Part shown: one piece after another, positions 1 through 45,703 of the stretch | Position numbering within the stretch: position 1 is the stretch's first letter | Layout: each line of letters opens with the position of its first letter | Origin: Candidatus Methanophagaceae archaeon GoMg1 | Lineage (GTDB): Archaea; Halobacteriota; Syntropharchaeia; Alkanophagales; Methanospirareceae | Assembly (NCBI GenBank): GCA_013180605.1 | Contig: QBUL01000184.1 | Coordinates: 1 to 45,703 of the forward strand | Reading direction: 5' to 3' | DNA: 45,703 bases | Notes under the pieces: model-generated | Told to the model about the DNA's origin: nothing | Seen by the model: the letters and a program-made list of their open reading frames with translations, nothing else | Database searches by the model: none | Translations under genes and position numbers: made by a program

Positions 1-542
1 GCCAAAATGAATACAATGAGTAGCAAAGTCATTGCTAAGCACACGGGGATCATGGCGAGGCTGCCAGACATAATGGAAGTCAGCACCACGAGCAGGATTG
101 CCAGTATTATGTCCTCGAATACCATCAGCCACACGACTGTTTCTGCTTCAGGGTAGATTAGCCTCTTGTTCTCTATCAGCGAGGAAATGGCAATTGCAGA
201 ACTGCTGATGTAAACTGCAGATGCGAGTATGAACGCCTCTATCAGGCTCAAGCCAATAACGAGCCCCAGCGAAAATCCTGCGATAAAATTCACCCCGAAG
301 TCCGTGCAACCTGCAAACAACCTTCCAGGCTCTTTTATTCCTTTGAAGTTGAACTCATATCCTATGTAGAACATCAGAAGGATTACACCGATCTTACCCA
401 GCCACTGGATGAAGTCGTATGAGGTTATTAAGTTGAATCCACTCTGTCCGAGGATTATTCCTGCGATTATGTATGCAGGGATTGCGGCTTGCCTCAGGTA
501 TTTCGATGCCAGTCCGAGGGCTAAGCACGAAAGAAGGAAAAT
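1..542 (-). CDS. CPA2-type cation:proton antiporter, partial at both ends
   Basis: Reading the minus strand gives about 180 hydrophobic residues without a stop, including [45 protein letters not shown] and [19 protein letters not shown]. This order matches the start of the transmembrane domain of KefB/NapA-type monovalent cation:proton antiporters (CPA2), which exchange Na+ or K+ for H+ across the membrane. The C-terminal part lies outside the window. The N-terminus is also missing: the frame enters near position 542 with no ATG, GTG or TTG start and meets a stop a few codons further upstream, where the DNA becomes hisF on the other strand. About ten residues of the first helix are probably lost. 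Subfamily and ion are not determined. Confidence 0.75.
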
Positions 543-892
543 GCTGGTTTGAATGCTCCTTCTACGGCGGCAGGAAGTTCACGGGTGTGGATGCGATAAA
601 GTGGGCAATGGAAGTAGAGGAACGAGGAGCAGGAGAGATAATGCTCACGAGCATGGACCGCGATGGAACAAAAGACGGCTTCGACCTGGAGTTAACGAGT
701 GCGGTTTGCGACCGAGTAAATATCCCGATTATCGCCTCGGGTGGCTGTGGATTGCCGTCACACATAAAGGATGTTTTCAAGTTCACGGATGCTTCTGCGG
801 CACTCGCTGCTTCTATTTTCCACTATAATGAATATACCGTTCGTGAGGTCAAACAGTATTTAAATGAGAATGGGGTTCACGTTCGATTGTAA
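522..892 (+). pseudogene. hisF: HisF C-terminal fragment
   Basis: The frame encodes about 120 residues matching the last half of imidazole glycerol phosphate synthase subunit His[48 protein letters not shown] and [18 protein letters not shown], ending in the usual PVRL-like tail (HVRL). The second catalytic Asp loop ([11 protein letters not shown]) is present. HisF is normally about 250-270 residues, a (beta/alpha)8 barrel making IGP and AICAR in histidine synthesis, so the first half of the barrel is absent. Upstream of about position 522 the frame is antisense to the antiporter; the ATG at 473 lies in that foreign DNA and is not the native start. No function is expected from this copy. Confidence 0.85.
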
Positions 893-1143
893 GATTTTTT
901 TAGATGTATAAGTAAGGGATAGTTTCCTTCTATTCTCCAAAAACCGATGTAGTTTCCACTGGAGTGATGCAACCCCACAACTACCATTTCATCATAAAAA
1001 TTAACAAAATACCCCATAACTATGTTACCACATAGCGTTCATGCACAACTCACAACTTCCGGGATACCATTAAGAACCCTGTAAACGTGCTATTTTAAGC
1101 ACGGACAACCCATAATTACCATTTTATAGCCGGCGCAGATAGC
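893..1143. other. Intergenic left flank of the IS element with two short hairpins
   Basis: No coding sequence is recognised. The stretch holds two perfect six-base-pair hairpins, CTATGT-TACC-ACATAG near 1020-1035 and CGTGCT-ATTTTA-AGCACG at 1086-1103, and loose repeats of a CCCCAYAACTA/ACCATTT pattern. It probably carries the left end of the transposase-bearing element, but no terminal inverted repeat or target duplication was found by eye. Confidence 0.35.
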
Positions 1144-2877
1144 TTACGCTAAAGCATCCATGCACTCGATTTTATCCCGCGTTCGACTTATAAACTCGTT
1201 TATGCTCGCCAATTGCTCCTTATACCTGCTTTCGTATTTCTTATTGAATTCAAACTTGACGGATTTGCCATTGAACGAAATAACCGCAATTTTATGGAGT
1301 ATATCCCGCCTCAGCACTTCTATGCCGGCGTTCCTGTATTTCTCCGTTAAAGCGCGTTTGAATATGTTAACGATGTCGTAAGCGATGAAACTGAAGTAAA
1401 TATGCACCTTTATCGGCTCCAAATCCCTGCTCGGCAGCTTGTTTATGTACCATTCGCCTTTCGCTTCTTCGAACAGGGTCTCTATCAACCAGCGATTCCC
1501 GTAATCCCCGATAATCTGCTCTGGCGCTGCGTTAAACACGTCCGTCAGCCAGATAGACAATTCTTCCTTCTCAACCCCGTCTAATACCTCTATTTCCGCC
1601 TTGTAACCCTCTATCCTGTATTTCCTCCACCTACCCTTTCCGACAGCCTTGACCTCCTGTATTTTCCTCAGCGTTTTCGCTATCGTAGTTGCAGGCTTCT
1701 TAGAATTGCTAAATACCACTTCATATTCCTTATTGTACATATCAATGAGTTCCTGCGTAGTATATGAACCAGAAAGTCGTTCCAGGAGCAGACGAAGCTT
1801 ATCTTCCTTCGATAACCGCGCTCTTTTCTTCTCCACGACTATGCGAACAGGAATACCACCGGAAAACGAGCAGACGCACTCTGCAATTCGCACTGGCTTT
1901 TTCTCTGCATCCCGCTTGAGCTTTGCCGCTTTGCCGCGGGCTGTTTTCGGCTCGTACTCCTTTGTTTTCAGTACCACTTCCCGGAATTCATCTTCGCCTA
2001 ATTCAGCAGCCTGCTCGTAGAACTTCGTTCCCCTCTTACCCCTCGTTACGTACTCCATATGTTCTTTATCGTCCAGCCAGAGGAAGTTTGCCTCATCGTA
2101 AAAACCGCGGTCAATGTAAAGCCTTTTTATCTTTTTCCCCGTTATTTCCACTGCCTTTTTGACCATATCCTGCAAAGAAGGTGCGTCTGCCTCGTTTATC
2201 CCCCGCACCTCAAAGTAAATAGGTATCCGGTACACGACATCGTAGATCACGAACAGCTTGTACCCCCTCACGTTCTCTTTCGTCTGATAATCGAAGACTT
2301 CCTCTGCACCCTCGTAAGTCAGTCCATCTACGCGCATTTTGCTGCTATCGCACGCCGCCGTCTCCCCAGTCACGAATCCGAGGATTCTCATCCACTGAAT
2401 GATTGCACGGTATGCTTTTCGCAACTCTTCCTCTCTGTATCGCCGAATGTCCTCGTCAAGCGTGCTTTTGCTCGGCGTTCTATCCCCGTCGAGCGTGCAG
2501 ATTATCTGCAAGAATACGTCGTCCTCCAGCTCTTCGTCCAGGCCGTATGCGTTCTTGAAGCCGAGTATCATCTTGACGATGTACGCGAGACTGATTTGCA
2601 GCGGTGTATAGACGCAGTTGCTCCTCTTTTCCACCTTCATGTCCTCTAGAATATTTACGATGCCCAATCCGTAGAGGACGTAGAGCATGAGATTGAATCC
2701 AGCCCATTTGGTGGCAGTGCGGTGTATTTTCTTATTGATGCGCGTGAATTTTAATGATTCCATCTCTTTACTCATTCGGGGGAAGCGGCGGTTGCCAAAA
2801 TAGCACTTCGTGAATAATACCACTTGATGTCTCTCCAGATCCTCGAAGTTCATACAGTCGGTGATATGGGCGATCAA
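1144..2877 (-). CDS. IS4-family DDE transposase, catalytic part (frame B)
   Basis: This 577-residue frame carries the RNase-H-like catalytic core. Candidate acids are Asp177 (ACDSSKM), Asp256 (YIDRGFYDEANF) and Glu466. The last sits in a textbook IS4 signature Y459-x2-R462-x3-E466-x6-K473. Between the second Asp and the Glu, residues about 353-423 read as a winged-helix-like segment (LSKEDKLRLLLERL ... GKGRWRKYRIE) within the usual beta-strand insertion region. The apparent start is a TTG directly after the stop of the upstream frame; reading one base over joins the frames seamlessly, so this start is probably not used alone. The protein would cut and join element ends at target DNA. Confidence 0.85.
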   Translation of the reverse strand: MIAHITDCMNFEDLERHQVVLFTKCYFGNRRFPRMSKEMESLKFTRINKKIHRTATKWAGFNLMLYVLYGLGIVNILEDMKVEKRSNCVYTPLQISLAYIVKMILGFKNAYGLDEELEDDVFLQIICTLDGDRTPSKSTLDEDIRRYREEELRKAYRAIIQWMRILGFVTGETAACDSSKMRVDGLTYEGAEEVFDYQTKENVRGYKLFVIYDVVYRIPIYFEVRGINEADAPSLQDMVKKAVEITGKKIKRLYIDRGFYDEANFLWLDDKEHMEYVTRGKRGTKFYEQAAELGEDEFREVVLKTKEYEPKTARGKAAKLKRDAEKKPVRIAECVCSFSGGIPVRIVVEKKRARLSKEDKLRLLLERLSGSYTTQELIDMYNKEYEVVFSNSKKPATTIAKTLRKIQEVKAVGKGRWRKYRIEGYKAEIEVLDGVEKEELSIWLTDVFNAAPEQIIGDYGNRWLIETLFEEAKGEWYINKLPSRDLEPIKVHIYFSFIAYDIVNIFKRALTEKYRNAGIEVLRRDILHKIAVISFNGKSVKFEFNKKYESRYKEQLASINEFISRTRDKIECMDALA

Positions 2878-2878
2878 A

Positions 2879-3307
2879 TCACCAAAAAAAGCGGTTGAAA
2901 TCCGCGCCCATCCGCTCCCGGAACTTTGTTACTGTCCCTTTTGTGGGCACCTTCTCGAATCCCATCAACTTCATACACGACTTATTTGAGGAAAGGAAAT
3001 CAAGCGCTTCTTCTATCTTCAGCCTCGCTAATTTCGCAAATAAGAAGAAAGAGAGCATCGAGGCAGCGGTGTAATCTTGTCCGTCATATTTCCTCAGTTC
3101 TTCGTTCTCACTGAGCCGGAGGCGGGCTGTGTTAAAGAAAACCCGGATTGTCCTTATTCCCTGTTTGCTGAGCCGGTTTAGGAAAATCCACAGCTCCAGC
3201 ATGTATCGCAGGCACCCCCAGTCGTAGGAATCGTAGTCAAAAACACTCGATTGTCCCTTTATGTTGAGTAGCTTGTTAACTCCCTCTTTGAACTCATCCT
3301 CTACCAT
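2879..3307 (-). CDS. IS4-family transposase, N-terminal part (frame A)
   Basis: This 142-residue frame begins MVEDEFKEGVNKLL and includes a helical segment DYTAASMLSFFLFAKLARLK followed by KGTVTKFRERMG, typical of the N-terminal DNA-binding region of IS4/IS5-type transposases. It ends at TGA directly after a run of seven T's (coding strand, about 2881-2890). Skipping one T there (+1) continues into the catalytic frame as ...NRFFGDLIAHITD. The gene is therefore interrupted by an indel or read by programmed frameshifting. Confidence 0.75.
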   Translation of the reverse strand: MVEDEFKEGVNKLLNIKGQSSVFDYDSYDWGCLRYMLELWIFLNRLSKQGIRTIRVFFNTARLRLSENEELRKYDGQDYTAASMLSFFLFAKLARLKIEEALDFLSSNKSCMKLMGFEKVPTKGTVTKFRERMGADFNRFFW

Positions 3308-3330
3308 ACTATGACGATAGATGGGATATG

Positions 3331-3340
3331 TTTATATAAG
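3331..3340 (-). promoter_or_regulatory. TATA box for the transposase
   Basis: On the minus strand the sequence CTTATATAAA is centred about 28 bases upstream of the ATG at 3307, the distance expected for an archaeal TATA box driving a leaderless transcript. No Shine-Dalgarno sequence precedes the ATG, which fits leaderless translation. This is inferred from spacing only. Confidence 0.45.
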
Positions 3341-3400
3341 GCACATTTCGTCTGGAGCTCGCCTTCCATAAGTTTTGGTAAATAGGACTAAACTATTTAT

Positions 3401-3670
3401 GTGAGGAAACTACTCTGGATTTTAGAGCATGGTGAGGCGGTGGCGATGGTTTTACCTTATGCACTTGAATTCAATGGTTTTGATGCAGGGGTTATAAAAG
3501 AGATAAAAGGGATATTAAGAGACCTGAAACTTGGCAGAGAAGTTAAAGGGAATATTGAAGAAATGGCGAGAATAGTCATGGAGGACAAGAAGCATTTATC
3601 TAATAATCCTCGTGAGGTGACATACGAAGATGTGGTTAATATTTATGAGAAAATTAAAGAAGGAGTTTGA
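3401..3670 (+). pseudogene. Iron-containing alcohol dehydrogenase, C-terminal remnant
   Basis: The 89-residue frame begins at a GTG and includes HGEAVAMVLPYALEFN, then a helical tail ending LSNNPREVTYEDVVNIYEKI. The HGEA...LPYALEFN block and the NNPRExTxEDxxxIY end are hallmarks of group III (Fe-dependent) alcohol dehydrogenases, normally about 380-400 residues. Only the last ~85 residues remain; an in-frame TAA lies just upstream and the IS element lies beyond it. The NAD-binding domain and most metal ligands are gone, so it is not a working enzyme. Confidence 0.75.
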
Positions 3671-3733
3671 AGAGAGAGAATGAAAGGTTTTTTAATACTA
3701 CCACATATTAGAATAGAAGAAAGGTAATGAGCC

Positions 3734-3988
3734 ATGAAAGCGATAGCTATACATGAGGATGTGTTAGCAGCGATAAAAATACCAGAGAAGGATGTAGAGA
3801 AGGTATTAAAGCTGGAATTAGCCTTCGCTTTATACCAAAGAGGTATTATTTCGCTGGGTAAAGCAAGAAAACTTGCTGGGATGAGCAAGTGGGAATTTAT
3901 AGAGGAATTAGGGAAAAGAAAAATTGAAAGGCACTACACAGAAAAGGAATTAGAGGAGGATTTAGCCTTTGCCAAAAGTAGTAAGTAA
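3734..3988 (+). CDS. UPF0175 family protein, probable antitoxin
   Basis: The protein has 84 residues. LELAFALYQRGIISLGKARKLAGMSKWEFIEELGKRKI is the characteristic UPF0175 helix-turn-helix region, in which a small DNA-binding domain is followed by a C-terminal tail that can contact a partner. UPF0175 genes regularly precede DUF3368 PIN-like genes, and here the next gene overlaps by 20 bases. The likely role is to repress the operon and neutralise the nuclease. Transcription probably starts in the 60 bases upstream, after the alcohol dehydrogenase remnant. Pairing and family are clear; antitoxin activity is inferred. Confidence 0.8.
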   Translation: MKAIAIHEDVLAAIKIPEKDVEKVLKLELAFALYQRGIISLGKARKLAGMSKWEFIEELGKRKIERHYTEKELEEDLAFAKSSK

Positions 3989-4457
3989 TTCATCACCGCT
4001 GATACATTTAGCTAAAATAGGACATTTAGACCTATTGAAATACTTCTTTGGCGAGATAATTGTGCCAGAAGTAGTGTACAAAGAATGCGTGATTGAAGGA
4101 AAAGGTAGAGAAGATGCGAAAAAGATTGAAAAGGCAGAATGGATTAACGTGGCAAAGATAAAGAATGAAAATTTAAAGAGGGCTCTTATGATGGTTTTGG
4201 ATGAAGGGGAGGCTGAAGCAATAGTGCTGGCTTTGGAAGAATCTGCGGATTTAATTCTCTTAGATGATTATGAAGCGAGGGAAGTAGCCAGAAATTACGA
4301 GTTGACTATCACGGGTGTCATAGGAGGTATTTTAATAATGGCGAAAGAGGAGGGAAAAATAGGTAGCTTGAAAGAAGAATTAGAGAAGTTAAAAGAAACT
4401 GGATTCTGGATAAGTGGGGATTTATACACTAAAATTTTGAGAGAAGAAAAAGGATAA
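3969..4457 (+). CDS. DUF3368 PIN-like ribonuclease, probable toxin
   Basis: The protein has 162 residues and opens PKVVSNSSPLIHLAKIG, where the early Asp of most PIN domains is replaced by the VSNSSPLI motif typical of DUF3368. Later acidic positions are present in LDEGEAEAIVLAL and LILLDDYEARE, matching the PIN metal-binding cluster. The start is a TTG inside the end of the upstream antitoxin; this is the only start giving the canonical N-terminus. As a PIN-domain protein it would cleave RNA when free of its partner. Target RNA is unknown. Confidence 0.8.
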   Translation: MPKVVSNSSPLIHLAKIGHLDLLKYFFGEIIVPEVVYKECVIEGKGREDAKKIEKAEWINVAKIKNENLKRALMMVLDEGEAEAIVLALEESADLILLDDYEAREVARNYELTITGVIGGILIMAKEEGKIGSLKEELEKLKETGFWISGDLYTKILREEKG

Positions 4458-4460
4458 AAA

Positions 4461-4544
4461 ATGAAGGCGTTGATACTCAATTTAAGAGATTTTGAAGAGT
4501 TAAGAGGCTGTCCAACAATTCAAAATTGCAACAAAAAAGAATAG
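4461..4544 (+). pseudogene. Short fragment MKALILNLRDFEELRG..., unrecognised
   Basis: A 27-codon frame starts three bases after the toxin stop and has an AAAAGGA ribosome site in front. Its opening (MKALILNLRDFEEL) looks protein-like but then runs into low-complexity sequence and a stop. It may be the cut start of a third gene of the toxin-antitoxin operon. The family is not recognised. Confidence 0.2.
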
Positions 4545-4656
4545 AAACACCAAACAAACCCACCCATTAACGCCCTCTTTTTAGCCATGCTATCACCTTG
4601 GATTTAACGGTTTATCATTCCCTACTTTTTATCCGAAAAAACCGAAGCTCTTCTGT

Positions 4657-4760
4657 GTGTGCCTCGCAGCCTAATCAGCCAGTTGGTGAAAATCCAACAC
4701 CTTTGAAAGGCTGTAATGAAGCCAGAGGAAAGGGATATGAGCTCTACGTAGAGCGTATGC
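4657..4760 (+). mobile_element. Probable group II intron scrap (5' end and domain I pieces)
   Basis: The segment begins GTGTGCC, matching the GUGYG 5' end of group II introns, and continues with short pairs such as GTTGG-TGAAAA-TCCAAC and GGCTGTAATGAAGCC that resemble domain I. A 14-base perfect palindrome GCTCTACGTAGAGC (4741-4754) is followed by GTATGC, close to the GAGCCGTATGC start of domain V. No reverse transcriptase and no full domain V are present, so if this is an intron it is a deletion remnant. The rest of the gap 4545-4797 shows no gene. Confidence 0.3.
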
Positions 4761-4797
4761 AAATTTTCGGATGTTCATATTTTTAAAGTTCCTGAGT

Positions 4798-5667
4798 TTA
4801 TCGCATCATTTTATAATAATAAGCCTCCTCACGGCTGGCTACCCCTGCCTCTTTTGATATTTGCTCGAATTCATCATCCGACATTCTCGAAGAAACAATC
4901 CGCGATAATTTGTCTGTACCACGAGATATATCTGTCTCTTCCTTTCTTCTCCAGATAATTTCAGTTGGTAGAAACTTCTCGAACGCTTTCCGCAGAATCC
5001 ACTTCCCTGTTACTTCCTCTTCGCCATTTGTCTTTGTTTTACGAACCTTAAGCTCAAAAGGTATTTTTGATGCAAATTCAACAATCTTCGAGTCCAGAAA
5101 GGGTTGTTTAACCTCTATCCCGAGAAGATTACCCAATGTTTCTGATACAAGTGGCTCTTTCTCTTTTATCCTTCTGATCTTATCCCCCATCCTCTTTTCT
5201 ATTTCCTTTTGCTCACGTGTGAATAGATGGCGATAGCCAAAGAAGAGCTCATCACCGCCGTCTCCAGTCATAACTGCAGAAAAATCCAGCTCCTTTGCGT
5301 AGGACAGAGCAGCATACATGGCTACTCCAAACCTGATTAGCATGGGATTGTAGGTATCAAGAGCATTTACCACATCGGGAATCGATTTTATCGCAGCTTC
5401 GATATCGAATATCTTTATTTTGAGTTCCAGTCCAAACGTATCAGCTACTAACCTCGAGTAATGGATGTCCGTGCCCTCTTCCAATGCAACTACGATAGCA
5501 GTGGGTTTGGATTTAGATTCGGAGTATTTACTTGCTAAACAGGCAATTACTGAGGAGTCTAATCCGCCTGATAACAGAACGGCTTCCGCGATATTCTCCT
5601 TAACGCTGTCCTTCATCAGATCTACTAATTCCTCTGCCAACGCATTCGCATTCTCGGTGGAAACCAT
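4798..5667 (-). CDS. Asparagine synthase-like PP-loop ATPase (synthetase domain only)
   Basis: From the ATG at 5667 the protein has 289 residues beginning MVSTENANALAEEL. AVLLSGGLDSSVIACLAS is the PP-loop that binds ATP, and MTGDGGDELFFGYRHLF is the second conserved block of asparagine synthase B. The glutaminase domain (N-terminal Cys nucleophile) is absent, as in stand-alone archaeal homologues of about 290-350 residues. It probably adenylates a carboxylate and transfers an amine, but substrate and product are unknown. An open frame extends upstream to 5889, but that extension is low-complexity sequence antisense to another reading frame. Only about 20 bases separate this start from the divergent start at 5688, leaving no room for an intact promoter. 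Confidence 0.75.
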   Translation of the reverse strand: MVSTENANALAEELVDLMKDSVKENIAEAVLLSGGLDSSVIACLASKYSESKSKPTAIVVALEEGTDIHYSRLVADTFGLELKIKIFDIEAAIKSIPDVVNALDTYNPMLIRFGVAMYAALSYAKELDFSAVMTGDGGDELFFGYRHLFTREQKEIEKRMGDKIRRIKEKEPLVSETLGNLLGIEVKQPFLDSKIVEFASKIPFELKVRKTKTNGEEEVTGKWILRKAFEKFLPTEIIWRRKEETDISRGTDKLSRIVSSRMSDDEFEQISKEAGVASREEAYYYKMMR

Positions 5668-5687
5668 ATGTAAAAGAAGTGTTCGAA

Positions 5688-5933
5688 ATGAAAAAAGAAT
5701 TATTAATCCTGAAACGTAATAAAGCAAAAGAACTGCACGAGGAAGGCGGGAGTAACCGTAAAATAGCCAAGTATTTACTGGCAAGCAAAGACAGCGTAGG
5801 TAAATGGGTGCAGATGAATGAAAGCGAAATATCAAGCGACAACAGAGGCAGGAAAAAGGGAAAAAAAAGAAAATACACACCGAAAACAAAACGGCAAATT
5901 ATAAATATAAGAAAAGACTTAGAGAAAAAATAA
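5688..5933 (+). pseudogene. Transposase N-terminal helix-turn-helix fragment
   Basis: The frame encodes about 80 residues: KAKELHEEGGSNRKIAKYL followed by a recognition helix and a strongly basic linker with GRKKGKKRKYTPKTKRQI. This is the usual DNA-binding start of IS630/IS481-like transposases, after which a DDE domain should follow. Instead the frame stops after DLEKK and the restriction gene starts 34 bases later. It is probably a cut transposase; a small free-standing regulator for the restriction gene is the alternative. Confidence 0.5.
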
Positions 5934-5967
5934 AATAAACTTAAGAAACCGAATGAAGGGGGATTTT

Positions 5968-8085
5968 ATGAAGTATCACAAACATATTTTCAATCAAAAA
6001 ACGCTTAACAGAGTCCTGAGTCGAATTAGAGCTTCCTCTGTCCCAAATCTAAAAGAAAAACAGGAATTTATATCGAAATGGATTCAATCTCTTCAAAGCG
6101 GGAAGTTGGACAATATTAAAGAGACGTCCATTGACCAGAAATTTTTGGATGACTTTTTCGTGCGTGTGTTGGGTTATCAGGGCGTGATAGGGGGTTCGGA
6201 GGCGTGGAATATAATTCCACAGCAAAAGATGAAAGTTACCACCAACCGAGCAGATGGGGCATTAGGGTATTTTTCAAACGAGCAAGAAGACATACGGGCG
6301 GTGATTGAACTCAAAGATGCCAATACCGATTTAGATTCACCACAGCACCGCAGGAATGATAAACGAACGCCGGTTCAGCAAGCTTTCGGGTATGTTCCGG
6401 AAGCGGGAAAGAGTTGCAAATGGGTTATTGTTTCTAATTTTAAAGAACTACGACTTTATCATCGTTCATCCCTGAATGAGTATGAAGTGTTTTTCATTGA
6501 AAAACTCTTAGAACCAGAAACGTTCAAAAAGTTTTACTATTTGCTTTCTAAAGAGAATTTGATTGCTAAAGACGGCGAAAGTGGGATTGAAAAGCTTTAT
6601 CGGAACAACACAGAGGAAGAGGAGAAGATATCTAATAAATTCTATGGAGAATACAAAACGGCACGAATCCATCTTTTTGAACACCTGAAGAAGAACAATC
6701 CCGAAAAAGACGAAATGCTCTTACTGGAAAAGACCCAGAAGATTTTAGACCGTTTTATTTTCGTCTGTTTCTGCGAAGATAAGGGTTTGCTACCGGCAAG
6801 GATTTTTAGGGGTACTTTAGAACAGGCAAGAAACGCTATTATAGAACTGGAAGATAAAAATTGGAACTTTATCCAGGCGCTTTTTAAAGCTATTAACGAC
6901 GGGAAACCAGAACACGACATCAACAAATTCGATGGTGGGCTTTTTGCACCCGATGATGAGCTTGATACTCTCAAACTCACTGATGCGGTTTTTGAAGAAC
7001 TGGCAAAGATTACGGATTATGATTTTGACACTGATTTAAACGTTAATATTTTAGGGCATATTTTTGAGCAGTCCATCTCGGATTTAGAGGAGATTAAAGC
7101 GGAAATCAATGGCGAACGCCTTGATAAGAAAAAAGGTAAGCGCAAAAAAGAGGGGATTTATTATACGCCGGAATATATCACCCGCTATATTGTGGAGAAT
7201 GCCATCGGCGGATGGTTGGAAGACAGGAAAAAGGAACTGGGGTTTTATGACTTACCTGAACTAACTGGAAAGGATTACGAATCAATAAAAGTCAAAAAGA
7301 GAGCCTATAACGATAATATAAAACGACATTTAGATTTTTGGGAAGCGTACAAATCTATATTAGAAAATATAAAAGTGCTTGACCCTGCTTGTGGTTCCGG
7401 AGCGTTTTTGAATCAAGCATTTGATTATCTGTTTAGAGAAGGACAACGAGTAAATGAAGAAATAGCAAAGCTGAAACGAGGCACGCATAGTTTGGTTGAC
7501 TTGGATAAAAGCATATTGAGTGACAATCTTTATGGTGTTGATTTAAATTCGGAATCGGTGGAGATCACTAAACTTTCGCTTTGGCTCAAAACAGCCAGCA
7601 AGCATAAAGAACTGACCGCTCTGGATGAGAATGTTACATGTGGAAATTCGCTTATTGATGATAAATCTATTGATCCTAAAGCGTTTGAGTGGGAAAAAGA
7701 ATTTCCATTTGAGTTTGATGTGGTGATTGGGAATCCCCCTTATCTGAACGCTATAAACATGCAAGAAACTATCCCACAACAAAGGCGGTGGCTGAAAGAA
7801 AATTACTCATATCTAAAAGAAAAGTGGGACATCTATGTGTGCTTTATTGAAAGGGGATTACAAAAGCTGAGAAAAGAGGGATATATTAGCTATATTATTC
7901 CAGATTCTTTCCTTACAGAAAAGTATTCAGATCATCTTAGAGCTTACCTTGAGAAGAATAAAAGGATTATTCAGATAGATTATTTCCCAGATATTGAGAT
8001 ATTTGAAGATGTTGCTGTTCACAATATCATATTTGTTTTTAAAAACACAAAAGCAAATGTCCCTATAAAGAAAATTAAGCTATAA
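5968..8085 (+). CDS. Type IIG restriction-modification enzyme, N-terminal nuclease and methyltransferase part
   Basis: The start at 5968 (MKYHKHIFNQKTL) has an AAGGGGGA ribosome site. The 705-residue frame holds a PD-(D/E)xK-like nuclease near residues 95-115 (RADGALGY ... VIELKDANTDLD). An adenine methyltransferase follows with an AdoMet motif LDPACGSGAFLNQAF near 470 and the catalytic NPPY motif (VVIGNPPYLNA) near 585. Fused enzymes of this kind methylate one site form and cut the unmethylated form with the same target-recognition domain. The frame ends early at a TAA at 8083; the missing C-terminal part continues at once in the -1 frame. The gene is therefore frameshifted in this assembly and is probably inactive unless the indel is an error. 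Confidence 0.85.
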   Translation: MKYHKHIFNQKTLNRVLSRIRASSVPNLKEKQEFISKWIQSLQSGKLDNIKETSIDQKFLDDFFVRVLGYQGVIGGSEAWNIIPQQKMKVTTNRADGALGYFSNEQEDIRAVIELKDANTDLDSPQHRRNDKRTPVQQAFGYVPEAGKSCKWVIVSNFKELRLYHRSSLNEYEVFFIEKLLEPETFKKFYYLLSKENLIAKDGESGIEKLYRNNTEEEEKISNKFYGEYKTARIHLFEHLKKNNPEKDEMLLLEKTQKILDRFIFVCFCEDKGLLPARIFRGTLEQARNAIIELEDKNWNFIQALFKAINDGKPEHDINKFDGGLFAPDDELDTLKLTDAVFEELAKITDYDFDTDLNVNILGHIFEQSISDLEEIKAEINGERLDKKKGKRKKEGIYYTPEYITRYIVENAIGGWLEDRKKELGFYDLPELTGKDYESIKVKKRAYNDNIKRHLDFWEAYKSILENIKVLDPACGSGAFLNQAFDYLFREGQRVNEEIAKLKRGTHSLVDLDKSILSDNLYGVDLNSESVEITKLSLWLKTASKHKELTALDENVTCGNSLIDDKSIDPKAFEWEKEFPFEFDVVIGNPPYLNAINMQETIPQQRRWLKENYSYLKEKWDIYVCFIERGLQKLRKEGYISYIIPDSFLTEKYSDHLRAYLEKNKRIIQIDYFPDIEIFEDVAVHNIIFVFKNTKANVPIKKIKL

Positions 8086-8870
8086 AAAGTTCCAGATATG
8101 TAGAATGGAACACGGAAAGGGTACCTCATAAAGTACGAAGACCAACATTTCAAGAGCTACACCAAAAATATAAATTAGTAACAAATAAAATCGGGAATTT
8201 TAAAGTTGCTTTTGATGATGTTGGATTTGTCTGCGACCAAACAGTAAGGATTTTAATAAAATGGAATCAGATTTCAAGCGTAGAAAATAAAAGTATCAAA
8301 AACAGTATTGCAAAATATTCAAACTATGACAGAGATAAATTAGAAGAAATATCATCCTTATATCCTTACAAATTCCTAATTATCTTACTAAATTCACGTT
8401 TGCTCCAGTGCATTTTAAATACTTATAGAGGTCCTGGAAGTATTGATCTTAATCCCTTAAAATTAAGACAACTTCCTATTCCAAAGATAATTGACAAAGA
8501 TATACAACAGCCATTCATAGAAAAAGCTGACCAAATGCTATATTTAAATAAGCAATTCCATCAGACACAAAACGAGTTTTTAGACTGGCTCAAAATTCAA
8601 TACGGGTTAGAAAAGCAATCAAAAAAGTTAGAAACTTTTTATGAATTGAACGAAGAAGCGTTTTTCGTAGAACTCAAGAAGAAACTGCCCAAAGAGAATA
8701 AGAACCTTTCACCGAAACAAACCGGTGAAATAAAGCAGTACTTTGAAGATTACCGGCAAAAAATGCTTGCCTTGAAGAACGAGATTGAGAAAACCGATAG
8801 CGAGATTGATGAGATGGTTTATGAACTCTATGGACTGACGAAAGAAGAGATTGAAATCATTAGACGTTAG
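8082..8870 (+). pseudogene. Type IIG enzyme, C-terminal target-recognition part (frameshifted)
   Basis: The frame is open from 8079 and reads IKSSRYVEWNTERVPHK ... LNTYRGPGSIDLNPLKLRQL and then a helical tail. The SIDLNPLKLRQLPIP block is typical of the boundary of target-recognition domains in Eco57I-like enzymes. A long heptad-like helix follows, and the frame ends with YELYGLTKEEIEIIRR, the usual C-terminus of type IIG proteins. It has no start codon near its beginning and continues the sense of the upstream gene after a one-base slip; the joined protein would be about 970 residues, normal for the family. Confidence 0.8.
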
Positions 8871-9006
8871 ACGTGCTGCTAATTATAGGCAATCCGAAAA
8901 TTATTAACCCCCCAGATTACACACATGCGTGTTCAGTTAAGTAACTCATCGTTCCATCAGCCTCTCTCGTTTGACGTTTGGATTGCATCCATGACTGATA
9001 TAAATG

Positions 9007-9099
9007 TCGTATAGCGTTTTTAGCATATACGATGTTACCGAAGGCAACGTCCCGGAGGGCAAGGGCGTAAGCCCATAGCATATATGCTATGTTATATGA
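9007..9099 (-). repeat. attC-like palindromic element a (after the TIR gene)
   Basis: Outer arms TCGTATAGCG (9007-9016) and TGTTATATGA (9090-9099) pair with each other. Inner arms TAGCATATA (9021-9029) and TATATGCTA (9081-9089) pair perfectly. Only the low-coordinate side has a four-base spacer (TTTT). The centre holds three small hairpins (GTTACC-GAA-GGCAAC, CCC-GGA-GGG, GGGC-GTAA-GCCC). In gene direction the first box has the AAC core and the last box reads GCTATAC instead of GTTATAC. It lies 30 bases after the TIR stop. The design is like integron attC sites, though the boxes differ from the usual consensus. Confidence 0.6.
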
Positions 9100-9129
9100 T
9101 GGACTGTGCCAATTCTTTCCTATCCTGCA

Positions 9130-9621
9130 TTACTTTCCTGCTTTTTTTGCTGCTGCTTCAACCCAGTCGCCAAGTTTGTTGTAACCGTCATCATCAACCC
9201 AATCGTAAGTTGAAAATCTCTCAAAGAAATATTTTTTGTCGCCATTAGGGCTTGTAAAAATAGGACCAAATGTAATGTCTCCTTTTGTGTCAGTCTTACC
9301 GTCTTTGTCTTTCATTTGATGAACGTAAATTCCTAAAATTCCGTTGCCCTTTTCCCAACTTTGTTCAAGTTCATACTTAACATAGTCTCGATTGCTTGTC
9401 TCTGCGCCGATAAGCACAACTGTTACCGATGTGCCTGTTAGTTGATCATCAATCCACTTCTTAATTGCAGCGTCTCCTTTCTTCTTTACTTCTTCCCACG
9501 AAGCGGAGTCCCAAAATCCTGCTGTGTCTCTGTCGGGTTTAGTAACCCAACTCTTTCTTACTTGTCCTGCTCTCCACACATCTCTTTCGTAGTGGAAGCT
9601 GAAAAATACTTTTCTTGCCAT
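9130..9621 (-). CDS. TIR-domain protein of the MTH538/DUF1863 (ThsB-like) family
   Basis: The protein has 163 residues and begins ARKVFFSFHYERDVWRAGQ, the first strand and loop of the DUF1863 TIR fold. VTVVLIGAETSNRDYVKYEL follows. Glu84 in YVKYELEQS occupies the position of the catalytic NADase/cyclase glutamate of ThsB-type TIRs. This family provides the sensor-synthase of Thoeris anti-phage systems, making an NAD-derived signal for an effector. Here it lies downstream of a three- to four-segment membrane protein on the same strand and no ThsA SIR2 gene is visible. A GGAGGATG-type ribosome site precedes the start. Family assignment is firm; the defence role is inferred. Confidence 0.8.
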   Translation of the reverse strand: MARKVFFSFHYERDVWRAGQVRKSWVTKPDRDTAGFWDSASWEEVKKKGDAAIKKWIDDQLTGTSVTVVLIGAETSNRDYVKYELEQSWEKGNGILGIYVHQMKDKDGKTDTKGDITFGPIFTSPNGDKKYFFERFSTYDWVDDDGYNKLGDWVEAAAKKAGK

Positions 9622-9648
9622 TTTAACATCCTCCTTTTGTGATTAAAT

Positions 9649-9773
9649 ACCTGAATTTTAGAACATATAAACTTTTCGATTTTTGAATCTGCTATTTGAC
9701 CCAGAGGAACGTATTGTTCCACTACATTGTATAGACAAGTTGGTATAAACTTCTTAAAGTCTGAAATTCAGGT
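9649..9773. repeat. Ten-base inverted repeat bracketing the spacer between the membrane and TIR genes
   Basis: ACCTGAATTT at 9649-9658 and AAATTCAGGT at 9764-9773 are exact reverse complements. The second copy includes the last codon and the stop region of the membrane protein gene. They bracket the 146-base spacer before the TIR gene and could pair in the transcript. Function is unknown. Confidence 0.4.
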
Positions 9774-10187
9774 TAATAATACTAAAGCGTAAATTATAAT
9801 CAAAATTGCTATAGAACCGTAAAACCATCCTAAAGTTATAGAAAGCATAATCCTAACTCTTGACTGAACTTTGTCTTTAAACCGATATGCATTCATATCG
9901 AATAAATATTCGTCTGTCTTCAGCCTATTATTGATTACCCACTCATACAACTTTCTATACATTCGTTCCTGCCATAGAAAGTATGCATCCAAAAACCAAA
10001 AAACCAACAGAGGAATGAAGGCAATACAAATTTGATATTCAGTGCCTTTTAACAGTAAAGCGACAACAACAAGAGTTATAGCCCATCCTTTTATCATAAA
10101 GGAATTGAAAGCCATCCGTCTTATAATATCTTGGATTATCTCGATTTCTTTTAGCATGTATTCTTTCAGGCTTTCTTTATTCTCCAT
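9768..10187 (-). CDS. Multi-pass membrane protein linked to the TIR gene
   Basis: From the ATG at 10187, chosen because AAAGGAG lies eight bases upstream, the protein has 139 residues. An amphipathic N-terminal helix (EIIQDIIRRMAFNSF) leads into hydrophobic segments at about residues 31-47, 52-70 and 112-138. LLVFWFLDAYFLWQERMYRKLYE follows the second segment with a positive, aromatic face. The layout resembles small membrane proteins seen next to TIR genes and the SLATT-like effectors of nucleotide-signal defence systems. A pore-forming or membrane-disrupting effector triggered by the TIR product is an inference. The gene begins only 30 bases after element b. Confidence 0.65.
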   Translation of the reverse strand: MENKESLKEYMLKEIEIIQDIIRRMAFNSFMIKGWAITLVVVALLLKGTEYQICIAFIPLLVFWFLDAYFLWQERMYRKLYEWVINNRLKTDEYLFDMNAYRFKDKVQSRVRIMLSITLGWFYGSIAILIIIYALVLLT

Positions 10188-10217
10188 ATTCATCATCTCC
10201 TTTCAAGGCACAATCTT

Positions 10218-10305
10218 TCGTATAACGTTTCCGATGTAAAAGAAGTTCTGCGTAGGCAGAATTTGGACGGAGCGACGCGTAGCCTTTTACATCGTGTTAT
10301 ACGAC
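10218..10305 (-). repeat. attC-like palindromic element b (between HEPN gene and membrane/TIR pair)
   Basis: Outer arms TCGTATAACG (10218-10227) and TGTTATACGA (10295-10304) pair. Inner arms CGATGTAAAAG (10232-10242) and CTTTTACATCG (10284-10294) pair over all 11 bases. As in element a, only the low-coordinate side carries a four-base spacer (TTTC). The middle includes TTCTGC-GTAG-GCAGAA. Read in gene direction it starts GTATAAC and ends GTTATAC, giving the AAC and GTT cores needed by integron integrases. It begins 3 bases after the HEPN stop and ends 30 bases before the next start, so genes and sites are packed as in a cassette array. Confidence 0.65.
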
Positions 10306-10308
10306 GTC

Positions 10309-11325
10309 TTATGCATTTGACGAGGCCTCCCGTATTCCATTAGCAAGTTTTTCGATAAGATTCGAAAGATATTGAACATCATCTTCTTTAACAACGATTC
10401 TCTGTCCGATTTTGTAACTTTCGTCCCCACTTCTATCGAGGTAGCGTTGATCAACAATACCTTCAGTATGTAACAACAGATGTCGTTTCTGGAAGAGTAC
10501 TTTCAGATTTTTTAATTCTTCAGTTGTAAGCCAATCCTCGTAACTTTTGCCACAAACTGTTTGCCAAAGTGTATTTCCATTGTCAATTCTTTGGAAAACG
10601 TTGGGGGGAGCTACTGGGGCGTTTGGTATTCTACTGAACAATTGCTCAGCGAGTCTCTGAAAGGCGACGATGCAATCTGAAAGACTTGTCTCAATAAGCG
10701 ATCTACGAGTTATCTCAGCCTCATCCTTTTTCCCTCTCTCTTCAAGGGCATTCATGATTACTTTGATATTATCCAGTTTTACTCGAACTTTCTTAATGGA
10801 ATCATCGAATGTTCGCTCTACAGAATTATGCCCACAACATGGACAAAAAAAGGCGCTACCTATTACAGAGAATCGGGCACCACATTTATCACACTGGATC
10901 TTTAGTTCCATCGCTTCCTTAGCAGTAGCCGGAATCATTGTTCTTCTCTTTCGGACACCTTTTACTTCTAGAGATATTGGAAAAAAACTATCTCTATGCC
11001 ATTTTCTATTAAATCTTAGCGCATCTTTACGAAGAGATTCGTCTATGATTCCTTCAATTTGCTTTCCAGCCTGTTCTTTTGCATGTTCAATTTGTTCAGT
11101 TGTCCCCCAAGAGTTTGAGTTAGCTTCATGTCGACAAAGTGGGCAGAATACAGATTCGTCTTTAAACAAATTAGCCCAATCATCTGCGTGGACTTTAAAT
11201 TGGAATAAACAATCTTCCGAAGGACATTCTTTATCTAAATAACCTTCTTCATCTGCTTCAATTGGCACTGAGATTTTGTGCGTGCCTTCAAGCTTCTTTA
11301 ACTGTCGAATAGTTTCTTCAAACAT
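10309..11325 (-). CDS. Zinc-ribbon protein with HEPN-like RHxxxH motif
   Basis: The protein has 338 residues. Two zinc ribbons can be read: Cys34/Cys39 with Cys61/Cys64, and Cys145/Cys148 with Cys161/Cys164. The C-terminal third is helical (IVAFQRLAEQLF ... KNLKVLFQKRHLLLHTEGIVD) and contains R281-x4-H286, the active-site pattern of HEPN ribonucleases. HEPN proteins act in toxin-antitoxin, abortive-infection and RNA-processing systems. The zinc ribbons may sense nucleic acid. A GGGAGG site precedes the ATG. No named family is recognised over the full length. Its stop abuts element b, so it looks like one cassette. Confidence 0.6.
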   Translation of the reverse strand: MFEETIRQLKKLEGTHKISVPIEADEEGYLDKECPSEDCLFQFKVHADDWANLFKDESVFCPLCRHEANSNSWGTTEQIEHAKEQAGKQIEGIIDESLRKDALRFNRKWHRDSFFPISLEVKGVRKRRTMIPATAKEAMELKIQCDKCGARFSVIGSAFFCPCCGHNSVERTFDDSIKKVRVKLDNIKVIMNALEERGKKDEAEITRRSLIETSLSDCIVAFQRLAEQLFSRIPNAPVAPPNVFQRIDNGNTLWQTVCGKSYEDWLTTEELKNLKVLFQKRHLLLHTEGIVDQRYLDRSGDESYKIGQRIVVKEDDVQYLSNLIEKLANGIREASSNA

Positions 11326-11560
11326 TGAGATGCCTCCCGTTATGTAGGTCTCGTTGAATATGCTTTATTTCCTTCAGTACATTGATATTACTATAGATTA
11401 TATAAATGTTCTTAAGATAGCATGAGATGCCGTATAACTTCGGTATATCCAGCATCAATGCCGCATATCCATCCAATTTGGAATGAAATCCGAAACTTAC
11501 TTCGTATATACCGCCCTTTAGCTGACTGCTAATCTTCATTTCCTTCAACCTCATTTTCAA
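11318..11560 (-). CDS. Small unrecognised reading frame overlapping the HEPN gene start
   Basis: The 80-codon frame includes MKISSQLKGGIYEVSFGFH and then a stretch rich in isoleucine and tyrosine. It ends eight bases inside the next gene, an overlap typical of translationally coupled genes. No ribosome site or family is recognised, and the second half looks like AT-rich chance coding. It could be the cut remains of a gene lost when the cassette region formed. Confidence 0.25.
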   Translation of the reverse strand: MKMRLKEMKISSQLKGGIYEVSFGFHSKLDGYAALMLDIPKLYGISCYLKNIYIIYSNINVLKEIKHIQRDLHNGRHLNV

Positions 11561-11570
11561 TAAACGATTT

Positions 11571-11756
11571 CTTTATTATTAACCACAAGATTACACAACA
11601 CTTTTTCTTTTTAGAAAAAAGAAAACCTGTGCTAAAAGAAAAACAAAGAGAAGGTTTTTAGCCAAGGTTTTTACCGAAGGTAAAAAAGTTATTGGTAAAG
11701 CTTTTCTTTCTAAAAAAAAGGTTTCTCGTGAAATCTCGTGGTTTATTAATTGCAAT
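11571..11756. repeat. Degenerate copy of the dispersed inverted repeat
   Basis: The gap starts with TTAACCACAAGATTACACA and ends with CTCGTGAAATCTCGTGGTTTATTAA, an imperfect inverted pair related to the tails of the larger repeats at about 13830 and 28055. The middle holds AT-rich hairpins such as TTTTTACC-GAA-GGTAAAAA. No gene is seen. Confidence 0.45.
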
Positions 11757-11786
11757 TTATTACGGGGATGACCGGCATCATTTTTG

Positions 11787-13715
11787 CTACTTTCGATAAA
11801 CCCCTTTTATCCTCGATTTCCCGGGCGGCAGAAAACTCAATATCTTATCCTGTGTTGCTATCTGTTTAATTTCCTCTCTCTCTTCTCCTTTCGCACGGTC
11901 AACAAAGAACTTCACAATTTCCTTTGACAACTCGTTTTTTCCCACATCGCCACCAGGTTCGAGTTCCACGAAATTATCCAGCTTGTTCCGCTGCGAATCC
12001 GAAGAAGGGCATGCAACCAACCTGTTTTCGGCTTTTTCAATACCTATGCACAGCCCTAACGCCGCTTTGAAATATTTCCTTTTACCTCGCACCACAAAAC
12101 TCCCTTTCTTTATGTATTCCCCCGACGGTGGTGTCTTACTCACCTGCTCGCCGGTAACGCAATAACACTCACCTTCGTAGAATCCGTATTTCCACAAATT
12201 CGAATACGAAGCTGCAAATTGGGCTATCTCCTTTAAGCCATCATCGGAAACTTCTTTACCGCCGGTCTTCGCTATTACTGCCGGTGCGCCCTCCGCCTGC
12301 GTATGGAAAAAGAGGTCATCTGCGTCCATATACTTCTTCACCAGTATCTCATTGGATGTAGCGTCTTTTCCGCCTACTACAAGAAAACCATCTGAAGTCT
12401 CGAACCACCTGAATTTTTCATACCATTCCTCTTTTTTCTTTACCGTTTTTCGCTCAGGAATCATGTCCTTTTCTATGCTTATTCCTTTCTCCTTTTCCGC
12501 CTTTATCTTCTTTTTCGTCCCCTCTATCGCACGTTCCACTCCTTCCCGCTTCTTCCTGAATATTTTTGCCTTTTCATAATACGCGCCGGCATTCTTATGC
12601 AGAGAAACCGAAGTATCGAGTTCAAGTTGAACGTCGGTATCGGGTAGAGTCAAAGTGACAACTTTTTTTGTTTTGCCCATTTCCTGCAATGTGTTTTCTA
12701 TCTCAGTATACCGTGCATAGATGAACTCACCCTTATTTATGCTTTCTTCCTCTTTTATTTTGAAATTGCGAAGCGCCTCGAGTTGCTCGTTCAAAATCCG
12801 TTCGTACTTTCCAATCTCCTTTTCGTATTCGGTTATCGCTCGTTCTTCCACTTCTTCTGCTATTTGAGCGGTGAAAAAATCATCCGCAGCATCGTTAAAA
12901 GAAGGAAAAAACACTTTATCGTTGGTTTCGTAGATGCACAACTCAAGGGGGAGCACGTCCACTTTTTCTTTGCCTTCCTTTTCCATCACGACATGCGCTT
13001 TCAGTTTGGACTTGTCATTTTTTAATATGGGCTCAAATATAGCACGTATTGCCGCATGAATGGCTCTTAGGTCATCCGAACGGAGTTCATCCGCATTCTT
13101 TTCTTTCTCTATCCCTGCATTTTCACACACTTCTTCCGCGTATAATCTGCCTAAACCCAGCTCTGATGCAAGAATCCTGACCACGCTTTTATCCTGTTTG
13201 CAAAGCCCCGCCAGTTCCTGCTCGTTCATTTCCAATGGATTTCCTCGTGAAGGGGGCCGCTCATACTTCTCGCCTACTTTTATTTTCCTTGATGCAAAGG
13301 TCTTTCTCCTCAACGGCTGCACGATCTCCCCATTCTCGTCAATAACCACAATGTTTCCCCTTGGGAGCAGTTCGGCGACCAAACTGAGTTTTTTATCCCA
13401 CCTTTCTATCGTTATCTTCACTATCCGGTCGAAGTCGAGCTGCTGTATTTGAGCAATCCTGCCGCCGCCGAGGTGCTTTCTGAGGTACATCGAGAAGTTA
13501 GAAGGAATTCTTGGTGAGGGCCTTTTATATTTAGTGATGTGAATCCTCCTACCTGCTTCGATAATCAAATCAATCCCGCCTTTATCTTTTTGATGAAGTT
13601 TTAGCCTTATTTCTTCTTTACCCTGCTGATACGCTTTCACGACTCGTGCTCCTAACAGCTCTTGTAGCTCAGTAACGATAGCTGCTATGTCCACGGTGCT
13701 CATTGATTCTTTCAT
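11787..13715 (-). CDS. NFACT-family ribosome quality-control protein (Rqc2/NEMF homologue)
   Basis: From the ATG at 13715 the protein has 642 residues; an ATG at 13703 (MSTVDIAAIV) is equally possible. NFACT-N is clear (HITKYKRPSPRIPSNFSMYL and LGGGRIAQIQQLDFDRIVKI). Charged coiled-coil segments then run through the middle (about 310-440), and NFACT-R follows at about 455-560 (GFLVVGGKDATSNEILVKKY, DLFFHTQAEGAPAVI). Homologues bind stalled large ribosomal subunits carrying peptidyl-tRNA and can add C-terminal tails to the nascent chain. Length and order are normal for archaea. It stands alone between two repeats. Confidence 0.9.
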   Translation of the reverse strand: MKESMSTVDIAAIVTELQELLGARVVKAYQQGKEEIRLKLHQKDKGGIDLIIEAGRRIHITKYKRPSPRIPSNFSMYLRKHLGGGRIAQIQQLDFDRIVKITIERWDKKLSLVAELLPRGNIVVIDENGEIVQPLRRKTFASRKIKVGEKYERPPSRGNPLEMNEQELAGLCKQDKSVVRILASELGLGRLYAEEVCENAGIEKEKNADELRSDDLRAIHAAIRAIFEPILKNDKSKLKAHVVMEKEGKEKVDVLPLELCIYETNDKVFFPSFNDAADDFFTAQIAEEVEERAITEYEKEIGKYERILNEQLEALRNFKIKEEESINKGEFIYARYTEIENTLQEMGKTKKVVTLTLPDTDVQLELDTSVSLHKNAGAYYEKAKIFRKKREGVERAIEGTKKKIKAEKEKGISIEKDMIPERKTVKKKEEWYEKFRWFETSDGFLVVGGKDATSNEILVKKYMDADDLFFHTQAEGAPAVIAKTGGKEVSDDGLKEIAQFAASYSNLWKYGFYEGECYCVTGEQVSKTPPSGEYIKKGSFVVRGKRKYFKAALGLCIGIEKAENRLVACPSSDSQRNKLDNFVELEPGGDVGKNELSKEIVKFFVDRAKGEEREEIKQIATQDKILSFLPPGKSRIKGVYRK

Positions 13716-13718
13716 ACC

Positions 13719-13741
13719 AAACTTTCTTATAAAGAAAGTTT
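13719..13741. promoter_or_regulatory. Perfect hairpin just upstream of the NFACT gene
   Basis: AAACTTTCTT-ATA-AAGAAAGTTT is a ten-base-pair palindrome ending four bases before the NFACT start. Its centre reads TTTATAAG on the minus strand, like a TATA box, but it is too near the ATG (about 15 bases) for a normal archaeal promoter. It may be an operator or a leader hairpin. Confidence 0.3.
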
Positions 13742-13829
13742 GAACAAAGAAAAAGTTTTTTTTGTGGGAGGGCACAAGATTAACACAAGACCAGAAATCA
13801 GAAATAGGGAAAACGATTTAGACTTCTTG

Positions 13830-14012
13830 TTGTATATAATGTATAACTTCCTTCTGTTTAAGACACGGATTTACACTGATTTTTTCTTTTATTTGTTGAG
13901 CTGGGCTAACGGCATTGCTCTTTTCATCTGTGTTAATCCGTGTCTATAATTTATTTTGTTTTTGATCTTTGCTTTGCTTTTTCTCGTGAAAATCTGTGTA
14001 ATCTTGTGGTTA
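13830..14012 (+). repeat. Dispersed repeat family 1, copy A
   Basis: The copy starts TTGTATATAATGTATAACTT and continues CCTTCTGTTTAAG, followed by an inverted pair: GACACGGATTTACACTGAT against ATCTGTGTTAATCCGTGTC around 13861-13945. It ends with CTCGTGAAAATCTGTGTAAT and CTTGTGGTTAC. The same order recurs near 23110 and 28055 and in reverse near 16500 and 38580. No coding capacity is seen. Confidence 0.8.
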
Positions 14013-14037
14013 CTTCTTGGAAATACTATAAATCACT

Positions 14038-15642
14038 TCATCCCACTCGCTTCACCATAAACGGACCTTCACGTTCGTAGCCAAACCGCGCATAATATTC
14101 TCGCACGCCTATCCCGCTCATCACCGCTATCTTTCCGTAGTTCCTATCAACTGCTATCTCCTCCGCTTTCTTCAACAAACGTGCTCCATATCCACGATGC
14201 TGCCAGCTATTCCCTTTTCTTTCGCCTAAACCCACTAATTCGCCATACACGTGCAAATCACGAACCAGAGCAGCACCTCGCAGCTCTTCCCTGTGTGGGT
14301 CGCACGGCAACCTCAGCCGTAAAAGCGCTATTAAAATGTCCTTCTTCACGTCTTCGTAAGAGAGGAAATATTCTGTGCCTCCGCATGCCTCGTAGCTCTC
14401 CGATAAAAACGTTATATTGCTATTGTCCGCGATTCTGCCTGATAACCGAGAAAGTCCTGCCTCTCTGCATCTCACACACCCGCATTGATAACCCATCTCG
14501 TGCAGCCTTTCCTGCGCTAATTGCCTCAGATTGCTCTTCTTCACTCCTGCTTCTATGAACTGCGCTGGAATGTCCCGCTGTATTCGTTGTATTCTCACCC
14601 ATCTTGGAATTATTCTTTTTGCATAAGTGATTATCTCTATCGCTCCTTCCTCATAAATCGGTTCATAATCGCCGTTTTTCCACATTTCATATAGTTTCGT
14701 CCCTTTGACCACCAGCGTAGGATATATCTTCAGATAGTCCGGCTTGAAGTTCGCATCACGGAAGATACGTTCAAACATCTTTTTGTCGTCTTCGATAGTC
14801 GAACCAGGTAAGCCGAGCATAACGTGAAAGCCTACTTTTAACGCACTGTCCCGAACCTTCCTGTTCGCCTCTATCGAATCTTCTACCGAATGCCCCCGCT
14901 CTATGTTCTCCAGAATCGCGTTAGCAACATGCTGCACACCTAATTCGACTTTTGTAGCGCCCATCTCCAGCATCGTGTCTATCTGTTCCCTCTTCGCATA
15001 ATCGGGTCTCGTCTCAAAAGTAATGCCCGTATTCTTTATCTCTCGACCTCGCTGCTCACCAAATTCACGCATCGCATCCAAACACCTGTTCACAAACCAT
15101 CTCTGATAATCCAGCGGTCTCGCGGTTAGCGTGCCACCCATCAGTATCAAATCAACCTTCTCAAAATCGTGACCTATTTCCTCAAGTTGATGTAACCTCA
15201 CTTTTACTTGCTTGTATGGGTCGAAAACCTGCTGAGCAGCGCGAGCGGCAGCTGGTTCCTTGCCTACATAACTCTGTGGCGACCCAAAATCCGAGCTCGG
15301 ACCACCCGGGCACATTATGCACTTTCCATGTGGGCAGGGATACGGAGAAGTCATTACGGCAACCGGGGCAACACCTGAAGCCGTTCTCATTCTCTTACGT
15401 TTCAATCTCTCTTTTAGCTTCGATTCATCCACAGCCGATTTCAACACATCCGAATTCCTCGGAATGCTGTGCAACCCATATTTGCCGCTTATCTCCTTCT
15501 TCAACTTATTTATGCTCTCTGCTCTGGCTATCCCGGTTTCCGCCATAACCTCTGCTATTTCTTTGCATACCAATTCATAGTTTCTCTGTTCTGCATCAGA
15601 TTCATCAACCCTGTTCTCAACCTCAAGCGCAACCCCTGTCAT
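14038..15642 (-). CDS. elp3: Archaeal Elp3 tRNA uridine-34 modification enzyme
   Basis: The protein has 534 residues. An N-terminal tRNA-binding region leads to the radical SAM cluster motif Cys103-x4-Cys108-x2-Cys111 (PYPCPHGKCIMCPGG). The radical SAM barrel continues with LILMGGTLTARPLDYQRWF and VELGVQHV, and a C-terminal GNAT domain carries the acetyl-CoA loop QHRGYGARLL and ends YYARFGYEREGPFMV. Elp3 uses acetyl-CoA and SAM radical chemistry to make carboxymethyl side groups on U34 of tRNA, and archaea do this without the other Elongator subunits. It starts seven bases after the PAC2 gene and is probably co-transcribed with it. Confidence 0.95.
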   Translation of the reverse strand: MTGVALEVENRVDESDAEQRNYELVCKEIAEVMAETGIARAESINKLKKEISGKYGLHSIPRNSDVLKSAVDESKLKERLKRKRMRTASGVAPVAVMTSPYPCPHGKCIMCPGGPSSDFGSPQSYVGKEPAAARAAQQVFDPYKQVKVRLHQLEEIGHDFEKVDLILMGGTLTARPLDYQRWFVNRCLDAMREFGEQRGREIKNTGITFETRPDYAKREQIDTMLEMGATKVELGVQHVANAILENIERGHSVEDSIEANRKVRDSALKVGFHVMLGLPGSTIEDDKKMFERIFRDANFKPDYLKIYPTLVVKGTKLYEMWKNGDYEPIYEEGAIEIITYAKRIIPRWVRIQRIQRDIPAQFIEAGVKKSNLRQLAQERLHEMGYQCGCVRCREAGLSRLSGRIADNSNITFLSESYEACGGTEYFLSYEDVKKDILIALLRLRLPCDPHREELRGAALVRDLHVYGELVGLGERKGNSWQHRGYGARLLKKAEEIAVDRNYGKIAVMSGIGVREYYARFGYEREGPFMVKRVG

Positions 15643-15648
15643 TTTATC

Positions 15649-16455
15649 TTACACATATCCACTCGGTTGTTCTTCCTCCTGCTCTCGCCTCTGCCCCTGA
15701 CCCTGTTCTTGTAGCTCTTCTGTTATTTTACCCTCTGCCATCCCCCTTTCTTCTAAATCCGATGTGTCTACTGTGATTCCTAATATCTCACTGATTTTTT
15801 CCAGCAATTCCTTCGCAGCATAAAAATCAGGATATTCGGGGTCTGCCAAGTTGTGCGTGGTGTTTGCAAATAAACAAATGCCCTTCAGTCCTTTCTCTCG
15901 CCCTATCGCAACTACAAGCCCCGAAAAGCCGATGAATCTATCTACGTTTGTTTTCTTAATCCCTGATTTATACATCTCTTCCAATAACGCTGTGTCGGTC
16001 GCACAACCGGTTATCCCCTCTTCTATTACCTGTGCACCGAGCGAGATCACCATTTTTACGTGATACTCCTTAAATAAATCGGTGACTTTATCCGCAACCA
16101 CGTATTGGTTAGGAGCATTGTACGCCTGGTAACCCCTTGTTATTATAATGTCTTGATTCTGCTCAAGCGCATAGAATTCCACGCTTGGAAGATGAGCTAC
16201 ATTGCCTTTCGCTATTTTTGCACCCGCAACACTGGGAGCCCCGAGATACGAGGGTCCGTAATAAACACTTGGGAATCCGTACGAATACAATTCCGCGAAT
16301 ATCCGGGGGTCCGTCTTTTTTACAAGTTCATCTACAACAATCTTCCCTACCGACCTCAGCCCCGATGACCCCACTATGGCTATTGGTTCCTTCAGGTGTA
16401 TCCTGCCCCTGCCCTTATCCCGATAATTTATCCACGCTTTTTTCGTTATGCCCAT
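15649..16455 (-). CDS. PAC2 family protein (proteasome-assembly chaperone fold)
   Basis: The protein has 268 residues. PIAIVGSSGLRSVGKIVVDEL, AELYSYGFPSVYYG, IIITRGYQAYNA and GFSGLVVAIGREKGLKGICLFANT follow the order of the archaeal PAC2 family (COG2047-like), a phosphorylase-type fold related to eukaryotic proteasome assembly chaperones. The last 35 residues form a Gln/Glu-rich tail that is not part of the fold. Archaeal members are thought to help assemble proteasomes, but direct evidence is limited. It lies directly upstream of elp3. Confidence 0.85.
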   Translation of the reverse strand: MGITKKAWINYRDKGRGRIHLKEPIAIVGSSGLRSVGKIVVDELVKKTDPRIFAELYSYGFPSVYYGPSYLGAPSVAGAKIAKGNVAHLPSVEFYALEQNQDIIITRGYQAYNAPNQYVVADKVTDLFKEYHVKMVISLGAQVIEEGITGCATDTALLEEMYKSGIKKTNVDRFIGFSGLVVAIGREKGLKGICLFANTTHNLADPEYPDFYAAKELLEKISEILGITVDTSDLEERGMAEGKITEELQEQGQGQRREQEEEQPSGYV

Positions 16456-16494
16456 AATATTTTTTCAGATAAAATCATTCTAAAGAAAAGAAAA

Positions 16495-16580
16495 GTTTAT
16501 GTAGATAAAAAGAAAAATCCATGTAAATCCCGTGTCTTAATTAACTTAAATAGAAGGAAAAGTATAGATTATAAACAACG
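16495..16580 (-). repeat. Dispersed repeat family 1, copy B (reverse, partial)
   Basis: Reading the minus strand gives CTTTTCCTTCTATTTAAG, then GACACGGGATTTACATGG. This matches the first half of the family seen at 13830 and 28055 in reverse orientation; the second inverted arm is missing. It lies between the divergent PAC2 and CooT-like genes and so may contain their promoters. Confidence 0.6.
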
Positions 16581-16583
16581 AAA

Positions 16584-16772
16584 ATGTGCGAATCAAGCGT
16601 GCTGGTGGAAAGCGGGGGCAGTAAAACATTGCTGATGGAAGACGTGGTTCATGTAGAAGTTAACGGTGAGGACGTAAAATGCACGGGGATATTAGGCGAG
16701 ACACAAAGCGCTAAGGGCAAGATAAAGGAAATTAATCTGATGACGCATACGATAGTAATAGAGGATACTTAA
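16584..16772 (+). CDS. CooT-like small nickel-binding protein
   Basis: The protein has 62 residues beginning MCESSVLVE, followed by LLMEDVVHVEVNGEDVKC, GILGETQSAKGKIKEINL and THTIVIED. The Met-Cys start, the MEDV segment and the small beta-barrel pattern match the CooT family; in CooT the second-position Cys binds nickel at the dimer interface. A role in supplying nickel (for CODH or hydrogenase) is possible but no such enzyme lies here. The stop is 13 bases before the thiolase start, so the two are probably one operon. Confidence 0.75.
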   Translation: MCESSVLVESGGSKTLLMEDVVHVEVNGEDVKCTGILGETQSAKGKIKEINLMTHTIVIEDT

Positions 16773-16785
16773 AGGGTGCGTATGA

Positions 16786-17976
16786 ATGAGGGATGTAGCC
16801 ATAATAGGGATTGGGCATACGAAATTTGGAAGAGCATCGAAAACGTCACTGGAGTTGTTTTCAGAAGCGGCACTGCAAGCTGTGGACGATGCAGGAGTGG
16901 ATTTAAAGGACATAGAGGCGTTATTTCAGGGTGCTGCGCTCCCCGGTTTTGAGGAAGGGCAGGTAACGCCCGCGGCATTCTCTGCTGCTGAACTCAACTT
17001 GGGTGAGGGTTCTATACCCGCGACGCGCTACGAAGGTGCTTGTGCCTCTGCATCAATCGCAATACGTGAAGCTGCGGAATGGATCGCCTCAGGACAATGC
17101 GATATGGTAATGGCAGGAGGGGTGGAAAAAGCGCTGTTGATGGGAACACTATTTGCAACGAGAATATTTGCGATGGCTTGCCATGCACCAACCGAGGGTC
17201 CAGCAGGGCTAACTTTTCCAGGCGTTTTCGCAATGGCTGCAAGGCGGTATTCCAAAAATTACGACATTTCCATGGACAAACTGCGAGAACAAATGGCGCT
17301 CGTTTCTGTAAAGAATCACAAGCATGGTGCTTTGAATCCGCTGGCACAGTTCTATAAGAAGATGGGCGACCTGAAGGTAGAAGAAGTAATAAATTCAAAA
17401 CTGGTGGCAGACCCACTGACGGTTTTAGATTGCTGTCCTTTTTCTGATGGTGCTGCGGCTATCGTGCTCTGCGCCGCGGAAGAAGCGAGAAAATACACGG
17501 ATGACCCTGTTTACATATTGGGCACCGGTCAGGGTTCAGGTGGAGCATTATCAAAGATGAAGGACTTAACAAAGCCGGATTCGCGAATAAAGTCTGCGAG
17601 AATGGCATTTAAACATGCGGGGCTCAGCCCTTCGGATATAGACGTGCTTGAACTCCACGATTGTTTTACAATTGCGGAACTGATAGCGTTGGAGAGTATG
17701 GGTTTCTTTGGATGGGGCGAAGCGGCAGAGGCAACTGCGGATGGGCAAACAGAATCAGGCGGGAAAATACCTGTGAATATGTCCGGAGGTTTAATCGGCA
17801 AAGGGCATCCGATAGGAGCAACGGGAGCATCTCAGGTTTACTGGATAGTTAAGCAAATGAGAGGAGAAGCAGCAAAAGGGAATCAAATTGACCCTGTTCC
17901 TGAGTACGGGATGACTGACACGCTGGGCGGAGACTTCGGGACGCTATGTCATATTATACTCGGGCGGGGGAAATAG
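16786..17976 (+). CDS. Archaeal thiolase (acetyl-CoA C-acetyltransferase type)
   Basis: The protein has 396 residues. RYEGACASASIAI holds the nucleophilic Cys, ELHDCFTIAELIALE the first active-site His, and GHPIGATGASQVYW the second. FGTLCHIILGRGK at the end provides the acid/base Cys. The form is the archaeal thiolase that partners a DUF35 OB-fold protein, usually encoded next to it. It condenses two acetyl-CoA or cleaves 3-ketoacyl-CoA. HMG-CoA synthase is not adjacent here; the neighbours are DUF35 and a 3-hydroxyacyl-CoA dehydrogenase, which points to acyl-CoA breakdown or synthesis. An AAAGGGTG site precedes the ATG. The stop codon is the first base triplet of the S23-element repeat. Confidence 0.9.
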   Translation: MRDVAIIGIGHTKFGRASKTSLELFSEAALQAVDDAGVDLKDIEALFQGAALPGFEEGQVTPAAFSAAELNLGEGSIPATRYEGACASASIAIREAAEWIASGQCDMVMAGGVEKALLMGTLFATRIFAMACHAPTEGPAGLTFPGVFAMAARRYSKNYDISMDKLREQMALVSVKNHKHGALNPLAQFYKKMGDLKVEEVINSKLVADPLTVLDCCPFSDGAAAIVLCAAEEARKYTDDPVYILGTGQGSGGALSKMKDLTKPDSRIKSARMAFKHAGLSPSDIDVLELHDCFTIAELIALESMGFFGWGEAAEATADGQTESGGKIPVNMSGGLIGKGHPIGATGASQVYWIVKQMRGEAAKGNQIDPVPEYGMTDTLGGDFGTLCHIILGRGK

Positions 17977-18305
17977 GGACTAGGGATTAGGGACTAGCCA
18001 CTAGGGACTAGGGTATGGGAAAAATGATAAATTCGTATCAGGATCTGGAAGTATGGAAGAAGGCAATGGAGTTGGTAACGGATATTTATAAAGTCACACA
18101 AACTTTTCCAAAGGAAGAACTTTATGGCATGACAAATCAACTGCGCCGGGCATCTGTGTCAGTACCAGCGAATATAGCTGAGGGGTGGGGGCGAGGAATT
18201 ACAAAAATCATTGAAATAAGCAAGATGATGAACGCCTTAATAAACAGCTTAAAACATCCCTAACTCCCAATCCCCAGTGGCTAGTCCCTAGTGGCTATTG
18301 GCTAA
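17974..18305. mobile_element. S23 element with inverted degenerate repeats
   Basis: The left edge (17974-18014) is made of TAGGGACTAGGGATTAGGG-type units starting exactly at the thiolase stop. The right edge (18259-18305) holds the opposite strand form (AGTGGCTAGTCCCTAGTGGC). They bracket one four-helix-bundle gene in a 330-base unit between two genes that normally sit side by side. The edges can pair as imperfect terminal inverted repeats, suggesting a mobile or passively mobilised unit. Confidence 0.6.
18024..18263 (+). pseudogene. Four-helix-bundle S23 protein, internally deleted
   Basis: From the ATG at 18024 the frame encodes 79 residues: MINSYQDLEVWKKAMELV, then YGMTNQLRRASVSVPANIAE and GWGRG, the signature of the S23/avd-like family first found in 23S rRNA intervening sequences. 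Full members have about 115-120 residues and continue through a third helix (ALGSLAE-like). Here GWGRGITK passes directly to IIEISKMMNALINSLK, the final helix, so roughly 35-40 residues are missing without loss of frame. A folded four-helix bundle is unlikely. Confidence 0.75.
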
Positions 18306-18309
18306 TAAA

Positions 18310-18780
18310 ATGATGACGACAAAAAAGGTGATAGGAAAAGAGCAAGAAGAAATAGAGAAAGAATATAGGGAATACACGGTTCTAAGCCTCGCCGAGTATG
18401 AAGAAGGCTTGAGGAACGGGAAATTGTTAGGGTTGAGATGTGCGTCTTGTGGCGGGATAACCTGCCATCCAATGCCTGTTTGCCAGTGGTGTGGTGGCAG
18501 AATCCTTGCGAGAGTGGAATTATGTGGTGCAGGGGAGTTGACGACATTTACGGTAATCCGCGTGCCATCAGAGGGATTTGAGGAGGAGGCGCCTTATATC
18601 CCCTGTCTGGTGAAGACAAAGGAGGGACCTTGTGTTGTAGGGCGGCTTGATTACGATACAGAAAGTGCAACGCAAGAACTAATCGGTAAGCAGGTGAAGA
18701 TGAGCGGTACGCACACCTGTAAAGGCGATAAGTTTTCAGACGGGGCTCATACGTGCCCGGTATTTAAAATACAAGAATGA
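18310..18780 (+). CDS. DUF35 OB-fold acyl-CoA-binding protein, thiolase partner
   Basis: From the ATG at 18310 the protein has 156 residues. A zinc ribbon (LRCASCGGITCHPMPVCQWC, four Cys in two CxxC pairs) at about 37-58 precedes an OB-fold (ELTTFTVIRVPSEGFEEEAP, then VVGRLDY). In the archaeal thiolase/HMG-CoA synthase complex this protein bridges the enzymes and holds the CoA chain. The upstream S23 element has replaced the usual short spacer, and no clear ribosome site remains before the start. A TTG at 18298 is inside the element repeat and is less likely. Confidence 0.85.
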   Translation: MMTTKKVIGKEQEEIEKEYREYTVLSLAEYEEGLRNGKLLGLRCASCGGITCHPMPVCQWCGGRILARVELCGAGELTTFTVIRVPSEGFEEEAPYIPCLVKTKEGPCVVGRLDYDTESATQELIGKQVKMSGTHTCKGDKFSDGAHTCPVFKIQE

Positions 18781-18810
18781 CCTATTTATGAAAAACATAA
18801 AAGAAAAGCC

Positions 18811-19671
18811 ATGAAAGTAAAGAAAGTTTGTGTTGTGGGGATAGGCGTAATGGGAACTGGAATCGTGCAGATATGCGCCCAGGCGGGTTACGCTACATCG
18901 GTTGTCGGCAGGAGCGAAGAGTCGCTGGAAAGAGGACTGGGGAAAATAAAAAACGACCTTACGAGACTCGCAAAGAAAGGGCAGATGGAACAGGAGGAAG
19001 TGGACAGAATTGTAGATGCGATAACGGCAAATGCGACAACGAGTTTAGAAGAAGGGGCAGAAGGAGCGGATTTTGTGATTGAAGCGGTACATGAGGATTT
19101 AGAGCTGAAACAGCAGATATTTAGAGAATTGGACAAGATATGTCCTGAGCATGCCATTCTCGGTAGTAATACCTCAACGTTTCCTATCACGGCTTTAGCC
19201 GCAGTAACAAAAAGACCGGATAAAGTAATTGGCACTCATTTTATGAACCCGCCACCGGTCGTGAAGGGAATGGAGATAATAAAATCGTTATTAACCTCTG
19301 AAGACACGGTAAACATAACGAAAGAGTTCGTAAAGTCGTTGGGGAAGGAGCCGATTGAAATCAAGGATTCCCCTGGGTTCGTGGTGAGTCGAATGATCTG
19401 TCTTGTGATGAACGAAGCGGTGAGGATGCATGAGGAGGACATCGCATCTGTTGCGGACATAGATAAAATAGCGAAATTGTGTTTTAACTGGCCTATTGGT
19501 CCGTTCCAGCTTTTAGATTTGATTGGAATAGACATTGTAGCTGCGGTTCTCAACACGATGTACAATGAGACCGGGAAAGAGCGATTCAAACCAGCGCTTC
19601 TTATGATGCAAATGGTGAGAGCGGGCTGGACAGGCAGAAAGGCAGGAAAAGGGTTCTACGAGTATGAGTAG
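18811..19671 (+). CDS. 3-hydroxyacyl-CoA (3-hydroxybutyryl-CoA) dehydrogenase
   Basis: The protein has 286 residues. The Rossmann loop GIGVMGTGIVQICAQAG binds NAD(P). FVIEAVHEDLELKQQIF, NTSTFPITALA, the catalytic-His segment GTHFMNPPPVV and DSPGFVVSRMI follow in family order, and WTGRKAGKGFYEY closes the C-terminal domain. It interconverts 3-hydroxyacyl-CoA and 3-ketoacyl-CoA. With the upstream thiolase and DUF35 protein it forms the last two steps of a short beta-oxidation module. Acyl-CoA dehydrogenase and enoyl-CoA hydratase are not in this window. Confidence 0.9.
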   Translation: MKVKKVCVVGIGVMGTGIVQICAQAGYATSVVGRSEESLERGLGKIKNDLTRLAKKGQMEQEEVDRIVDAITANATTSLEEGAEGADFVIEAVHEDLELKQQIFRELDKICPEHAILGSNTSTFPITALAAVTKRPDKVIGTHFMNPPPVVKGMEIIKSLLTSEDTVNITKEFVKSLGKEPIEIKDSPGFVVSRMICLVMNEAVRMHEEDIASVADIDKIAKLCFNWPIGPFQLLDLIGIDIVAAVLNTMYNETGKERFKPALLMMQMVRAGWTGRKAGKGFYEYE

Positions 19672-19736
19672 GTGCAAAATGCTTGGAGGGCGTATTAAAA
19701 CGAGGTAGAAGAAACGAGGGGCTTTATAAGCTAACT

Positions 19737-19970
19737 ATGAATCAGGAACAGGCGAAAGACCGTGCAAGGGCACTTTTCGACGTGATTGGAAACGTGTACG
19801 AAATACGGATTACTAATTCAGAGCAGGTTATCGAGGTGATAACCGAAAAAATCCTTGATGAGCAGAGGATATTAACGATTTCTATCTCGTTAAACTCTTG
19901 GGTTGCGATGAATCCGTTGGGTACGGGAGAGGTCGAGATACAGGTGGAGGTCGTGAATGAATTGATTTAA
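19737..19970 (+). CDS. Small hypothetical protein (77 aa)
   Basis: The ATG at 19737 gives MNQEQAKDRARALFDVIGN and then alternating beta-strand-like segments (VYEIRITNSEQVIEVITEKI, ILTISISLNSWVAMNPLGTG, EVEIQVEVVNELI). A TTG further upstream is less likely. No family is recognised. It is co-directional with the flanking dehydrogenase and leuC genes (65 and 37 bases away), so it is probably in the same operon. The reading frame looks genuine from its regular strand pattern and amino-acid use. Confidence 0.6.
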   Translation: MNQEQAKDRARALFDVIGNVYEIRITNSEQVIEVITEKILDEQRILTISISLNSWVAMNPLGTGEVEIQVEVVNELI

Positions 19971-20007
19971 TTATAACGGCGAAAGGTTTTTTCTAAGATA
20001 TTTAAAA

Positions 20008-21291
20008 ATGCCGACGATAGCAGAGAAAATACTGGGTGAAAAGGCGGGAAAAGGAAAAGAAGGAAAGGTAGAGGCAGGTGAAATTGTAGAATGTATCGTG
20101 GACTACATAATGGTGAATGACATAACGGGCGTGCCCGCGTTTGAAGTGCTTGACGAACTTGGCGTTGAACTTGAGGAAGAGATGAAAAAGGAGAAGGTGG
20201 TGGTAATACAGGATCATTATGTTCCAAACAAGGACGTGGATTCCGCGGAACAGGCGAAAGCATTGCGCAACTATGCCAGAAGATATGGGATTGCGAATTA
20301 TTATGAGATAGGAAAAGAAGGTAGTGGGATATGCCATCAGGTAATGATAGAAGAGGGATTTGCCGCGCCGGGCAGGCTGATAATAGGTGCGGATTCACAT
20401 ACTTGCTCTTATGGTGCCTTAGGTGCTTTTTCCACCGGGGTTGGCTCGACAGAAGCCGCAGCAGCAATGGCCGCCGGGAGATTGTGGTTTAAAGTTCCCG
20501 CGACACAGAAGTTCGTGATAGACGGCGAATTGAAGAGATATGTAATGGGGAAGGACATAATCCTGCATATTATTGGTGACATAGGCGTTTCGGGTTCGCT
20601 ATACAAAGCACAGGAGTTCTATGGCACGGCGATAAACAATTTGTGCCTCTCGGACAGGATAACAATCTCAAACATGGCAGTGGAAGCAGGAGCTAAGGCA
20701 GGAATTATCCCCCCCGACGAGAAGGTCTTTGAGTTCTTGAGTGATAGTGGCAGGCTAAGAGGGGACTATAAACCCGTTTATGCTTCGGATGCCGAATACG
20801 AAGAAGTATTTGAATACGATGCCTCTGAAATAGTTCCAACAGTTGCAAAACCTTTTTCGCCTGACAATACCGTGCCTGCGAGCGAACTGGACGTTCCCAT
20901 TGACCAGGCGTATTTAGGGTCTTGCACAAACGGTAGAATCGAGGATTTAAGGATTGCTGCGGAGATGTTACGAGGTAAAAAGGTGAATCAAGAAGTGAGA
21001 ATGATTGTGATTCCCGCGAGTAAAAGGGTGTTTGAACGGGCGATAGAAGAAGGATTAATCCAAATATTTCTCAAAGCAGGGGCTTTTGTTTGTGGTCCTA
21101 CCTGTGGCGCTTGCCTGGGTGGACACATGGGCGTTCTCGCATCCGGGGAACGATGCATAAGCACGACAAACCGGAACTTTATCGGGAGGATGGGGCATAA
21201 GGATTCAGAGGTTTATTTGGCGAATCCCGCAGTGGTTGCCGCTTCGGCAGTCGAGGGGAAGATAACCGACCCGACGGAGTTGCAGATATGA
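20008..21291 (+). CDS. leuC: 3-isopropylmalate dehydratase / homoaconitase large subunit
   Basis: The protein has 427 residues, normal for archaeal LeuC/HacA. IIGADSHTCSYGALGAFSTG, YLGSCTNGRIEDL and GPTCGACLGGHMG carry the three Cys ligands of the 4Fe-4S cluster, and STTNRNFIGRMG is the substrate-side motif. It isomerises 2- to 3-isopropylmalate with a small subunit; methanogen relatives may also act on homocitrate-series acids. The small-subunit gene, 725 bases downstream, is truncated here, so the holoenzyme needs another small subunit. A LeuA-type synthase lies at 34.5 kb. Confidence 0.9.
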   Translation: MPTIAEKILGEKAGKGKEGKVEAGEIVECIVDYIMVNDITGVPAFEVLDELGVELEEEMKKEKVVVIQDHYVPNKDVDSAEQAKALRNYARRYGIANYYEIGKEGSGICHQVMIEEGFAAPGRLIIGADSHTCSYGALGAFSTGVGSTEAAAAMAAGRLWFKVPATQKFVIDGELKRYVMGKDIILHIIGDIGVSGSLYKAQEFYGTAINNLCLSDRITISNMAVEAGAKAGIIPPDEKVFEFLSDSGRLRGDYKPVYASDAEYEEVFEYDASEIVPTVAKPFSPDNTVPASELDVPIDQAYLGSCTNGRIEDLRIAAEMLRGKKVNQEVRMIVIPASKRVFERAIEEGLIQIFLKAGAFVCGPTCGACLGGHMGVLASGERCISTTNRNFIGRMGHKDSEVYLANPAVVAASAVEGKITDPTELQI

Positions 21292-21305
21292 GATTAATTG
21301 AAAAA

Positions 21306-21360
21306 TAAACCACGAGATTACACGAGATTACACCGATTTCCACGAAAAAACTTTTTAAAA
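21306..21360 (+). repeat. Short relative of dispersed repeat family 1
   Basis: The stretch reads AAACCACGAGATTACACGAG and then ATTACACCGATTTCCACGAA, the same motifs as the ends of the family-1 repeats, in a reduced form. It separates leuC from the next gene. Confidence 0.45.
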
Positions 21361-21447
21361 AAGAAAACTTTATATTAGGTGTATTATGTAGTTTGTTACG
21401 GTGTGCGTGTAAAAAGAAGGGATAAAGCAAAAAAGGAGGTAAAAATC

Positions 21448-21921
21448 ATGAATAAAATAAAAATTACATCTGCATTTTTTGCGGTTGTTTTGGTGATTTC
21501 CGTTTTTGCGGGGATCACGGTTGGAATGGAGGACTCTGACCTATTTGAAGACTTGAAACAACAGGTGGGCATATACAATCAAAATGTTGGTGGAATTCCA
21601 TTTATAAAGAGTCTTATCGGCGAGGAGAGAATACGCTGCGAAATTTCTCTTAACGATGGGACCGAGCTTATCATTGGAATTACAACCGACGAAGACGCAA
21701 AAATCACAAGCTTTGAAAAAGGCGAGATCTCTGACCCAACGATTAACGCATCTACCAATGAAAACACCGTTCGCACTATAATGAATTCCGACGATCCTGT
21801 TTCTGCATTTCAGGATGCGTTAGACTCCGGAGCAATAACATTTGAGGGCGTTGGACTGGGTGACAAAATAAAGGTTGGGGTGATGAAAGTAGTACTAAAA
21901 ATAGCGGGTTTCTTTATGTGA
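21448..21921 (+). CDS. Exported protein with SCP2-like domain
   Basis: The ATG at 21448 is fixed by a strong AAAGGAGGT site ten bases upstream. The 157-residue protein starts with a signal peptide (MNKIKITSAFFAVVLVISVF, then AGITVG). After it, EERIRCEISLNDGTELIIGI, ISDPTINASTNENTVRTIM and DDPVSAFQDALDSGAITFEG follow the pattern of SCP2/sterol-carrier-like domains found in archaeal exported proteins. KVVLKIAGFFM ends the chain. It is probably outside the membrane and lipid- or ligand-binding. The gene separates leuC from its broken leuD. Confidence 0.55.
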   Translation: MNKIKITSAFFAVVLVISVFAGITVGMEDSDLFEDLKQQVGIYNQNVGGIPFIKSLIGEERIRCEISLNDGTELIIGITTDEDAKITSFEKGEISDPTINASTNENTVRTIMNSDDPVSAFQDALDSGAITFEGVGLGDKIKVGVMKVVLKIAGFFM

Positions 21922-22016
21922 TTGCGCGGATAAGTGTAAAGAGAGACGTTAGTAGTTTTGCCTGCTCAGAAAGACTTAGAAGGTTAGCATTAGAATAAAC
22001 TGTGGGCGATATAAAA

Positions 22017-22199
22017 ATGAGAATCTGGAAGTTCGGCGATAATGTGGACACCGATCAGATAATCCCCGCAGAATATCTGACTACTGGGGACGCGAAGAAA
22101 CTCGCAGCTCATGCTTTCGCTAAGGTGCGACCCGAAATTCCAAAAGAAGTGAAGGAAGGCGATGTCATCGTGGCAGGCGAAAATTTCGGCTGCATCTGA
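22017..22199 (+). pseudogene. leuD: Isopropylmalate dehydratase small subunit, truncated
   Basis: The ATG at 22017 gives [20 protein letters not shown] and 40 more residues ending AGENFGCI and a stop. LeuD/HacB proteins have about 160-170 residues and continue GENFGCGSSREHAP, whose Ser-Arg loop recognises substrate. Homology stops exactly at GENFGC, and no later part of leuD appears downstream in any frame. An ATCGAAG-CTGACAT-CTTCGAT hairpin (22199-22219) lies at the break. This copy cannot make a working subunit. Confidence 0.85.
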
Positions 22200-22231
22200 T
22201 CGAAGCTGACATCTTCGATAAGATAGCAAAA

Positions 22232-22390
22232 ATGGTAAAAGTATCTTTGGATTTGGAAGAGGGGTTGCATAAAGCGATAAGAAAGAAAGCGATAGACAAA
22301 GGAACAACAATGAAGGCACATATAATTGAACTTATCGAAAAGGGTAAACATATAGAAGAAACGGAGGGTATGGAAAAGGCTGAAGAGTAG
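22232..22390 (+). CDS. Ribbon-helix-helix protein (52 aa)
   Basis: The frame encodes MVKVSLDLEEGLHKAIRKK, then AIDKGTTMKAHIIELIEKG and an acidic tail. A beta-strand followed by two helices of this spacing is the Arc/CopG/ParD ribbon-helix-helix fold, which binds DNA as a dimer and often acts as an antitoxin or partition regulator. No toxin gene follows. It lies directly after the leuD break, so its arrival may be linked to that truncation. Its start has no strong ribosome site. Confidence 0.6.
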   Translation: MVKVSLDLEEGLHKAIRKKAIDKGTTMKAHIIELIEKGKHIEETEGMEKAEE

Positions 22391-23032
22391 GTAGCTGCTG
22401 CATAGATAATTGTTGCATAAAAGTAGCTAGTTATTATGTGGATGTAGGGGGTGGTTAGAGGTATCTAGGTAGAAGGCGTAAAAGTAATTGTAAATATAAA
22501 GGGATGCGAAATGGTAAACATTACAAAGATTATCCAAGTTCAAATGCATGTCGTATAACACAGAATATATGACACGGGCATTGGAAAGCACTTTAAAAAA
22601 TTTTATTTGTGATTTAAGCGATTTTTAGATGACTTAAAATATTATATGACATGGGAGCACGAAAAAGAGGAGGATTATATGACCATTAGAGGTGCGTCAT
22701 TACAATACTCTTGGTATCTTTTATACCTTCCATTGCTTTTAATCCTTTGAGCACAAAAATGTGATTACCACAAATGGTACAAATGGTACAAATATAACAA
22801 GTGATGTGGATGTTACAGATGGTATTTCAATAGGTAAACATGTAGTTTCGCGTTTCAGCGTTGCTTGCGTCTGTATTTGCATTCTCAGCGAATTTTTCGT
22901 CTACCCACAATGTATTTTATTAGTGACGTCTTTTTCTTCCGTTATATCGCAAATATGTGTTCGATTTTGTTCTTGGTAGTGAAAAAAAATAATTAATTCT
23001 TCCTCGAAGTATTCTTTTCTGTTTCAGATATA
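22391..23032. other. Long gap, no convincing gene
   Basis: About 640 bases with many stops. A GAGGAGGATT site at about 22670 precedes a 24-codon frame only. At 22541-22563 the sequence CAAATGCATGTCGTATAACA matches the HEPN-gene end plus first box of element b. Near 22775 a repeated ACAAATGGT unit encodes Asn-Gly-Thr repeats in a short frame that could be the scrap of a surface protein. No complete gene or RNA was recognised. Confidence 0.5.
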
Positions 23033-23033
23033 C

Positions 23034-23104
23034 GCCCCAGCCGGGAGTCGAACCCGGGTCTTGGGCTCCGCAAGCCCAAGGGATTTCCACTACCACACTG
23101 AGGC
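23034..23104 (-). tRNA. tRNA, read as tRNA-Arg (anticodon GCG)
   Basis: On the minus strand a seven-base-pair acceptor stem (GCCTCAG/CTGGGGC), an anticodon arm TGGGC-TTGCGGA-GCCCA and a T arm CCGGG-TTCGACT-CCCGG fold cleanly in 71 bases; position 73 would be G and no CCA is encoded. The anticodon is GCG, for arginine CGC/CGT codons. The D arm is weak: only two G-C pairs flank the TAGTGGAAAT loop. The body otherwise resembles archaeal tRNA-Gly(GCC). No intron is seen. A family-1 repeat starts just upstream of the gene. Confidence 0.75.
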
Positions 23105-23107
23105 TTT

Positions 23108-23320
23108 ATTTTTGTATATAATGTATAACTTCCTCTTATTTAAGTTGAGACACGGATTTATTTATTTTCTCGTTGTATATAAAGTATAGCTTCTTTCTAT
23201 TTAAGACACAGATTTACACGGATTTACGCAGATTTATTTTAGTTTAATCGTGTTTGTTAATTCTTATCATCTGTGTTAATCTGAGTCCATAATTTATTTT
23301 CTGTTTTCTTGTAACTTTTG
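23108..23320 (+). repeat. Dispersed repeat family 1, copy C (double head)
   Basis: Two copies of the TTGTATATAAWGTATARCTTC head occur in tandem (about 23112 and 23173), followed by one full body: GACACAGATTTACACGG, ATTTACGCAGATTTATTTTA and ATCTGTGTTAATCTGAGTCC. The first head lies directly upstream of the minus-strand tRNA gene and may supply its TATA-like sequence. Confidence 0.75.
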
Positions 23321-23354
23321 CACTTTGCCTTTTCCACTGAGGTCAAGCGCAATC

Positions 23355-23765
23355 TTACTCTTTTATTACCGTCACATATACTTCTCTCCTTCTGGGACCG
23401 TCACACTCAACGAAAAAGATACTCTGCCATGTTCCGAGAGTCAAACCACCCTTTTCTATTGGTATCGTTACACTTGAACCGAGCACAACAGCCCGGAGAT
23501 GCGAACGTGCGTTGTTGTCTATTTTATCGTGCAAATACCCTTTGCCTTTTGGGATTAGCTCATTCAGAAACGCTAAGATGTCACTCTTCAGCCCAGTTTC
23601 GTTTTCATTTATTATGATTCCTGAAGTCGTATGCCGTGTGAACACCACACAGATTCCAGAATCAAGATTACCACTTTTATTTTTGGTTTTGACGATTTCT
23701 TTTACTTTCCCGGTAATGTCAATAAGCTCGGTGCTTTGCCCCGTCTCTATTTCTATTCTTTCCAT
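23355..23765 (-). CDS. YjbQ/UPF0047 family protein
   Basis: The protein has 136 residues, standard for the family. VVFTRHTTSGIIINENETG contains the conserved His and acidic residues, HDKIDNNARSHLRAVVLGSS the middle block, and GTWQSIFFVECDGPRRREV the end. UPF0047 proteins have weak thiamine-phosphate synthase activity in bacteria, but their physiological role is unsettled. The gene is monocistronic, with the tRNA downstream and a decayed transposase upstream. Confidence 0.9.
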   Translation of the reverse strand: MERIEIETGQSTELIDITGKVKEIVKTKNKSGNLDSGICVVFTRHTTSGIIINENETGLKSDILAFLNELIPKGKGYLHDKIDNNARSHLRAVVLGSSVTIPIEKGGLTLGTWQSIFFVECDGPRRREVYVTVIKE

Positions 23766-23828
23766 GTTATGATTTCCTTATTTAATCAGAAAGCTTTACT
23801 AAAGAAATGGGTGGTGGATCAACATCAG

Positions 23829-24257
23829 TTAAAATTCACCTCCAGCAGATATAATTTCAACCTCACCCATTATAATTATAAATCTTAAGTTATCTCTTTT
23901 CATCATTCTGGACTTAAACACCTCGTAAGATTCTTCAGATACGTACCTCATTAGGATGAGGTTGAGAATTGCCTCCAGACATTTAGTGGTCCACCACATC
24001 CATTTATGTTTCGTCCTTTTCGATATCCCCCCCCATCAACCGCTCTATAAGATTTGAATTCTATGGCACCTTTCTTCTTTTGACAGCCATGATTGCAAAG
24101 GTTTTCTCAATCAACTCTTCATCCGCTTTCCGGATCGCTGCTTCTGTCACCTTCTGTTCCAAGCCAAGTCCCTTCACGGCAGTTGCTACAGACCAACCGA
24201 TACTTTTTTATTCCCATCAAACGGTATTTTTATCTGGTGAGATACAGTAATATCCAT
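23829..24257 (-). pseudogene. Decayed transposase
   Basis: On the minus strand a GGAGGTGA site precedes ATG 24257 (MDITVSHQIKIPFDGNKK). A frameshift near 24190 leads to ATAVKGLGLEQKVTEAAIRK, an in-frame TAG comes before NSNLIERLMG, and a second shift at a run of eight G's opens ISKRTKHKWMWWTTKCLEA, LNLILMRYVSEESYEVF and a C-terminal SAGGEF. The order (N..ERLMGEIxKRTK, then a W-rich block) is like the end of DDE transposases, but the IS family was not identified. At least two indels and one stop make it inactive. Confidence 0.6.
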
Positions 24258-24486
24258 TGGGATTCACCTCCTCTGCATCCAACATGCTGGATGTGTTTCC
24301 CTTAGGATTTTTTATAACCTTAACCGATATTGAAACACGACCAACGTTTTTAAGAGACTAAAATAAAAATAGAACGACCAAAACCTTTTGTCTTTATAAG
24401 CCTTCTTTAACTCTTAAATCAGAAAAGAGGAGAGAAGAAAAGAAAAAAGAGGGAAGAGAGAGTGAGAGAGTGTGAGCGAGCGTAAA

Positions 24487-25908
24487 ATGAGACGAGTGCG
24501 GGTGATGAAGTTTGGCGGTGGGGCAGTGGCAGATGGTAAAAAGATAAAGACCGTGGCAAATTTGATACGGCAGAGCAAAGAGGAAACAGAGGAAAAGGGG
24601 AGCAATGGACTGGTCGTGGTGACTTCCGCAATTTTCGAGATTACTGATATATTGCATGAAAACGCAAGCAGGGTGGCAAAAGAAGGAGACGTGGAAAAGG
24701 TAAAAGAATTTGTGAACGAATTAAAAAACAGGCATGAAACTGCGGCATCTGAGGCAATAGGCAATAAGCACGTGTTGAACGTGGTAAAAAAAGAGATAGA
24801 AGAAAGAGTGGGGGGAATGGAGAAAGCTTTGGTTGGTATATGTCTGTTGGGCGAATTAACAGCGAGGTCGCTTGACTATATCGTTTCCTTCGGTGAACGA
24901 TTAGCAGCTCCTATCCTGGCGGGTACGTTACAATCAATGGGTATGGACGCTGTGCATCTCACCGGTGGTGACGCAGGAATAATAACGAATGCCAACTATG
25001 GCAATGCACAGTTAACAAGCGATGCGGAAGAAACAATAAGGGGGCGAATTATGCCTTTATTGGACGATAATAAAATACCCGTCGTCAGCGGATATATGGG
25101 GGAAACGAAGAACGGGATAACGACAACGCTGGGTAGAGGCGGCTCGGACTATACTGCGACCATAATAGGTGCGGCGATAGATGCCGATGAAGTATGGCTC
25201 TGGAAAGAAACCGAAGGAATAATGAGTGCAGACCCCAGGATAATACGGAACGCAAGAAAGATACCCTATATCTCATATATGGAGGCGATGGAACTATCCT
25301 ATTTCGGCGCTTCGATTCTCCATCCAAGGGCGATAGAACCGGTGATGCGAAAAAGAGTGCCGATACGAGTGAAGAATTTACTCAAGCCTGAAGATACGGG
25401 CACGCTTATTGGTGAAGAGCCAGAAAAGACGGAAAAGGCAGCTAAAGCCATTACGCTGATTGAAAACACCTCGATTATAAACATCGCGGGGGCAGGCGTG
25501 AGGAGCATATCCGACGTTGCAGCTCGTATATTCTCGGTCTTAGCTGATGAAGGCGTGGAGGTCATCATGATAAGCCAGGGCTCTTCGGAAAGAAACATAT
25601 CCATCATTATAGAGAGTGCGCAATTAGAAAGAGCCATTGGTGCAATACAGAGGATAAACGCAGAAGGCACGGTGATTAGGGATTTTACGTCTAATAGTGA
25701 TGTTTGCGCAATGAGTGTTGTTGGAGCAGAAATGGCAGGAACGCCGGGAGTTGCGGGAGAAATCTTTTCCGCTCTTGGCAATGGAGGGATAAGCATAATA
25801 ATGATCTCACAGGGCAGTTCAGAGTTTAATATTTCGTTCGTGGTAAAAAAGAGGGACGCTTATAAAGCAGCACAAGCGATACATGATATGTTTGAGATGG
25901 GAATGTAA
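24487..25908 (+). CDS. lysC: Aspartate kinase
   Basis: From the ATG at 24487 (a GTG at 24472 is possible) the protein has 473 residues. The kinase domain shows VMKFGGGAVADGKKIK, SFGERLAAPILAG, TTLGRGGSDYTATIIGAAI and GASILHPRAIEPVM. Two C-terminal ACT domains repeat the VIMISQGSSE motif at about 360 and 440, the site where lysine or threonine feedback is usually read. It phosphorylates aspartate as the first step to Lys, Thr and Met. The usual KFGGTSV loop reads KFGGGAV. It is flanked by unrelated genes. Confidence 0.92.
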   Translation: MRRVRVMKFGGGAVADGKKIKTVANLIRQSKEETEEKGSNGLVVVTSAIFEITDILHENASRVAKEGDVEKVKEFVNELKNRHETAASEAIGNKHVLNVVKKEIEERVGGMEKALVGICLLGELTARSLDYIVSFGERLAAPILAGTLQSMGMDAVHLTGGDAGIITNANYGNAQLTSDAEETIRGRIMPLLDDNKIPVVSGYMGETKNGITTTLGRGGSDYTATIIGAAIDADEVWLWKETEGIMSADPRIIRNARKIPYISYMEAMELSYFGASILHPRAIEPVMRKRVPIRVKNLLKPEDTGTLIGEEPEKTEKAAKAITLIENTSIINIAGAGVRSISDVAARIFSVLADEGVEVIMISQGSSERNISIIIESAQLERAIGAIQRINAEGTVIRDFTSNSDVCAMSVVGAEMAGTPGVAGEIFSALGNGGISIIMISQGSSEFNISFVVKKRDAYKAAQAIHDMFEMGM

Positions 25909-25981
25909 AAGGTATTTAATAAACCTATTTATCTTATGAGAACATTAATTTAATGGAAGGATAAAAAAGAAAGTGAGAATA

Positions 25982-27949
25982 ATGACCGAATCAAATTCAA
26001 ATGTAATAAGCAGTAAGGGCAAGGATAAGCAACGTGAAACTGACCTGCTGGGCAGCGCGGAAATAAAGACAACCGAAGAAATAGAAGTTCCAAAGTTGCT
26101 GATTGACCAGGTGATAGGGCAGGAACGCGGCGTGGAAGTGATAAAAAAAGCGGCTAAGCAGAGAAGACACGTGATGCTTATCGGCACCCCCGGTACGGGC
26201 AAGTCAATGCTTGGGAGCAGCATGGCGGAATTGCTGCCAAAGGAGGAATTACAGGATATTCTTGTCTATCCCAACCCGGAGGATAAAAACACACCGAAGA
26301 TACGCGTTGTTCCTTATGGTAAAGGAAAAGAGATAGTAGATGCGCAGAAGTTAGAAGTGAGAAAGCGCCTTCAAATGCGAAATACGTTTGTTATGTTTAC
26401 TTTCTTCCTCATCATGGGTATGGGTTTGATTTACGCATTACAATTCAGCCCGGTTAAAATTGAGTACATTTTTTGGTCGATAATCGCCGGTGCCGTTATG
26501 CTTCTGGTGTTCCGATGGATGATGCCGAAGGAGGAGGCGCTGATGCCGAAGTTGCTTGTCTCCAATACTGGGCGTGAAACCGCACCTTACATAGATGCAA
26601 CGGGAGCGCATTCAGGAGCGCTGCTCGGCGACGTCAGGCACGACCCATACCAGTCAGGTGGATTGGAGACGCCCGCACACGACAGAGTAGAGGCAGGTGC
26701 TATCCACAAGGCGCATAAAGGCGTTCTTTTCATTGACGAGATAAACACACTGAGATTAGAAGCGCAGCAGAACCTGCTTACCGCATTGCAGGAGAAGAAG
26801 TATCCGATAACGGGACAATCGGAGAGAAGTGCAGGGGCTATGGTGAAGACCGACCCCGTGCCTTGTGATTTCACCATGATCGCCGCGGGCAATCTGGATG
26901 CCGTGGCAGGTATGCATCCTGCTCTTCGTTCTCGAATAAAGGGCTATGGATACGAGATATACATGAAAGATACGATGGACGATACGGAGGAGAACAGAAA
27001 AAAGCTTGTCAGGTTCATTGCTCAAGAAGTGAAGCGGGACAAAAAGATACCGCATTTCGATAGAACGGGTGTGGAAGAGATATTAAGGGAAGCGAAGAGG
27101 AGAGCAGGCAGAAAAGGCCACCTTACCCTGATATTAAGGGACCTGGGTGGACTGGTGCGTGTGGCGGGCGACATTGCTCGTGCTGAAGGTGCTAAATACG
27201 TAACCGGAGAGCATGTGATAAATGGAAAGGCGATGGCTAAATCCGTGGAGCAGCAAGTGGCTGATGAATATCTTGAGCACAAGAAGGACTACAAATTATT
27301 CAAAACCGAGGGGTTTGAGGTGGGCAGGGTAAATGGACTCGCGGTAGTGGGAGATTCGGGTGTGATGCTCCCCATAATGGCTGAGGTTACGCCAGCACAA
27401 TCGAAGGAGGAAGGTAAAGTAATAGCGACAGGTAGATTGCAGGAAATAGCGCAGGAAGCAGTGCAAAACGTTTCCGCAGTGTTCAAGAAGTTCACCGGGA
27501 AGAACATATCCACGAAAGACATTCATATTCAATTTGTAGGCACGCACGAAGGCGTGGAGGGCGATTCAGCTTCTATTTCCATTGCTACTGCTGTTATTTC
27601 CTCGCTGGAGAACATTCCGGTTAATCAGAGTATAGCGATGACGGGTTCCTTGTCCGTGCGAGGTGACGTTTTGCCTGTGGGTGGAGTAACGCCGAAGGTA
27701 GAAGCAGCGGTACAGGCAGGTATCAAAGAGGTGCTGATTCCTCAAGCGAACGTGAATGACGTGCTTATCGAAGATAGGTATAAAGAGAAGGTGAAAATAA
27801 CACCGGTGGTATCAATAGAGGACGTGCTTGAGCATGTTTTAGCGGGTAAGCTGAAGAAGAAGTTCATAGAGAAGATAAAGAGTTTCACAACGGGTGTGGA
27901 GAAGATTATTCCTGAGCGTGTTGTGGATAAAAGTGCGATTCAGCAGTAA
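25982..27949 (+). CDS. lonB: Archaeal Lon protease (LonB type, membrane-bound)
   Basis: From the ATG at 25982 the protein has 655 residues. Walker A is LIGTPGTGKSMLG. Two transmembrane segments lie within the AAA+ module (FVMFTFFLIMGMGLIYAL and YIFWSIIAGAVMLLVF, about residues 135-180), typical of LonB. Walker B is GVLFIDEIN. The protease domain has the catalytic Ser in EGVEGDSASISIA and Lys in VTPKVEAAVQAG. It degrades damaged and regulatory proteins at the inner face of the membrane. The GTG nine bases upstream is a weaker start. Confidence 0.95.
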   Translation: MTESNSNVISSKGKDKQRETDLLGSAEIKTTEEIEVPKLLIDQVIGQERGVEVIKKAAKQRRHVMLIGTPGTGKSMLGSSMAELLPKEELQDILVYPNPEDKNTPKIRVVPYGKGKEIVDAQKLEVRKRLQMRNTFVMFTFFLIMGMGLIYALQFSPVKIEYIFWSIIAGAVMLLVFRWMMPKEEALMPKLLVSNTGRETAPYIDATGAHSGALLGDVRHDPYQSGGLETPAHDRVEAGAIHKAHKGVLFIDEINTLRLEAQQNLLTALQEKKYPITGQSERSAGAMVKTDPVPCDFTMIAAGNLDAVAGMHPALRSRIKGYGYEIYMKDTMDDTEENRKKLVRFIAQEVKRDKKIPHFDRTGVEEILREAKRRAGRKGHLTLILRDLGGLVRVAGDIARAEGAKYVTGEHVINGKAMAKSVEQQVADEYLEHKKDYKLFKTEGFEVGRVNGLAVVGDSGVMLPIMAEVTPAQSKEEGKVIATGRLQEIAQEAVQNVSAVFKKFTGKNISTKDIHIQFVGTHEGVEGDSASISIATAVISSLENIPVNQSIAMTGSLSVRGDVLPVGGVTPKVEAAVQAGIKEVLIPQANVNDVLIEDRYKEKVKITPVVSIEDVLEHVLAGKLKKKFIEKIKSFTTGVEKIIPERVVDKSAIQQ

Positions 27950-27996
27950 ACCAAACCAGTGGCGTTCTTAGAAGAAATTTTTTGTAAGCGATTTAT

Positions 27997-28032
27997 CACC
28001 GCAGAGAGCGCAGAGTACGCAGAGTTTTAAGA
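27997..28032 (+). repeat. Dispersed repeat family 2 (CGCAGAG units), copy 1
   Basis: The stretch reads TCACCGCAGAGAGCGCAGAG and then TACGCAGAGTTTTAA. The same units occur at about 32530, 34440 and 36055. It lies after the lon gene and next to a family-1 repeat. Confidence 0.7.
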
Positions 28033-28054
28033 CTGTTCAATCATTGTTCCGGTT

Positions 28055-28232
28055 TTCTGATTGTATATAAAGTATAGGTTCCTTCTATTTAAGACACAGA
28101 TTTACACTGATTTACGCAGATTTATTTTAGTTTAACCGTGTTGATTCTTATCATCTGTGTTAATCTGTGTCTATAATATAATTTATTTTCTGTTTTCTTA
28201 TGGAAATCTGTGTAATCTGTGGTTAATAATTT
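28055..28232 (+). repeat. Dispersed repeat family 1, copy D
   Basis: This is the fullest copy: head TTGTATATAAAGTATAGGTT, arm GACACAGATTTACACTGATT, middle ACGCAGATTTATTTTAGTTT, opposite arm ATCTGTGTTAATCTGTGTC, and tail GGAAATCTGTGTAATCTGTGG. The arms can form a long imperfect stem. It fills most of the gap between lon and the convergent gene at 28237. Confidence 0.8.
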
Positions 28233-28236
28233 TTAA

Positions 28237-29322
28237 TCACAATTCCCAGACCTTACGAATCCCCAATCGGTTTACGAGTTCAAGAAGAAGTCCCTGCTTA
28301 TAATTCGTGTATGCTACCTCGTTCGGCACAGCTATTGCTATCTTACGCTCAGATAATTTTGGATATGCATCTTTAAACACCGCTTCAAATTTGCTTTTGT
28401 CTATCCACTTCGGTATGTGCTCGGTAATAAAAACCACGGGAAAGTTTTTCCATTCTGTTGCTTCATATACCGATAAGCTATCTGTAACCACGATGTAGAG
28501 TGAATCATGCTCTACAAGCGCATTGCACGTGCTAAACAAAAAAGAGTCATCCGTTGAGAATCCGCTGAAATATCCAAACGTATCGCCTATCATTTCACTT
28601 CCGGGAATGCTAAGTGTCTCAGCAAGTTTCTCTTTTCGCTTTTCACGCACCATTCTCGTCCTTGCGCCCTCTACAAGTTCGGTTATCTCTTTTTCAACTG
28701 TTTCTCGCAGTGGTTCCGTGAGTTTGTTCGTTTTCCATTCTTTTAACTTTTCCTTTGCTTCCTCTATTCTATCCTCACTCTGATTTTGATATAACGCCAG
28801 AAATTCAGTTGTTTGCCTTTTTCCATACACGCACAGATTATGCGCGATAAACTCATTTTCTAACGACTGGAAGACCGCAGGCGAAAACATTTCTGCGATG
28901 ACCATTTTTATACTCGCATATTGCGTGAATCCGCCAGCGCCGTGTTTACCCATTTTCAAAAGCAGTTCTATCATTTTTAGTTTCGCTTTTTCTCCTTCTT
29001 CCACTGCTTTATCAATGTAATCCACTAAATCCCCTGGCTGTGGCGAACATTCGGCGGCAAACCTGTCGAAAATCGCTTCATAGCCCGACAGGCACAGATA
29101 CTCGTCATAAGCGCCTATTTTTATGATGCTCTTTTTTCTAAGCAATTTCAACAAACCCTCGCAGTCATCCTCTTCCTTTCCTGTCATCGCCCGAAAGTTT
29201 TTCACAAGCGTTTCATCTGTTGTATAGCCTTTTAGCTGATAAAACAACCCCAGCAGCGTCTTTAGGTCCTCATTTGCGTCTATCAAACCCGAAAGGGTAC
29301 TTCTATATTCTTCAGGATACAT
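28237..29322 (-). CDS. Hypothetical protein downstream of ftsY (361 aa)
   Basis: The ATG at 29322 (MYPEEYRSTLSGLIDANEDL) has an AAGGAGGAG site inside the end of ftsY, so it is translationally coupled. The N-terminal 90 residues look like a winged-helix or helical domain (LLKLLRKKSIIKIGAYDEYL). A charged helical stretch runs at about 190-230. The C-terminal 140 residues alternate strands and helices (LYIVVTDSLSVYEA, FPVVFITEHIPKWI, KIAIAVPNEVAYTNY). No family is recognised. Position behind ftsY suggests a conserved operon partner but no function can be assigned. Confidence 0.75.
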   Translation of the reverse strand: MYPEEYRSTLSGLIDANEDLKTLLGLFYQLKGYTTDETLVKNFRAMTGKEEDDCEGLLKLLRKKSIIKIGAYDEYLCLSGYEAIFDRFAAECSPQPGDLVDYIDKAVEEGEKAKLKMIELLLKMGKHGAGGFTQYASIKMVIAEMFSPAVFQSLENEFIAHNLCVYGKRQTTEFLALYQNQSEDRIEEAKEKLKEWKTNKLTEPLRETVEKEITELVEGARTRMVREKRKEKLAETLSIPGSEMIGDTFGYFSGFSTDDSFLFSTCNALVEHDSLYIVVTDSLSVYEATEWKNFPVVFITEHIPKWIDKSKFEAVFKDAYPKLSERKIAIAVPNEVAYTNYKQGLLLELVNRLGIRKVWEL

Positions 29323-30274
29323 TTTTCTCCTCCTTATCATTATTTCCTAATAACCTATCCATGAGCCAGTCCGTATCGAACGTCACTAAATCGTCGTATC
29401 CCTGGCCCGTACCCATGAATAAAATGGGTTTAGAAGTAGAATGCGCAATGGAGATAGCAGTTCCTCCTTTTGCATCTACATCCGTCTTTGCCAGGATGGA
29501 ACCATCTATTCCCACGGCATCATCGAATTTCTTCGCCCTTTCCACTGCATCGTTCCCTGCCATCGCTTCGTCCACAAATATCACGAGGTCTGGCTTTGTC
29601 ACCCGGCATATCTTCTTCAACTGCTCCATGAGATTTACGGCTGTATGCATCCTACCTGCGGTGTCCGCCAGAACCACATCCATCTTATTTGCCTCCGCAT
29701 ATTTCACTGCATCATATACAACCGCTGTGGGGTCTGCACCATATTGATGCTTCACCACTCTTATCCCCAGGTTAGATGCGTGTTCCTCTATCTGTTCAGT
29801 TGCGCCCGCTCTGTACGTATCCGCAGATGCAAACACCACCGAGTGACCTTTTCCAAGTAACTTCTTCGCCACTTTTGCGATACTCGTTGTCTTTCCTGTG
29901 CCGTTCACACCGACAAAAACAATATTTACGGGCTTCTCGCTCTTATCCACGAACTCCTCAAAATCGAATTTGTCCACGTCAACAACATTTACCAACGCAT
30001 CTCTTATTGCTTCTTTCACCACTTTCGCGGTATTCACACCCCATTTCTTCCTCTTACCTGCTAATTCTCCCTTCACACCAGCAATCAGCTCCTCCACTAC
30101 GGATAATGCCACGTCACTCTCCAACAACGCCGTTTCCAGATACTCTAACGGTTCTTTCAAATCTTTCTCAGTCAAAATCGTCTCTCCTTCTAATGCCGCC
30201 TTTCCTTTCTCGCTTATTTTGTGCTCGATGCTTTTGGAGAAGTTCCGAAGCTTCGTTCTCAGTTTGTCAAACAT
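29312..30274 (-). CDS. ftsY: Signal recognition particle receptor FtsY
   Basis: The protein has 320 residues. An N-terminal helical region (1-90) precedes the SRP-type GTPase: VGVNGTGKTTSIAKVA (G1), ASADTYRAGATEQ, VLADTAGRMHTAVNLM (G3), ILAKTDVDAKGGTAIS (G4) and LFMGTGQGYDDLVTFD. FtsY receives ribosome-SRP complexes at the membrane and resets them by paired GTP hydrolysis with SRP54. The gene follows prefoldin alpha by 35 bases, an order common in euryarchaea, and overlaps the next gene by 11 bases. Confidence 0.96.
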   Translation of the reverse strand: MFDKLRTKLRNFSKSIEHKISEKGKAALEGETILTEKDLKEPLEYLETALLESDVALSVVEELIAGVKGELAGKRKKWGVNTAKVVKEAIRDALVNVVDVDKFDFEEFVDKSEKPVNIVFVGVNGTGKTTSIAKVAKKLLGKGHSVVFASADTYRAGATEQIEEHASNLGIRVVKHQYGADPTAVVYDAVKYAEANKMDVVLADTAGRMHTAVNLMEQLKKICRVTKPDLVIFVDEAMAGNDAVERAKKFDDAVGIDGSILAKTDVDAKGGTAISIAHSTSKPILFMGTGQGYDDLVTFDTDWLMDRLLGNNDKEEKNVS

Positions 30275-30309
30275 TGTTCTTCTTTAATTACTCGATTTGT
30301 GGTCACTAC

Positions 30310-30780
30310 TTACCCCGTTCTCCCGGTGCCAGCGCTGGTGCCACTATCGGCGATTTGTTGTAATCGTGCCTGCAATTTCTGCGCTTCTTGCTCCAGCTTT
30401 TGCATCATTCCGCTCATTTCACGCAGTGTATTTTCTAAATTCTCCTTCTTCTCCTTAAGATACTCCGTTGAAGAAGCAGGGTCTTTTTCTGCACTTACAC
30501 CGCCGCCTATACTGACGATTATTTTATCTGTATCGCTGAGTGTAACGTAAACCGATGAATTAGCCCCTATTGGCACTATCAGCTCGTCACCTGCTTTCAT
30601 GTGTTTCAACTGCTTTATCGTCTCTATCGCCTTATCATGCTCTACTATCGCCTGCCGGACAAAAGCCAATTCCTGCGATGTCGCCTCCGCCTGTGCCTGA
30701 TATTGGCGCAATTTTAATAGCAAAGACTGCGCTTCTGCTTGCTGTTCTCTCTCTCCTCCACGTACTCCTCTTTCTTCCAT
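30310..30780 (-). CDS. pfdA: Prefoldin alpha subunit
   Basis: The ATG at 30780, with AAGGGG upstream, gives 156 residues; a TTG at 30804 is less likely. Two long coiled-coil helices (about 15-65 and 100-145) enclose beta-hairpins (DELIVPIGANSSVYVTL and KIIVSIGGGVSAEKD), the prefoldin alpha layout. Two alpha and four beta subunits form the jellyfish-shaped chaperone that passes unfolded proteins to the thermosome. The Gly/Thr-rich end (SGTSAGTGRTG) is unstructured. It is the first gene of an operon with ftsY. Confidence 0.93.
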   Translation of the reverse strand: MEERGVRGGEREQQAEAQSLLLKLRQYQAQAEATSQELAFVRQAIVEHDKAIETIKQLKHMKAGDELIVPIGANSSVYVTLSDTDKIIVSIGGGVSAEKDPASSTEYLKEKKENLENTLREMSGMMQKLEQEAQKLQARLQQIADSGTSAGTGRTG

Positions 30781-30867
30781 TTTTATCCCCTTAATTTCCT
30801 TCAAGAAATAATGTTCTATTACAATACTAACTTTTTCTTTAACACTTAAAAATAAAATTGTTGAACG

Positions 30868-31272
30868 ATGAAAATAAAAGGCAGAAGCATCTCAAAAGGC
30901 GTAGCCTCCGGGAAAGCATTAATATCAAAACAGAAAATATCCTTTCTCGGTGCCGTAGACCCGGTCACAGGCGTTATCATGGATAAATCGCTTGACATCT
31001 ATGGAGAAGAGATAACCAATCGTATTTTGATATTCCCGGGCGGAAAAGGTTCAACTGTTGGCTCTTATGTGATATATCAGCTTAAGAAGCATGGAAAAAG
31101 CCCGTGTGCTATGATTGTTCAGCGTGTAGATACGATAGTGGCAGTGGGGGCGATAATAGCGGAGATACCGGCTGTTGATTCGCTTGAGACCGACCCACTC
31201 GAAGGCGAACTGATACGGGACGGAGAGGAGGTGCTTGTAAATGGAACCAGTGGCTACATCGAATTACAATGA
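30868..31272 (+). CDS. Phosphomevalonate dehydratase small subunit (aconitase X swivel domain, DUF126)
   Basis: The protein has 134 residues. RSISKGVASGKALISKQKIS, LIFPGGKGSTVGSYVIYQL, then DTIVAVGAIIAEIPAVD match the DUF126 swivel domain. In archaea this subunit joins AcnX (DUF521) to dehydrate 5-phosphomevalonate to trans-anhydromevalonate phosphate in isoprenoid synthesis. The large subunit is not in the window. The gene is divergent from pfdA (60 bases between) and its 3' end overlaps taw1 by 32 bases, so the two are coupled. Confidence 0.9.
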   Translation: MKIKGRSISKGVASGKALISKQKISFLGAVDPVTGVIMDKSLDIYGEEITNRILIFPGGKGSTVGSYVIYQLKKHGKSPCAMIVQRVDTIVAVGAIIAEIPAVDSLETDPLEGELIRDGEEVLVNGTSGYIELQ

Positions 31273-32260
31273 AGCAGAAGAAACAAAAACGAGGAAAACG
31301 CTGGAAAAGCAAGGATACCACTTTGTAGGCACGCACAAGCACAGCGCGGTGAAAACGTGTTTATGGCTCTGGAAATCTATCAGAGGTGAAGGGAATTGTT
31401 ATAAGGGCAAATTTTACGGCATTTCTGCCCATAGATGCGTCCAGATGACACCATCCATTTTCTGCAATCAGCGATGCGTTCATTGCTGGCGCCCTCTTGA
31501 AGCATTCAACATAAACACAGGGGCAGGAGCAGAAGAGGTTGTTTGGGATTCGCCGGAAGAGATAGCAGAAGGCTGTCTAAAAGAGCAAAAGAGGCTCATT
31601 TCCGGGTTTAAAGGCTCGCCAAAGACTGACATGGATGTCTTTGCCGAAGCGGAGAGTCCCAAGCACGTTGCTATTTCGCTTATTGGCGAGCCTACTTTAT
31701 ATCCCTATTTAAAGGAGCTTATACAGGAATTCCATTCGTATGGCATGACCACTTTTGTGGTGACAAACGGCACGAATCCCGATGTTGTACGAGAAATAGA
31801 GCCCACGCAGTTGTATTTGTCCTTGAATGCTCCGGATGAAACCATTTATAAACGAGTTGCACATGCCGACTACTGGTCGCAGGTAAACGAATCGCTGGAC
31901 GAGCTAAGCATGAAGAAGAGAAAAACGAGAACGGTTATAAGGATTACCTGCATGCAGGGGCTGAACATGCTAAATCCTGCGGGGTATGCGGAATTGTTAA
32001 AAATAGCGAATCCTGATTTTATCGAGGTGAAGGCGTACATGCACCTTGGGTATTCGAGGAAACGATTGTCCCGCGAAGCTATGCCTGCGCATCGTCAGGT
32101 AAAGGAGTTTGCAAGTGAAATTACAGAACGTTTAGCAGCGGCTGCTTCTGATGTTAAGGCTAATTATAATTACCGGATTGTGGATGAATCGGAGATAAGT
32201 AGAGTGGTTCTTATTTCAAACGTTTCTTTGGAAAAGAAAGCTTTGCTAAGCTTAAGGTGA
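31241..32260 (+). CDS. taw1: tRNA 4-demethylwyosine synthase Taw1 (TYW1)
   Basis: The protein has 339 residues. The radical SAM cluster is Cys75-x3-Cys79-x2-Cys82 (IFCNQRCVHCW). The family-specific second cluster is Cys40, Cys53 and Cys66, spaced 12 residues apart. AISLIGEPTLYPYLKELI and FVVTNGTNPDVV belong to the barrel. The enzyme joins pyruvate carbons to m1G37 of tRNA-Phe to make the tricyclic base of wyosine. A GGAGAGGAGG site lies in the upstream gene. The last dozen residues (SLEKKALLSLR) run into a nucleotidyltransferase scrap, so the native C-terminus may be altered. Confidence 0.92.
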   Translation: MEPVATSNYNEAEETKTRKTLEKQGYHFVGTHKHSAVKTCLWLWKSIRGEGNCYKGKFYGISAHRCVQMTPSIFCNQRCVHCWRPLEAFNINTGAGAEEVVWDSPEEIAEGCLKEQKRLISGFKGSPKTDMDVFAEAESPKHVAISLIGEPTLYPYLKELIQEFHSYGMTTFVVTNGTNPDVVREIEPTQLYLSLNAPDETIYKRVAHADYWSQVNESLDELSMKKRKTRTVIRITCMQGLNMLNPAGYAELLKIANPDFIEVKAYMHLGYSRKRLSREAMPAHRQVKEFASEITERLAAAASDVKANYNYRIVDESEISRVVLISNVSLEKKALLSLR

Positions 32261-32579
32261 CTTTTATCCGCACAGCGACATTGACCTTCTTCTGGTATCT
32301 GATGAGTTCCCGGATGACTGGTTCAAGCGACAGGAGAAATTATACTTTTTGAAGTCGAAACAGATTGAACCTATTGGTTACGCCACGCCTGAAATACGCG
32401 GGATGATAGCGGAAGGCAATAAGTTTATCGAGAACGTTTTCCGGGAGGGAAAAGAGATTGAACTAAATAAGTTTCGTGTAAGATGCGTGGAGAGGTGGGA
32501 AAGGGATGCTTGGGATTTTTGTAGTTGTTGCTTACCGCAAAGCACGCAGAGAACATTTCAAAGCAATCTAAATCATTAA
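32256..32579 (+). pseudogene. MNT-type nucleotidyltransferase fragment
   Basis: The frame from 32256 reads GDFYPHSDIDLLLVSDEF, PDDWFKRQEKLYFLKSKQIE and EIRGMIAEGNKFIENVFREG. SDIDLLLV is the metal-binding strand of minimal nucleotidyltransferases, normally preceded by a GSxxxG loop, which is absent because the frame meets a stop and the taw1 end. The tail runs into CGCAGAG repeat sequence. Such proteins usually pair with a HEPN partner as a toxin-antitoxin system; none is here. It is a truncated relic. Confidence 0.65.
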
Positions 32580-32622
32580 AAATCTCCGCGGTCTCGGCGC
32601 TCTCCGCGGTGTTAAATCCCTA
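32530..32622. repeat. Dispersed repeat family 2, copy 2 (facing units)
   Basis: TTACCGCAAAGCACGCAGAG on the left faces CTCCGCGGTCTCGGCGCTCT on the right, making an inverted pair of CGCAGAG-type units about 90 bases across. It separates the nucleotidyltransferase scrap from the Cas4-like gene. Confidence 0.65.
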
Positions 32623-32651
32623 TGTTTTTAGACTCTGCCGCTAAACATTCG

Positions 32652-33524
32652 TTATTTTCCAAACAACGTTGAAAGAAGCGTCTTTCTCGTTTCGCACATT
32701 TCCGCAAAGACGCATTTATCGCAAGGTGCATTCCCCCCTTTCTCCGGGAAAACACCACCTTTTATCCGCTTTACTCGTTTCAATATCTGTAAAGCAAGCG
32801 CTCTGTCTCTCCGCCTTATCTGCGTTTCTCGGAATTCCGCATTCCTTATGTATTCTACAAATCCTCTTTTTACCGTTGTTTCAAATCCAAATTCTTCCTC
32901 GATAAGCATTGCATACGCCGCTAATTGCACCCTGTCGCTTTTCCACACGCTATACTCAGGGCACTTCCCTGTTTTTATCATGCATGGAATAACTTCTTCC
33001 TCTGTTCTTATCAGCTTGTCCACACTGCCGCTCATGCTCAACTTTTCCGATAACATCGCATGTTCTCGCTCGTATCCATAAGCGTTCTCTAACTCTAACA
33101 GTCCGTTTTCAGTCCTTACCTTCTCCAGCCAATCGCCATTCTCCGTGTTCGTACTCATACTCAGGTTGCGAATGAAATCTTCTTTTACTTCCTCAAAGAA
33201 ATCCTTCTCCACATCTTTCAGTTCTTCCTTGTATATCATTTCCACGCCATCCACAGTATCATCAATTACTCGTTTCGCATGCTCTTCTTCCGTTTCCGTT
33301 TCTGATTCTGCTTCTGGCTCTGGTTCTGGGTCATCCTCTTTTCTCTCTCCGTAAAATTTATGTAAATTAAACGCCAACTCCTTCAGCAGAATAGATTCAA
33401 TAAATCCTCTTTCTTTCCCCTTTGCCATCCCCTCATGATGCTCTTTTGCACTGAAATACACCAGTCGGGGACATATCAAATATCGTGTCAAATCAGAAAC
33501 TTTAACTTTTACTTGGCTTTTCAT
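32652..33524 (-). CDS. Cas4-like PD-(D/E)xK protein, not linked to CRISPR
   Basis: The protein has 290 residues. An N-terminal Cys18 (LTRYLICPRLVYF) and a C-terminal trio (APCDKCVFAEMC) match the iron-sulfur cluster of Cas4/DUF83 nucleases. GSVDKLIRTEEEVIPC, IKTGKCPEYSVWKSD and RVQLAAYAMLIEEEFG give the nuclease order Asp, (E)xK, QxxxY. At the usual E of the ExK motif the sequence reads M-I-K, so one metal ligand may be missing. An acidic insert (EPEPEAESETETEEE) lies at about 65-80. No cas genes or CRISPR repeats are in the window. It is divergent from PCNA, which suggests a replication or repair role. Confidence 0.75.
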   Translation of the reverse strand: MKSQVKVKVSDLTRYLICPRLVYFSAKEHHEGMAKGKERGFIESILLKELAFNLHKFYGERKEDDPEPEPEAESETETEEEHAKRVIDDTVDGVEMIYKEELKDVEKDFFEEVKEDFIRNLSMSTNTENGDWLEKVRTENGLLELENAYGYEREHAMLSEKLSMSGSVDKLIRTEEEVIPCMIKTGKCPEYSVWKSDRVQLAAYAMLIEEEFGFETTVKRGFVEYIRNAEFRETQIRRRDRALALQILKRVKRIKGGVFPEKGGNAPCDKCVFAEMCETRKTLLSTLFGK

Positions 33525-33601
33525 AGTTTAAATATATTTATGTTTTATCTTTGTACTATTATTTGATATCATATTATAACATAGGAGGAAATAAGGGAAA
33601 A

Positions 33602-34402
33602 ATGTTTGAGGCTAAGATAGATGCGAACATCTTGAAGGGATGCATAGAATCAATTACAGCGATAGTGGATGAAGGGAAGTTAAGAATAGCGGAGGATGGC
33701 TTAAAGTTGAGAGCGGTTGACCCTGCGAATGTGGCAATGGTCTCTTTCGAGTTGCAAAGCGATGCTTTTGACGATTTTAGGTTTACACCTAAGGATGCAG
33801 AGTCGGAAGCCGTACCTGAAGGGGAACCCACAGCCAAATCGCAGGTCACGGAGGCGACGGAAATAGGCATAGATTTCGTGAAGTTGCTTGGAATCCTCGG
33901 GGTCGGCGGCAGGGAAGAAGTTGAGCTGGAACTGGACGAGCACGCTCAAAAGTTGTTTACAAGGATGGGCAGTCTCGCTTACACTATTTCCTTGCTTGAC
34001 CCCTCTTCGTTACGAAAAGAGCCGAAGGTCCCGGAACTTGAGTTTCCGGCGCAGGTAATTATCGAAACGGAAGAGTTCAGAAGAACCATACGCGCTGCGG
34101 AGAAGATAGGTGACCACATTGCGCTTGGTCTAGATGGGGAACTATTCTATATGGAAGCGGAAGGGGAAATGGATAAACTGAGGTTGGGATTAAGAAAGGA
34201 GCAATTGATATCCCTGACACCGGGCACGCTTCATTCTTTATACTCGCTTGACTATATCACGGCAATGAGTAAAGGAATGAGCCATGCAGAGAATATAACG
34301 CTCAACCTTGGTAAGGACTATCCGCTGCAGATGGAATTTGAAGTAGCAGAGGGCAAAGGAAAAGTCACTTATTTGCTGGCACCGAGAATAGAGTCCGAAT
34401 AA
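33602..34402 (+). CDS. pcn: DNA polymerase sliding clamp PCNA
   Basis: The ATG at 33602 (MFEAKIDANILKGCIESITA) has an AGGAGGAAATAAGGG region upstream; the open frame further upstream is leader sequence. The 266-residue protein carries the conserved DPANVAMVSFEL, EIGIDFVKLLGILGVG and ITLNLGKDYPLQMEFE segments. Homotrimeric rings tether polymerases, FEN1 and ligase to DNA. Archaeal PCNA is usually about 245-250 residues; here about 18 extra residues, acidic and proline-containing (AESEAVPEGEPTAKSQV), sit in an N-domain loop. Confidence 0.95.
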   Translation: MFEAKIDANILKGCIESITAIVDEGKLRIAEDGLKLRAVDPANVAMVSFELQSDAFDDFRFTPKDAESEAVPEGEPTAKSQVTEATEIGIDFVKLLGILGVGGREEVELELDEHAQKLFTRMGSLAYTISLLDPSSLRKEPKVPELEFPAQVIIETEEFRRTIRAAEKIGDHIALGLDGELFYMEAEGEMDKLRLGLRKEQLISLTPGTLHSLYSLDYITAMSKGMSHAENITLNLGKDYPLQMEFEVAEGKGKVTYLLAPRIESE

Positions 34403-34439
34403 GAGCGGGCAATGGTTCTGTCTAAAAATCAAGTGATTT

Positions 34440-34476
34440 GTCACCGCGGAGAGCGCAGAGCACGCAGAGTTTTAAT
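34440..34476 (+). repeat. Dispersed repeat family 2, copy 3
   Basis: TCACCGCGGAGAGCGCAGAG followed by CACGCAGAGTTTTAATTG repeats the copy at 27997 almost exactly. It lies between the convergent pcn and leuA-type genes. Confidence 0.7.
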
Positions 34477-34485
34477 TGCAATTTG

Positions 34486-35991
34486 TTATCTCTGCATCAA
34501 CCTGTTCACCGCATTGATAAACGCCTCTACCGAAGCCATTACAATGTCTTCACGTACGCCGCGTGCCGTTACAAACCTATCACCTTTCTTTACACCCACG
34601 ATTACTTCTGCAAGCGCATCTGAACCGCCGGTTATCGCTTCTATCCTGAAGTCTTTAAGCTCAATGTCACCGTCTATTTCCCCGCCTATTACCTGTTGAA
34701 TCGCTTTTAACGCGGCATCTACCGGACCGAGCCCCATCTGTGCGGACGTGCATTCCTTCCCTCGCACTACCGCTTTCAGTGATGCTGTCGGTATCAAATT
34801 GTTCCCGGTCATCACCGAGAGCTCTTTCAGTACTACTATTCGCTCGTGCCGTGCAATTTCACCCATTACCACTTCCGCTATGCTAAACAGGTCGTCATCG
34901 GTAACTCGTTTACCGCTCGCACCAAGCTCCTTTATCCTTTCAAGTATTTCTTCCAGCTCTTCTTTCGATGGCGACATCCCGATTTCCGATAATTTCTTCT
35001 CTACCGAATGCTTTCCCGTATGCTTGCCGAGCACAATGCGCCTTCTATGTCCCACCATTTCAGGCGTCATTATCCCGGGCTCAAACGTATCAGTCCTTAC
35101 TATCACGCCGTGCGTGTGTATCCCGGACTCGTGAGAGAACGCATTGTCGCCAACCACGGGTTTTGTTACGGGGATTGGTATGCCTGTTATGCGTTCAATA
35201 AGCTTTGCCATCTCGAATAACCGTTCTGTTTTTATGTTCGTTTTCAGCCCGTAAATCGCGTTCAAGCTCATCACCGTCTCAACGAGGTCTGCATTTCCCG
35301 CTCGTTCGCCTATTCCATTCACCGATACCTGAACTTCCGAAGCACCTGCTTTTACTGCCGCCAAACTGTTCGCTACCGCGAGCCCGAAGTCGTTATGGCA
35401 GTGTATGCTGATTGGAACCTTCACGGCACGATATATCTCGCCCACAAGTTCATACATCGCAAACGGTTCGCTGATGCCCACGGTATCAGGCACATTTAAG
35501 ATGTCCGCACCTCCTTCCTCTGCGGTTTTGTATAAATCTATCAAAAACTCCAATCGCGTCCGCGTTGCATCCATTGCAGAGAACATGCACATAAAACCGC
35601 GTTCCTTGACATATCTCGTCATCTTATAGGCTTGCTCCTTCACCTTGGCTTCGCTCATCTTTGTCGTGTGCTCTCGCTGAATCTCTGAGCTCGGCACGAA
35701 TATATGAATCATGTCAACGCCACAATCCACGCAAGCGTCAATATCCTGCGTTAGAATCCTTGCCAGTCCGCATATCTTCGCTGAAAGCCCCTCGTCACAG
35801 ATAAGCTGGACGACTTCCTTCTCCTCCTTTGACGTAATCGGAGTTCCTGCTTCTATTATGTCCACGCCAAGCGCGTCCAACTGCCTTGCAATCGTTCTCT
35901 TCTGCTCGGTGGTAAACGAAATGCCTGGCGTTTGCTCGCCATCTCGCAGTGTCGTATCGAAGATTTCTATTGTTCTGTTCTTTTCGTGCAT
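34486..35991 (-). CDS. leuA: 2-isopropylmalate synthase / citramalate synthase family enzyme
   Basis: The protein has 501 residues. EIFDTTLRDGEQTPGISFT holds the metal and catalytic residues of the DRE-TIM family, HCHNDFGLAVANSLAAVKAG the HxH metal site, and VNGIGERAGNADL the family signature. SHESGIHTHGVI leads to the LeuA regulatory (dimer) domain from about residue 370. It condenses acetyl-CoA with 2-oxoisovalerate (LeuA) or pyruvate (CimA); the two cannot be separated here with certainty. LeuC at 20 kb would use the product. No leuB is seen. Confidence 0.88.
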   Translation of the reverse strand: MHEKNRTIEIFDTTLRDGEQTPGISFTTEQKRTIARQLDALGVDIIEAGTPITSKEEKEVVQLICDEGLSAKICGLARILTQDIDACVDCGVDMIHIFVPSSEIQREHTTKMSEAKVKEQAYKMTRYVKERGFMCMFSAMDATRTRLEFLIDLYKTAEEGGADILNVPDTVGISEPFAMYELVGEIYRAVKVPISIHCHNDFGLAVANSLAAVKAGASEVQVSVNGIGERAGNADLVETVMSLNAIYGLKTNIKTERLFEMAKLIERITGIPIPVTKPVVGDNAFSHESGIHTHGVIVRTDTFEPGIMTPEMVGHRRRIVLGKHTGKHSVEKKLSEIGMSPSKEELEEILERIKELGASGKRVTDDDLFSIAEVVMGEIARHERIVVLKELSVMTGNNLIPTASLKAVVRGKECTSAQMGLGPVDAALKAIQQVIGGEIDGDIELKDFRIEAITGGSDALAEVIVGVKKGDRFVTARGVREDIVMASVEAFINAVNRLMQR

Positions 35992-36054
35992 TGCTCGGTT
36001 CCCCCTTGTAATAATCTGCTCTAATTTAATGGTTTAAAAATAAAAATAAATTCC

Positions 36055-36092
36055 AACGCAGAGCACACGGAGAACGCAGAGGCACCAGAAAA
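36055..36092 (+). repeat. Dispersed repeat family 2, copy 4
   Basis: CAACGCAGAGCACACGGAGA followed by ACGCAGAGGCACC is a diverged copy of the CGCAGAG repeat in the gap between the surface protein gene and leuA. Confidence 0.6.
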
Positions 36093-36157
36093 CATAAGCA
36101 ATTTTTGACAGGGTTGAATTCTTAGCGGTTGTTACACCCGAATAAAAGATGCAGGTG

Positions 36158-38431
36158 TCAACGCCGCCTACGCCTCGCCACAGCCAAAATAGCACTCGCC
36201 ACGACAACAGCAATAATCAAATCGCACATGTTTACAGGTATCTTTTTTTGTACTTCTTCCCATCCATCCCCGGTCTCATTTAAAAATTCACCTTCACCTA
36301 CTGTTTCATTCCCTTCTTTCACCGCTTCAGACGCAGGCTCTGTCAAAGATTCGTTTTTCGGTATTGGTTCTTTACCCTTTTCCACCAGTACCACCTCCTT
36401 TTCATCCGATGCCCTTCCACTGATGTCCACCGCTACGTTATATTTGCCGGGTAACAGCCGCAACCCACTCGTATCGATGCTTGCAGTCACGCTGCCGTTC
36501 TTGACCTCAGGGGAATTCTTTTTTATGATACTTGAGTTCTGTGATAGCGAAATAAAAGCCTTTTCGCCTTCTCTTATGTTCGTCTTGGCGTTCACACTTA
36601 TCGCTGTGCCTATTTCCACGGTTTCCGGTACCGTTAAAATGACTTCTGGCGCGGAAACAGAGAAACAAGCCTTCACGTACAAGTCGTCACTGCCTACAAA
36701 GGTTATTGCATCCATGAGGTATGCCACCCTCTGCTCTAAAGTCTTGCTTTCGCCTCCTATTTCCCACTTACCATTTTTTATTGCCCTGGTTCTCCCATCT
36801 TCTCCTTTGTCAAGCGCAATCACCGTATAATCTCCAAAATCCCGCGCGCTAAGAGTTTTAGTCCACTTGCCTTCTTCAACAAAAGTCGCGTTTGCAGGTG
36901 CCGGACTCCTATTTTCTGTGTATGGAAACATTACTTCGCCTCGGTAGTTGAAGACGATAACATAAACGTGGTCAGCACCGGTAGCTGTACCACTTATTAC
37001 TACGGGGTCACTCTTAGCTATGCATTTTGAAACTGTCATATTAAATGCAGGGGAATTCAAGATTATGGATGATGATGCGTCCACACCCTCTTCACTCTGC
37101 CAGTTCTCAGGGACTTCACCATCAATGGAAATTTCTTCAGGATCAGGACGATCGTCAACTATAAAAACTTTTATTCCATAGTAGCCGTCGAGTTCCCCAC
37201 CTGTGTCCCAGTACCACTCAAATTCATCATCAACTATTGCTGCATCGGCTTTATAGACGTCATCAATTACGAAAACGGCTAAATAACCATAGTCGGAAGT
37301 TCCTTCTATGTGCACAATGTCACCGACAGTTGCAATTTTTTTTTTAAGCACTTCTAAGGTCATTTTTCCTTTCTTTATCAGCACATATCGGTTTTCCGCA
37401 CATTCTGGAAACTCAACCACCTCAACTGTTACTTTATACCTGCCGTAGTCCACATTTTCTGTTGAAATCCTTACTCTTTTCTTACCTTCTTCGTCAAGAG
37501 TTAGTGTCCTTTCTGTCCACTTGGGAATATCTTCAACAGTTACATTCACGTCTTTCTTATAGAACGAACTCTGTATTGTTATAACAATGTCCTCCCAGTC
37601 CTTTACGACTTCATCGGCACACTCCATTTCCAGATACCACTTCTCAACTGTTATTGTCACGTCCTCCTCCACCTCTGTTGCATAGTCTTCCAAGATTATC
37701 TTGTATGTACCCTTTCTCATGTCCAGTCGCGTGGTGTTGAAAACAAGCTCCCCCGCCGTATTATTTGTTATTCCCTCTACCAGATTACCATTGGCATCAA
37801 CAGGGTCAGAGGTAAACTTCGGCTTCCCACCCACCTCCGTGTAATCCACAAGAACCTCGTATATGTCTTGGGAAATGTCATTCATTATCGAATATCCATC
37901 CGAGTCTTCGATAGTTAGCTTCATCACACCTTCCTTCTTGTTGTTCGTTTTTAGTGAGAGGTTGAAACTCGCTTTCTCTTGCACTTTATCTATATCGTCC
38001 ACAAGCTTCAAACTGAAAGACTGTTTATCAACGCTGAACCAGCAACCATCACCTTCAGCATCGTAAACTTTGAAGAAGTAGCCGGTTTTCATACCCTCCG
38101 AATCCCAGGACTCGTTCTTTTTCACGGAATAGTCAGCACAGCCTGATTTCTTATCGCCCTCGTGGTTATAGGGTCCTGAGACGGTGACATCCACTGAATT
38201 ACCCGTTTCGTTGTTCACAAACTTGATTCGTTCACCTTCATATACCGTAATCGTTTTTGTTTCCGCATCGGCATCATAAGGGAGTTCTTCGCGATAAGTT
38301 ATATTACCGCCCTCTTTAGTAAACGTTCTATCGACAGCTTTCGCTGTTATCGTAGAAGAAAAAGCAATAAGCACTATCGCCATTATTATCATAATTACCG
38401 CTGCGACACCGATGACCTTTTTCATGCGCAT
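36158..38431 (-). CDS. Large cell-surface protein with C-terminal anchor
   Basis: The ATG at 38431 is supported by GGGGGAGAAGGA just upstream. The 757-residue protein begins with a signal peptide (MRMKKVIGVAAVIMIIMAIV). Several beta-sandwich-like repeats follow, for example FVNNETGNSVDVTVSGPYNH and VTVEVVEFPECAENRYVLI. A charged linker (EKGKEPIPKNESLTEPASEA) precedes a C-terminal helix DLIIAVVVASAILAVARRRR. This is the layout of archaeal S-layer-associated glycoproteins (DUF3821/MAST-like, not certain). Many N-x-S/T sites fit N-glycosylation. No PGF motif precedes the anchor. Confidence 0.7.
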   Translation of the reverse strand: MRMKKVIGVAAVIMIIMAIVLIAFSSTITAKAVDRTFTKEGGNITYREELPYDADAETKTITVYEGERIKFVNNETGNSVDVTVSGPYNHEGDKKSGCADYSVKKNESWDSEGMKTGYFFKVYDAEGDGCWFSVDKQSFSLKLVDDIDKVQEKASFNLSLKTNNKKEGVMKLTIEDSDGYSIMNDISQDIYEVLVDYTEVGGKPKFTSDPVDANGNLVEGITNNTAGELVFNTTRLDMRKGTYKIILEDYATEVEEDVTITVEKWYLEMECADEVVKDWEDIVITIQSSFYKKDVNVTVEDIPKWTERTLTLDEEGKKRVRISTENVDYGRYKVTVEVVEFPECAENRYVLIKKGKMTLEVLKKKIATVGDIVHIEGTSDYGYLAVFVIDDVYKADAAIVDDEFEWYWDTGGELDGYYGIKVFIVDDRPDPEEISIDGEVPENWQSEEGVDASSSIILNSPAFNMTVSKCIAKSDPVVISGTATGADHVYVIVFNYRGEVMFPYTENRSPAPANATFVEEGKWTKTLSARDFGDYTVIALDKGEDGRTRAIKNGKWEIGGESKTLEQRVAYLMDAITFVGSDDLYVKACFSVSAPEVILTVPETVEIGTAISVNAKTNIREGEKAFISLSQNSSIIKKNSPEVKNGSVTASIDTSGLRLLPGKYNVAVDISGRASDEKEVVLVEKGKEPIPKNESLTEPASEAVKEGNETVGEGEFLNETGDGWEEVQKKIPVNMCDLIIAVVVASAILAVARRRRR

Positions 38432-38575
38432 TCCTTCTCCCCCTTCTTTTCCCCCTGTCATCCTTTCTTAAATTCTTAAATTCTTAAATGATATAATAAG
38501 ATTGATACTTCATAACCTATAATACTTATTTATAAATACTGATGTTTTTTTTTATAGGTTTCGAAAGAACGAGAA

Positions 38576-38735
38576 AATAAATTATTGACGCAGATTAACG
38601 CAGATGATTAAAAATAGCCTAACCTAACCTAACAAAAGAAAAAATCACTGTAAATCCGTGTCTTAAATAGAAGGAAGTTATACATTATATAAAATGTTTC
38701 TCGTGAAAATCTGTGTAATCTTGTGATAATTATAA
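38576..38735 (-). repeat. Dispersed repeat family 1, copy E (reverse)
   Basis: On the minus strand: CACAAGATTACACAGATTTT, CTTCCTTCTATTTAAG, GACACGGATTTACAGTG, and near the end ATCTGCGTTAATCTGCGTC. A short TAACC tandem (CCTAACCTAACCTAAC) lies at about 38620. It is a full-length copy in reverse. The gap 38462-38792 has no gene otherwise. Confidence 0.75.
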
Positions 38736-38792
38736 TGCAATGCAAACATACACCGCAATATTTATATCTTCTTTGCTTACTACATTTGCAAC

Positions 38793-39000
38793 ATGGATAA
38801 AGAGTTCGTAATCAGTTACCTGAAAAACTCGCGAAGTATCGCCATCGTCAGCCGATACGAGAGGGCTCATAGAATTCATGCACGCATTCAACTTGAACCT
38901 TGGGATAATCGTGACTAAGGACGTGCTTAAGCCCGAGATAATCGCAGCAGGTAAGGAGATAATCTTCATCCCTCTCTGGCTCTTCCTGCTGCTTCTGTAA
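38793..39000 (+). pseudogene. Archaeal AAA ATPase remnant (C-terminal end)
   Basis: One frame starts MDKEFVISYLKNSRSIAIVS; a frame change near 38855 opens GLIEFMHAFNLNLGIIVTKD and PEIIAAGKEIIFIPLWLFLL, then a stop. The second part matches the end of archaeal DUF4143/DUF234-type ATPases, in which a restriction-like domain finishes with GLVLTKD and IIPLWxFLL. The P-loop and most of the gene (normally about 400 residues) are missing. Frameshift and truncation make it inactive. Confidence 0.55.
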
Positions 39001-39046
39001 CAAACTTTCTTTCCCAAAGAAATCATGTTTGATCAAAGAAACTTCC

Positions 39047-39120
39047 GCAAAGCGTTTCTGATAAAACTTTTCTTAAAAGTTTTGCGAAGCGTTTTTGATA
39101 AAACTTTTCTTAAAAGTTTT
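39047..39120. repeat. Tandem 37-base repeat containing a palindrome, downstream of the binding-protein gene
   Basis: Two units of exactly 37 bases (39047-39083 and 39084-39120) differ at only two positions. Each ends in AAAACTTTT-CTT-AAAAGTTTT (approximately), a self-complementary stretch. They begin six bases after the stop of the substrate-binding protein gene on the minus strand and may act as its double transcription terminator. Confidence 0.75.
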
Positions 39121-39125
39121 ATGGT

Positions 39126-40391
39126 TCAACTTCCCTCCATTGGAGGATACACAAACACTCCATGCTTCGTCACGTCAAAGTCTACACCGCAGAATTTATC
39201 CACATATTCCTGATGGATTGCTTGTGGGTCCAAATCCTCAAATTCTTCGGGATAGGACCACTTTGCCATGTATGTGAGACCAACAGGATATACAGAGCCA
39301 AAAGAGATGCTTCCATCCATTAAATAAACACGCTCGTCTTCTACTGCTGTTACATTACCAAATCCGGGTAACTCTATTATTCTCTTATATTCTTCCTCCA
39401 TCCCGGATTCATCGTCGGTCTTGTAACCACCCTTGCGAGAAAGTCCAACGATAACGTCTGAGTCTTGCTCTAAAATCTTTTCTGTGTCTATTGTTGGATA
39501 GGGTCCCACAAGCTCTGCTGTTAGGGCTATGTTATCCCCGCCTGCGAGCTCACAAAGCTGATGCATTCCTGTTCCTTCTGAATACGTCTTACGTTCACTT
39601 ATTGAGTCCACATTGCTCTTATCGAGGAAAACCTTTGGCTTCTCATCTTCTGGAATCTCTGACACTTTATCTTCTACTACTCCAACACATTTATCATGCC
39701 ACTCGAGATATTTATTTGCATTCGATTCTTCCCCAAGTAAATAGCCGAACGTTTCCATGCCCTCTCTGAGTTCTTCTGGCTTGAAGAAGTCCAATCGAAT
39801 GACCGTTATGGTCGGAGGGAGTTTGTCCTCTATATATTCAGGGCCCGGCCATGTCCCATACGCAAACACAGCATCGGGTTCTAATTGCAGCACCGCCTCA
39901 GGGTCAATCTCCTTCCATCCTCCGACTATCGGTTTTTTACTTATCTCCGGGAAGAAACCAGTTCTTTTTGCTATCGTGTCACTAATGCCAACTATTCTGT
40001 CATCGGCTCCTAAAACACGAATCGTTTCCGCAACATCAGTATTCAGCACGACTATTCTCCTCAGCGGCTTGTATATCGTGACATTTTCACCAGTCGCAGT
40101 CGTAATTGTCCTTGGATACCACCCCTGGTAAAAATAAATACAGGCAAGTTTACGCAGTTCTGTTTTTTCGAGATATTCCGTTTCTTCTCCTAAATACGTT
40201 GCTTTCATGTAAGCCATGACTGCATCTATTACCTCAGCTCTCGATACAGAATCAATGTCAACACCACCAGTATTCGCAGCAGCCGCAGCCGCAACTACAG
40301 GAGTAGAAGCCGTGGCTATTACCGATATTAGAATCAATACCACCAACATGCAATAGAATACTCCTTTTCTTTTTCTTGTACTTAATTTCAT
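39126..40391 (-). CDS. ABC transporter substrate-binding protein (TroA/BtuF fold; iron-complex or cobalamin type)
   Basis: The protein has 421 residues. A signal peptide (VFYCMLVVLILISVIATAST) and an Ala-rich spacer are followed by a dockerin-like N-terminal segment, about 45-90 (VDIDSVSRAEVIDAVMAYMK). The Periplasmic_binding_2 domain follows: RRIVVLNTDVAETIRVLGAD, GWKEIDPEAVLQLEPDAVFA, VSEIPEDEKPKVFLD. Such proteins bind siderophore iron, heme or corrinoids outside the membrane. No permease or ATPase gene is adjacent, so its transporter must lie elsewhere. It is the last gene of the surface-protein operon, ten bases after its neighbour. Confidence 0.88.
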   Translation of the reverse strand: MKLSTRKRKGVFYCMLVVLILISVIATASTPVVAAAAAANTGGVDIDSVSRAEVIDAVMAYMKATYLGEETEYLEKTELRKLACIYFYQGWYPRTITTATGENVTIYKPLRRIVVLNTDVAETIRVLGADDRIVGISDTIAKRTGFFPEISKKPIVGGWKEIDPEAVLQLEPDAVFAYGTWPGPEYIEDKLPPTITVIRLDFFKPEELREGMETFGYLLGEESNANKYLEWHDKCVGVVEDKVSEIPEDEKPKVFLDKSNVDSISERKTYSEGTGMHQLCELAGGDNIALTAELVGPYPTIDTEKILEQDSDVIVGLSRKGGYKTDDESGMEEEYKRIIELPGFGNVTAVEDERVYLMDGSISFGSVYPVGLTYMAKWSYPEEFEDLDPQAIHQEYVDKFCGVDFDVTKHGVFVYPPMEGS

Positions 40392-40400
40392 CTTCCTTCT

Positions 40401-41450
40401 TCACCTCTTTTTTTTCGCAAAAGCTACCGCAACTACAAATACAAATAGTCCTACAAATGCGAATACTGCTCCAAAGTCCGTTAATTTTAATGCAGATGTC
40501 GAACTCGAAGAAGAAGAGAGAGTTGGTGTTGGCGTTGCTGTTACTGTTAGAGCGCTAAAAGAGGTTTCAGATTCCTCTTGCTCTCTTTTTTCTTCCTCGC
40601 AATGCAAACACGGTATTATCACACATACCGGATTTGATTCGTGTTTGTTTATCCCATTCTTATAAACAGCTTTGAAAACTGTGGTGCTTTCCCTTTCCTC
40701 TGTTTTATTGACCTTAAACACAGCAATGGCAGACTCGCCAGACTTTATCTTACCAATGTACACTCTTTCCGGCTGGCATTCCACCCCTCTTGCGTTTGAA
40801 ACCGTAGCAACAACATAGACGCCGTTAACGTCAGATAACCCTTCATTTATAACCTCTAAAGAGACCTCGTTTTCAAAAACTTCCTGAAGCAACAGGTTTA
40901 CTGTGCCTGTGACCACAATCGGAATAAAGTAACGAATGCCTTTGCTACTTTTGCCTTCCATATCTTCAATGTCAGCAAGGAACTTCAGCATATGTATACC
41001 TTCTCCCGACGGTGCTTTTATTTTAAATGCAAGGTCAACTTTGCTATCCGGTCCCAGTACACCAGCAGAGCTATAGCTGTTATAGACCTTAAATTCCCGC
41101 TCAACGATATAAGCTTCTTTTATGTATGCATCCATTGTGAACCTTGTCTCGGCGTCAATGTCTATGACGTAACCCCCGGTACCTTTTATCTCACTTCTTA
41201 TATCTACGTCCTTTTCTATTGGCTTATCTTGCATATTCTTAAGCGTTATCGTAAGCACGCCCACATCACCAGGCATTAACGTCTCCGGGCTGAGTTCGTA
41301 ATCATACACCATCACAGATGGTCTAGGATTGGGTGCAATTGCACACTTGTTTAATAGGTCGTCTATATCATCTGCGAAAACTGTGTTCGTGGAGTAAAAC
41401 AAGACCCACACAAATAACAGGCAAAAAAACACCGCTTTTAACTTATTCAC
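40401..41450 (-). CDS. Secreted, C-terminally anchored surface protein (COG1361-like)
   Basis: The protein has 349 residues. The signal peptide (MNKLKAVFFCLLFVWVLFYS) is followed by CARDB/COG1361-like beta domains (LMPGDVGVLTITLKNM, FKIKAPSGEGIHMLKFL, VSLEVINEGLSDVNGVYVVA). A Thr/Ser linker (TATPTPTLSSSSSSTSALK) and a C-terminal helix with a Lys-rich end (AVAFAKKKR) anchor it. The PGF motif itself is not present; the position reads LTDFGAVFAF. Its start overlaps the upstream gene by eight bases. Confidence 0.7.
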   Translation of the reverse strand: MNKLKAVFFCLLFVWVLFYSTNTVFADDIDDLLNKCAIAPNPRPSVMVYDYELSPETLMPGDVGVLTITLKNMQDKPIEKDVDIRSEIKGTGGYVIDIDAETRFTMDAYIKEAYIVEREFKVYNSYSSAGVLGPDSKVDLAFKIKAPSGEGIHMLKFLADIEDMEGKSSKGIRYFIPIVVTGTVNLLLQEVFENEVSLEVINEGLSDVNGVYVVATVSNARGVECQPERVYIGKIKSGESAIAVFKVNKTEERESTTVFKAVYKNGINKHESNPVCVIIPCLHCEEEKREQEESETSFSALTVTATPTPTLSSSSSSTSALKLTDFGAVFAFVGLFVFVVAVAFAKKKR

Positions 41451-42012
41451 AACCCTCTCCTCCTTTTCTTCTTCTACTAAATAAAAACAGAACTGCTACT
41501 ACAAACAATCCAGCAAGCCCAAATACCACTTCAAATCCGGGTACTGGAGGAGAAGGTGTTCCCGCCATACTCACAGAAACGCTCGTGCTACCACTATTTC
41601 CTTCCTTTTCATTCAAGGCATCATACCACGTTCCACCGAAAGTTCCACTTCCTTCTGATGGTGCTCGCACTTTATATTTTATCGAAGTTTCGTTGACTAC
41701 TACGAAGACAACCTTTTGTCCTGACATATTGAAAGTTTGATTTGAAGGATGTGTAGTGCTGACAAAACCAAAACCATCTGGAATCGTCTCTACGATGCCA
41801 CCGATTTGGAGCCATGCTATGTCCAACGTGACATCGAATGTTGAACCTGAGGTTGGGTTCATCATGGATAGGGTGCGCGTTACCGTGGTATCAGTTGCTT
41901 TAGCAGTGGCAATGGATGTGAGTACAATAGAGCTTGTCGAAATTACAAGTATCATCATGGCTATAGTTAATAATAATAATATCGCCAGTATTTTCTTATT
42001 ATTCTTGTTCAT
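41443..42012 (-). CDS. Small PGF-CTERM surface protein
   Basis: The protein has 189 residues. After a signal peptide (ILAILLLLTIAMMILVIS) comes one cohesin-like or PKD-like beta domain (SGSTFDVTLDIAWLQIGGIV, then YKVRAPSEGSGTFGGTWYD). The end reads PVPGFEVVFGLAGLFVVAVL and SRRRKGGE, a PGF-CTERM signal processed by archaeosortase ArtA. The SGSGTFGGTWYDA pattern suggests a repeat domain of methanogen surface proteins. It is coupled to the next gene by overlap. Confidence 0.7.
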   Translation of the reverse strand: MNKNNKKILAILLLLTIAMMILVISTSSIVLTSIATAKATDTTVTRTLSMMNPTSGSTFDVTLDIAWLQIGGIVETIPDGFGFVSTTHPSNQTFNMSGQKVVFVVVNETSIKYKVRAPSEGSGTFGGTWYDALNEKEGNSGSTSVSVSMAGTPSPPVPGFEVVFGLAGLFVVAVLFLFSRRRKGGEGCE

Positions 42013-42038
42013 GTTCTTTAATTTTATGACTTGATTAC

Positions 42039-43997
42039 TTAAATCTTTCTTTGCTTTCTTAGCAGATACGCTACTGCAATTAGCATAAATAACGAAATTG
42101 TAAGTTCAAATCCAGGTGCTTTTGTTTCTTCTTCTTCTTCTTCTTCTTCTGCTTTTTTCTTTTCTTCGGGTCTTGGTGTAGCAGTGGTTGGAGTGGGTGT
42201 AGGTGTTGGTGTCGCACTCACGGAAGAAGCAGGAGTTGCAGTAGGTGTGGGTGAAGGTGTTGAGGTTATATTTACCGCCGAAGTAGGAGTCGTGCCAACT
42301 GCAGCTGTTACGTTCCATATCCAGGTGTGCATATCCGAGAGACCCGTTTCTCTGCTGGTTCCGATTGCCGAGACGTTCCAGATGCCCAAAACCGCACTCG
42401 TGTTTGTATACGTGGCTTCTGTTACATCTTCATCTGTTTGTACTTCCGTGCCATTTATTTGCCAGACGACATCCACTGATTGGTCTATGGAAATAGCGAA
42501 CGTTCGTGATTCTCCTTCTATGTTGTTTATTTCCGTGTCAACGGGTTCCTGGGAGGTTATGACCGGAGGGATAGGTTCTTCCTCTTCTTCTTCTTCATAA
42601 GTTATCACCAAGAATGCGTTCGTGGGCATCATATTATCACCATCATCGCCTTGAATTACCTCGTTATCATAATCTTCAAGATAGCCGGTCACGTCAAATG
42701 CTGCTATCCCAACTTCAGCTACTTCTGATTCTACACTCATTGAAATACCCTCTATTTCCTCATCACTGCTGCATGAGCCGTGGTATCCGCAGTACACGTC
42801 CTGTCCTATTTCAACACCATTAAAATATACATAGTTATGGCGTCCTTCAGGTGGCTCCAATTCAGCCCATGGCGATACAACACCAAGTGCTGCTTTCTCG
42901 ATTTCTAAATCCACCGGCTCTTCTGGTTCCTGGAATGTTGCCATGTTCTTACATTCATCTAAACTAAGATAACCTCCACCTTTTCTTCTTCCTCCCATTA
43001 GGAGGTCTGCACCTTCATTTATCCAGTACTCACGCATGGGTGCAGTTTTATCCTCATAGACGAGTATAATGCCCGGTGCAGCAATGCTGAACATGGACGC
43101 TCCGGTTCTCTCCACGGTTACGGTGTAAGTGCCACTACCTTGAATATTATCCGTTAAATTGTAAACGTAATTACCCCAAGGATGGTTGTTTGAGCCCCAG
43201 CATTTGATGTCGTTGTAGCTCGCATCAAGTGAAACAGTGGTTCCATCAATGCTTACTTCCATCTCAGGGCAGCTCTTTTCATCTGATTTATGCCATGTGT
43301 AATAGACATTAAGACGTGCAAGCACAACCGATGCACCCTCTGGGAGTGTTATTTCGTAGGTCGTATCTTTAGATGCACCCGCACTATACAAACCCCAATA
43401 TTCACCATCCCCGGTCGTGAAGATGAGACCACCGTGAACCGTGCCCTGAGCAATATTTTCCAAAGGTTTTTCGTCTGCCCTGTATCCATTGTAACACGCT
43501 CTCTCTACCACAGTTTTCTCGTTGTCGGTGGTTGTCTCCTCGCTCTCAGCTTTGCAGTCAACCATAGCTCTAAACTCGTATTCTCTAGATGTATCAGTAA
43601 AGGAGCAGTCGTCATCAAAGCAGTCATCTCCAATAGGAGTCCAATCGAATTTCACCTTTTCCGATTGCCCTGCTTCCAAACTCGATAGTTCTTGCTTGCC
43701 AAAGAACTCATTATCTATCCACAAGCTCACGTTAAATACTTCTGCATCTCCAGCGCCATCTTTGTTCTCAACCGTAACAACCACATAGTTTTCAAGATTG
43801 AACCAGGGTTCTCCTTTAAAGGTTTCATCCTCCTCGTCGTAGTAATGGTAAGGTTTAATCTCAGCGATGGTAAGGTCGGGCTTTAGTTCCTCCTCCTGTG
43901 CTAAAACCGGTGCAGGGATGCTCATGCATAAAAGCAAAAGTAAAAACAAGCACGATAATGCGATTGCAATTATCGTGGCAGTGTATGTTTTTTTCAT
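42039..43997 (-). CDS. DUF3344/CARDB surface protein with PGF-CTERM tail
   Basis: The protein has 652 residues. Signal peptide; an N-terminal CARDB domain (about 35-165: VVVTVENKDGAGDAEVFNVS); then DUF3344 (about 180-470), beginning AQGTVHGGLIFTTGDGEYWG and including YYTWHKSDEK and APMREYWINEGADLL. A PKD-like domain follows (about 490-560), then a Thr-Pro linker, a run of Glu residues and a PGF-CTERM tail (APGFELTISLFMLIAVAYLL). The Glu run is coded by a TTC microsatellite on the plus strand (42125-42150). It is probably an S-layer-attached protein; DUF3344 function is unknown. Confidence 0.8.
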   Translation of the reverse strand: MKKTYTATIIAIALSCLFLLLLLCMSIPAPVLAQEEELKPDLTIAEIKPYHYYDEEDETFKGEPWFNLENYVVVTVENKDGAGDAEVFNVSLWIDNEFFGKQELSSLEAGQSEKVKFDWTPIGDDCFDDDCSFTDTSREYEFRAMVDCKAESEETTTDNEKTVVERACYNGYRADEKPLENIAQGTVHGGLIFTTGDGEYWGLYSAGASKDTTYEITLPEGASVVLARLNVYYTWHKSDEKSCPEMEVSIDGTTVSLDASYNDIKCWGSNNHPWGNYVYNLTDNIQGSGTYTVTVERTGASMFSIAAPGIILVYEDKTAPMREYWINEGADLLMGGRRKGGGYLSLDECKNMATFQEPEEPVDLEIEKAALGVVSPWAELEPPEGRHNYVYFNGVEIGQDVYCGYHGSCSSDEEIEGISMSVESEVAEVGIAAFDVTGYLEDYDNEVIQGDDGDNMMPTNAFLVITYEEEEEEEPIPPVITSQEPVDTEINNIEGESRTFAISIDQSVDVVWQINGTEVQTDEDVTEATYTNTSAVLGIWNVSAIGTSRETGLSDMHTWIWNVTAAVGTTPTSAVNITSTPSPTPTATPASSVSATPTPTPTPTTATPRPEEKKKAEEEEEEEETKAPGFELTISLFMLIAVAYLLRKQRKI

Positions 43998-44015
43998 TTT
44001 TTCCTCATTTGAACT

Positions 44016-45347
44016 TTATTCCAATCTTATCGCCGGTATCCAGTCATTATGCTCCTTCCCATTTGCATCCACAAACTTCGTGCAGGTGATTGTTCCTCCA
44101 GTTACGTCCTTACTTTCCTCATGGATGATCTGCGGATAAGAGCCTGTGCGTATGGTGTAGTTGTATTCGTGGTCTTTCTGTAGTGTAACATAAGGTGCAC
44201 CTGTTACGTTCTGTAGTGTTATGTTATGGTAATCCCCGATGTATCCGTTCCAGGTGCCGTTTGCTATCAGATAATCGTTTTCACGTAATTCAATGGACTT
44301 GGTGTGTCCTCCAGTTCCTGTGCATGGATACGTATACACTTTGCTGATATTGATGTTACACGAAGGTATAATTTTGCCTTCGTGTAGACCCATTATGCTT
44401 GGATACGGATTAGCTGGTGCATGTGTATCAAAGAAATCTTCTGTACCATATTTCAACGCTAAAAAAGTAACCATCAAACGCTCATTATCACCAAGCGAGG
44501 AATAACTAATCTGATTGCTCGTTGAGCTTATATAACTTGGTGGTATGTCAGTCCAATAATAAGCCACATCACTATACCCACTATTATACGTAATGTTCGG
44601 TGCATTAATGCCATTTCCATTTAGAGATGGCCAGCTGTTTTCACCAATGCAGTGTGGATAACCATGAGTGAAGTATTCTACCGATGATATGTTGTCAGGG
44701 TCAATTGGACCAGTATTAGCCGTTTCAGGGAAATTTACGTGATATGGTGCACTCCCCTTGTCCGGATTTTCTTCTCCCTCTTTGATCCAGTACTGCATTT
44801 CTGGCATGCTCTTGTTCTCATATACAACGAGAAGTGAAAAGTGGGTTATCTGTTCGCTGGTCCAGAAAGTTATGGTGTTGTTGCCAGTTACTACGTAAGG
44901 ACTTGCGTTGTAGGTGACAAAACAAACACCACAGCCGGTACAACTCACTGTGCAGCCTGTTCCTTCCAGTGTGCTGCCTTCTGGTGTCGCATCCCAATTA
45001 CAAAAAGGTAATGAGGAAGGTTCCGTGAAACTATAGCTATCAGTATGCCCGTTAATGGTGATGTTCCAGTATGTAACTCTATCAGGTTTAGAAGAACCAA
45101 GCCAAATGCTTGGATGAAACCGGACTATTCTTCTACCATCTGGCACATTTCCAAATGTCTCGGTTTGAGTAGCACCAGGATTATCATAATGACCTTTTAC
45201 GTCAATGTAAATGCCGCCGTGAGCTGTGCCATTGCACCAATTGCTGAATGGACATCCAGCCCCATATTCTCCAGCACTCGCCGTGGTGCACAAAGCGGCC
45301 AGCACCGTTAACATCGTAATTGCTACTATTGCATGTTTTTTTTTCAT
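44016..45347 (-). CDS. DUF3344 secreted protein without anchor
   Basis: The protein has 443 residues. The signal peptide (KHAIVAITMLTVLAALCTTA) leads to NGTAHGGIYIDVKGHYDNPG, the DUF3344 opening. CTVSCTGCGVCFVTYNASPY is cysteine-rich, SLLVVYENKSMPEMQYWIKE is the DUF3344 core, and VTFLALKYGTEDFF closes it. The last 60 residues form a separate beta unit. No C-terminal anchor is present, so it may be held by partners. The start follows a GAGGAG site at the end of the preceding small gene. Confidence 0.75.
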   Translation of the reverse strand: MKKKHAIVAITMLTVLAALCTTASAGEYGAGCPFSNWCNGTAHGGIYIDVKGHYDNPGATQTETFGNVPDGRRIVRFHPSIWLGSSKPDRVTYWNITINGHTDSYSFTEPSSLPFCNWDATPEGSTLEGTGCTVSCTGCGVCFVTYNASPYVVTGNNTITFWTSEQITHFSLLVVYENKSMPEMQYWIKEGEENPDKGSAPYHVNFPETANTGPIDPDNISSVEYFTHGYPHCIGENSWPSLNGNGINAPNITYNSGYSDVAYYWTDIPPSYISSTSNQISYSSLGDNERLMVTFLALKYGTEDFFDTHAPANPYPSIMGLHEGKIIPSCNINISKVYTYPCTGTGGHTKSIELRENDYLIANGTWNGYIGDYHNITLQNVTGAPYVTLQKDHEYNYTIRTGSYPQIIHEESKDVTGGTITCTKFVDANGKEHNDWIPAIRLE

Positions 45348-45350
45348 TTT

Positions 45351-45557
45351 TTATCGGCTCCTCTTAATTGTTGTCCCTGCCCAAGGTTCATAGTCAATGA
45401 ACACACCGCCATTGACAGTGCCATTCATTCTCGTTTCTACTGGCCATCCATCAAAGTTGTAGTTAGCTGCCACCGGAACTGCCATCAAGCACAGCATGAT
45501 GACGTAAATTATCGCAATAATGCTTACCTGCAAATATTTTATTTTTTTCGTTTTCAA
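45351..45557 (-). CDS. Short exported protein resembling the DUF3344 N-terminus
   Basis: From a TTG start (GGGGTG upstream) the 68-residue protein has a signal segment (VSIIAIIYVIMLCLMAVPVA) and then NGTVNGGVFIDYEPWAGTT, the same motif that opens the DUF3344 domain in the next two genes. It ends after KRSR, four bases before the next start. It is either a truncated DUF3344 gene or a small companion. It is the first gene of the operon. Confidence 0.6.
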   Translation of the reverse strand: MKTKKIKYLQVSIIAIIYVIMLCLMAVPVAANYNFDGWPVETRMNGTVNGGVFIDYEPWAGTTIKRSR

Positions 45558-45596
45558 CTCTGCACCCCTTTTGTTATCTTATAACTACGATATCAA

Positions 45597-45629
45597 TAAA
45601 AAATAAAAAGCCCCTTGATAGGAGCTATC
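45597..45629 (-). terminator. Hairpin with T-rich tail after the upstream minus-strand gene
   Basis: On the minus strand GATAG-CTC-CTATC (45629-45617) is followed by AAGGGGC and a T-rich run with two A interruptions. It lies after the stop at 45651 and before the surface operon, and a T-rich run on the other side also allows action in the opposite direction. Confidence 0.45.
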
Positions 45630-45650
45630 TTTTGTCTTTTTTTTCTCTTT

Positions 45651-45703
45651 TTATGGGTTTAACTTAGCTAATGATTGTGCTGCAAGCTCAACTGGAATCT
45701 CTG
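45651..45703 (-). CDS. C-terminal end of an unidentified protein, partial
   Basis: The minus strand reads EIPVELAAQSLAKLNP and a TAA stop. The rest lies beyond the window edge. The tail is compatible with several families and none can be chosen. Confidence 0.3.
   Translation of the reverse strand, partial: EIPVELAAQSLAKLNP

Follow-up and report, generated by a model that had tools for sequence, protein, structure and literature searches.

An integron-like array of defense gene cassettes in an ANME-1 genome, probably belonging to a family whose recombinase lacks the IntI-specific domain

Defense genes in the genome of an uncultured methane-consuming archaeon are packed like the gene cassettes of an integron, with a hairpin element at the end of each gene unit and no integrase gene nearby. 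What system do they belong to? The window, by which we mean the whole stretch of 45,703 nucleotides (nts) that was analyzed, is contig C146 of a 2.34-Mb MAG (86% complete) of the Methanophagales (ANME-1). The initial annotation of its sequence described two attC-like elements, a and b, bordering genes for a HEPN protein, a membrane protein, and a TIR protein, and suggested that they might belong to a divergent cassette system. We found neither a recombinase nor a detectable remnant of one in the window, and the description of integron-like packing without a nearby integrase stands. Very probably, the window contains a small array of integron-like cassettes from which the recombinase gene was lost and which belongs to an archaeal-bacterial family using a recombinase without the IntI-specific domain.

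Both elements lie on the minus strand, and their outer boxes are where they had been placed. Element a (9007-9099) has TCGTATAGCG at 9007-9016 and TGTTATATGA ending at 9099, and element b (10218-10305) has TCGTATAACG at 10218-10227 and TGTTATACGA ending at 10305. In element b, these ends hold R'' (TCGTATAAC, 10297-10305) and R' (GTTATACGA, 10218-10226), with an L stem (CGATGTAAAAG/CTTTTACATCG) and a terminal hairpin between them; read on the minus (gene) strand, it is TCGTATAAC-a-CGATGTAAAAG ... CTTTTACATCG-gaaac-GTTATACGA. Element a has R'' TCATATAAC (9091-9099), the L stem TAGCATATA/TATATGCTA, and a last box, GCTATACGA (9007-9015), in which GCT does indeed replace GTT. The reported gene spacing was also accurate: the HEPN stop (10309) is 3 nt and the membrane protein start (10196) is 21 nt from element b, and the TIR stop (9130) is 30 nt from element a.

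The ten-base box pattern by itself is not rare; with one mismatch allowed, there were 5 matches versus 3.1 expected. That two elements share the whole plan is nevertheless far beyond chance, as judged both by folding and by an independent covariance model. Folded as single-stranded DNA, element b had a z score of −5.4 for its plus strand and −3.8 for its gene strand, and element a had one of about −3.1. The final covariance model, R2, was built from loci of other genomes with the window elements left out, and it recovered both of them on the minus strand, element b with 91.4 bits (E = 1.9e-16) and element a with 41.7 bits (E = 3.4e-6). With filters off and both strands of the 45.7 kb searched, the next best match had an E value of only 1.6 and was the antisense of element b. 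Rfam models matched a tRNA alone in the window and neither element.

A strict pattern, TCGTATAACGN{40,70}CGTTATACGA, gave no matches; it was too stringent because R' belongs to the next cassette. Searching the relatives with a loose pattern found three true homologues (in G020, G011, and G019). When the five elements were aligned, the outer boxes were kept, and both sides had changed in 11 of 24 pairs overall; in the inner 11-bp stem, 8 of the 11 pairs had changed on both sides in a compensating manner. None of 500 shuffles reached the covariation score, and sliding the partner by 1 to 3 columns destroyed the pairing.

In the commonest plan of these elements, R'' is followed by 1 nt, the stem is an unbroken 10 to 12 bp, and 5 nt precede R'. 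The boxes are more varied across the family than in the window, and R' mostly starts with GTTA (e.g., GTTATAC and GTTAGGC). The departure of the boxes from the RYYYAAC/GTTRRRY consensus, which had been pointed out for the window, is general, since strict RYYYAAC occurred in 26 and GTTRRRY in 23 of 93 elements. As in attC sites, R'' and R' carry AAC and G^TT cores and enclose an inner hairpin that is conserved in structure and not in sequence. The extrahelical bases and roughly symmetric spacers of class 1-type attC sites are absent; the asymmetry is of another kind, and that of the spacers could distinguish the strands, a role that extrahelical bases have in IntI systems. Judged by their sequences, both window elements are attC-like recombination sites.

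Model R1 found 24 to 25 elements in the window's genome and had matches in 49 of the 51 genomes of the family; the Methanophagales have hundreds of these sites, often in arrays. Frequently, the elements form same-strand runs with spacings of 0.4 to 3 kb (e.g., on contig C177 at 3392, 4192, and 5763, and on C105, C101, C1, and C140). At the phylum level, 54 of 197 genomes had matches at E ≤ 1e-4. Most of the genomes are MAGs, but sites are present in single-contig (G035, G188, and G110) and near-complete genomes as well, which argues against a binning artifact. The connection of elements with gene boundaries, first noticed in the window, is also general: a same-strand gene ended 3 to 100 nt upstream of 99 of 125 elements, versus 14% of random positions. 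The arrays consist of genes in the same orientation, with each gene unit ended by an attC-like element.

A scan of named genomes gave 80 recombinase loci. These are in archaeal groups, including Methanophagales, Altarchaeota, Archaeoglobi, and Micrarchaeota, and also in Nitrospirota, WOR-3, Nitrospinota, Desulfobacterota, Acidobacteriota, Caldisericota, Dehalococcoidia, Patescibacteria, and others. There were 57 R1 matches (E ≤ 0.01) at recombinase loci, 54 of them downstream of the recombinase and on its strand. The remaining 3, all in Patescibacteria, were upstream and on the opposite strand, which is the usual integron layout. The other two arrangements had no matches (binomial P of about 4e-30).

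The initial annotation had recommended a search for an integron integrase elsewhere in the genome. Relatives do have a dedicated recombinase, but its type differs from IntI; in the window's genome, at 86% completeness, the only copies found were degenerate. In the 51 family genomes, no protein scored over the cutoff of TIGR02249, the integron integrase model. The best partial matches were close to elements and always skipped model positions of about 180 to 233, and the best family recombinases reached 226 to 231 bits versus the cutoff of 265. Because TIGR02249 at low thresholds gave matches in all 14 control genomes, weak matches were not counted as evidence for IntI.

The recombinase is of the tyrosine type and has 340 to 370 amino acids (aa). 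It is extended at the N terminus, contains a SAM-like domain, and has the full catalytic set (R194, H284, R287, H310, and Y319 in G020:C3, by inspection of the sequence). The ANME recombinase passes NF040815 (recomb_XerA_Arch) with 255 bits versus a cutoff of 220. Compared with IntI1, two blocks are missing, 41 residues in total, which are the IntI-specific region; compared with 2a3v, about 42 residues are missing. The spacing from GLR to HxLRH was 91 to 92 residues in nearly every copy measured versus 133 in IntI1. Thus, the additional domain near patch III by which IntI is recognized is absent. The Patescibacteria recombinase is shorter and has its array on the 5′ side; the N-terminal extension was found outside Patescibacteria. 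In a rough tree, the cassette-associated recombinases, archaeal and bacterial mixed, grouped together (95/91) apart from IntI1 and the E. coli XerC/D proteins; IntI was represented by two sequences and branches were long, so the tree does not place IntI relative to this clade. Relatives of the recombinase were not found in IMG/VR viral contigs.

In ANME-1, a region of repeats behind each recombinase gene (GTATATACG..CGGATATA..CCAAATTGGA..GGATATACG..GGATATACCGAAG) ends in GTT, and beyond it the sequences are unrelated. The corresponding attI-like site of other phyla, 44 to 147 nt past the recombinase match, consists of a palindrome and (G)AACGAG^TT. In Patescibacteria the site is beyond the recombinase start, with GTT at an equal offset in 3 of 3 cases. 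As in integrons, the attI-like site adjoins the recombinase gene, and the first cassette starts from its G^TT.

The window, too, has an attI-like site (11436-11529, minus strand), which was absent from the features first listed for it. Its repeats are GGTATATACGAAGT... and CCAAATTGGATGGATATGCGGCATTGATGCTGGATATACCGAAG^TT, with the core G at 11438 and the first cassette starting from 11437. We recognized it by alignment with 12 Methanophagales attI regions located just 3′ of recombinase genes, in which conservation ends at G^TT. It is most like the attI of L120 (G054:C23), which is behind a recombinase pseudogene. The suggestion of a divergent system holds in amended form, with a recombinase that is a relative of IntI without its domain and with an attI-like site in addition to the two attC-like elements.

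The layout of the window is attI, HEPN cassette, attC b, membrane and TIR cassette, attC a, with the recombinase gone; exact cassettes run from G^TT to G^TT. Cassette 1 (10226-11437, minus strand, 1,212 bp) extends from the attI G^TT to the attC b G^TT, its bounds being taken from the attI and attC cores, and its R'' (TCGTATAAC) pairs at 5 of 6 positions with the cassette start (GTTATACGG). It contains an open reading frame (10309-11325, minus strand) for a PDC-M14A-like protein of 338 aa, with a zinc-ribbon-like N-terminal part and a C-terminal HEPN-like RxxxxH motif (RHLLLH). Residues 17 to 167 match PADLOC PDC-M14A (E = 4.5e-14); the protein was assigned to HEPN by its motif alone.

Cassette 2 (9015-10225, minus strand, 1,211 bp, bounds again from the site cores) extends from the attC b G^TT to the attC a core and has two genes. 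One encodes a membrane protein of 142 aa (9768-10196, minus strand) that matches PADLOC PDC-M50A, part of a candidate defense system (E = 9.5e-48). The other encodes a TIR protein of 163 aa (9130-9621, minus strand) that matches Pfam PF08937 ThsB_TIR (E = 6e-27), PADLOC ThsB (E = 4.7e-70), and PDC-M50B (E = 6.2e-62). PDC-M50A and PDC-M50B are thus side by side, as PADLOC defines PDC-M50, and the two genes are the same as in that system (membrane protein and ThsB-like TIR protein); here they form one cassette between two attC-like sites. Both cassettes of the window have box pairing of 5/6, a value that is not diagnostic alone. Since attI is present and the recombinase is absent, the locus is a recombinase-less integron-like array and more than a pair of sites.

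On one side of the array is an archaeal NFACT gene (11787-13775), and on the other is a type IIG restriction-modification gene. Near relatives have no array at this chromosomal site, and homology with them stops just past the NFACT gene, so that an empty/filled pair was not obtained at the window locus. Other cassette-adjacent genes in the window's genome encode a DRT8 reverse transcriptase and MkoA-like and TIR-like effector proteins, but there are also genes for an amine oxidase and a glyoxalase among them, so the cargo is rich in defense genes but not exclusively defensive.

Suppose that cassettes are circles that open between the G and the TT. The first box of each would then have to pair with the R'' that ends the same cassette and not with the local R'. 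R'' paired at 4.83 of 6 outer bases with the start of the cassette to which it belongs, versus 3.63 with the R' of its own site and 3.47 ± 0.19 with random R' boxes; the sites came from a model that favors R-box pairing within one element, a bias against this result. Pairing between attI and the first R'' was 5.44/6 versus 3.50 ± 0.39 in ANME-1 (0 of 5,000 shuffles) and 5.38/6 versus 3.70 ± 0.19 outside ANME-1, where 19 of 29 were perfect. Examples are GTTATACGC ... GCGTATAAC followed by GTTAGGCGA ... TCGCCTAAC at L132, and GTTATATGA ... TCATATAAC followed by GTTAGGCGC ... GCGCCTAAC at L200.

A comparison of strains for clean junctions had also been proposed, and relatives do exchange cassettes precisely at the G^TT core. 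L109 and L110, at the same trp-side location in two ANME-1 genomes, share a flank and have unrelated first cassettes, after which near-identity resumes exactly at the first attC G^TT. L105 (ANME-1) and L200 (Dehalococcoidia) have one methyltransferase cassette in common, 82% identical over 958 bp between unrelated flanks; its start, G^TTAGGCGC, and its end, GCGCCTAAC, are exactly at the core. L105 likewise has another cassette in common with L135 (Nitrospinae). The box pairing by cassette agrees with such exchange.

These junctions bear on two readings in which the elements are not recombination sites. Stable stems right behind stop codons are what would be expected if the elements terminated transcription or acted as regulatory RNA elements at the 3′ ends of genes, and some attC sites do function as terminators. 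However, homology breaks at G^TT within the element and not at gene ends, the end boxes pair by cassette and not by element, the linkage to the recombinase is too tight, and Rfam families are unmatched; we consider this explanation extremely unlikely. No more probable is a MITE- or IS-like transposing element that inserts behind genes and of which the hairpin elements would be ends or remnants. Such an element could account for dispersed sites in many copies per genome, with outer boxes conserved like terminal inverted repeats, but no target duplications around elements a and b were seen by eye, the inner sequence diverges while its pairing is retained, and the units exchanged are whole genes and not hairpins. 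Both readings were rejected on the junction evidence.

A third possibility accepts the elements as attC sites: the locus would be an ordinary archaeal CALIN with canonical sites served by a normal IntI elsewhere in the genome or in neighbors, the nearby recombinase being incidental. Archaeal integrons and CALINs have been published in nine phyla (Ghaly et al. 2022, PMC9668308), and the G^TT core, the R''/R' logic, and the packing of cassettes are alike. Against it, no integrase exceeds the TIGR02249 cutoff in the family genomes, and the domain-less recombinase and attI adjoin arrays at dozens of archaeal and bacterial loci in two layouts. In addition, the site structure differs (1/5-nt spacers and an uninterrupted stem), and class 1 attC sites are not significantly matched. 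We regard this possibility as improbable, though less so than the other two.

The recombinase-attI-array order, the covarying attC hairpins, the G^TT ends, the cassette-wise pairing, the clean replacement, and the cross-domain sharing can all be read from the sequences, and they point to a system that is integron-like in its working, agreeing with integrons in every feature tested except the IntI domain and the fine structure of class 1 attC. In the mechanism that we propose for this integron-like family, the acting enzyme would be a tyrosine recombinase that is a relative of the IntI and Xer recombinases, lacks the IntI-specific domain, and adjoins a palindromic attI. It would insert circular gene cassettes between the G and TT of attI and would excise or reshuffle them at the hairpin attC sites that end the cassettes. 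attC would work as a folded single strand, and the newest cassettes would come in beside attI. The array in the window would be fixed, unless a recombinase acts on it from elsewhere in the genome.

We consider it likely that these loci represent a second integron lineage, which either is the sister of the IntI integrons or predates them and is based on IntI-domain-less recombinases. This lineage would be common to archaea (ANME-1, Archaeoglobi, Altarchaeota, and others) and to many uncultured phyla of bacteria, and it would carry genes, antiviral ones among them, from one domain to the other. The additional domain of IntI has been said to be unique to integron integrases and needed for activity (Messier and Roy 2001, as cited in PMC8352920). 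If the second lineage is real, the domain is dispensable for cassette capture, and the missing recombinase is supplied for many recombinase-less arrays. A domain-less cassette system with the same logic would explain arrays that lack a visible integrase, would alter both the detection and the dating of integrons, and would make their origin testable. It would also provide a concrete path for genes, many of them antiviral, between archaea and bacteria, and it would give ANME-1, a major methane consumer, a quick means of changing its defense repertoire.

We found no description of this type of recombinase and array in the open-licence PMC literature (subscription papers and preprints being outside the scope). 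The XerA, XerC, and XerD recombinases have the same catalytic fold, and the ANME recombinase exceeds the NF040815 cutoff, but the family recombinase forms its own clade and is linked to attI and cassette arrays and not to chromosome dimer resolution. The arrays of Ghaly et al. 2022 (PMC9668308) are similar in being from archaeal MAGs, in mostly lacking a recognized integrase, and in sharing cassettes across domains. In that survey, integrases were called by PF00589 plus an IntI-domain profile, which gave six IntIs for 539 attC sites; this criterion would miss an IntI-domain-less recombinase, and ANME is absent from the main text. That published archaeal surveys demanded the IntI domain may explain why the recombinase has gone unreported.

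The closest comparison is with the IntI integrons, for which we used class 1 arrays (L205 to L208). On these, neither R1 nor R2 gave a significant attC match; the sole R2 match (12.7 bits, E = 3.3), although below threshold, was exactly on the aadA1 attC. MAFFT left the 3′ halves of the class 1 attC sites unaligned. In the class 1 attC sites examined, the spacers are longer and the stems are shorter and interrupted, whereas the sites of the family have 1/5-nt spacers and a continuous stem of 10 to 12 bp. The family recombinase differs from IntI in lacking the specific domain and in having, outside Patescibacteria, an N-terminal extension. Its gene has attI at the 3′ end, and the array points the same way as the gene. 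Shared with the IntI integrons are an attI by the recombinase, an attC hairpin ending each cassette, the G^TT crossover, cassettes on one strand, pairing of R'' with the start of the cassette that it ends, and a cargo of accessory and defense genes.

Two imperfect inverted repeats lie in or near the array of the window. The repeat at 9642-9780, which has 34-nt arms that are 71% complementary, is in cassette 2 between the membrane-protein and TIR genes, and its ends are TTAAC-like and GTATTTAAT. It was matched by neither of our covariance models of attC-like elements (R1 and R2) and is possibly a decayed site. The repeat at 11578-11746, with 43-nt arms separated by 83 nt, lies between the NFACT gene and the attI-like site, a position occupied in relatives by the recombinase; it could be a small inserted element.

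The array adjoins an Eco57I/MmeI-like type IIG restriction-modification gene on the plus strand (5953-8870). This gene looks broken: a 710-amino-acid ORF stops at 8085, and the frame encoding the C-terminal part picks up again near 8400. Elsewhere in the window, the DDE transposase of an IS element, split over two ORFs (1144-3307, minus strand), stands upstream of a UPF0175/DUF3368 pair (3734-4457) that is probably a toxin-antitoxin-like module.

Another array of this genome (L090, on contig C177) and an Altarchaeum array (L130) have about 2.2 kb in common at 76% identity. The common stretch stops at the R'' box and is a candidate for another cassette transfer. Two contigs of genome G020 (C3, locus L111, and C121, locus L112) end at the attI GTT core or just past it, as expected if one attI precedes several different cassettes in the population.

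In two near-complete archaeal genomes, the recombinase is followed by a same-strand array (G028:C2:375349-379377, where the recombinase gene is intact, and G134:C1:124703-128208). At three loci in Patescibacteria (L175, L179, and L187), the recombinase lacks the N-terminal extension, attI is on its 5' side, and the array is divergent from the recombinase gene. Classical integrons are likewise divergent but differ from these loci, whose recombinases have no IntI domain.

Follow-up and report, generated by a model that had tools for sequence, protein, structure and literature searches.

A decayed S23 four-helix-bundle gene between inverted heptamer arrays in a Methanophagales operon is probably a copy of a very small mobile element

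Introduction

Genes of the S23 family are widely annotated as "four helix bundle protein" and are unexplained. Ribosomal RNA intervening sequences (IVSs) that carry an S23 open reading frame (ORF) have been described from Coxiella, Leptospira, Brucella, and Xanthomonas; their distribution is sporadic, and their mobility has been suspected since 1990 to 1993 (PMC4990558). rRNA intervening sequences have been termed possible transposon remnants for more than 25 years, and heptamer arrays dispersed in the genomes of cyanobacteria and Xanthomonas have no accepted origin. Here, we analyzed a 45.7-kb stretch of DNA (the window) from a Methanophagales (ANME-1) archaeon, in which an S23 gene bounded by heptamer arrays lies between a thiolase gene and its DUF35 partner. 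The anatomy of S23 loci ties S23, the rRNA insertions, and the dispersed heptamers together, and they may all represent one overlooked kind of jumping element.

An S23 gene with inverted arms fills the thiolase-DUF35 spacer

The thiolase gene (16786 to 17976, plus strand; an ORF with the Pfam domains Thiolase_N and Thiolase_C_1) ends in a TAG stop codon (17974 to 17976, plus strand) that doubles as the first three bases of an array of seven-base units, just where an earlier note on this DNA had placed their beginning. This left arm (17974 to 18013, plus strand), recognized in the sequence, by arm comparison, and in a scan for 7- and 8-base lags, is a tandem series of degenerate heptamers of the forms TAGGGAC, TAGGGAT, and TAGCCAC, with the G-rich strand reading inward (TAGGGAC-TAGGGAT-TAGGGAC-TAGCCAC-TAGGGAC-TAGGG). 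As also claimed, the units return in inverted form before the DUF35 start: the right arm (18258 to 18304, plus strand), which pairs with the left one, consists of CCCTAGT, GGCTAGT, GGCTATT, and variants (CCCTAAC-TCCCAAT-CCCCAGT-GGCTAGT-CCCTAGT-GGCTATT-GGCTA) and ends 5 bases ahead of the ATG (18310) of the DUF35 gene. The latter (18310 to 18780, plus strand; assigned from sequence and Pfam) encodes a ChsH2-like OB-fold protein, the partner of the thiolase, and the element (17974 to 18305) fills the spacer between the two genes exactly. The left array is the strongest 7/8-base periodicity of the window: it scores 23, the 99th percentile being 12.5; the right array reaches 15 in the same scan. 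The arms are complementary at 77% over 39 nt and at 88% over the best 26 nt, and the predicted RNA fold of 17974 to 18305 (−95.4 kcal/mol; z, −2.74) has them paired. An Rfam search of the element returned nothing near a gathering score and so no known RNA family.

The only gene between the arms is a shortened S23 ORF of 82 amino acids (18015 to 18263, plus strand), whose stop codon lies inside the right arm. Its membership in the family, which the earlier note had proposed, is borne out by PF05635 (E = 6.6e-24; 84.6 bits versus a cutoff of 33.8) and by the four-helix-bundle model TIGR02436 (80.9 bits versus a cutoff of 24), with the PF05635 match confined to profile positions 1 to 56 of 106; the central part of the protein and a large share of its C-terminal half are missing. 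Compared with full-length copies at the same site in four relatives (G003, G004, G020, and G050), about 110 to 125 nt are absent after 18198. The junction, GAGGAA/TTACAA (18193 to 18204, plus strand), is common to the window copy (genome G000), to G005 of the same genus, and to G006 of another genus. The internal deletion that had been read from the sequence is thus real, and it is in frame in the window; in G005, one extra A at the same junction puts the gene out of frame, so the in-frame state says little. The window copy is probably decayed and encodes a broken S23; it is probably dead or, at best, nonautonomous and movable by an intact S23 encoded elsewhere. Its suggested status as a nonautonomous derivative gains from the finding of end-retaining deletion derivatives at several sites among ANME-1 relatives and of one junction in two genera, with movement of the deleted copy being putative.

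S23 reached the spacer separately from its neighbors

A comparison of the spacer in related genomes, which the earlier note had proposed, gave several relatives in which it is empty and others with full-length or differently deleted elements. Besides the four full-length copies and the deletion shared by G000 and G005, other S23 remnants occur in G023, G061, and G012, and G007 has an array alone. The spacer is empty and array free in G018, G021, G010, G009, G015, and G013, and no S23 is present there in G017 and G002.

Within one genus (G003 and G004), identity is 93% for thiolase and 92% for S23. Across genera, thiolase identity is 79 to 80% and DUF35 identity 78%, versus 88 to 92% for S23; at third codon positions, comparing G020 with the genus of the window, identity is 0.49 to 0.51 for thiolase and 0.78 to 0.86 for S23. 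Thiolase and S23 evolve alike within a genus, so a lower rate of S23 evolution is no explanation for its greater similarity across genera, and this similarity argues that S23 arrived apart from its neighbors. On these identities, S23 reached the thiolase-DUF35 site separately from the flanking genes, at least twice, or was exchanged there.

Inverted heptamer arms are a general feature of S23 loci

The bases beside S23 genes, compared for 54 copies in ANME-1 and for 76 loci spread over many phyla, have a period of 7 and in part of 8. Lag-7 autocorrelation is 0.40/0.38 beside ANME-1 S23 genes and 0.41/0.42 beside the diverse ones, versus 0.26 in far flanks. When 71 diverse and 50 ANME-1 loci were tested individually against shuffled sequence, a significant 7/8-mer array was present upstream in 62 of the 71 diverse loci, downstream in 57, on both sides in 53, and on at least one side in 66, versus 2 to 3 in the far flanks; clear arms were lacking on either side in 5/71 diverse and 6/50 ANME-1 loci. 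Compared in inverted orientation, arms from the same locus resemble each other far more than mispaired arms do (median score, 39, versus 16), the own pair lying above the 99th percentile of mispaired values in 47/76 loci and being the best of all possible partners in 41/76.

ANME-1 S23 genes that are at least 75% identical and lie at different sites have a cross-arm score of 39, versus 14 to 16 in the other classes, a result equaled in 0 of 500 permutations. That near-identical S23 genes at different sites share a unit argues that the arms belong to the element. Other S23 genes of the window's own genome carry units of the AGCGGTTT, AGGTGTG, and TAATGGG types, and the 14 S23 matches in a single Nostoc genome have many different units. 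These comparisons indicate that each S23 subfamily has its own arm unit, which travels with S23 to unrelated sites. The GGGACTA-type ends that the earlier note had expected on other S23 genes were therefore found as inverted heptamer arrays whose unit is not always GGGACTA; a universal GGGACTA end was rejected, the unit being specific to the S23 subfamily. A strand rule by which the G-rich arm would precede S23 was also dropped as a guide to S23 orientation, since an inverted pair looks alike from both sides. Viral contigs in IMG/VR carry S23 genes with arms, and INPHARED phage records gave no S23 match with one archaeal query.

S23 elements recur at other conserved sites

The 3' end of the eIF2-gamma gene is a second such site: G000 and G003 hold different deletion derivatives of the same S23 subfamily, G001 has no element, and in G005 (contig C163, locus L236) an S23 arm is followed directly by a transposase-like gene. 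A third site, at the 3' end of a gene that we take to be truD, has an octamer unit of the AGCGGTTT type; S23 is full length in G000 and G005 and deleted in G001, G004, and G011, G008 has an inverted full-length copy, and other genomes have remnants or nothing. Two genomes assigned to different genera, G002 and G062, are almost identical at the truD-like locus (L270 and L273), reflecting either transfer or misbinning.

Outside the archaea, S23 elements lie directly before nuoD in Rhizobiales (L191, L200, L201, and L233) and directly before an sdhB-like gene across Bacteroidetes (L156, L159, L160, L163, L170, L171, L182, L205, and L211), with arm units that differ by species in the former and also vary in the latter. 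There is no sign of recent exchange at these nuoC/nuoD and sdhA/sdhB sites, where S23 is about as diverged as its neighbors, and the pattern looks like long vertical residence.

S23 fragments bearing arms of the TAATGGG/ATTACGG type repeatedly interrupt nucleotide-sugar dehydrogenase-like coding sequences (L136 on G000:C119, L004, L007, and L008), at corresponding places in two gene copies, with large parts of the gene seemingly replaced. On another contig of the window's genome (L011; G000:C57, 1490 to 1580), a TAGGGAA-type array followed by a TCACACC-type run lies apparently in frame within a coding sequence.

Solitary arms, insertion position, and distribution

Pattern searches recovered solitary arrays of the window element's unit, with no S23 gene, on contigs C129, C145, and C113 of the same genome and, on C104, two arrays lying close together in inverted orientation. 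The unit GGGAATA has 53 pattern matches at more than a dozen places in the Anabaena genome of L232; one inverted pair flanks S23, and the arrays are identical to the arms of that gene. In the window itself, a short tandem TCTTAAAT repeat with no S23 close by (38464 to 38490, intergenic) is the second-strongest 7/8-base periodicity.

The array starts at −10 to +15 relative to an upstream stop codon in 48/64 diverse and 18/38 ANME-1 loci, counts that are uncontrolled for position in the spacer and hence describe the loci rather than prove targeting. The gene before S23 is codirectional in 47/50 ANME-1 and 52/71 diverse loci.

Of 51 genomes of the family, 36 carry S23 genes or fragments, at more than 100 places, eight of them in the window's genome. 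Reverse transcriptase genes are found in 23/36 S23-bearing versus 3/15 S23-free Methanophagales genomes, an association that may reflect general mobile-element load. None was detected in G020, G018, and G053, which are S23 rich and well completed, and these genomes led us to reject, as a strict rule, that S23 must share its genome with a reverse transcriptase.

A very small mobile element as the best explanation

We consider it probable (about 0.7) that the spacer holds the decayed copy of a very small mobile element in which S23 is the sole gene. That S23 genes belong to such an element, as the earlier note had suggested, is supported by the empty sites, by the inverted arrays on other S23 genes, and by S23 being more alike across genera than its neighbors. 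Comparison gives these elements discrete boundaries, empty sites, separate arrivals, arms that travel with the subfamily, end-retaining deletions, and solitary arms. Mobility is compatible with the deletions, with the arms that stand alone, and with the copy that lies inverted at the truD-like site.

How the element moves can be proposed only in outline. An intact copy consists of S23 between two inverted arrays built from 7- or 8-base units, about 0.4 to 0.5 kb in all, and sits mainly in the spacer just behind a stop codon, usually in the direction of the preceding gene, a codirection that makes transcription by the host operon likely. The arms may then pair as a long hairpin, in RNA or single-stranded DNA, which the S23 protein would bind, recruiting an enzyme, supplied by the host or by a different element, that does the copying or joining. 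Full-length elements encode S23 only, with no known transposase, integrase, or reverse transcriptase. A target-site duplication was sought and none could be defined, empty and filled sites being too diverged and the arms too repetitive. Deposited structures of S23 relatives (2GSC and 2RLD) have five chains each, and 2GSC was published as a homopentamer of four-helix bundles (PMC4990558). The rRNA IVSs with an S23 ORF would be the same element seated in rRNA genes.

Other histories could leave some of these traces. S23 might be an ordinary, vertically inherited small gene of operon spacers, structural or regulatory, with arms that are a by-product of replication slippage and hairpin-templated correction; its recurrence between nuoC and nuoD in Rhizobiales and between sdhA and sdhB in Bacteroidetes, diverged like the neighboring genes and with species-specific units, is what such a gene would produce. 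However, near-identical S23 genes at unrelated sites share an arm unit, empty sites lack arrays, the genes around the thiolase site are much older than the S23 between them, and the truD-like site has an inverted copy. Already weakened by the cross-genus identities and the shared units, vertical inheritance appears improbable as the general account. Chance or slippage beside a pseudogene, with a meaning limited to this locus, would suit a broken S23 copy, but the same architecture recurs in this genome, in 50 further ANME-1 copies, at about 70 diverse loci, in cyanobacteria, and on viral contigs; the per-locus array test refutes this idea, and we give it next to no weight.

Two further possibilities concern the route of spread. 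Homologous recombination between dispersed arrays, inside one cell or once foreign DNA has been taken up, might be the main way in which S23 cassettes are swapped, with the arms as landing pads and no element-specific enzyme. Such swapping accounts for the repeated occupation of the same sites, the array-only site in G007 and the solitary arrays, the inverted copy, and the mosaic similarity between copies, but it offers nothing to recombine with at sites that are empty and array free (G018, G021, G010, G015, and G013), and ordinary recombination works poorly on degenerate arms about 40 bases long; as the main route it is possible, if rather doubtful. The element might instead act at the RNA level: removal of the hairpin arms from the transcript, in bacteria by an RNase III-like activity, would spare the operon any harm from the insert, and a reverse transcriptase supplied in trans would copy the folded RNA back into DNA, with S23 acting like Avd in retrohoming. 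The strong fold of the arms, the codirection with the preceding gene, the weak profile match of S23 to Avd, and the counts of reverse transcriptase genes all agree with this, as does the excision of rRNA IVSs by RNase III (PMC4990558); against it stand the S23-rich genomes with no detected reverse transcriptase, the chance that the association mirrors mobile-element load, and the general lack of RNase III in archaea. The route in trans is attractive, the data do not require it, and we regard it as unlikely in this full form. Within the preferred reading of a small mobile element, exchange between genera at one site could be recombination between arms rather than transposition.

More tentatively, and at slightly less than even odds, S23 genes may constitute a widespread class of minimal mobile elements in bacteria, archaea, and viral genomes, with a folded single-stranded intermediate bound by S23. 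The S23-bearing rRNA IVSs would be its rRNA instances, and cyanobacterial STRRs and Xanthomonas GGGAATC arrays its solitary or nonautonomous remains.

Relation to known systems

The closest likeness is to the rRNA IVSs, which have a sense S23 ORF inside complementary termini that form a stem, as the window element does. In Coxiella, the S23 ORF is accompanied by a 28-bp terminal inverted repeat stem and by upstream GACAGAT heptamers in variable number, and one strain has a large ORF deletion (PMC4990558); this is the only paper in the open literature in which we found S23 and heptamers together. The difference is one of place: the IVSs are inserts in rRNA genes, and RNase III excises them from the transcript without ligation, whereas the window element lies between thiolase and DUF35 genes in an archaeal protein operon, has arrays on both sides, and is part of a multisite set with subfamily-specific units. 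S23 genes have been noted inside cas operons (PMC3936711) and in rRNA insertions of CPR bacteria (PMC11270868).

G-rich heptamer arrays that are scattered over the genome and often form convergent pairs are likewise known from cyanobacteria, as short tandem heptamers, and from Xanthomonas, where convergent pairs of GGGAATC repeats number 70 in Xcc and 75 in Xac (PMC4692102). They differ from the S23 elements in that most arrays are solitary, and that study reported no general association with mobile elements and described the inverted pairs of Xanthomonas without an origin; its passages on the arrays do not mention S23 (PMC4692102). Our search of the literature, outside which subscription journals lay, found no publication uniting S23 genes, rRNA IVSs, and dispersed heptamer arrays. 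Since no publication found joins these strands, we place the element with the S23 intervening sequences and leave a separate class of mobile element as a possibility. Beyond the earlier note, the present comparison adds the link to dispersed arrays, the variation of arms at one site, the position at the stop codon, and the range across phyla.

In REPIN/RAYT systems, small inverted repeats flank one presumed mobilizing gene, and many solitary repeats lie elsewhere in the genome; RAYT is a Y1 tyrosine transposase with known chemistry. The S23 element is also a single gene between inverted repeats with solitary copies elsewhere. It differs in that S23 has no known catalytic activity and its repeats are tandem heptamers that vary by subfamily; no RAYT gene lies between the arms, only S23. 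The window element resembles a miniature inverted-repeat transposable element (MITE) in being short, with inverted ends and an internal deletion that retains them, and its ends are shared with longer coding copies, the full-length elements of G003, G004, G020, and G050. It differs from a MITE in that no parent element with a known transposase was found, the full-length copies encoding S23 only.

A mobile element with no recognizable catalytic gene would be of interest in itself. Because each S23 subfamily predicts its own arm sequence, binding and mobilization in trans can be assayed directly.

Avd, which is essential for the retrohoming of diversity-generating retroelements, and S23 are related four-helix-bundle proteins (PMC10053308). 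S23 scores 26.5 bits against the Avd profile (cutoff, 80) and 24.5 bits against bAvd (cutoff, 40), below the cutoff in both cases, and appears to be a distant relative of this retroelement accessory protein. The S23 element differs from a diversity-generating retroelement in having no reverse transcriptase, template repeat, or variable repeat. In an Anabaena genome (L308; G068:C82), an Avd-like relative of S23 lies between very strong inverted arms of the ATTGACA type (score, 187).
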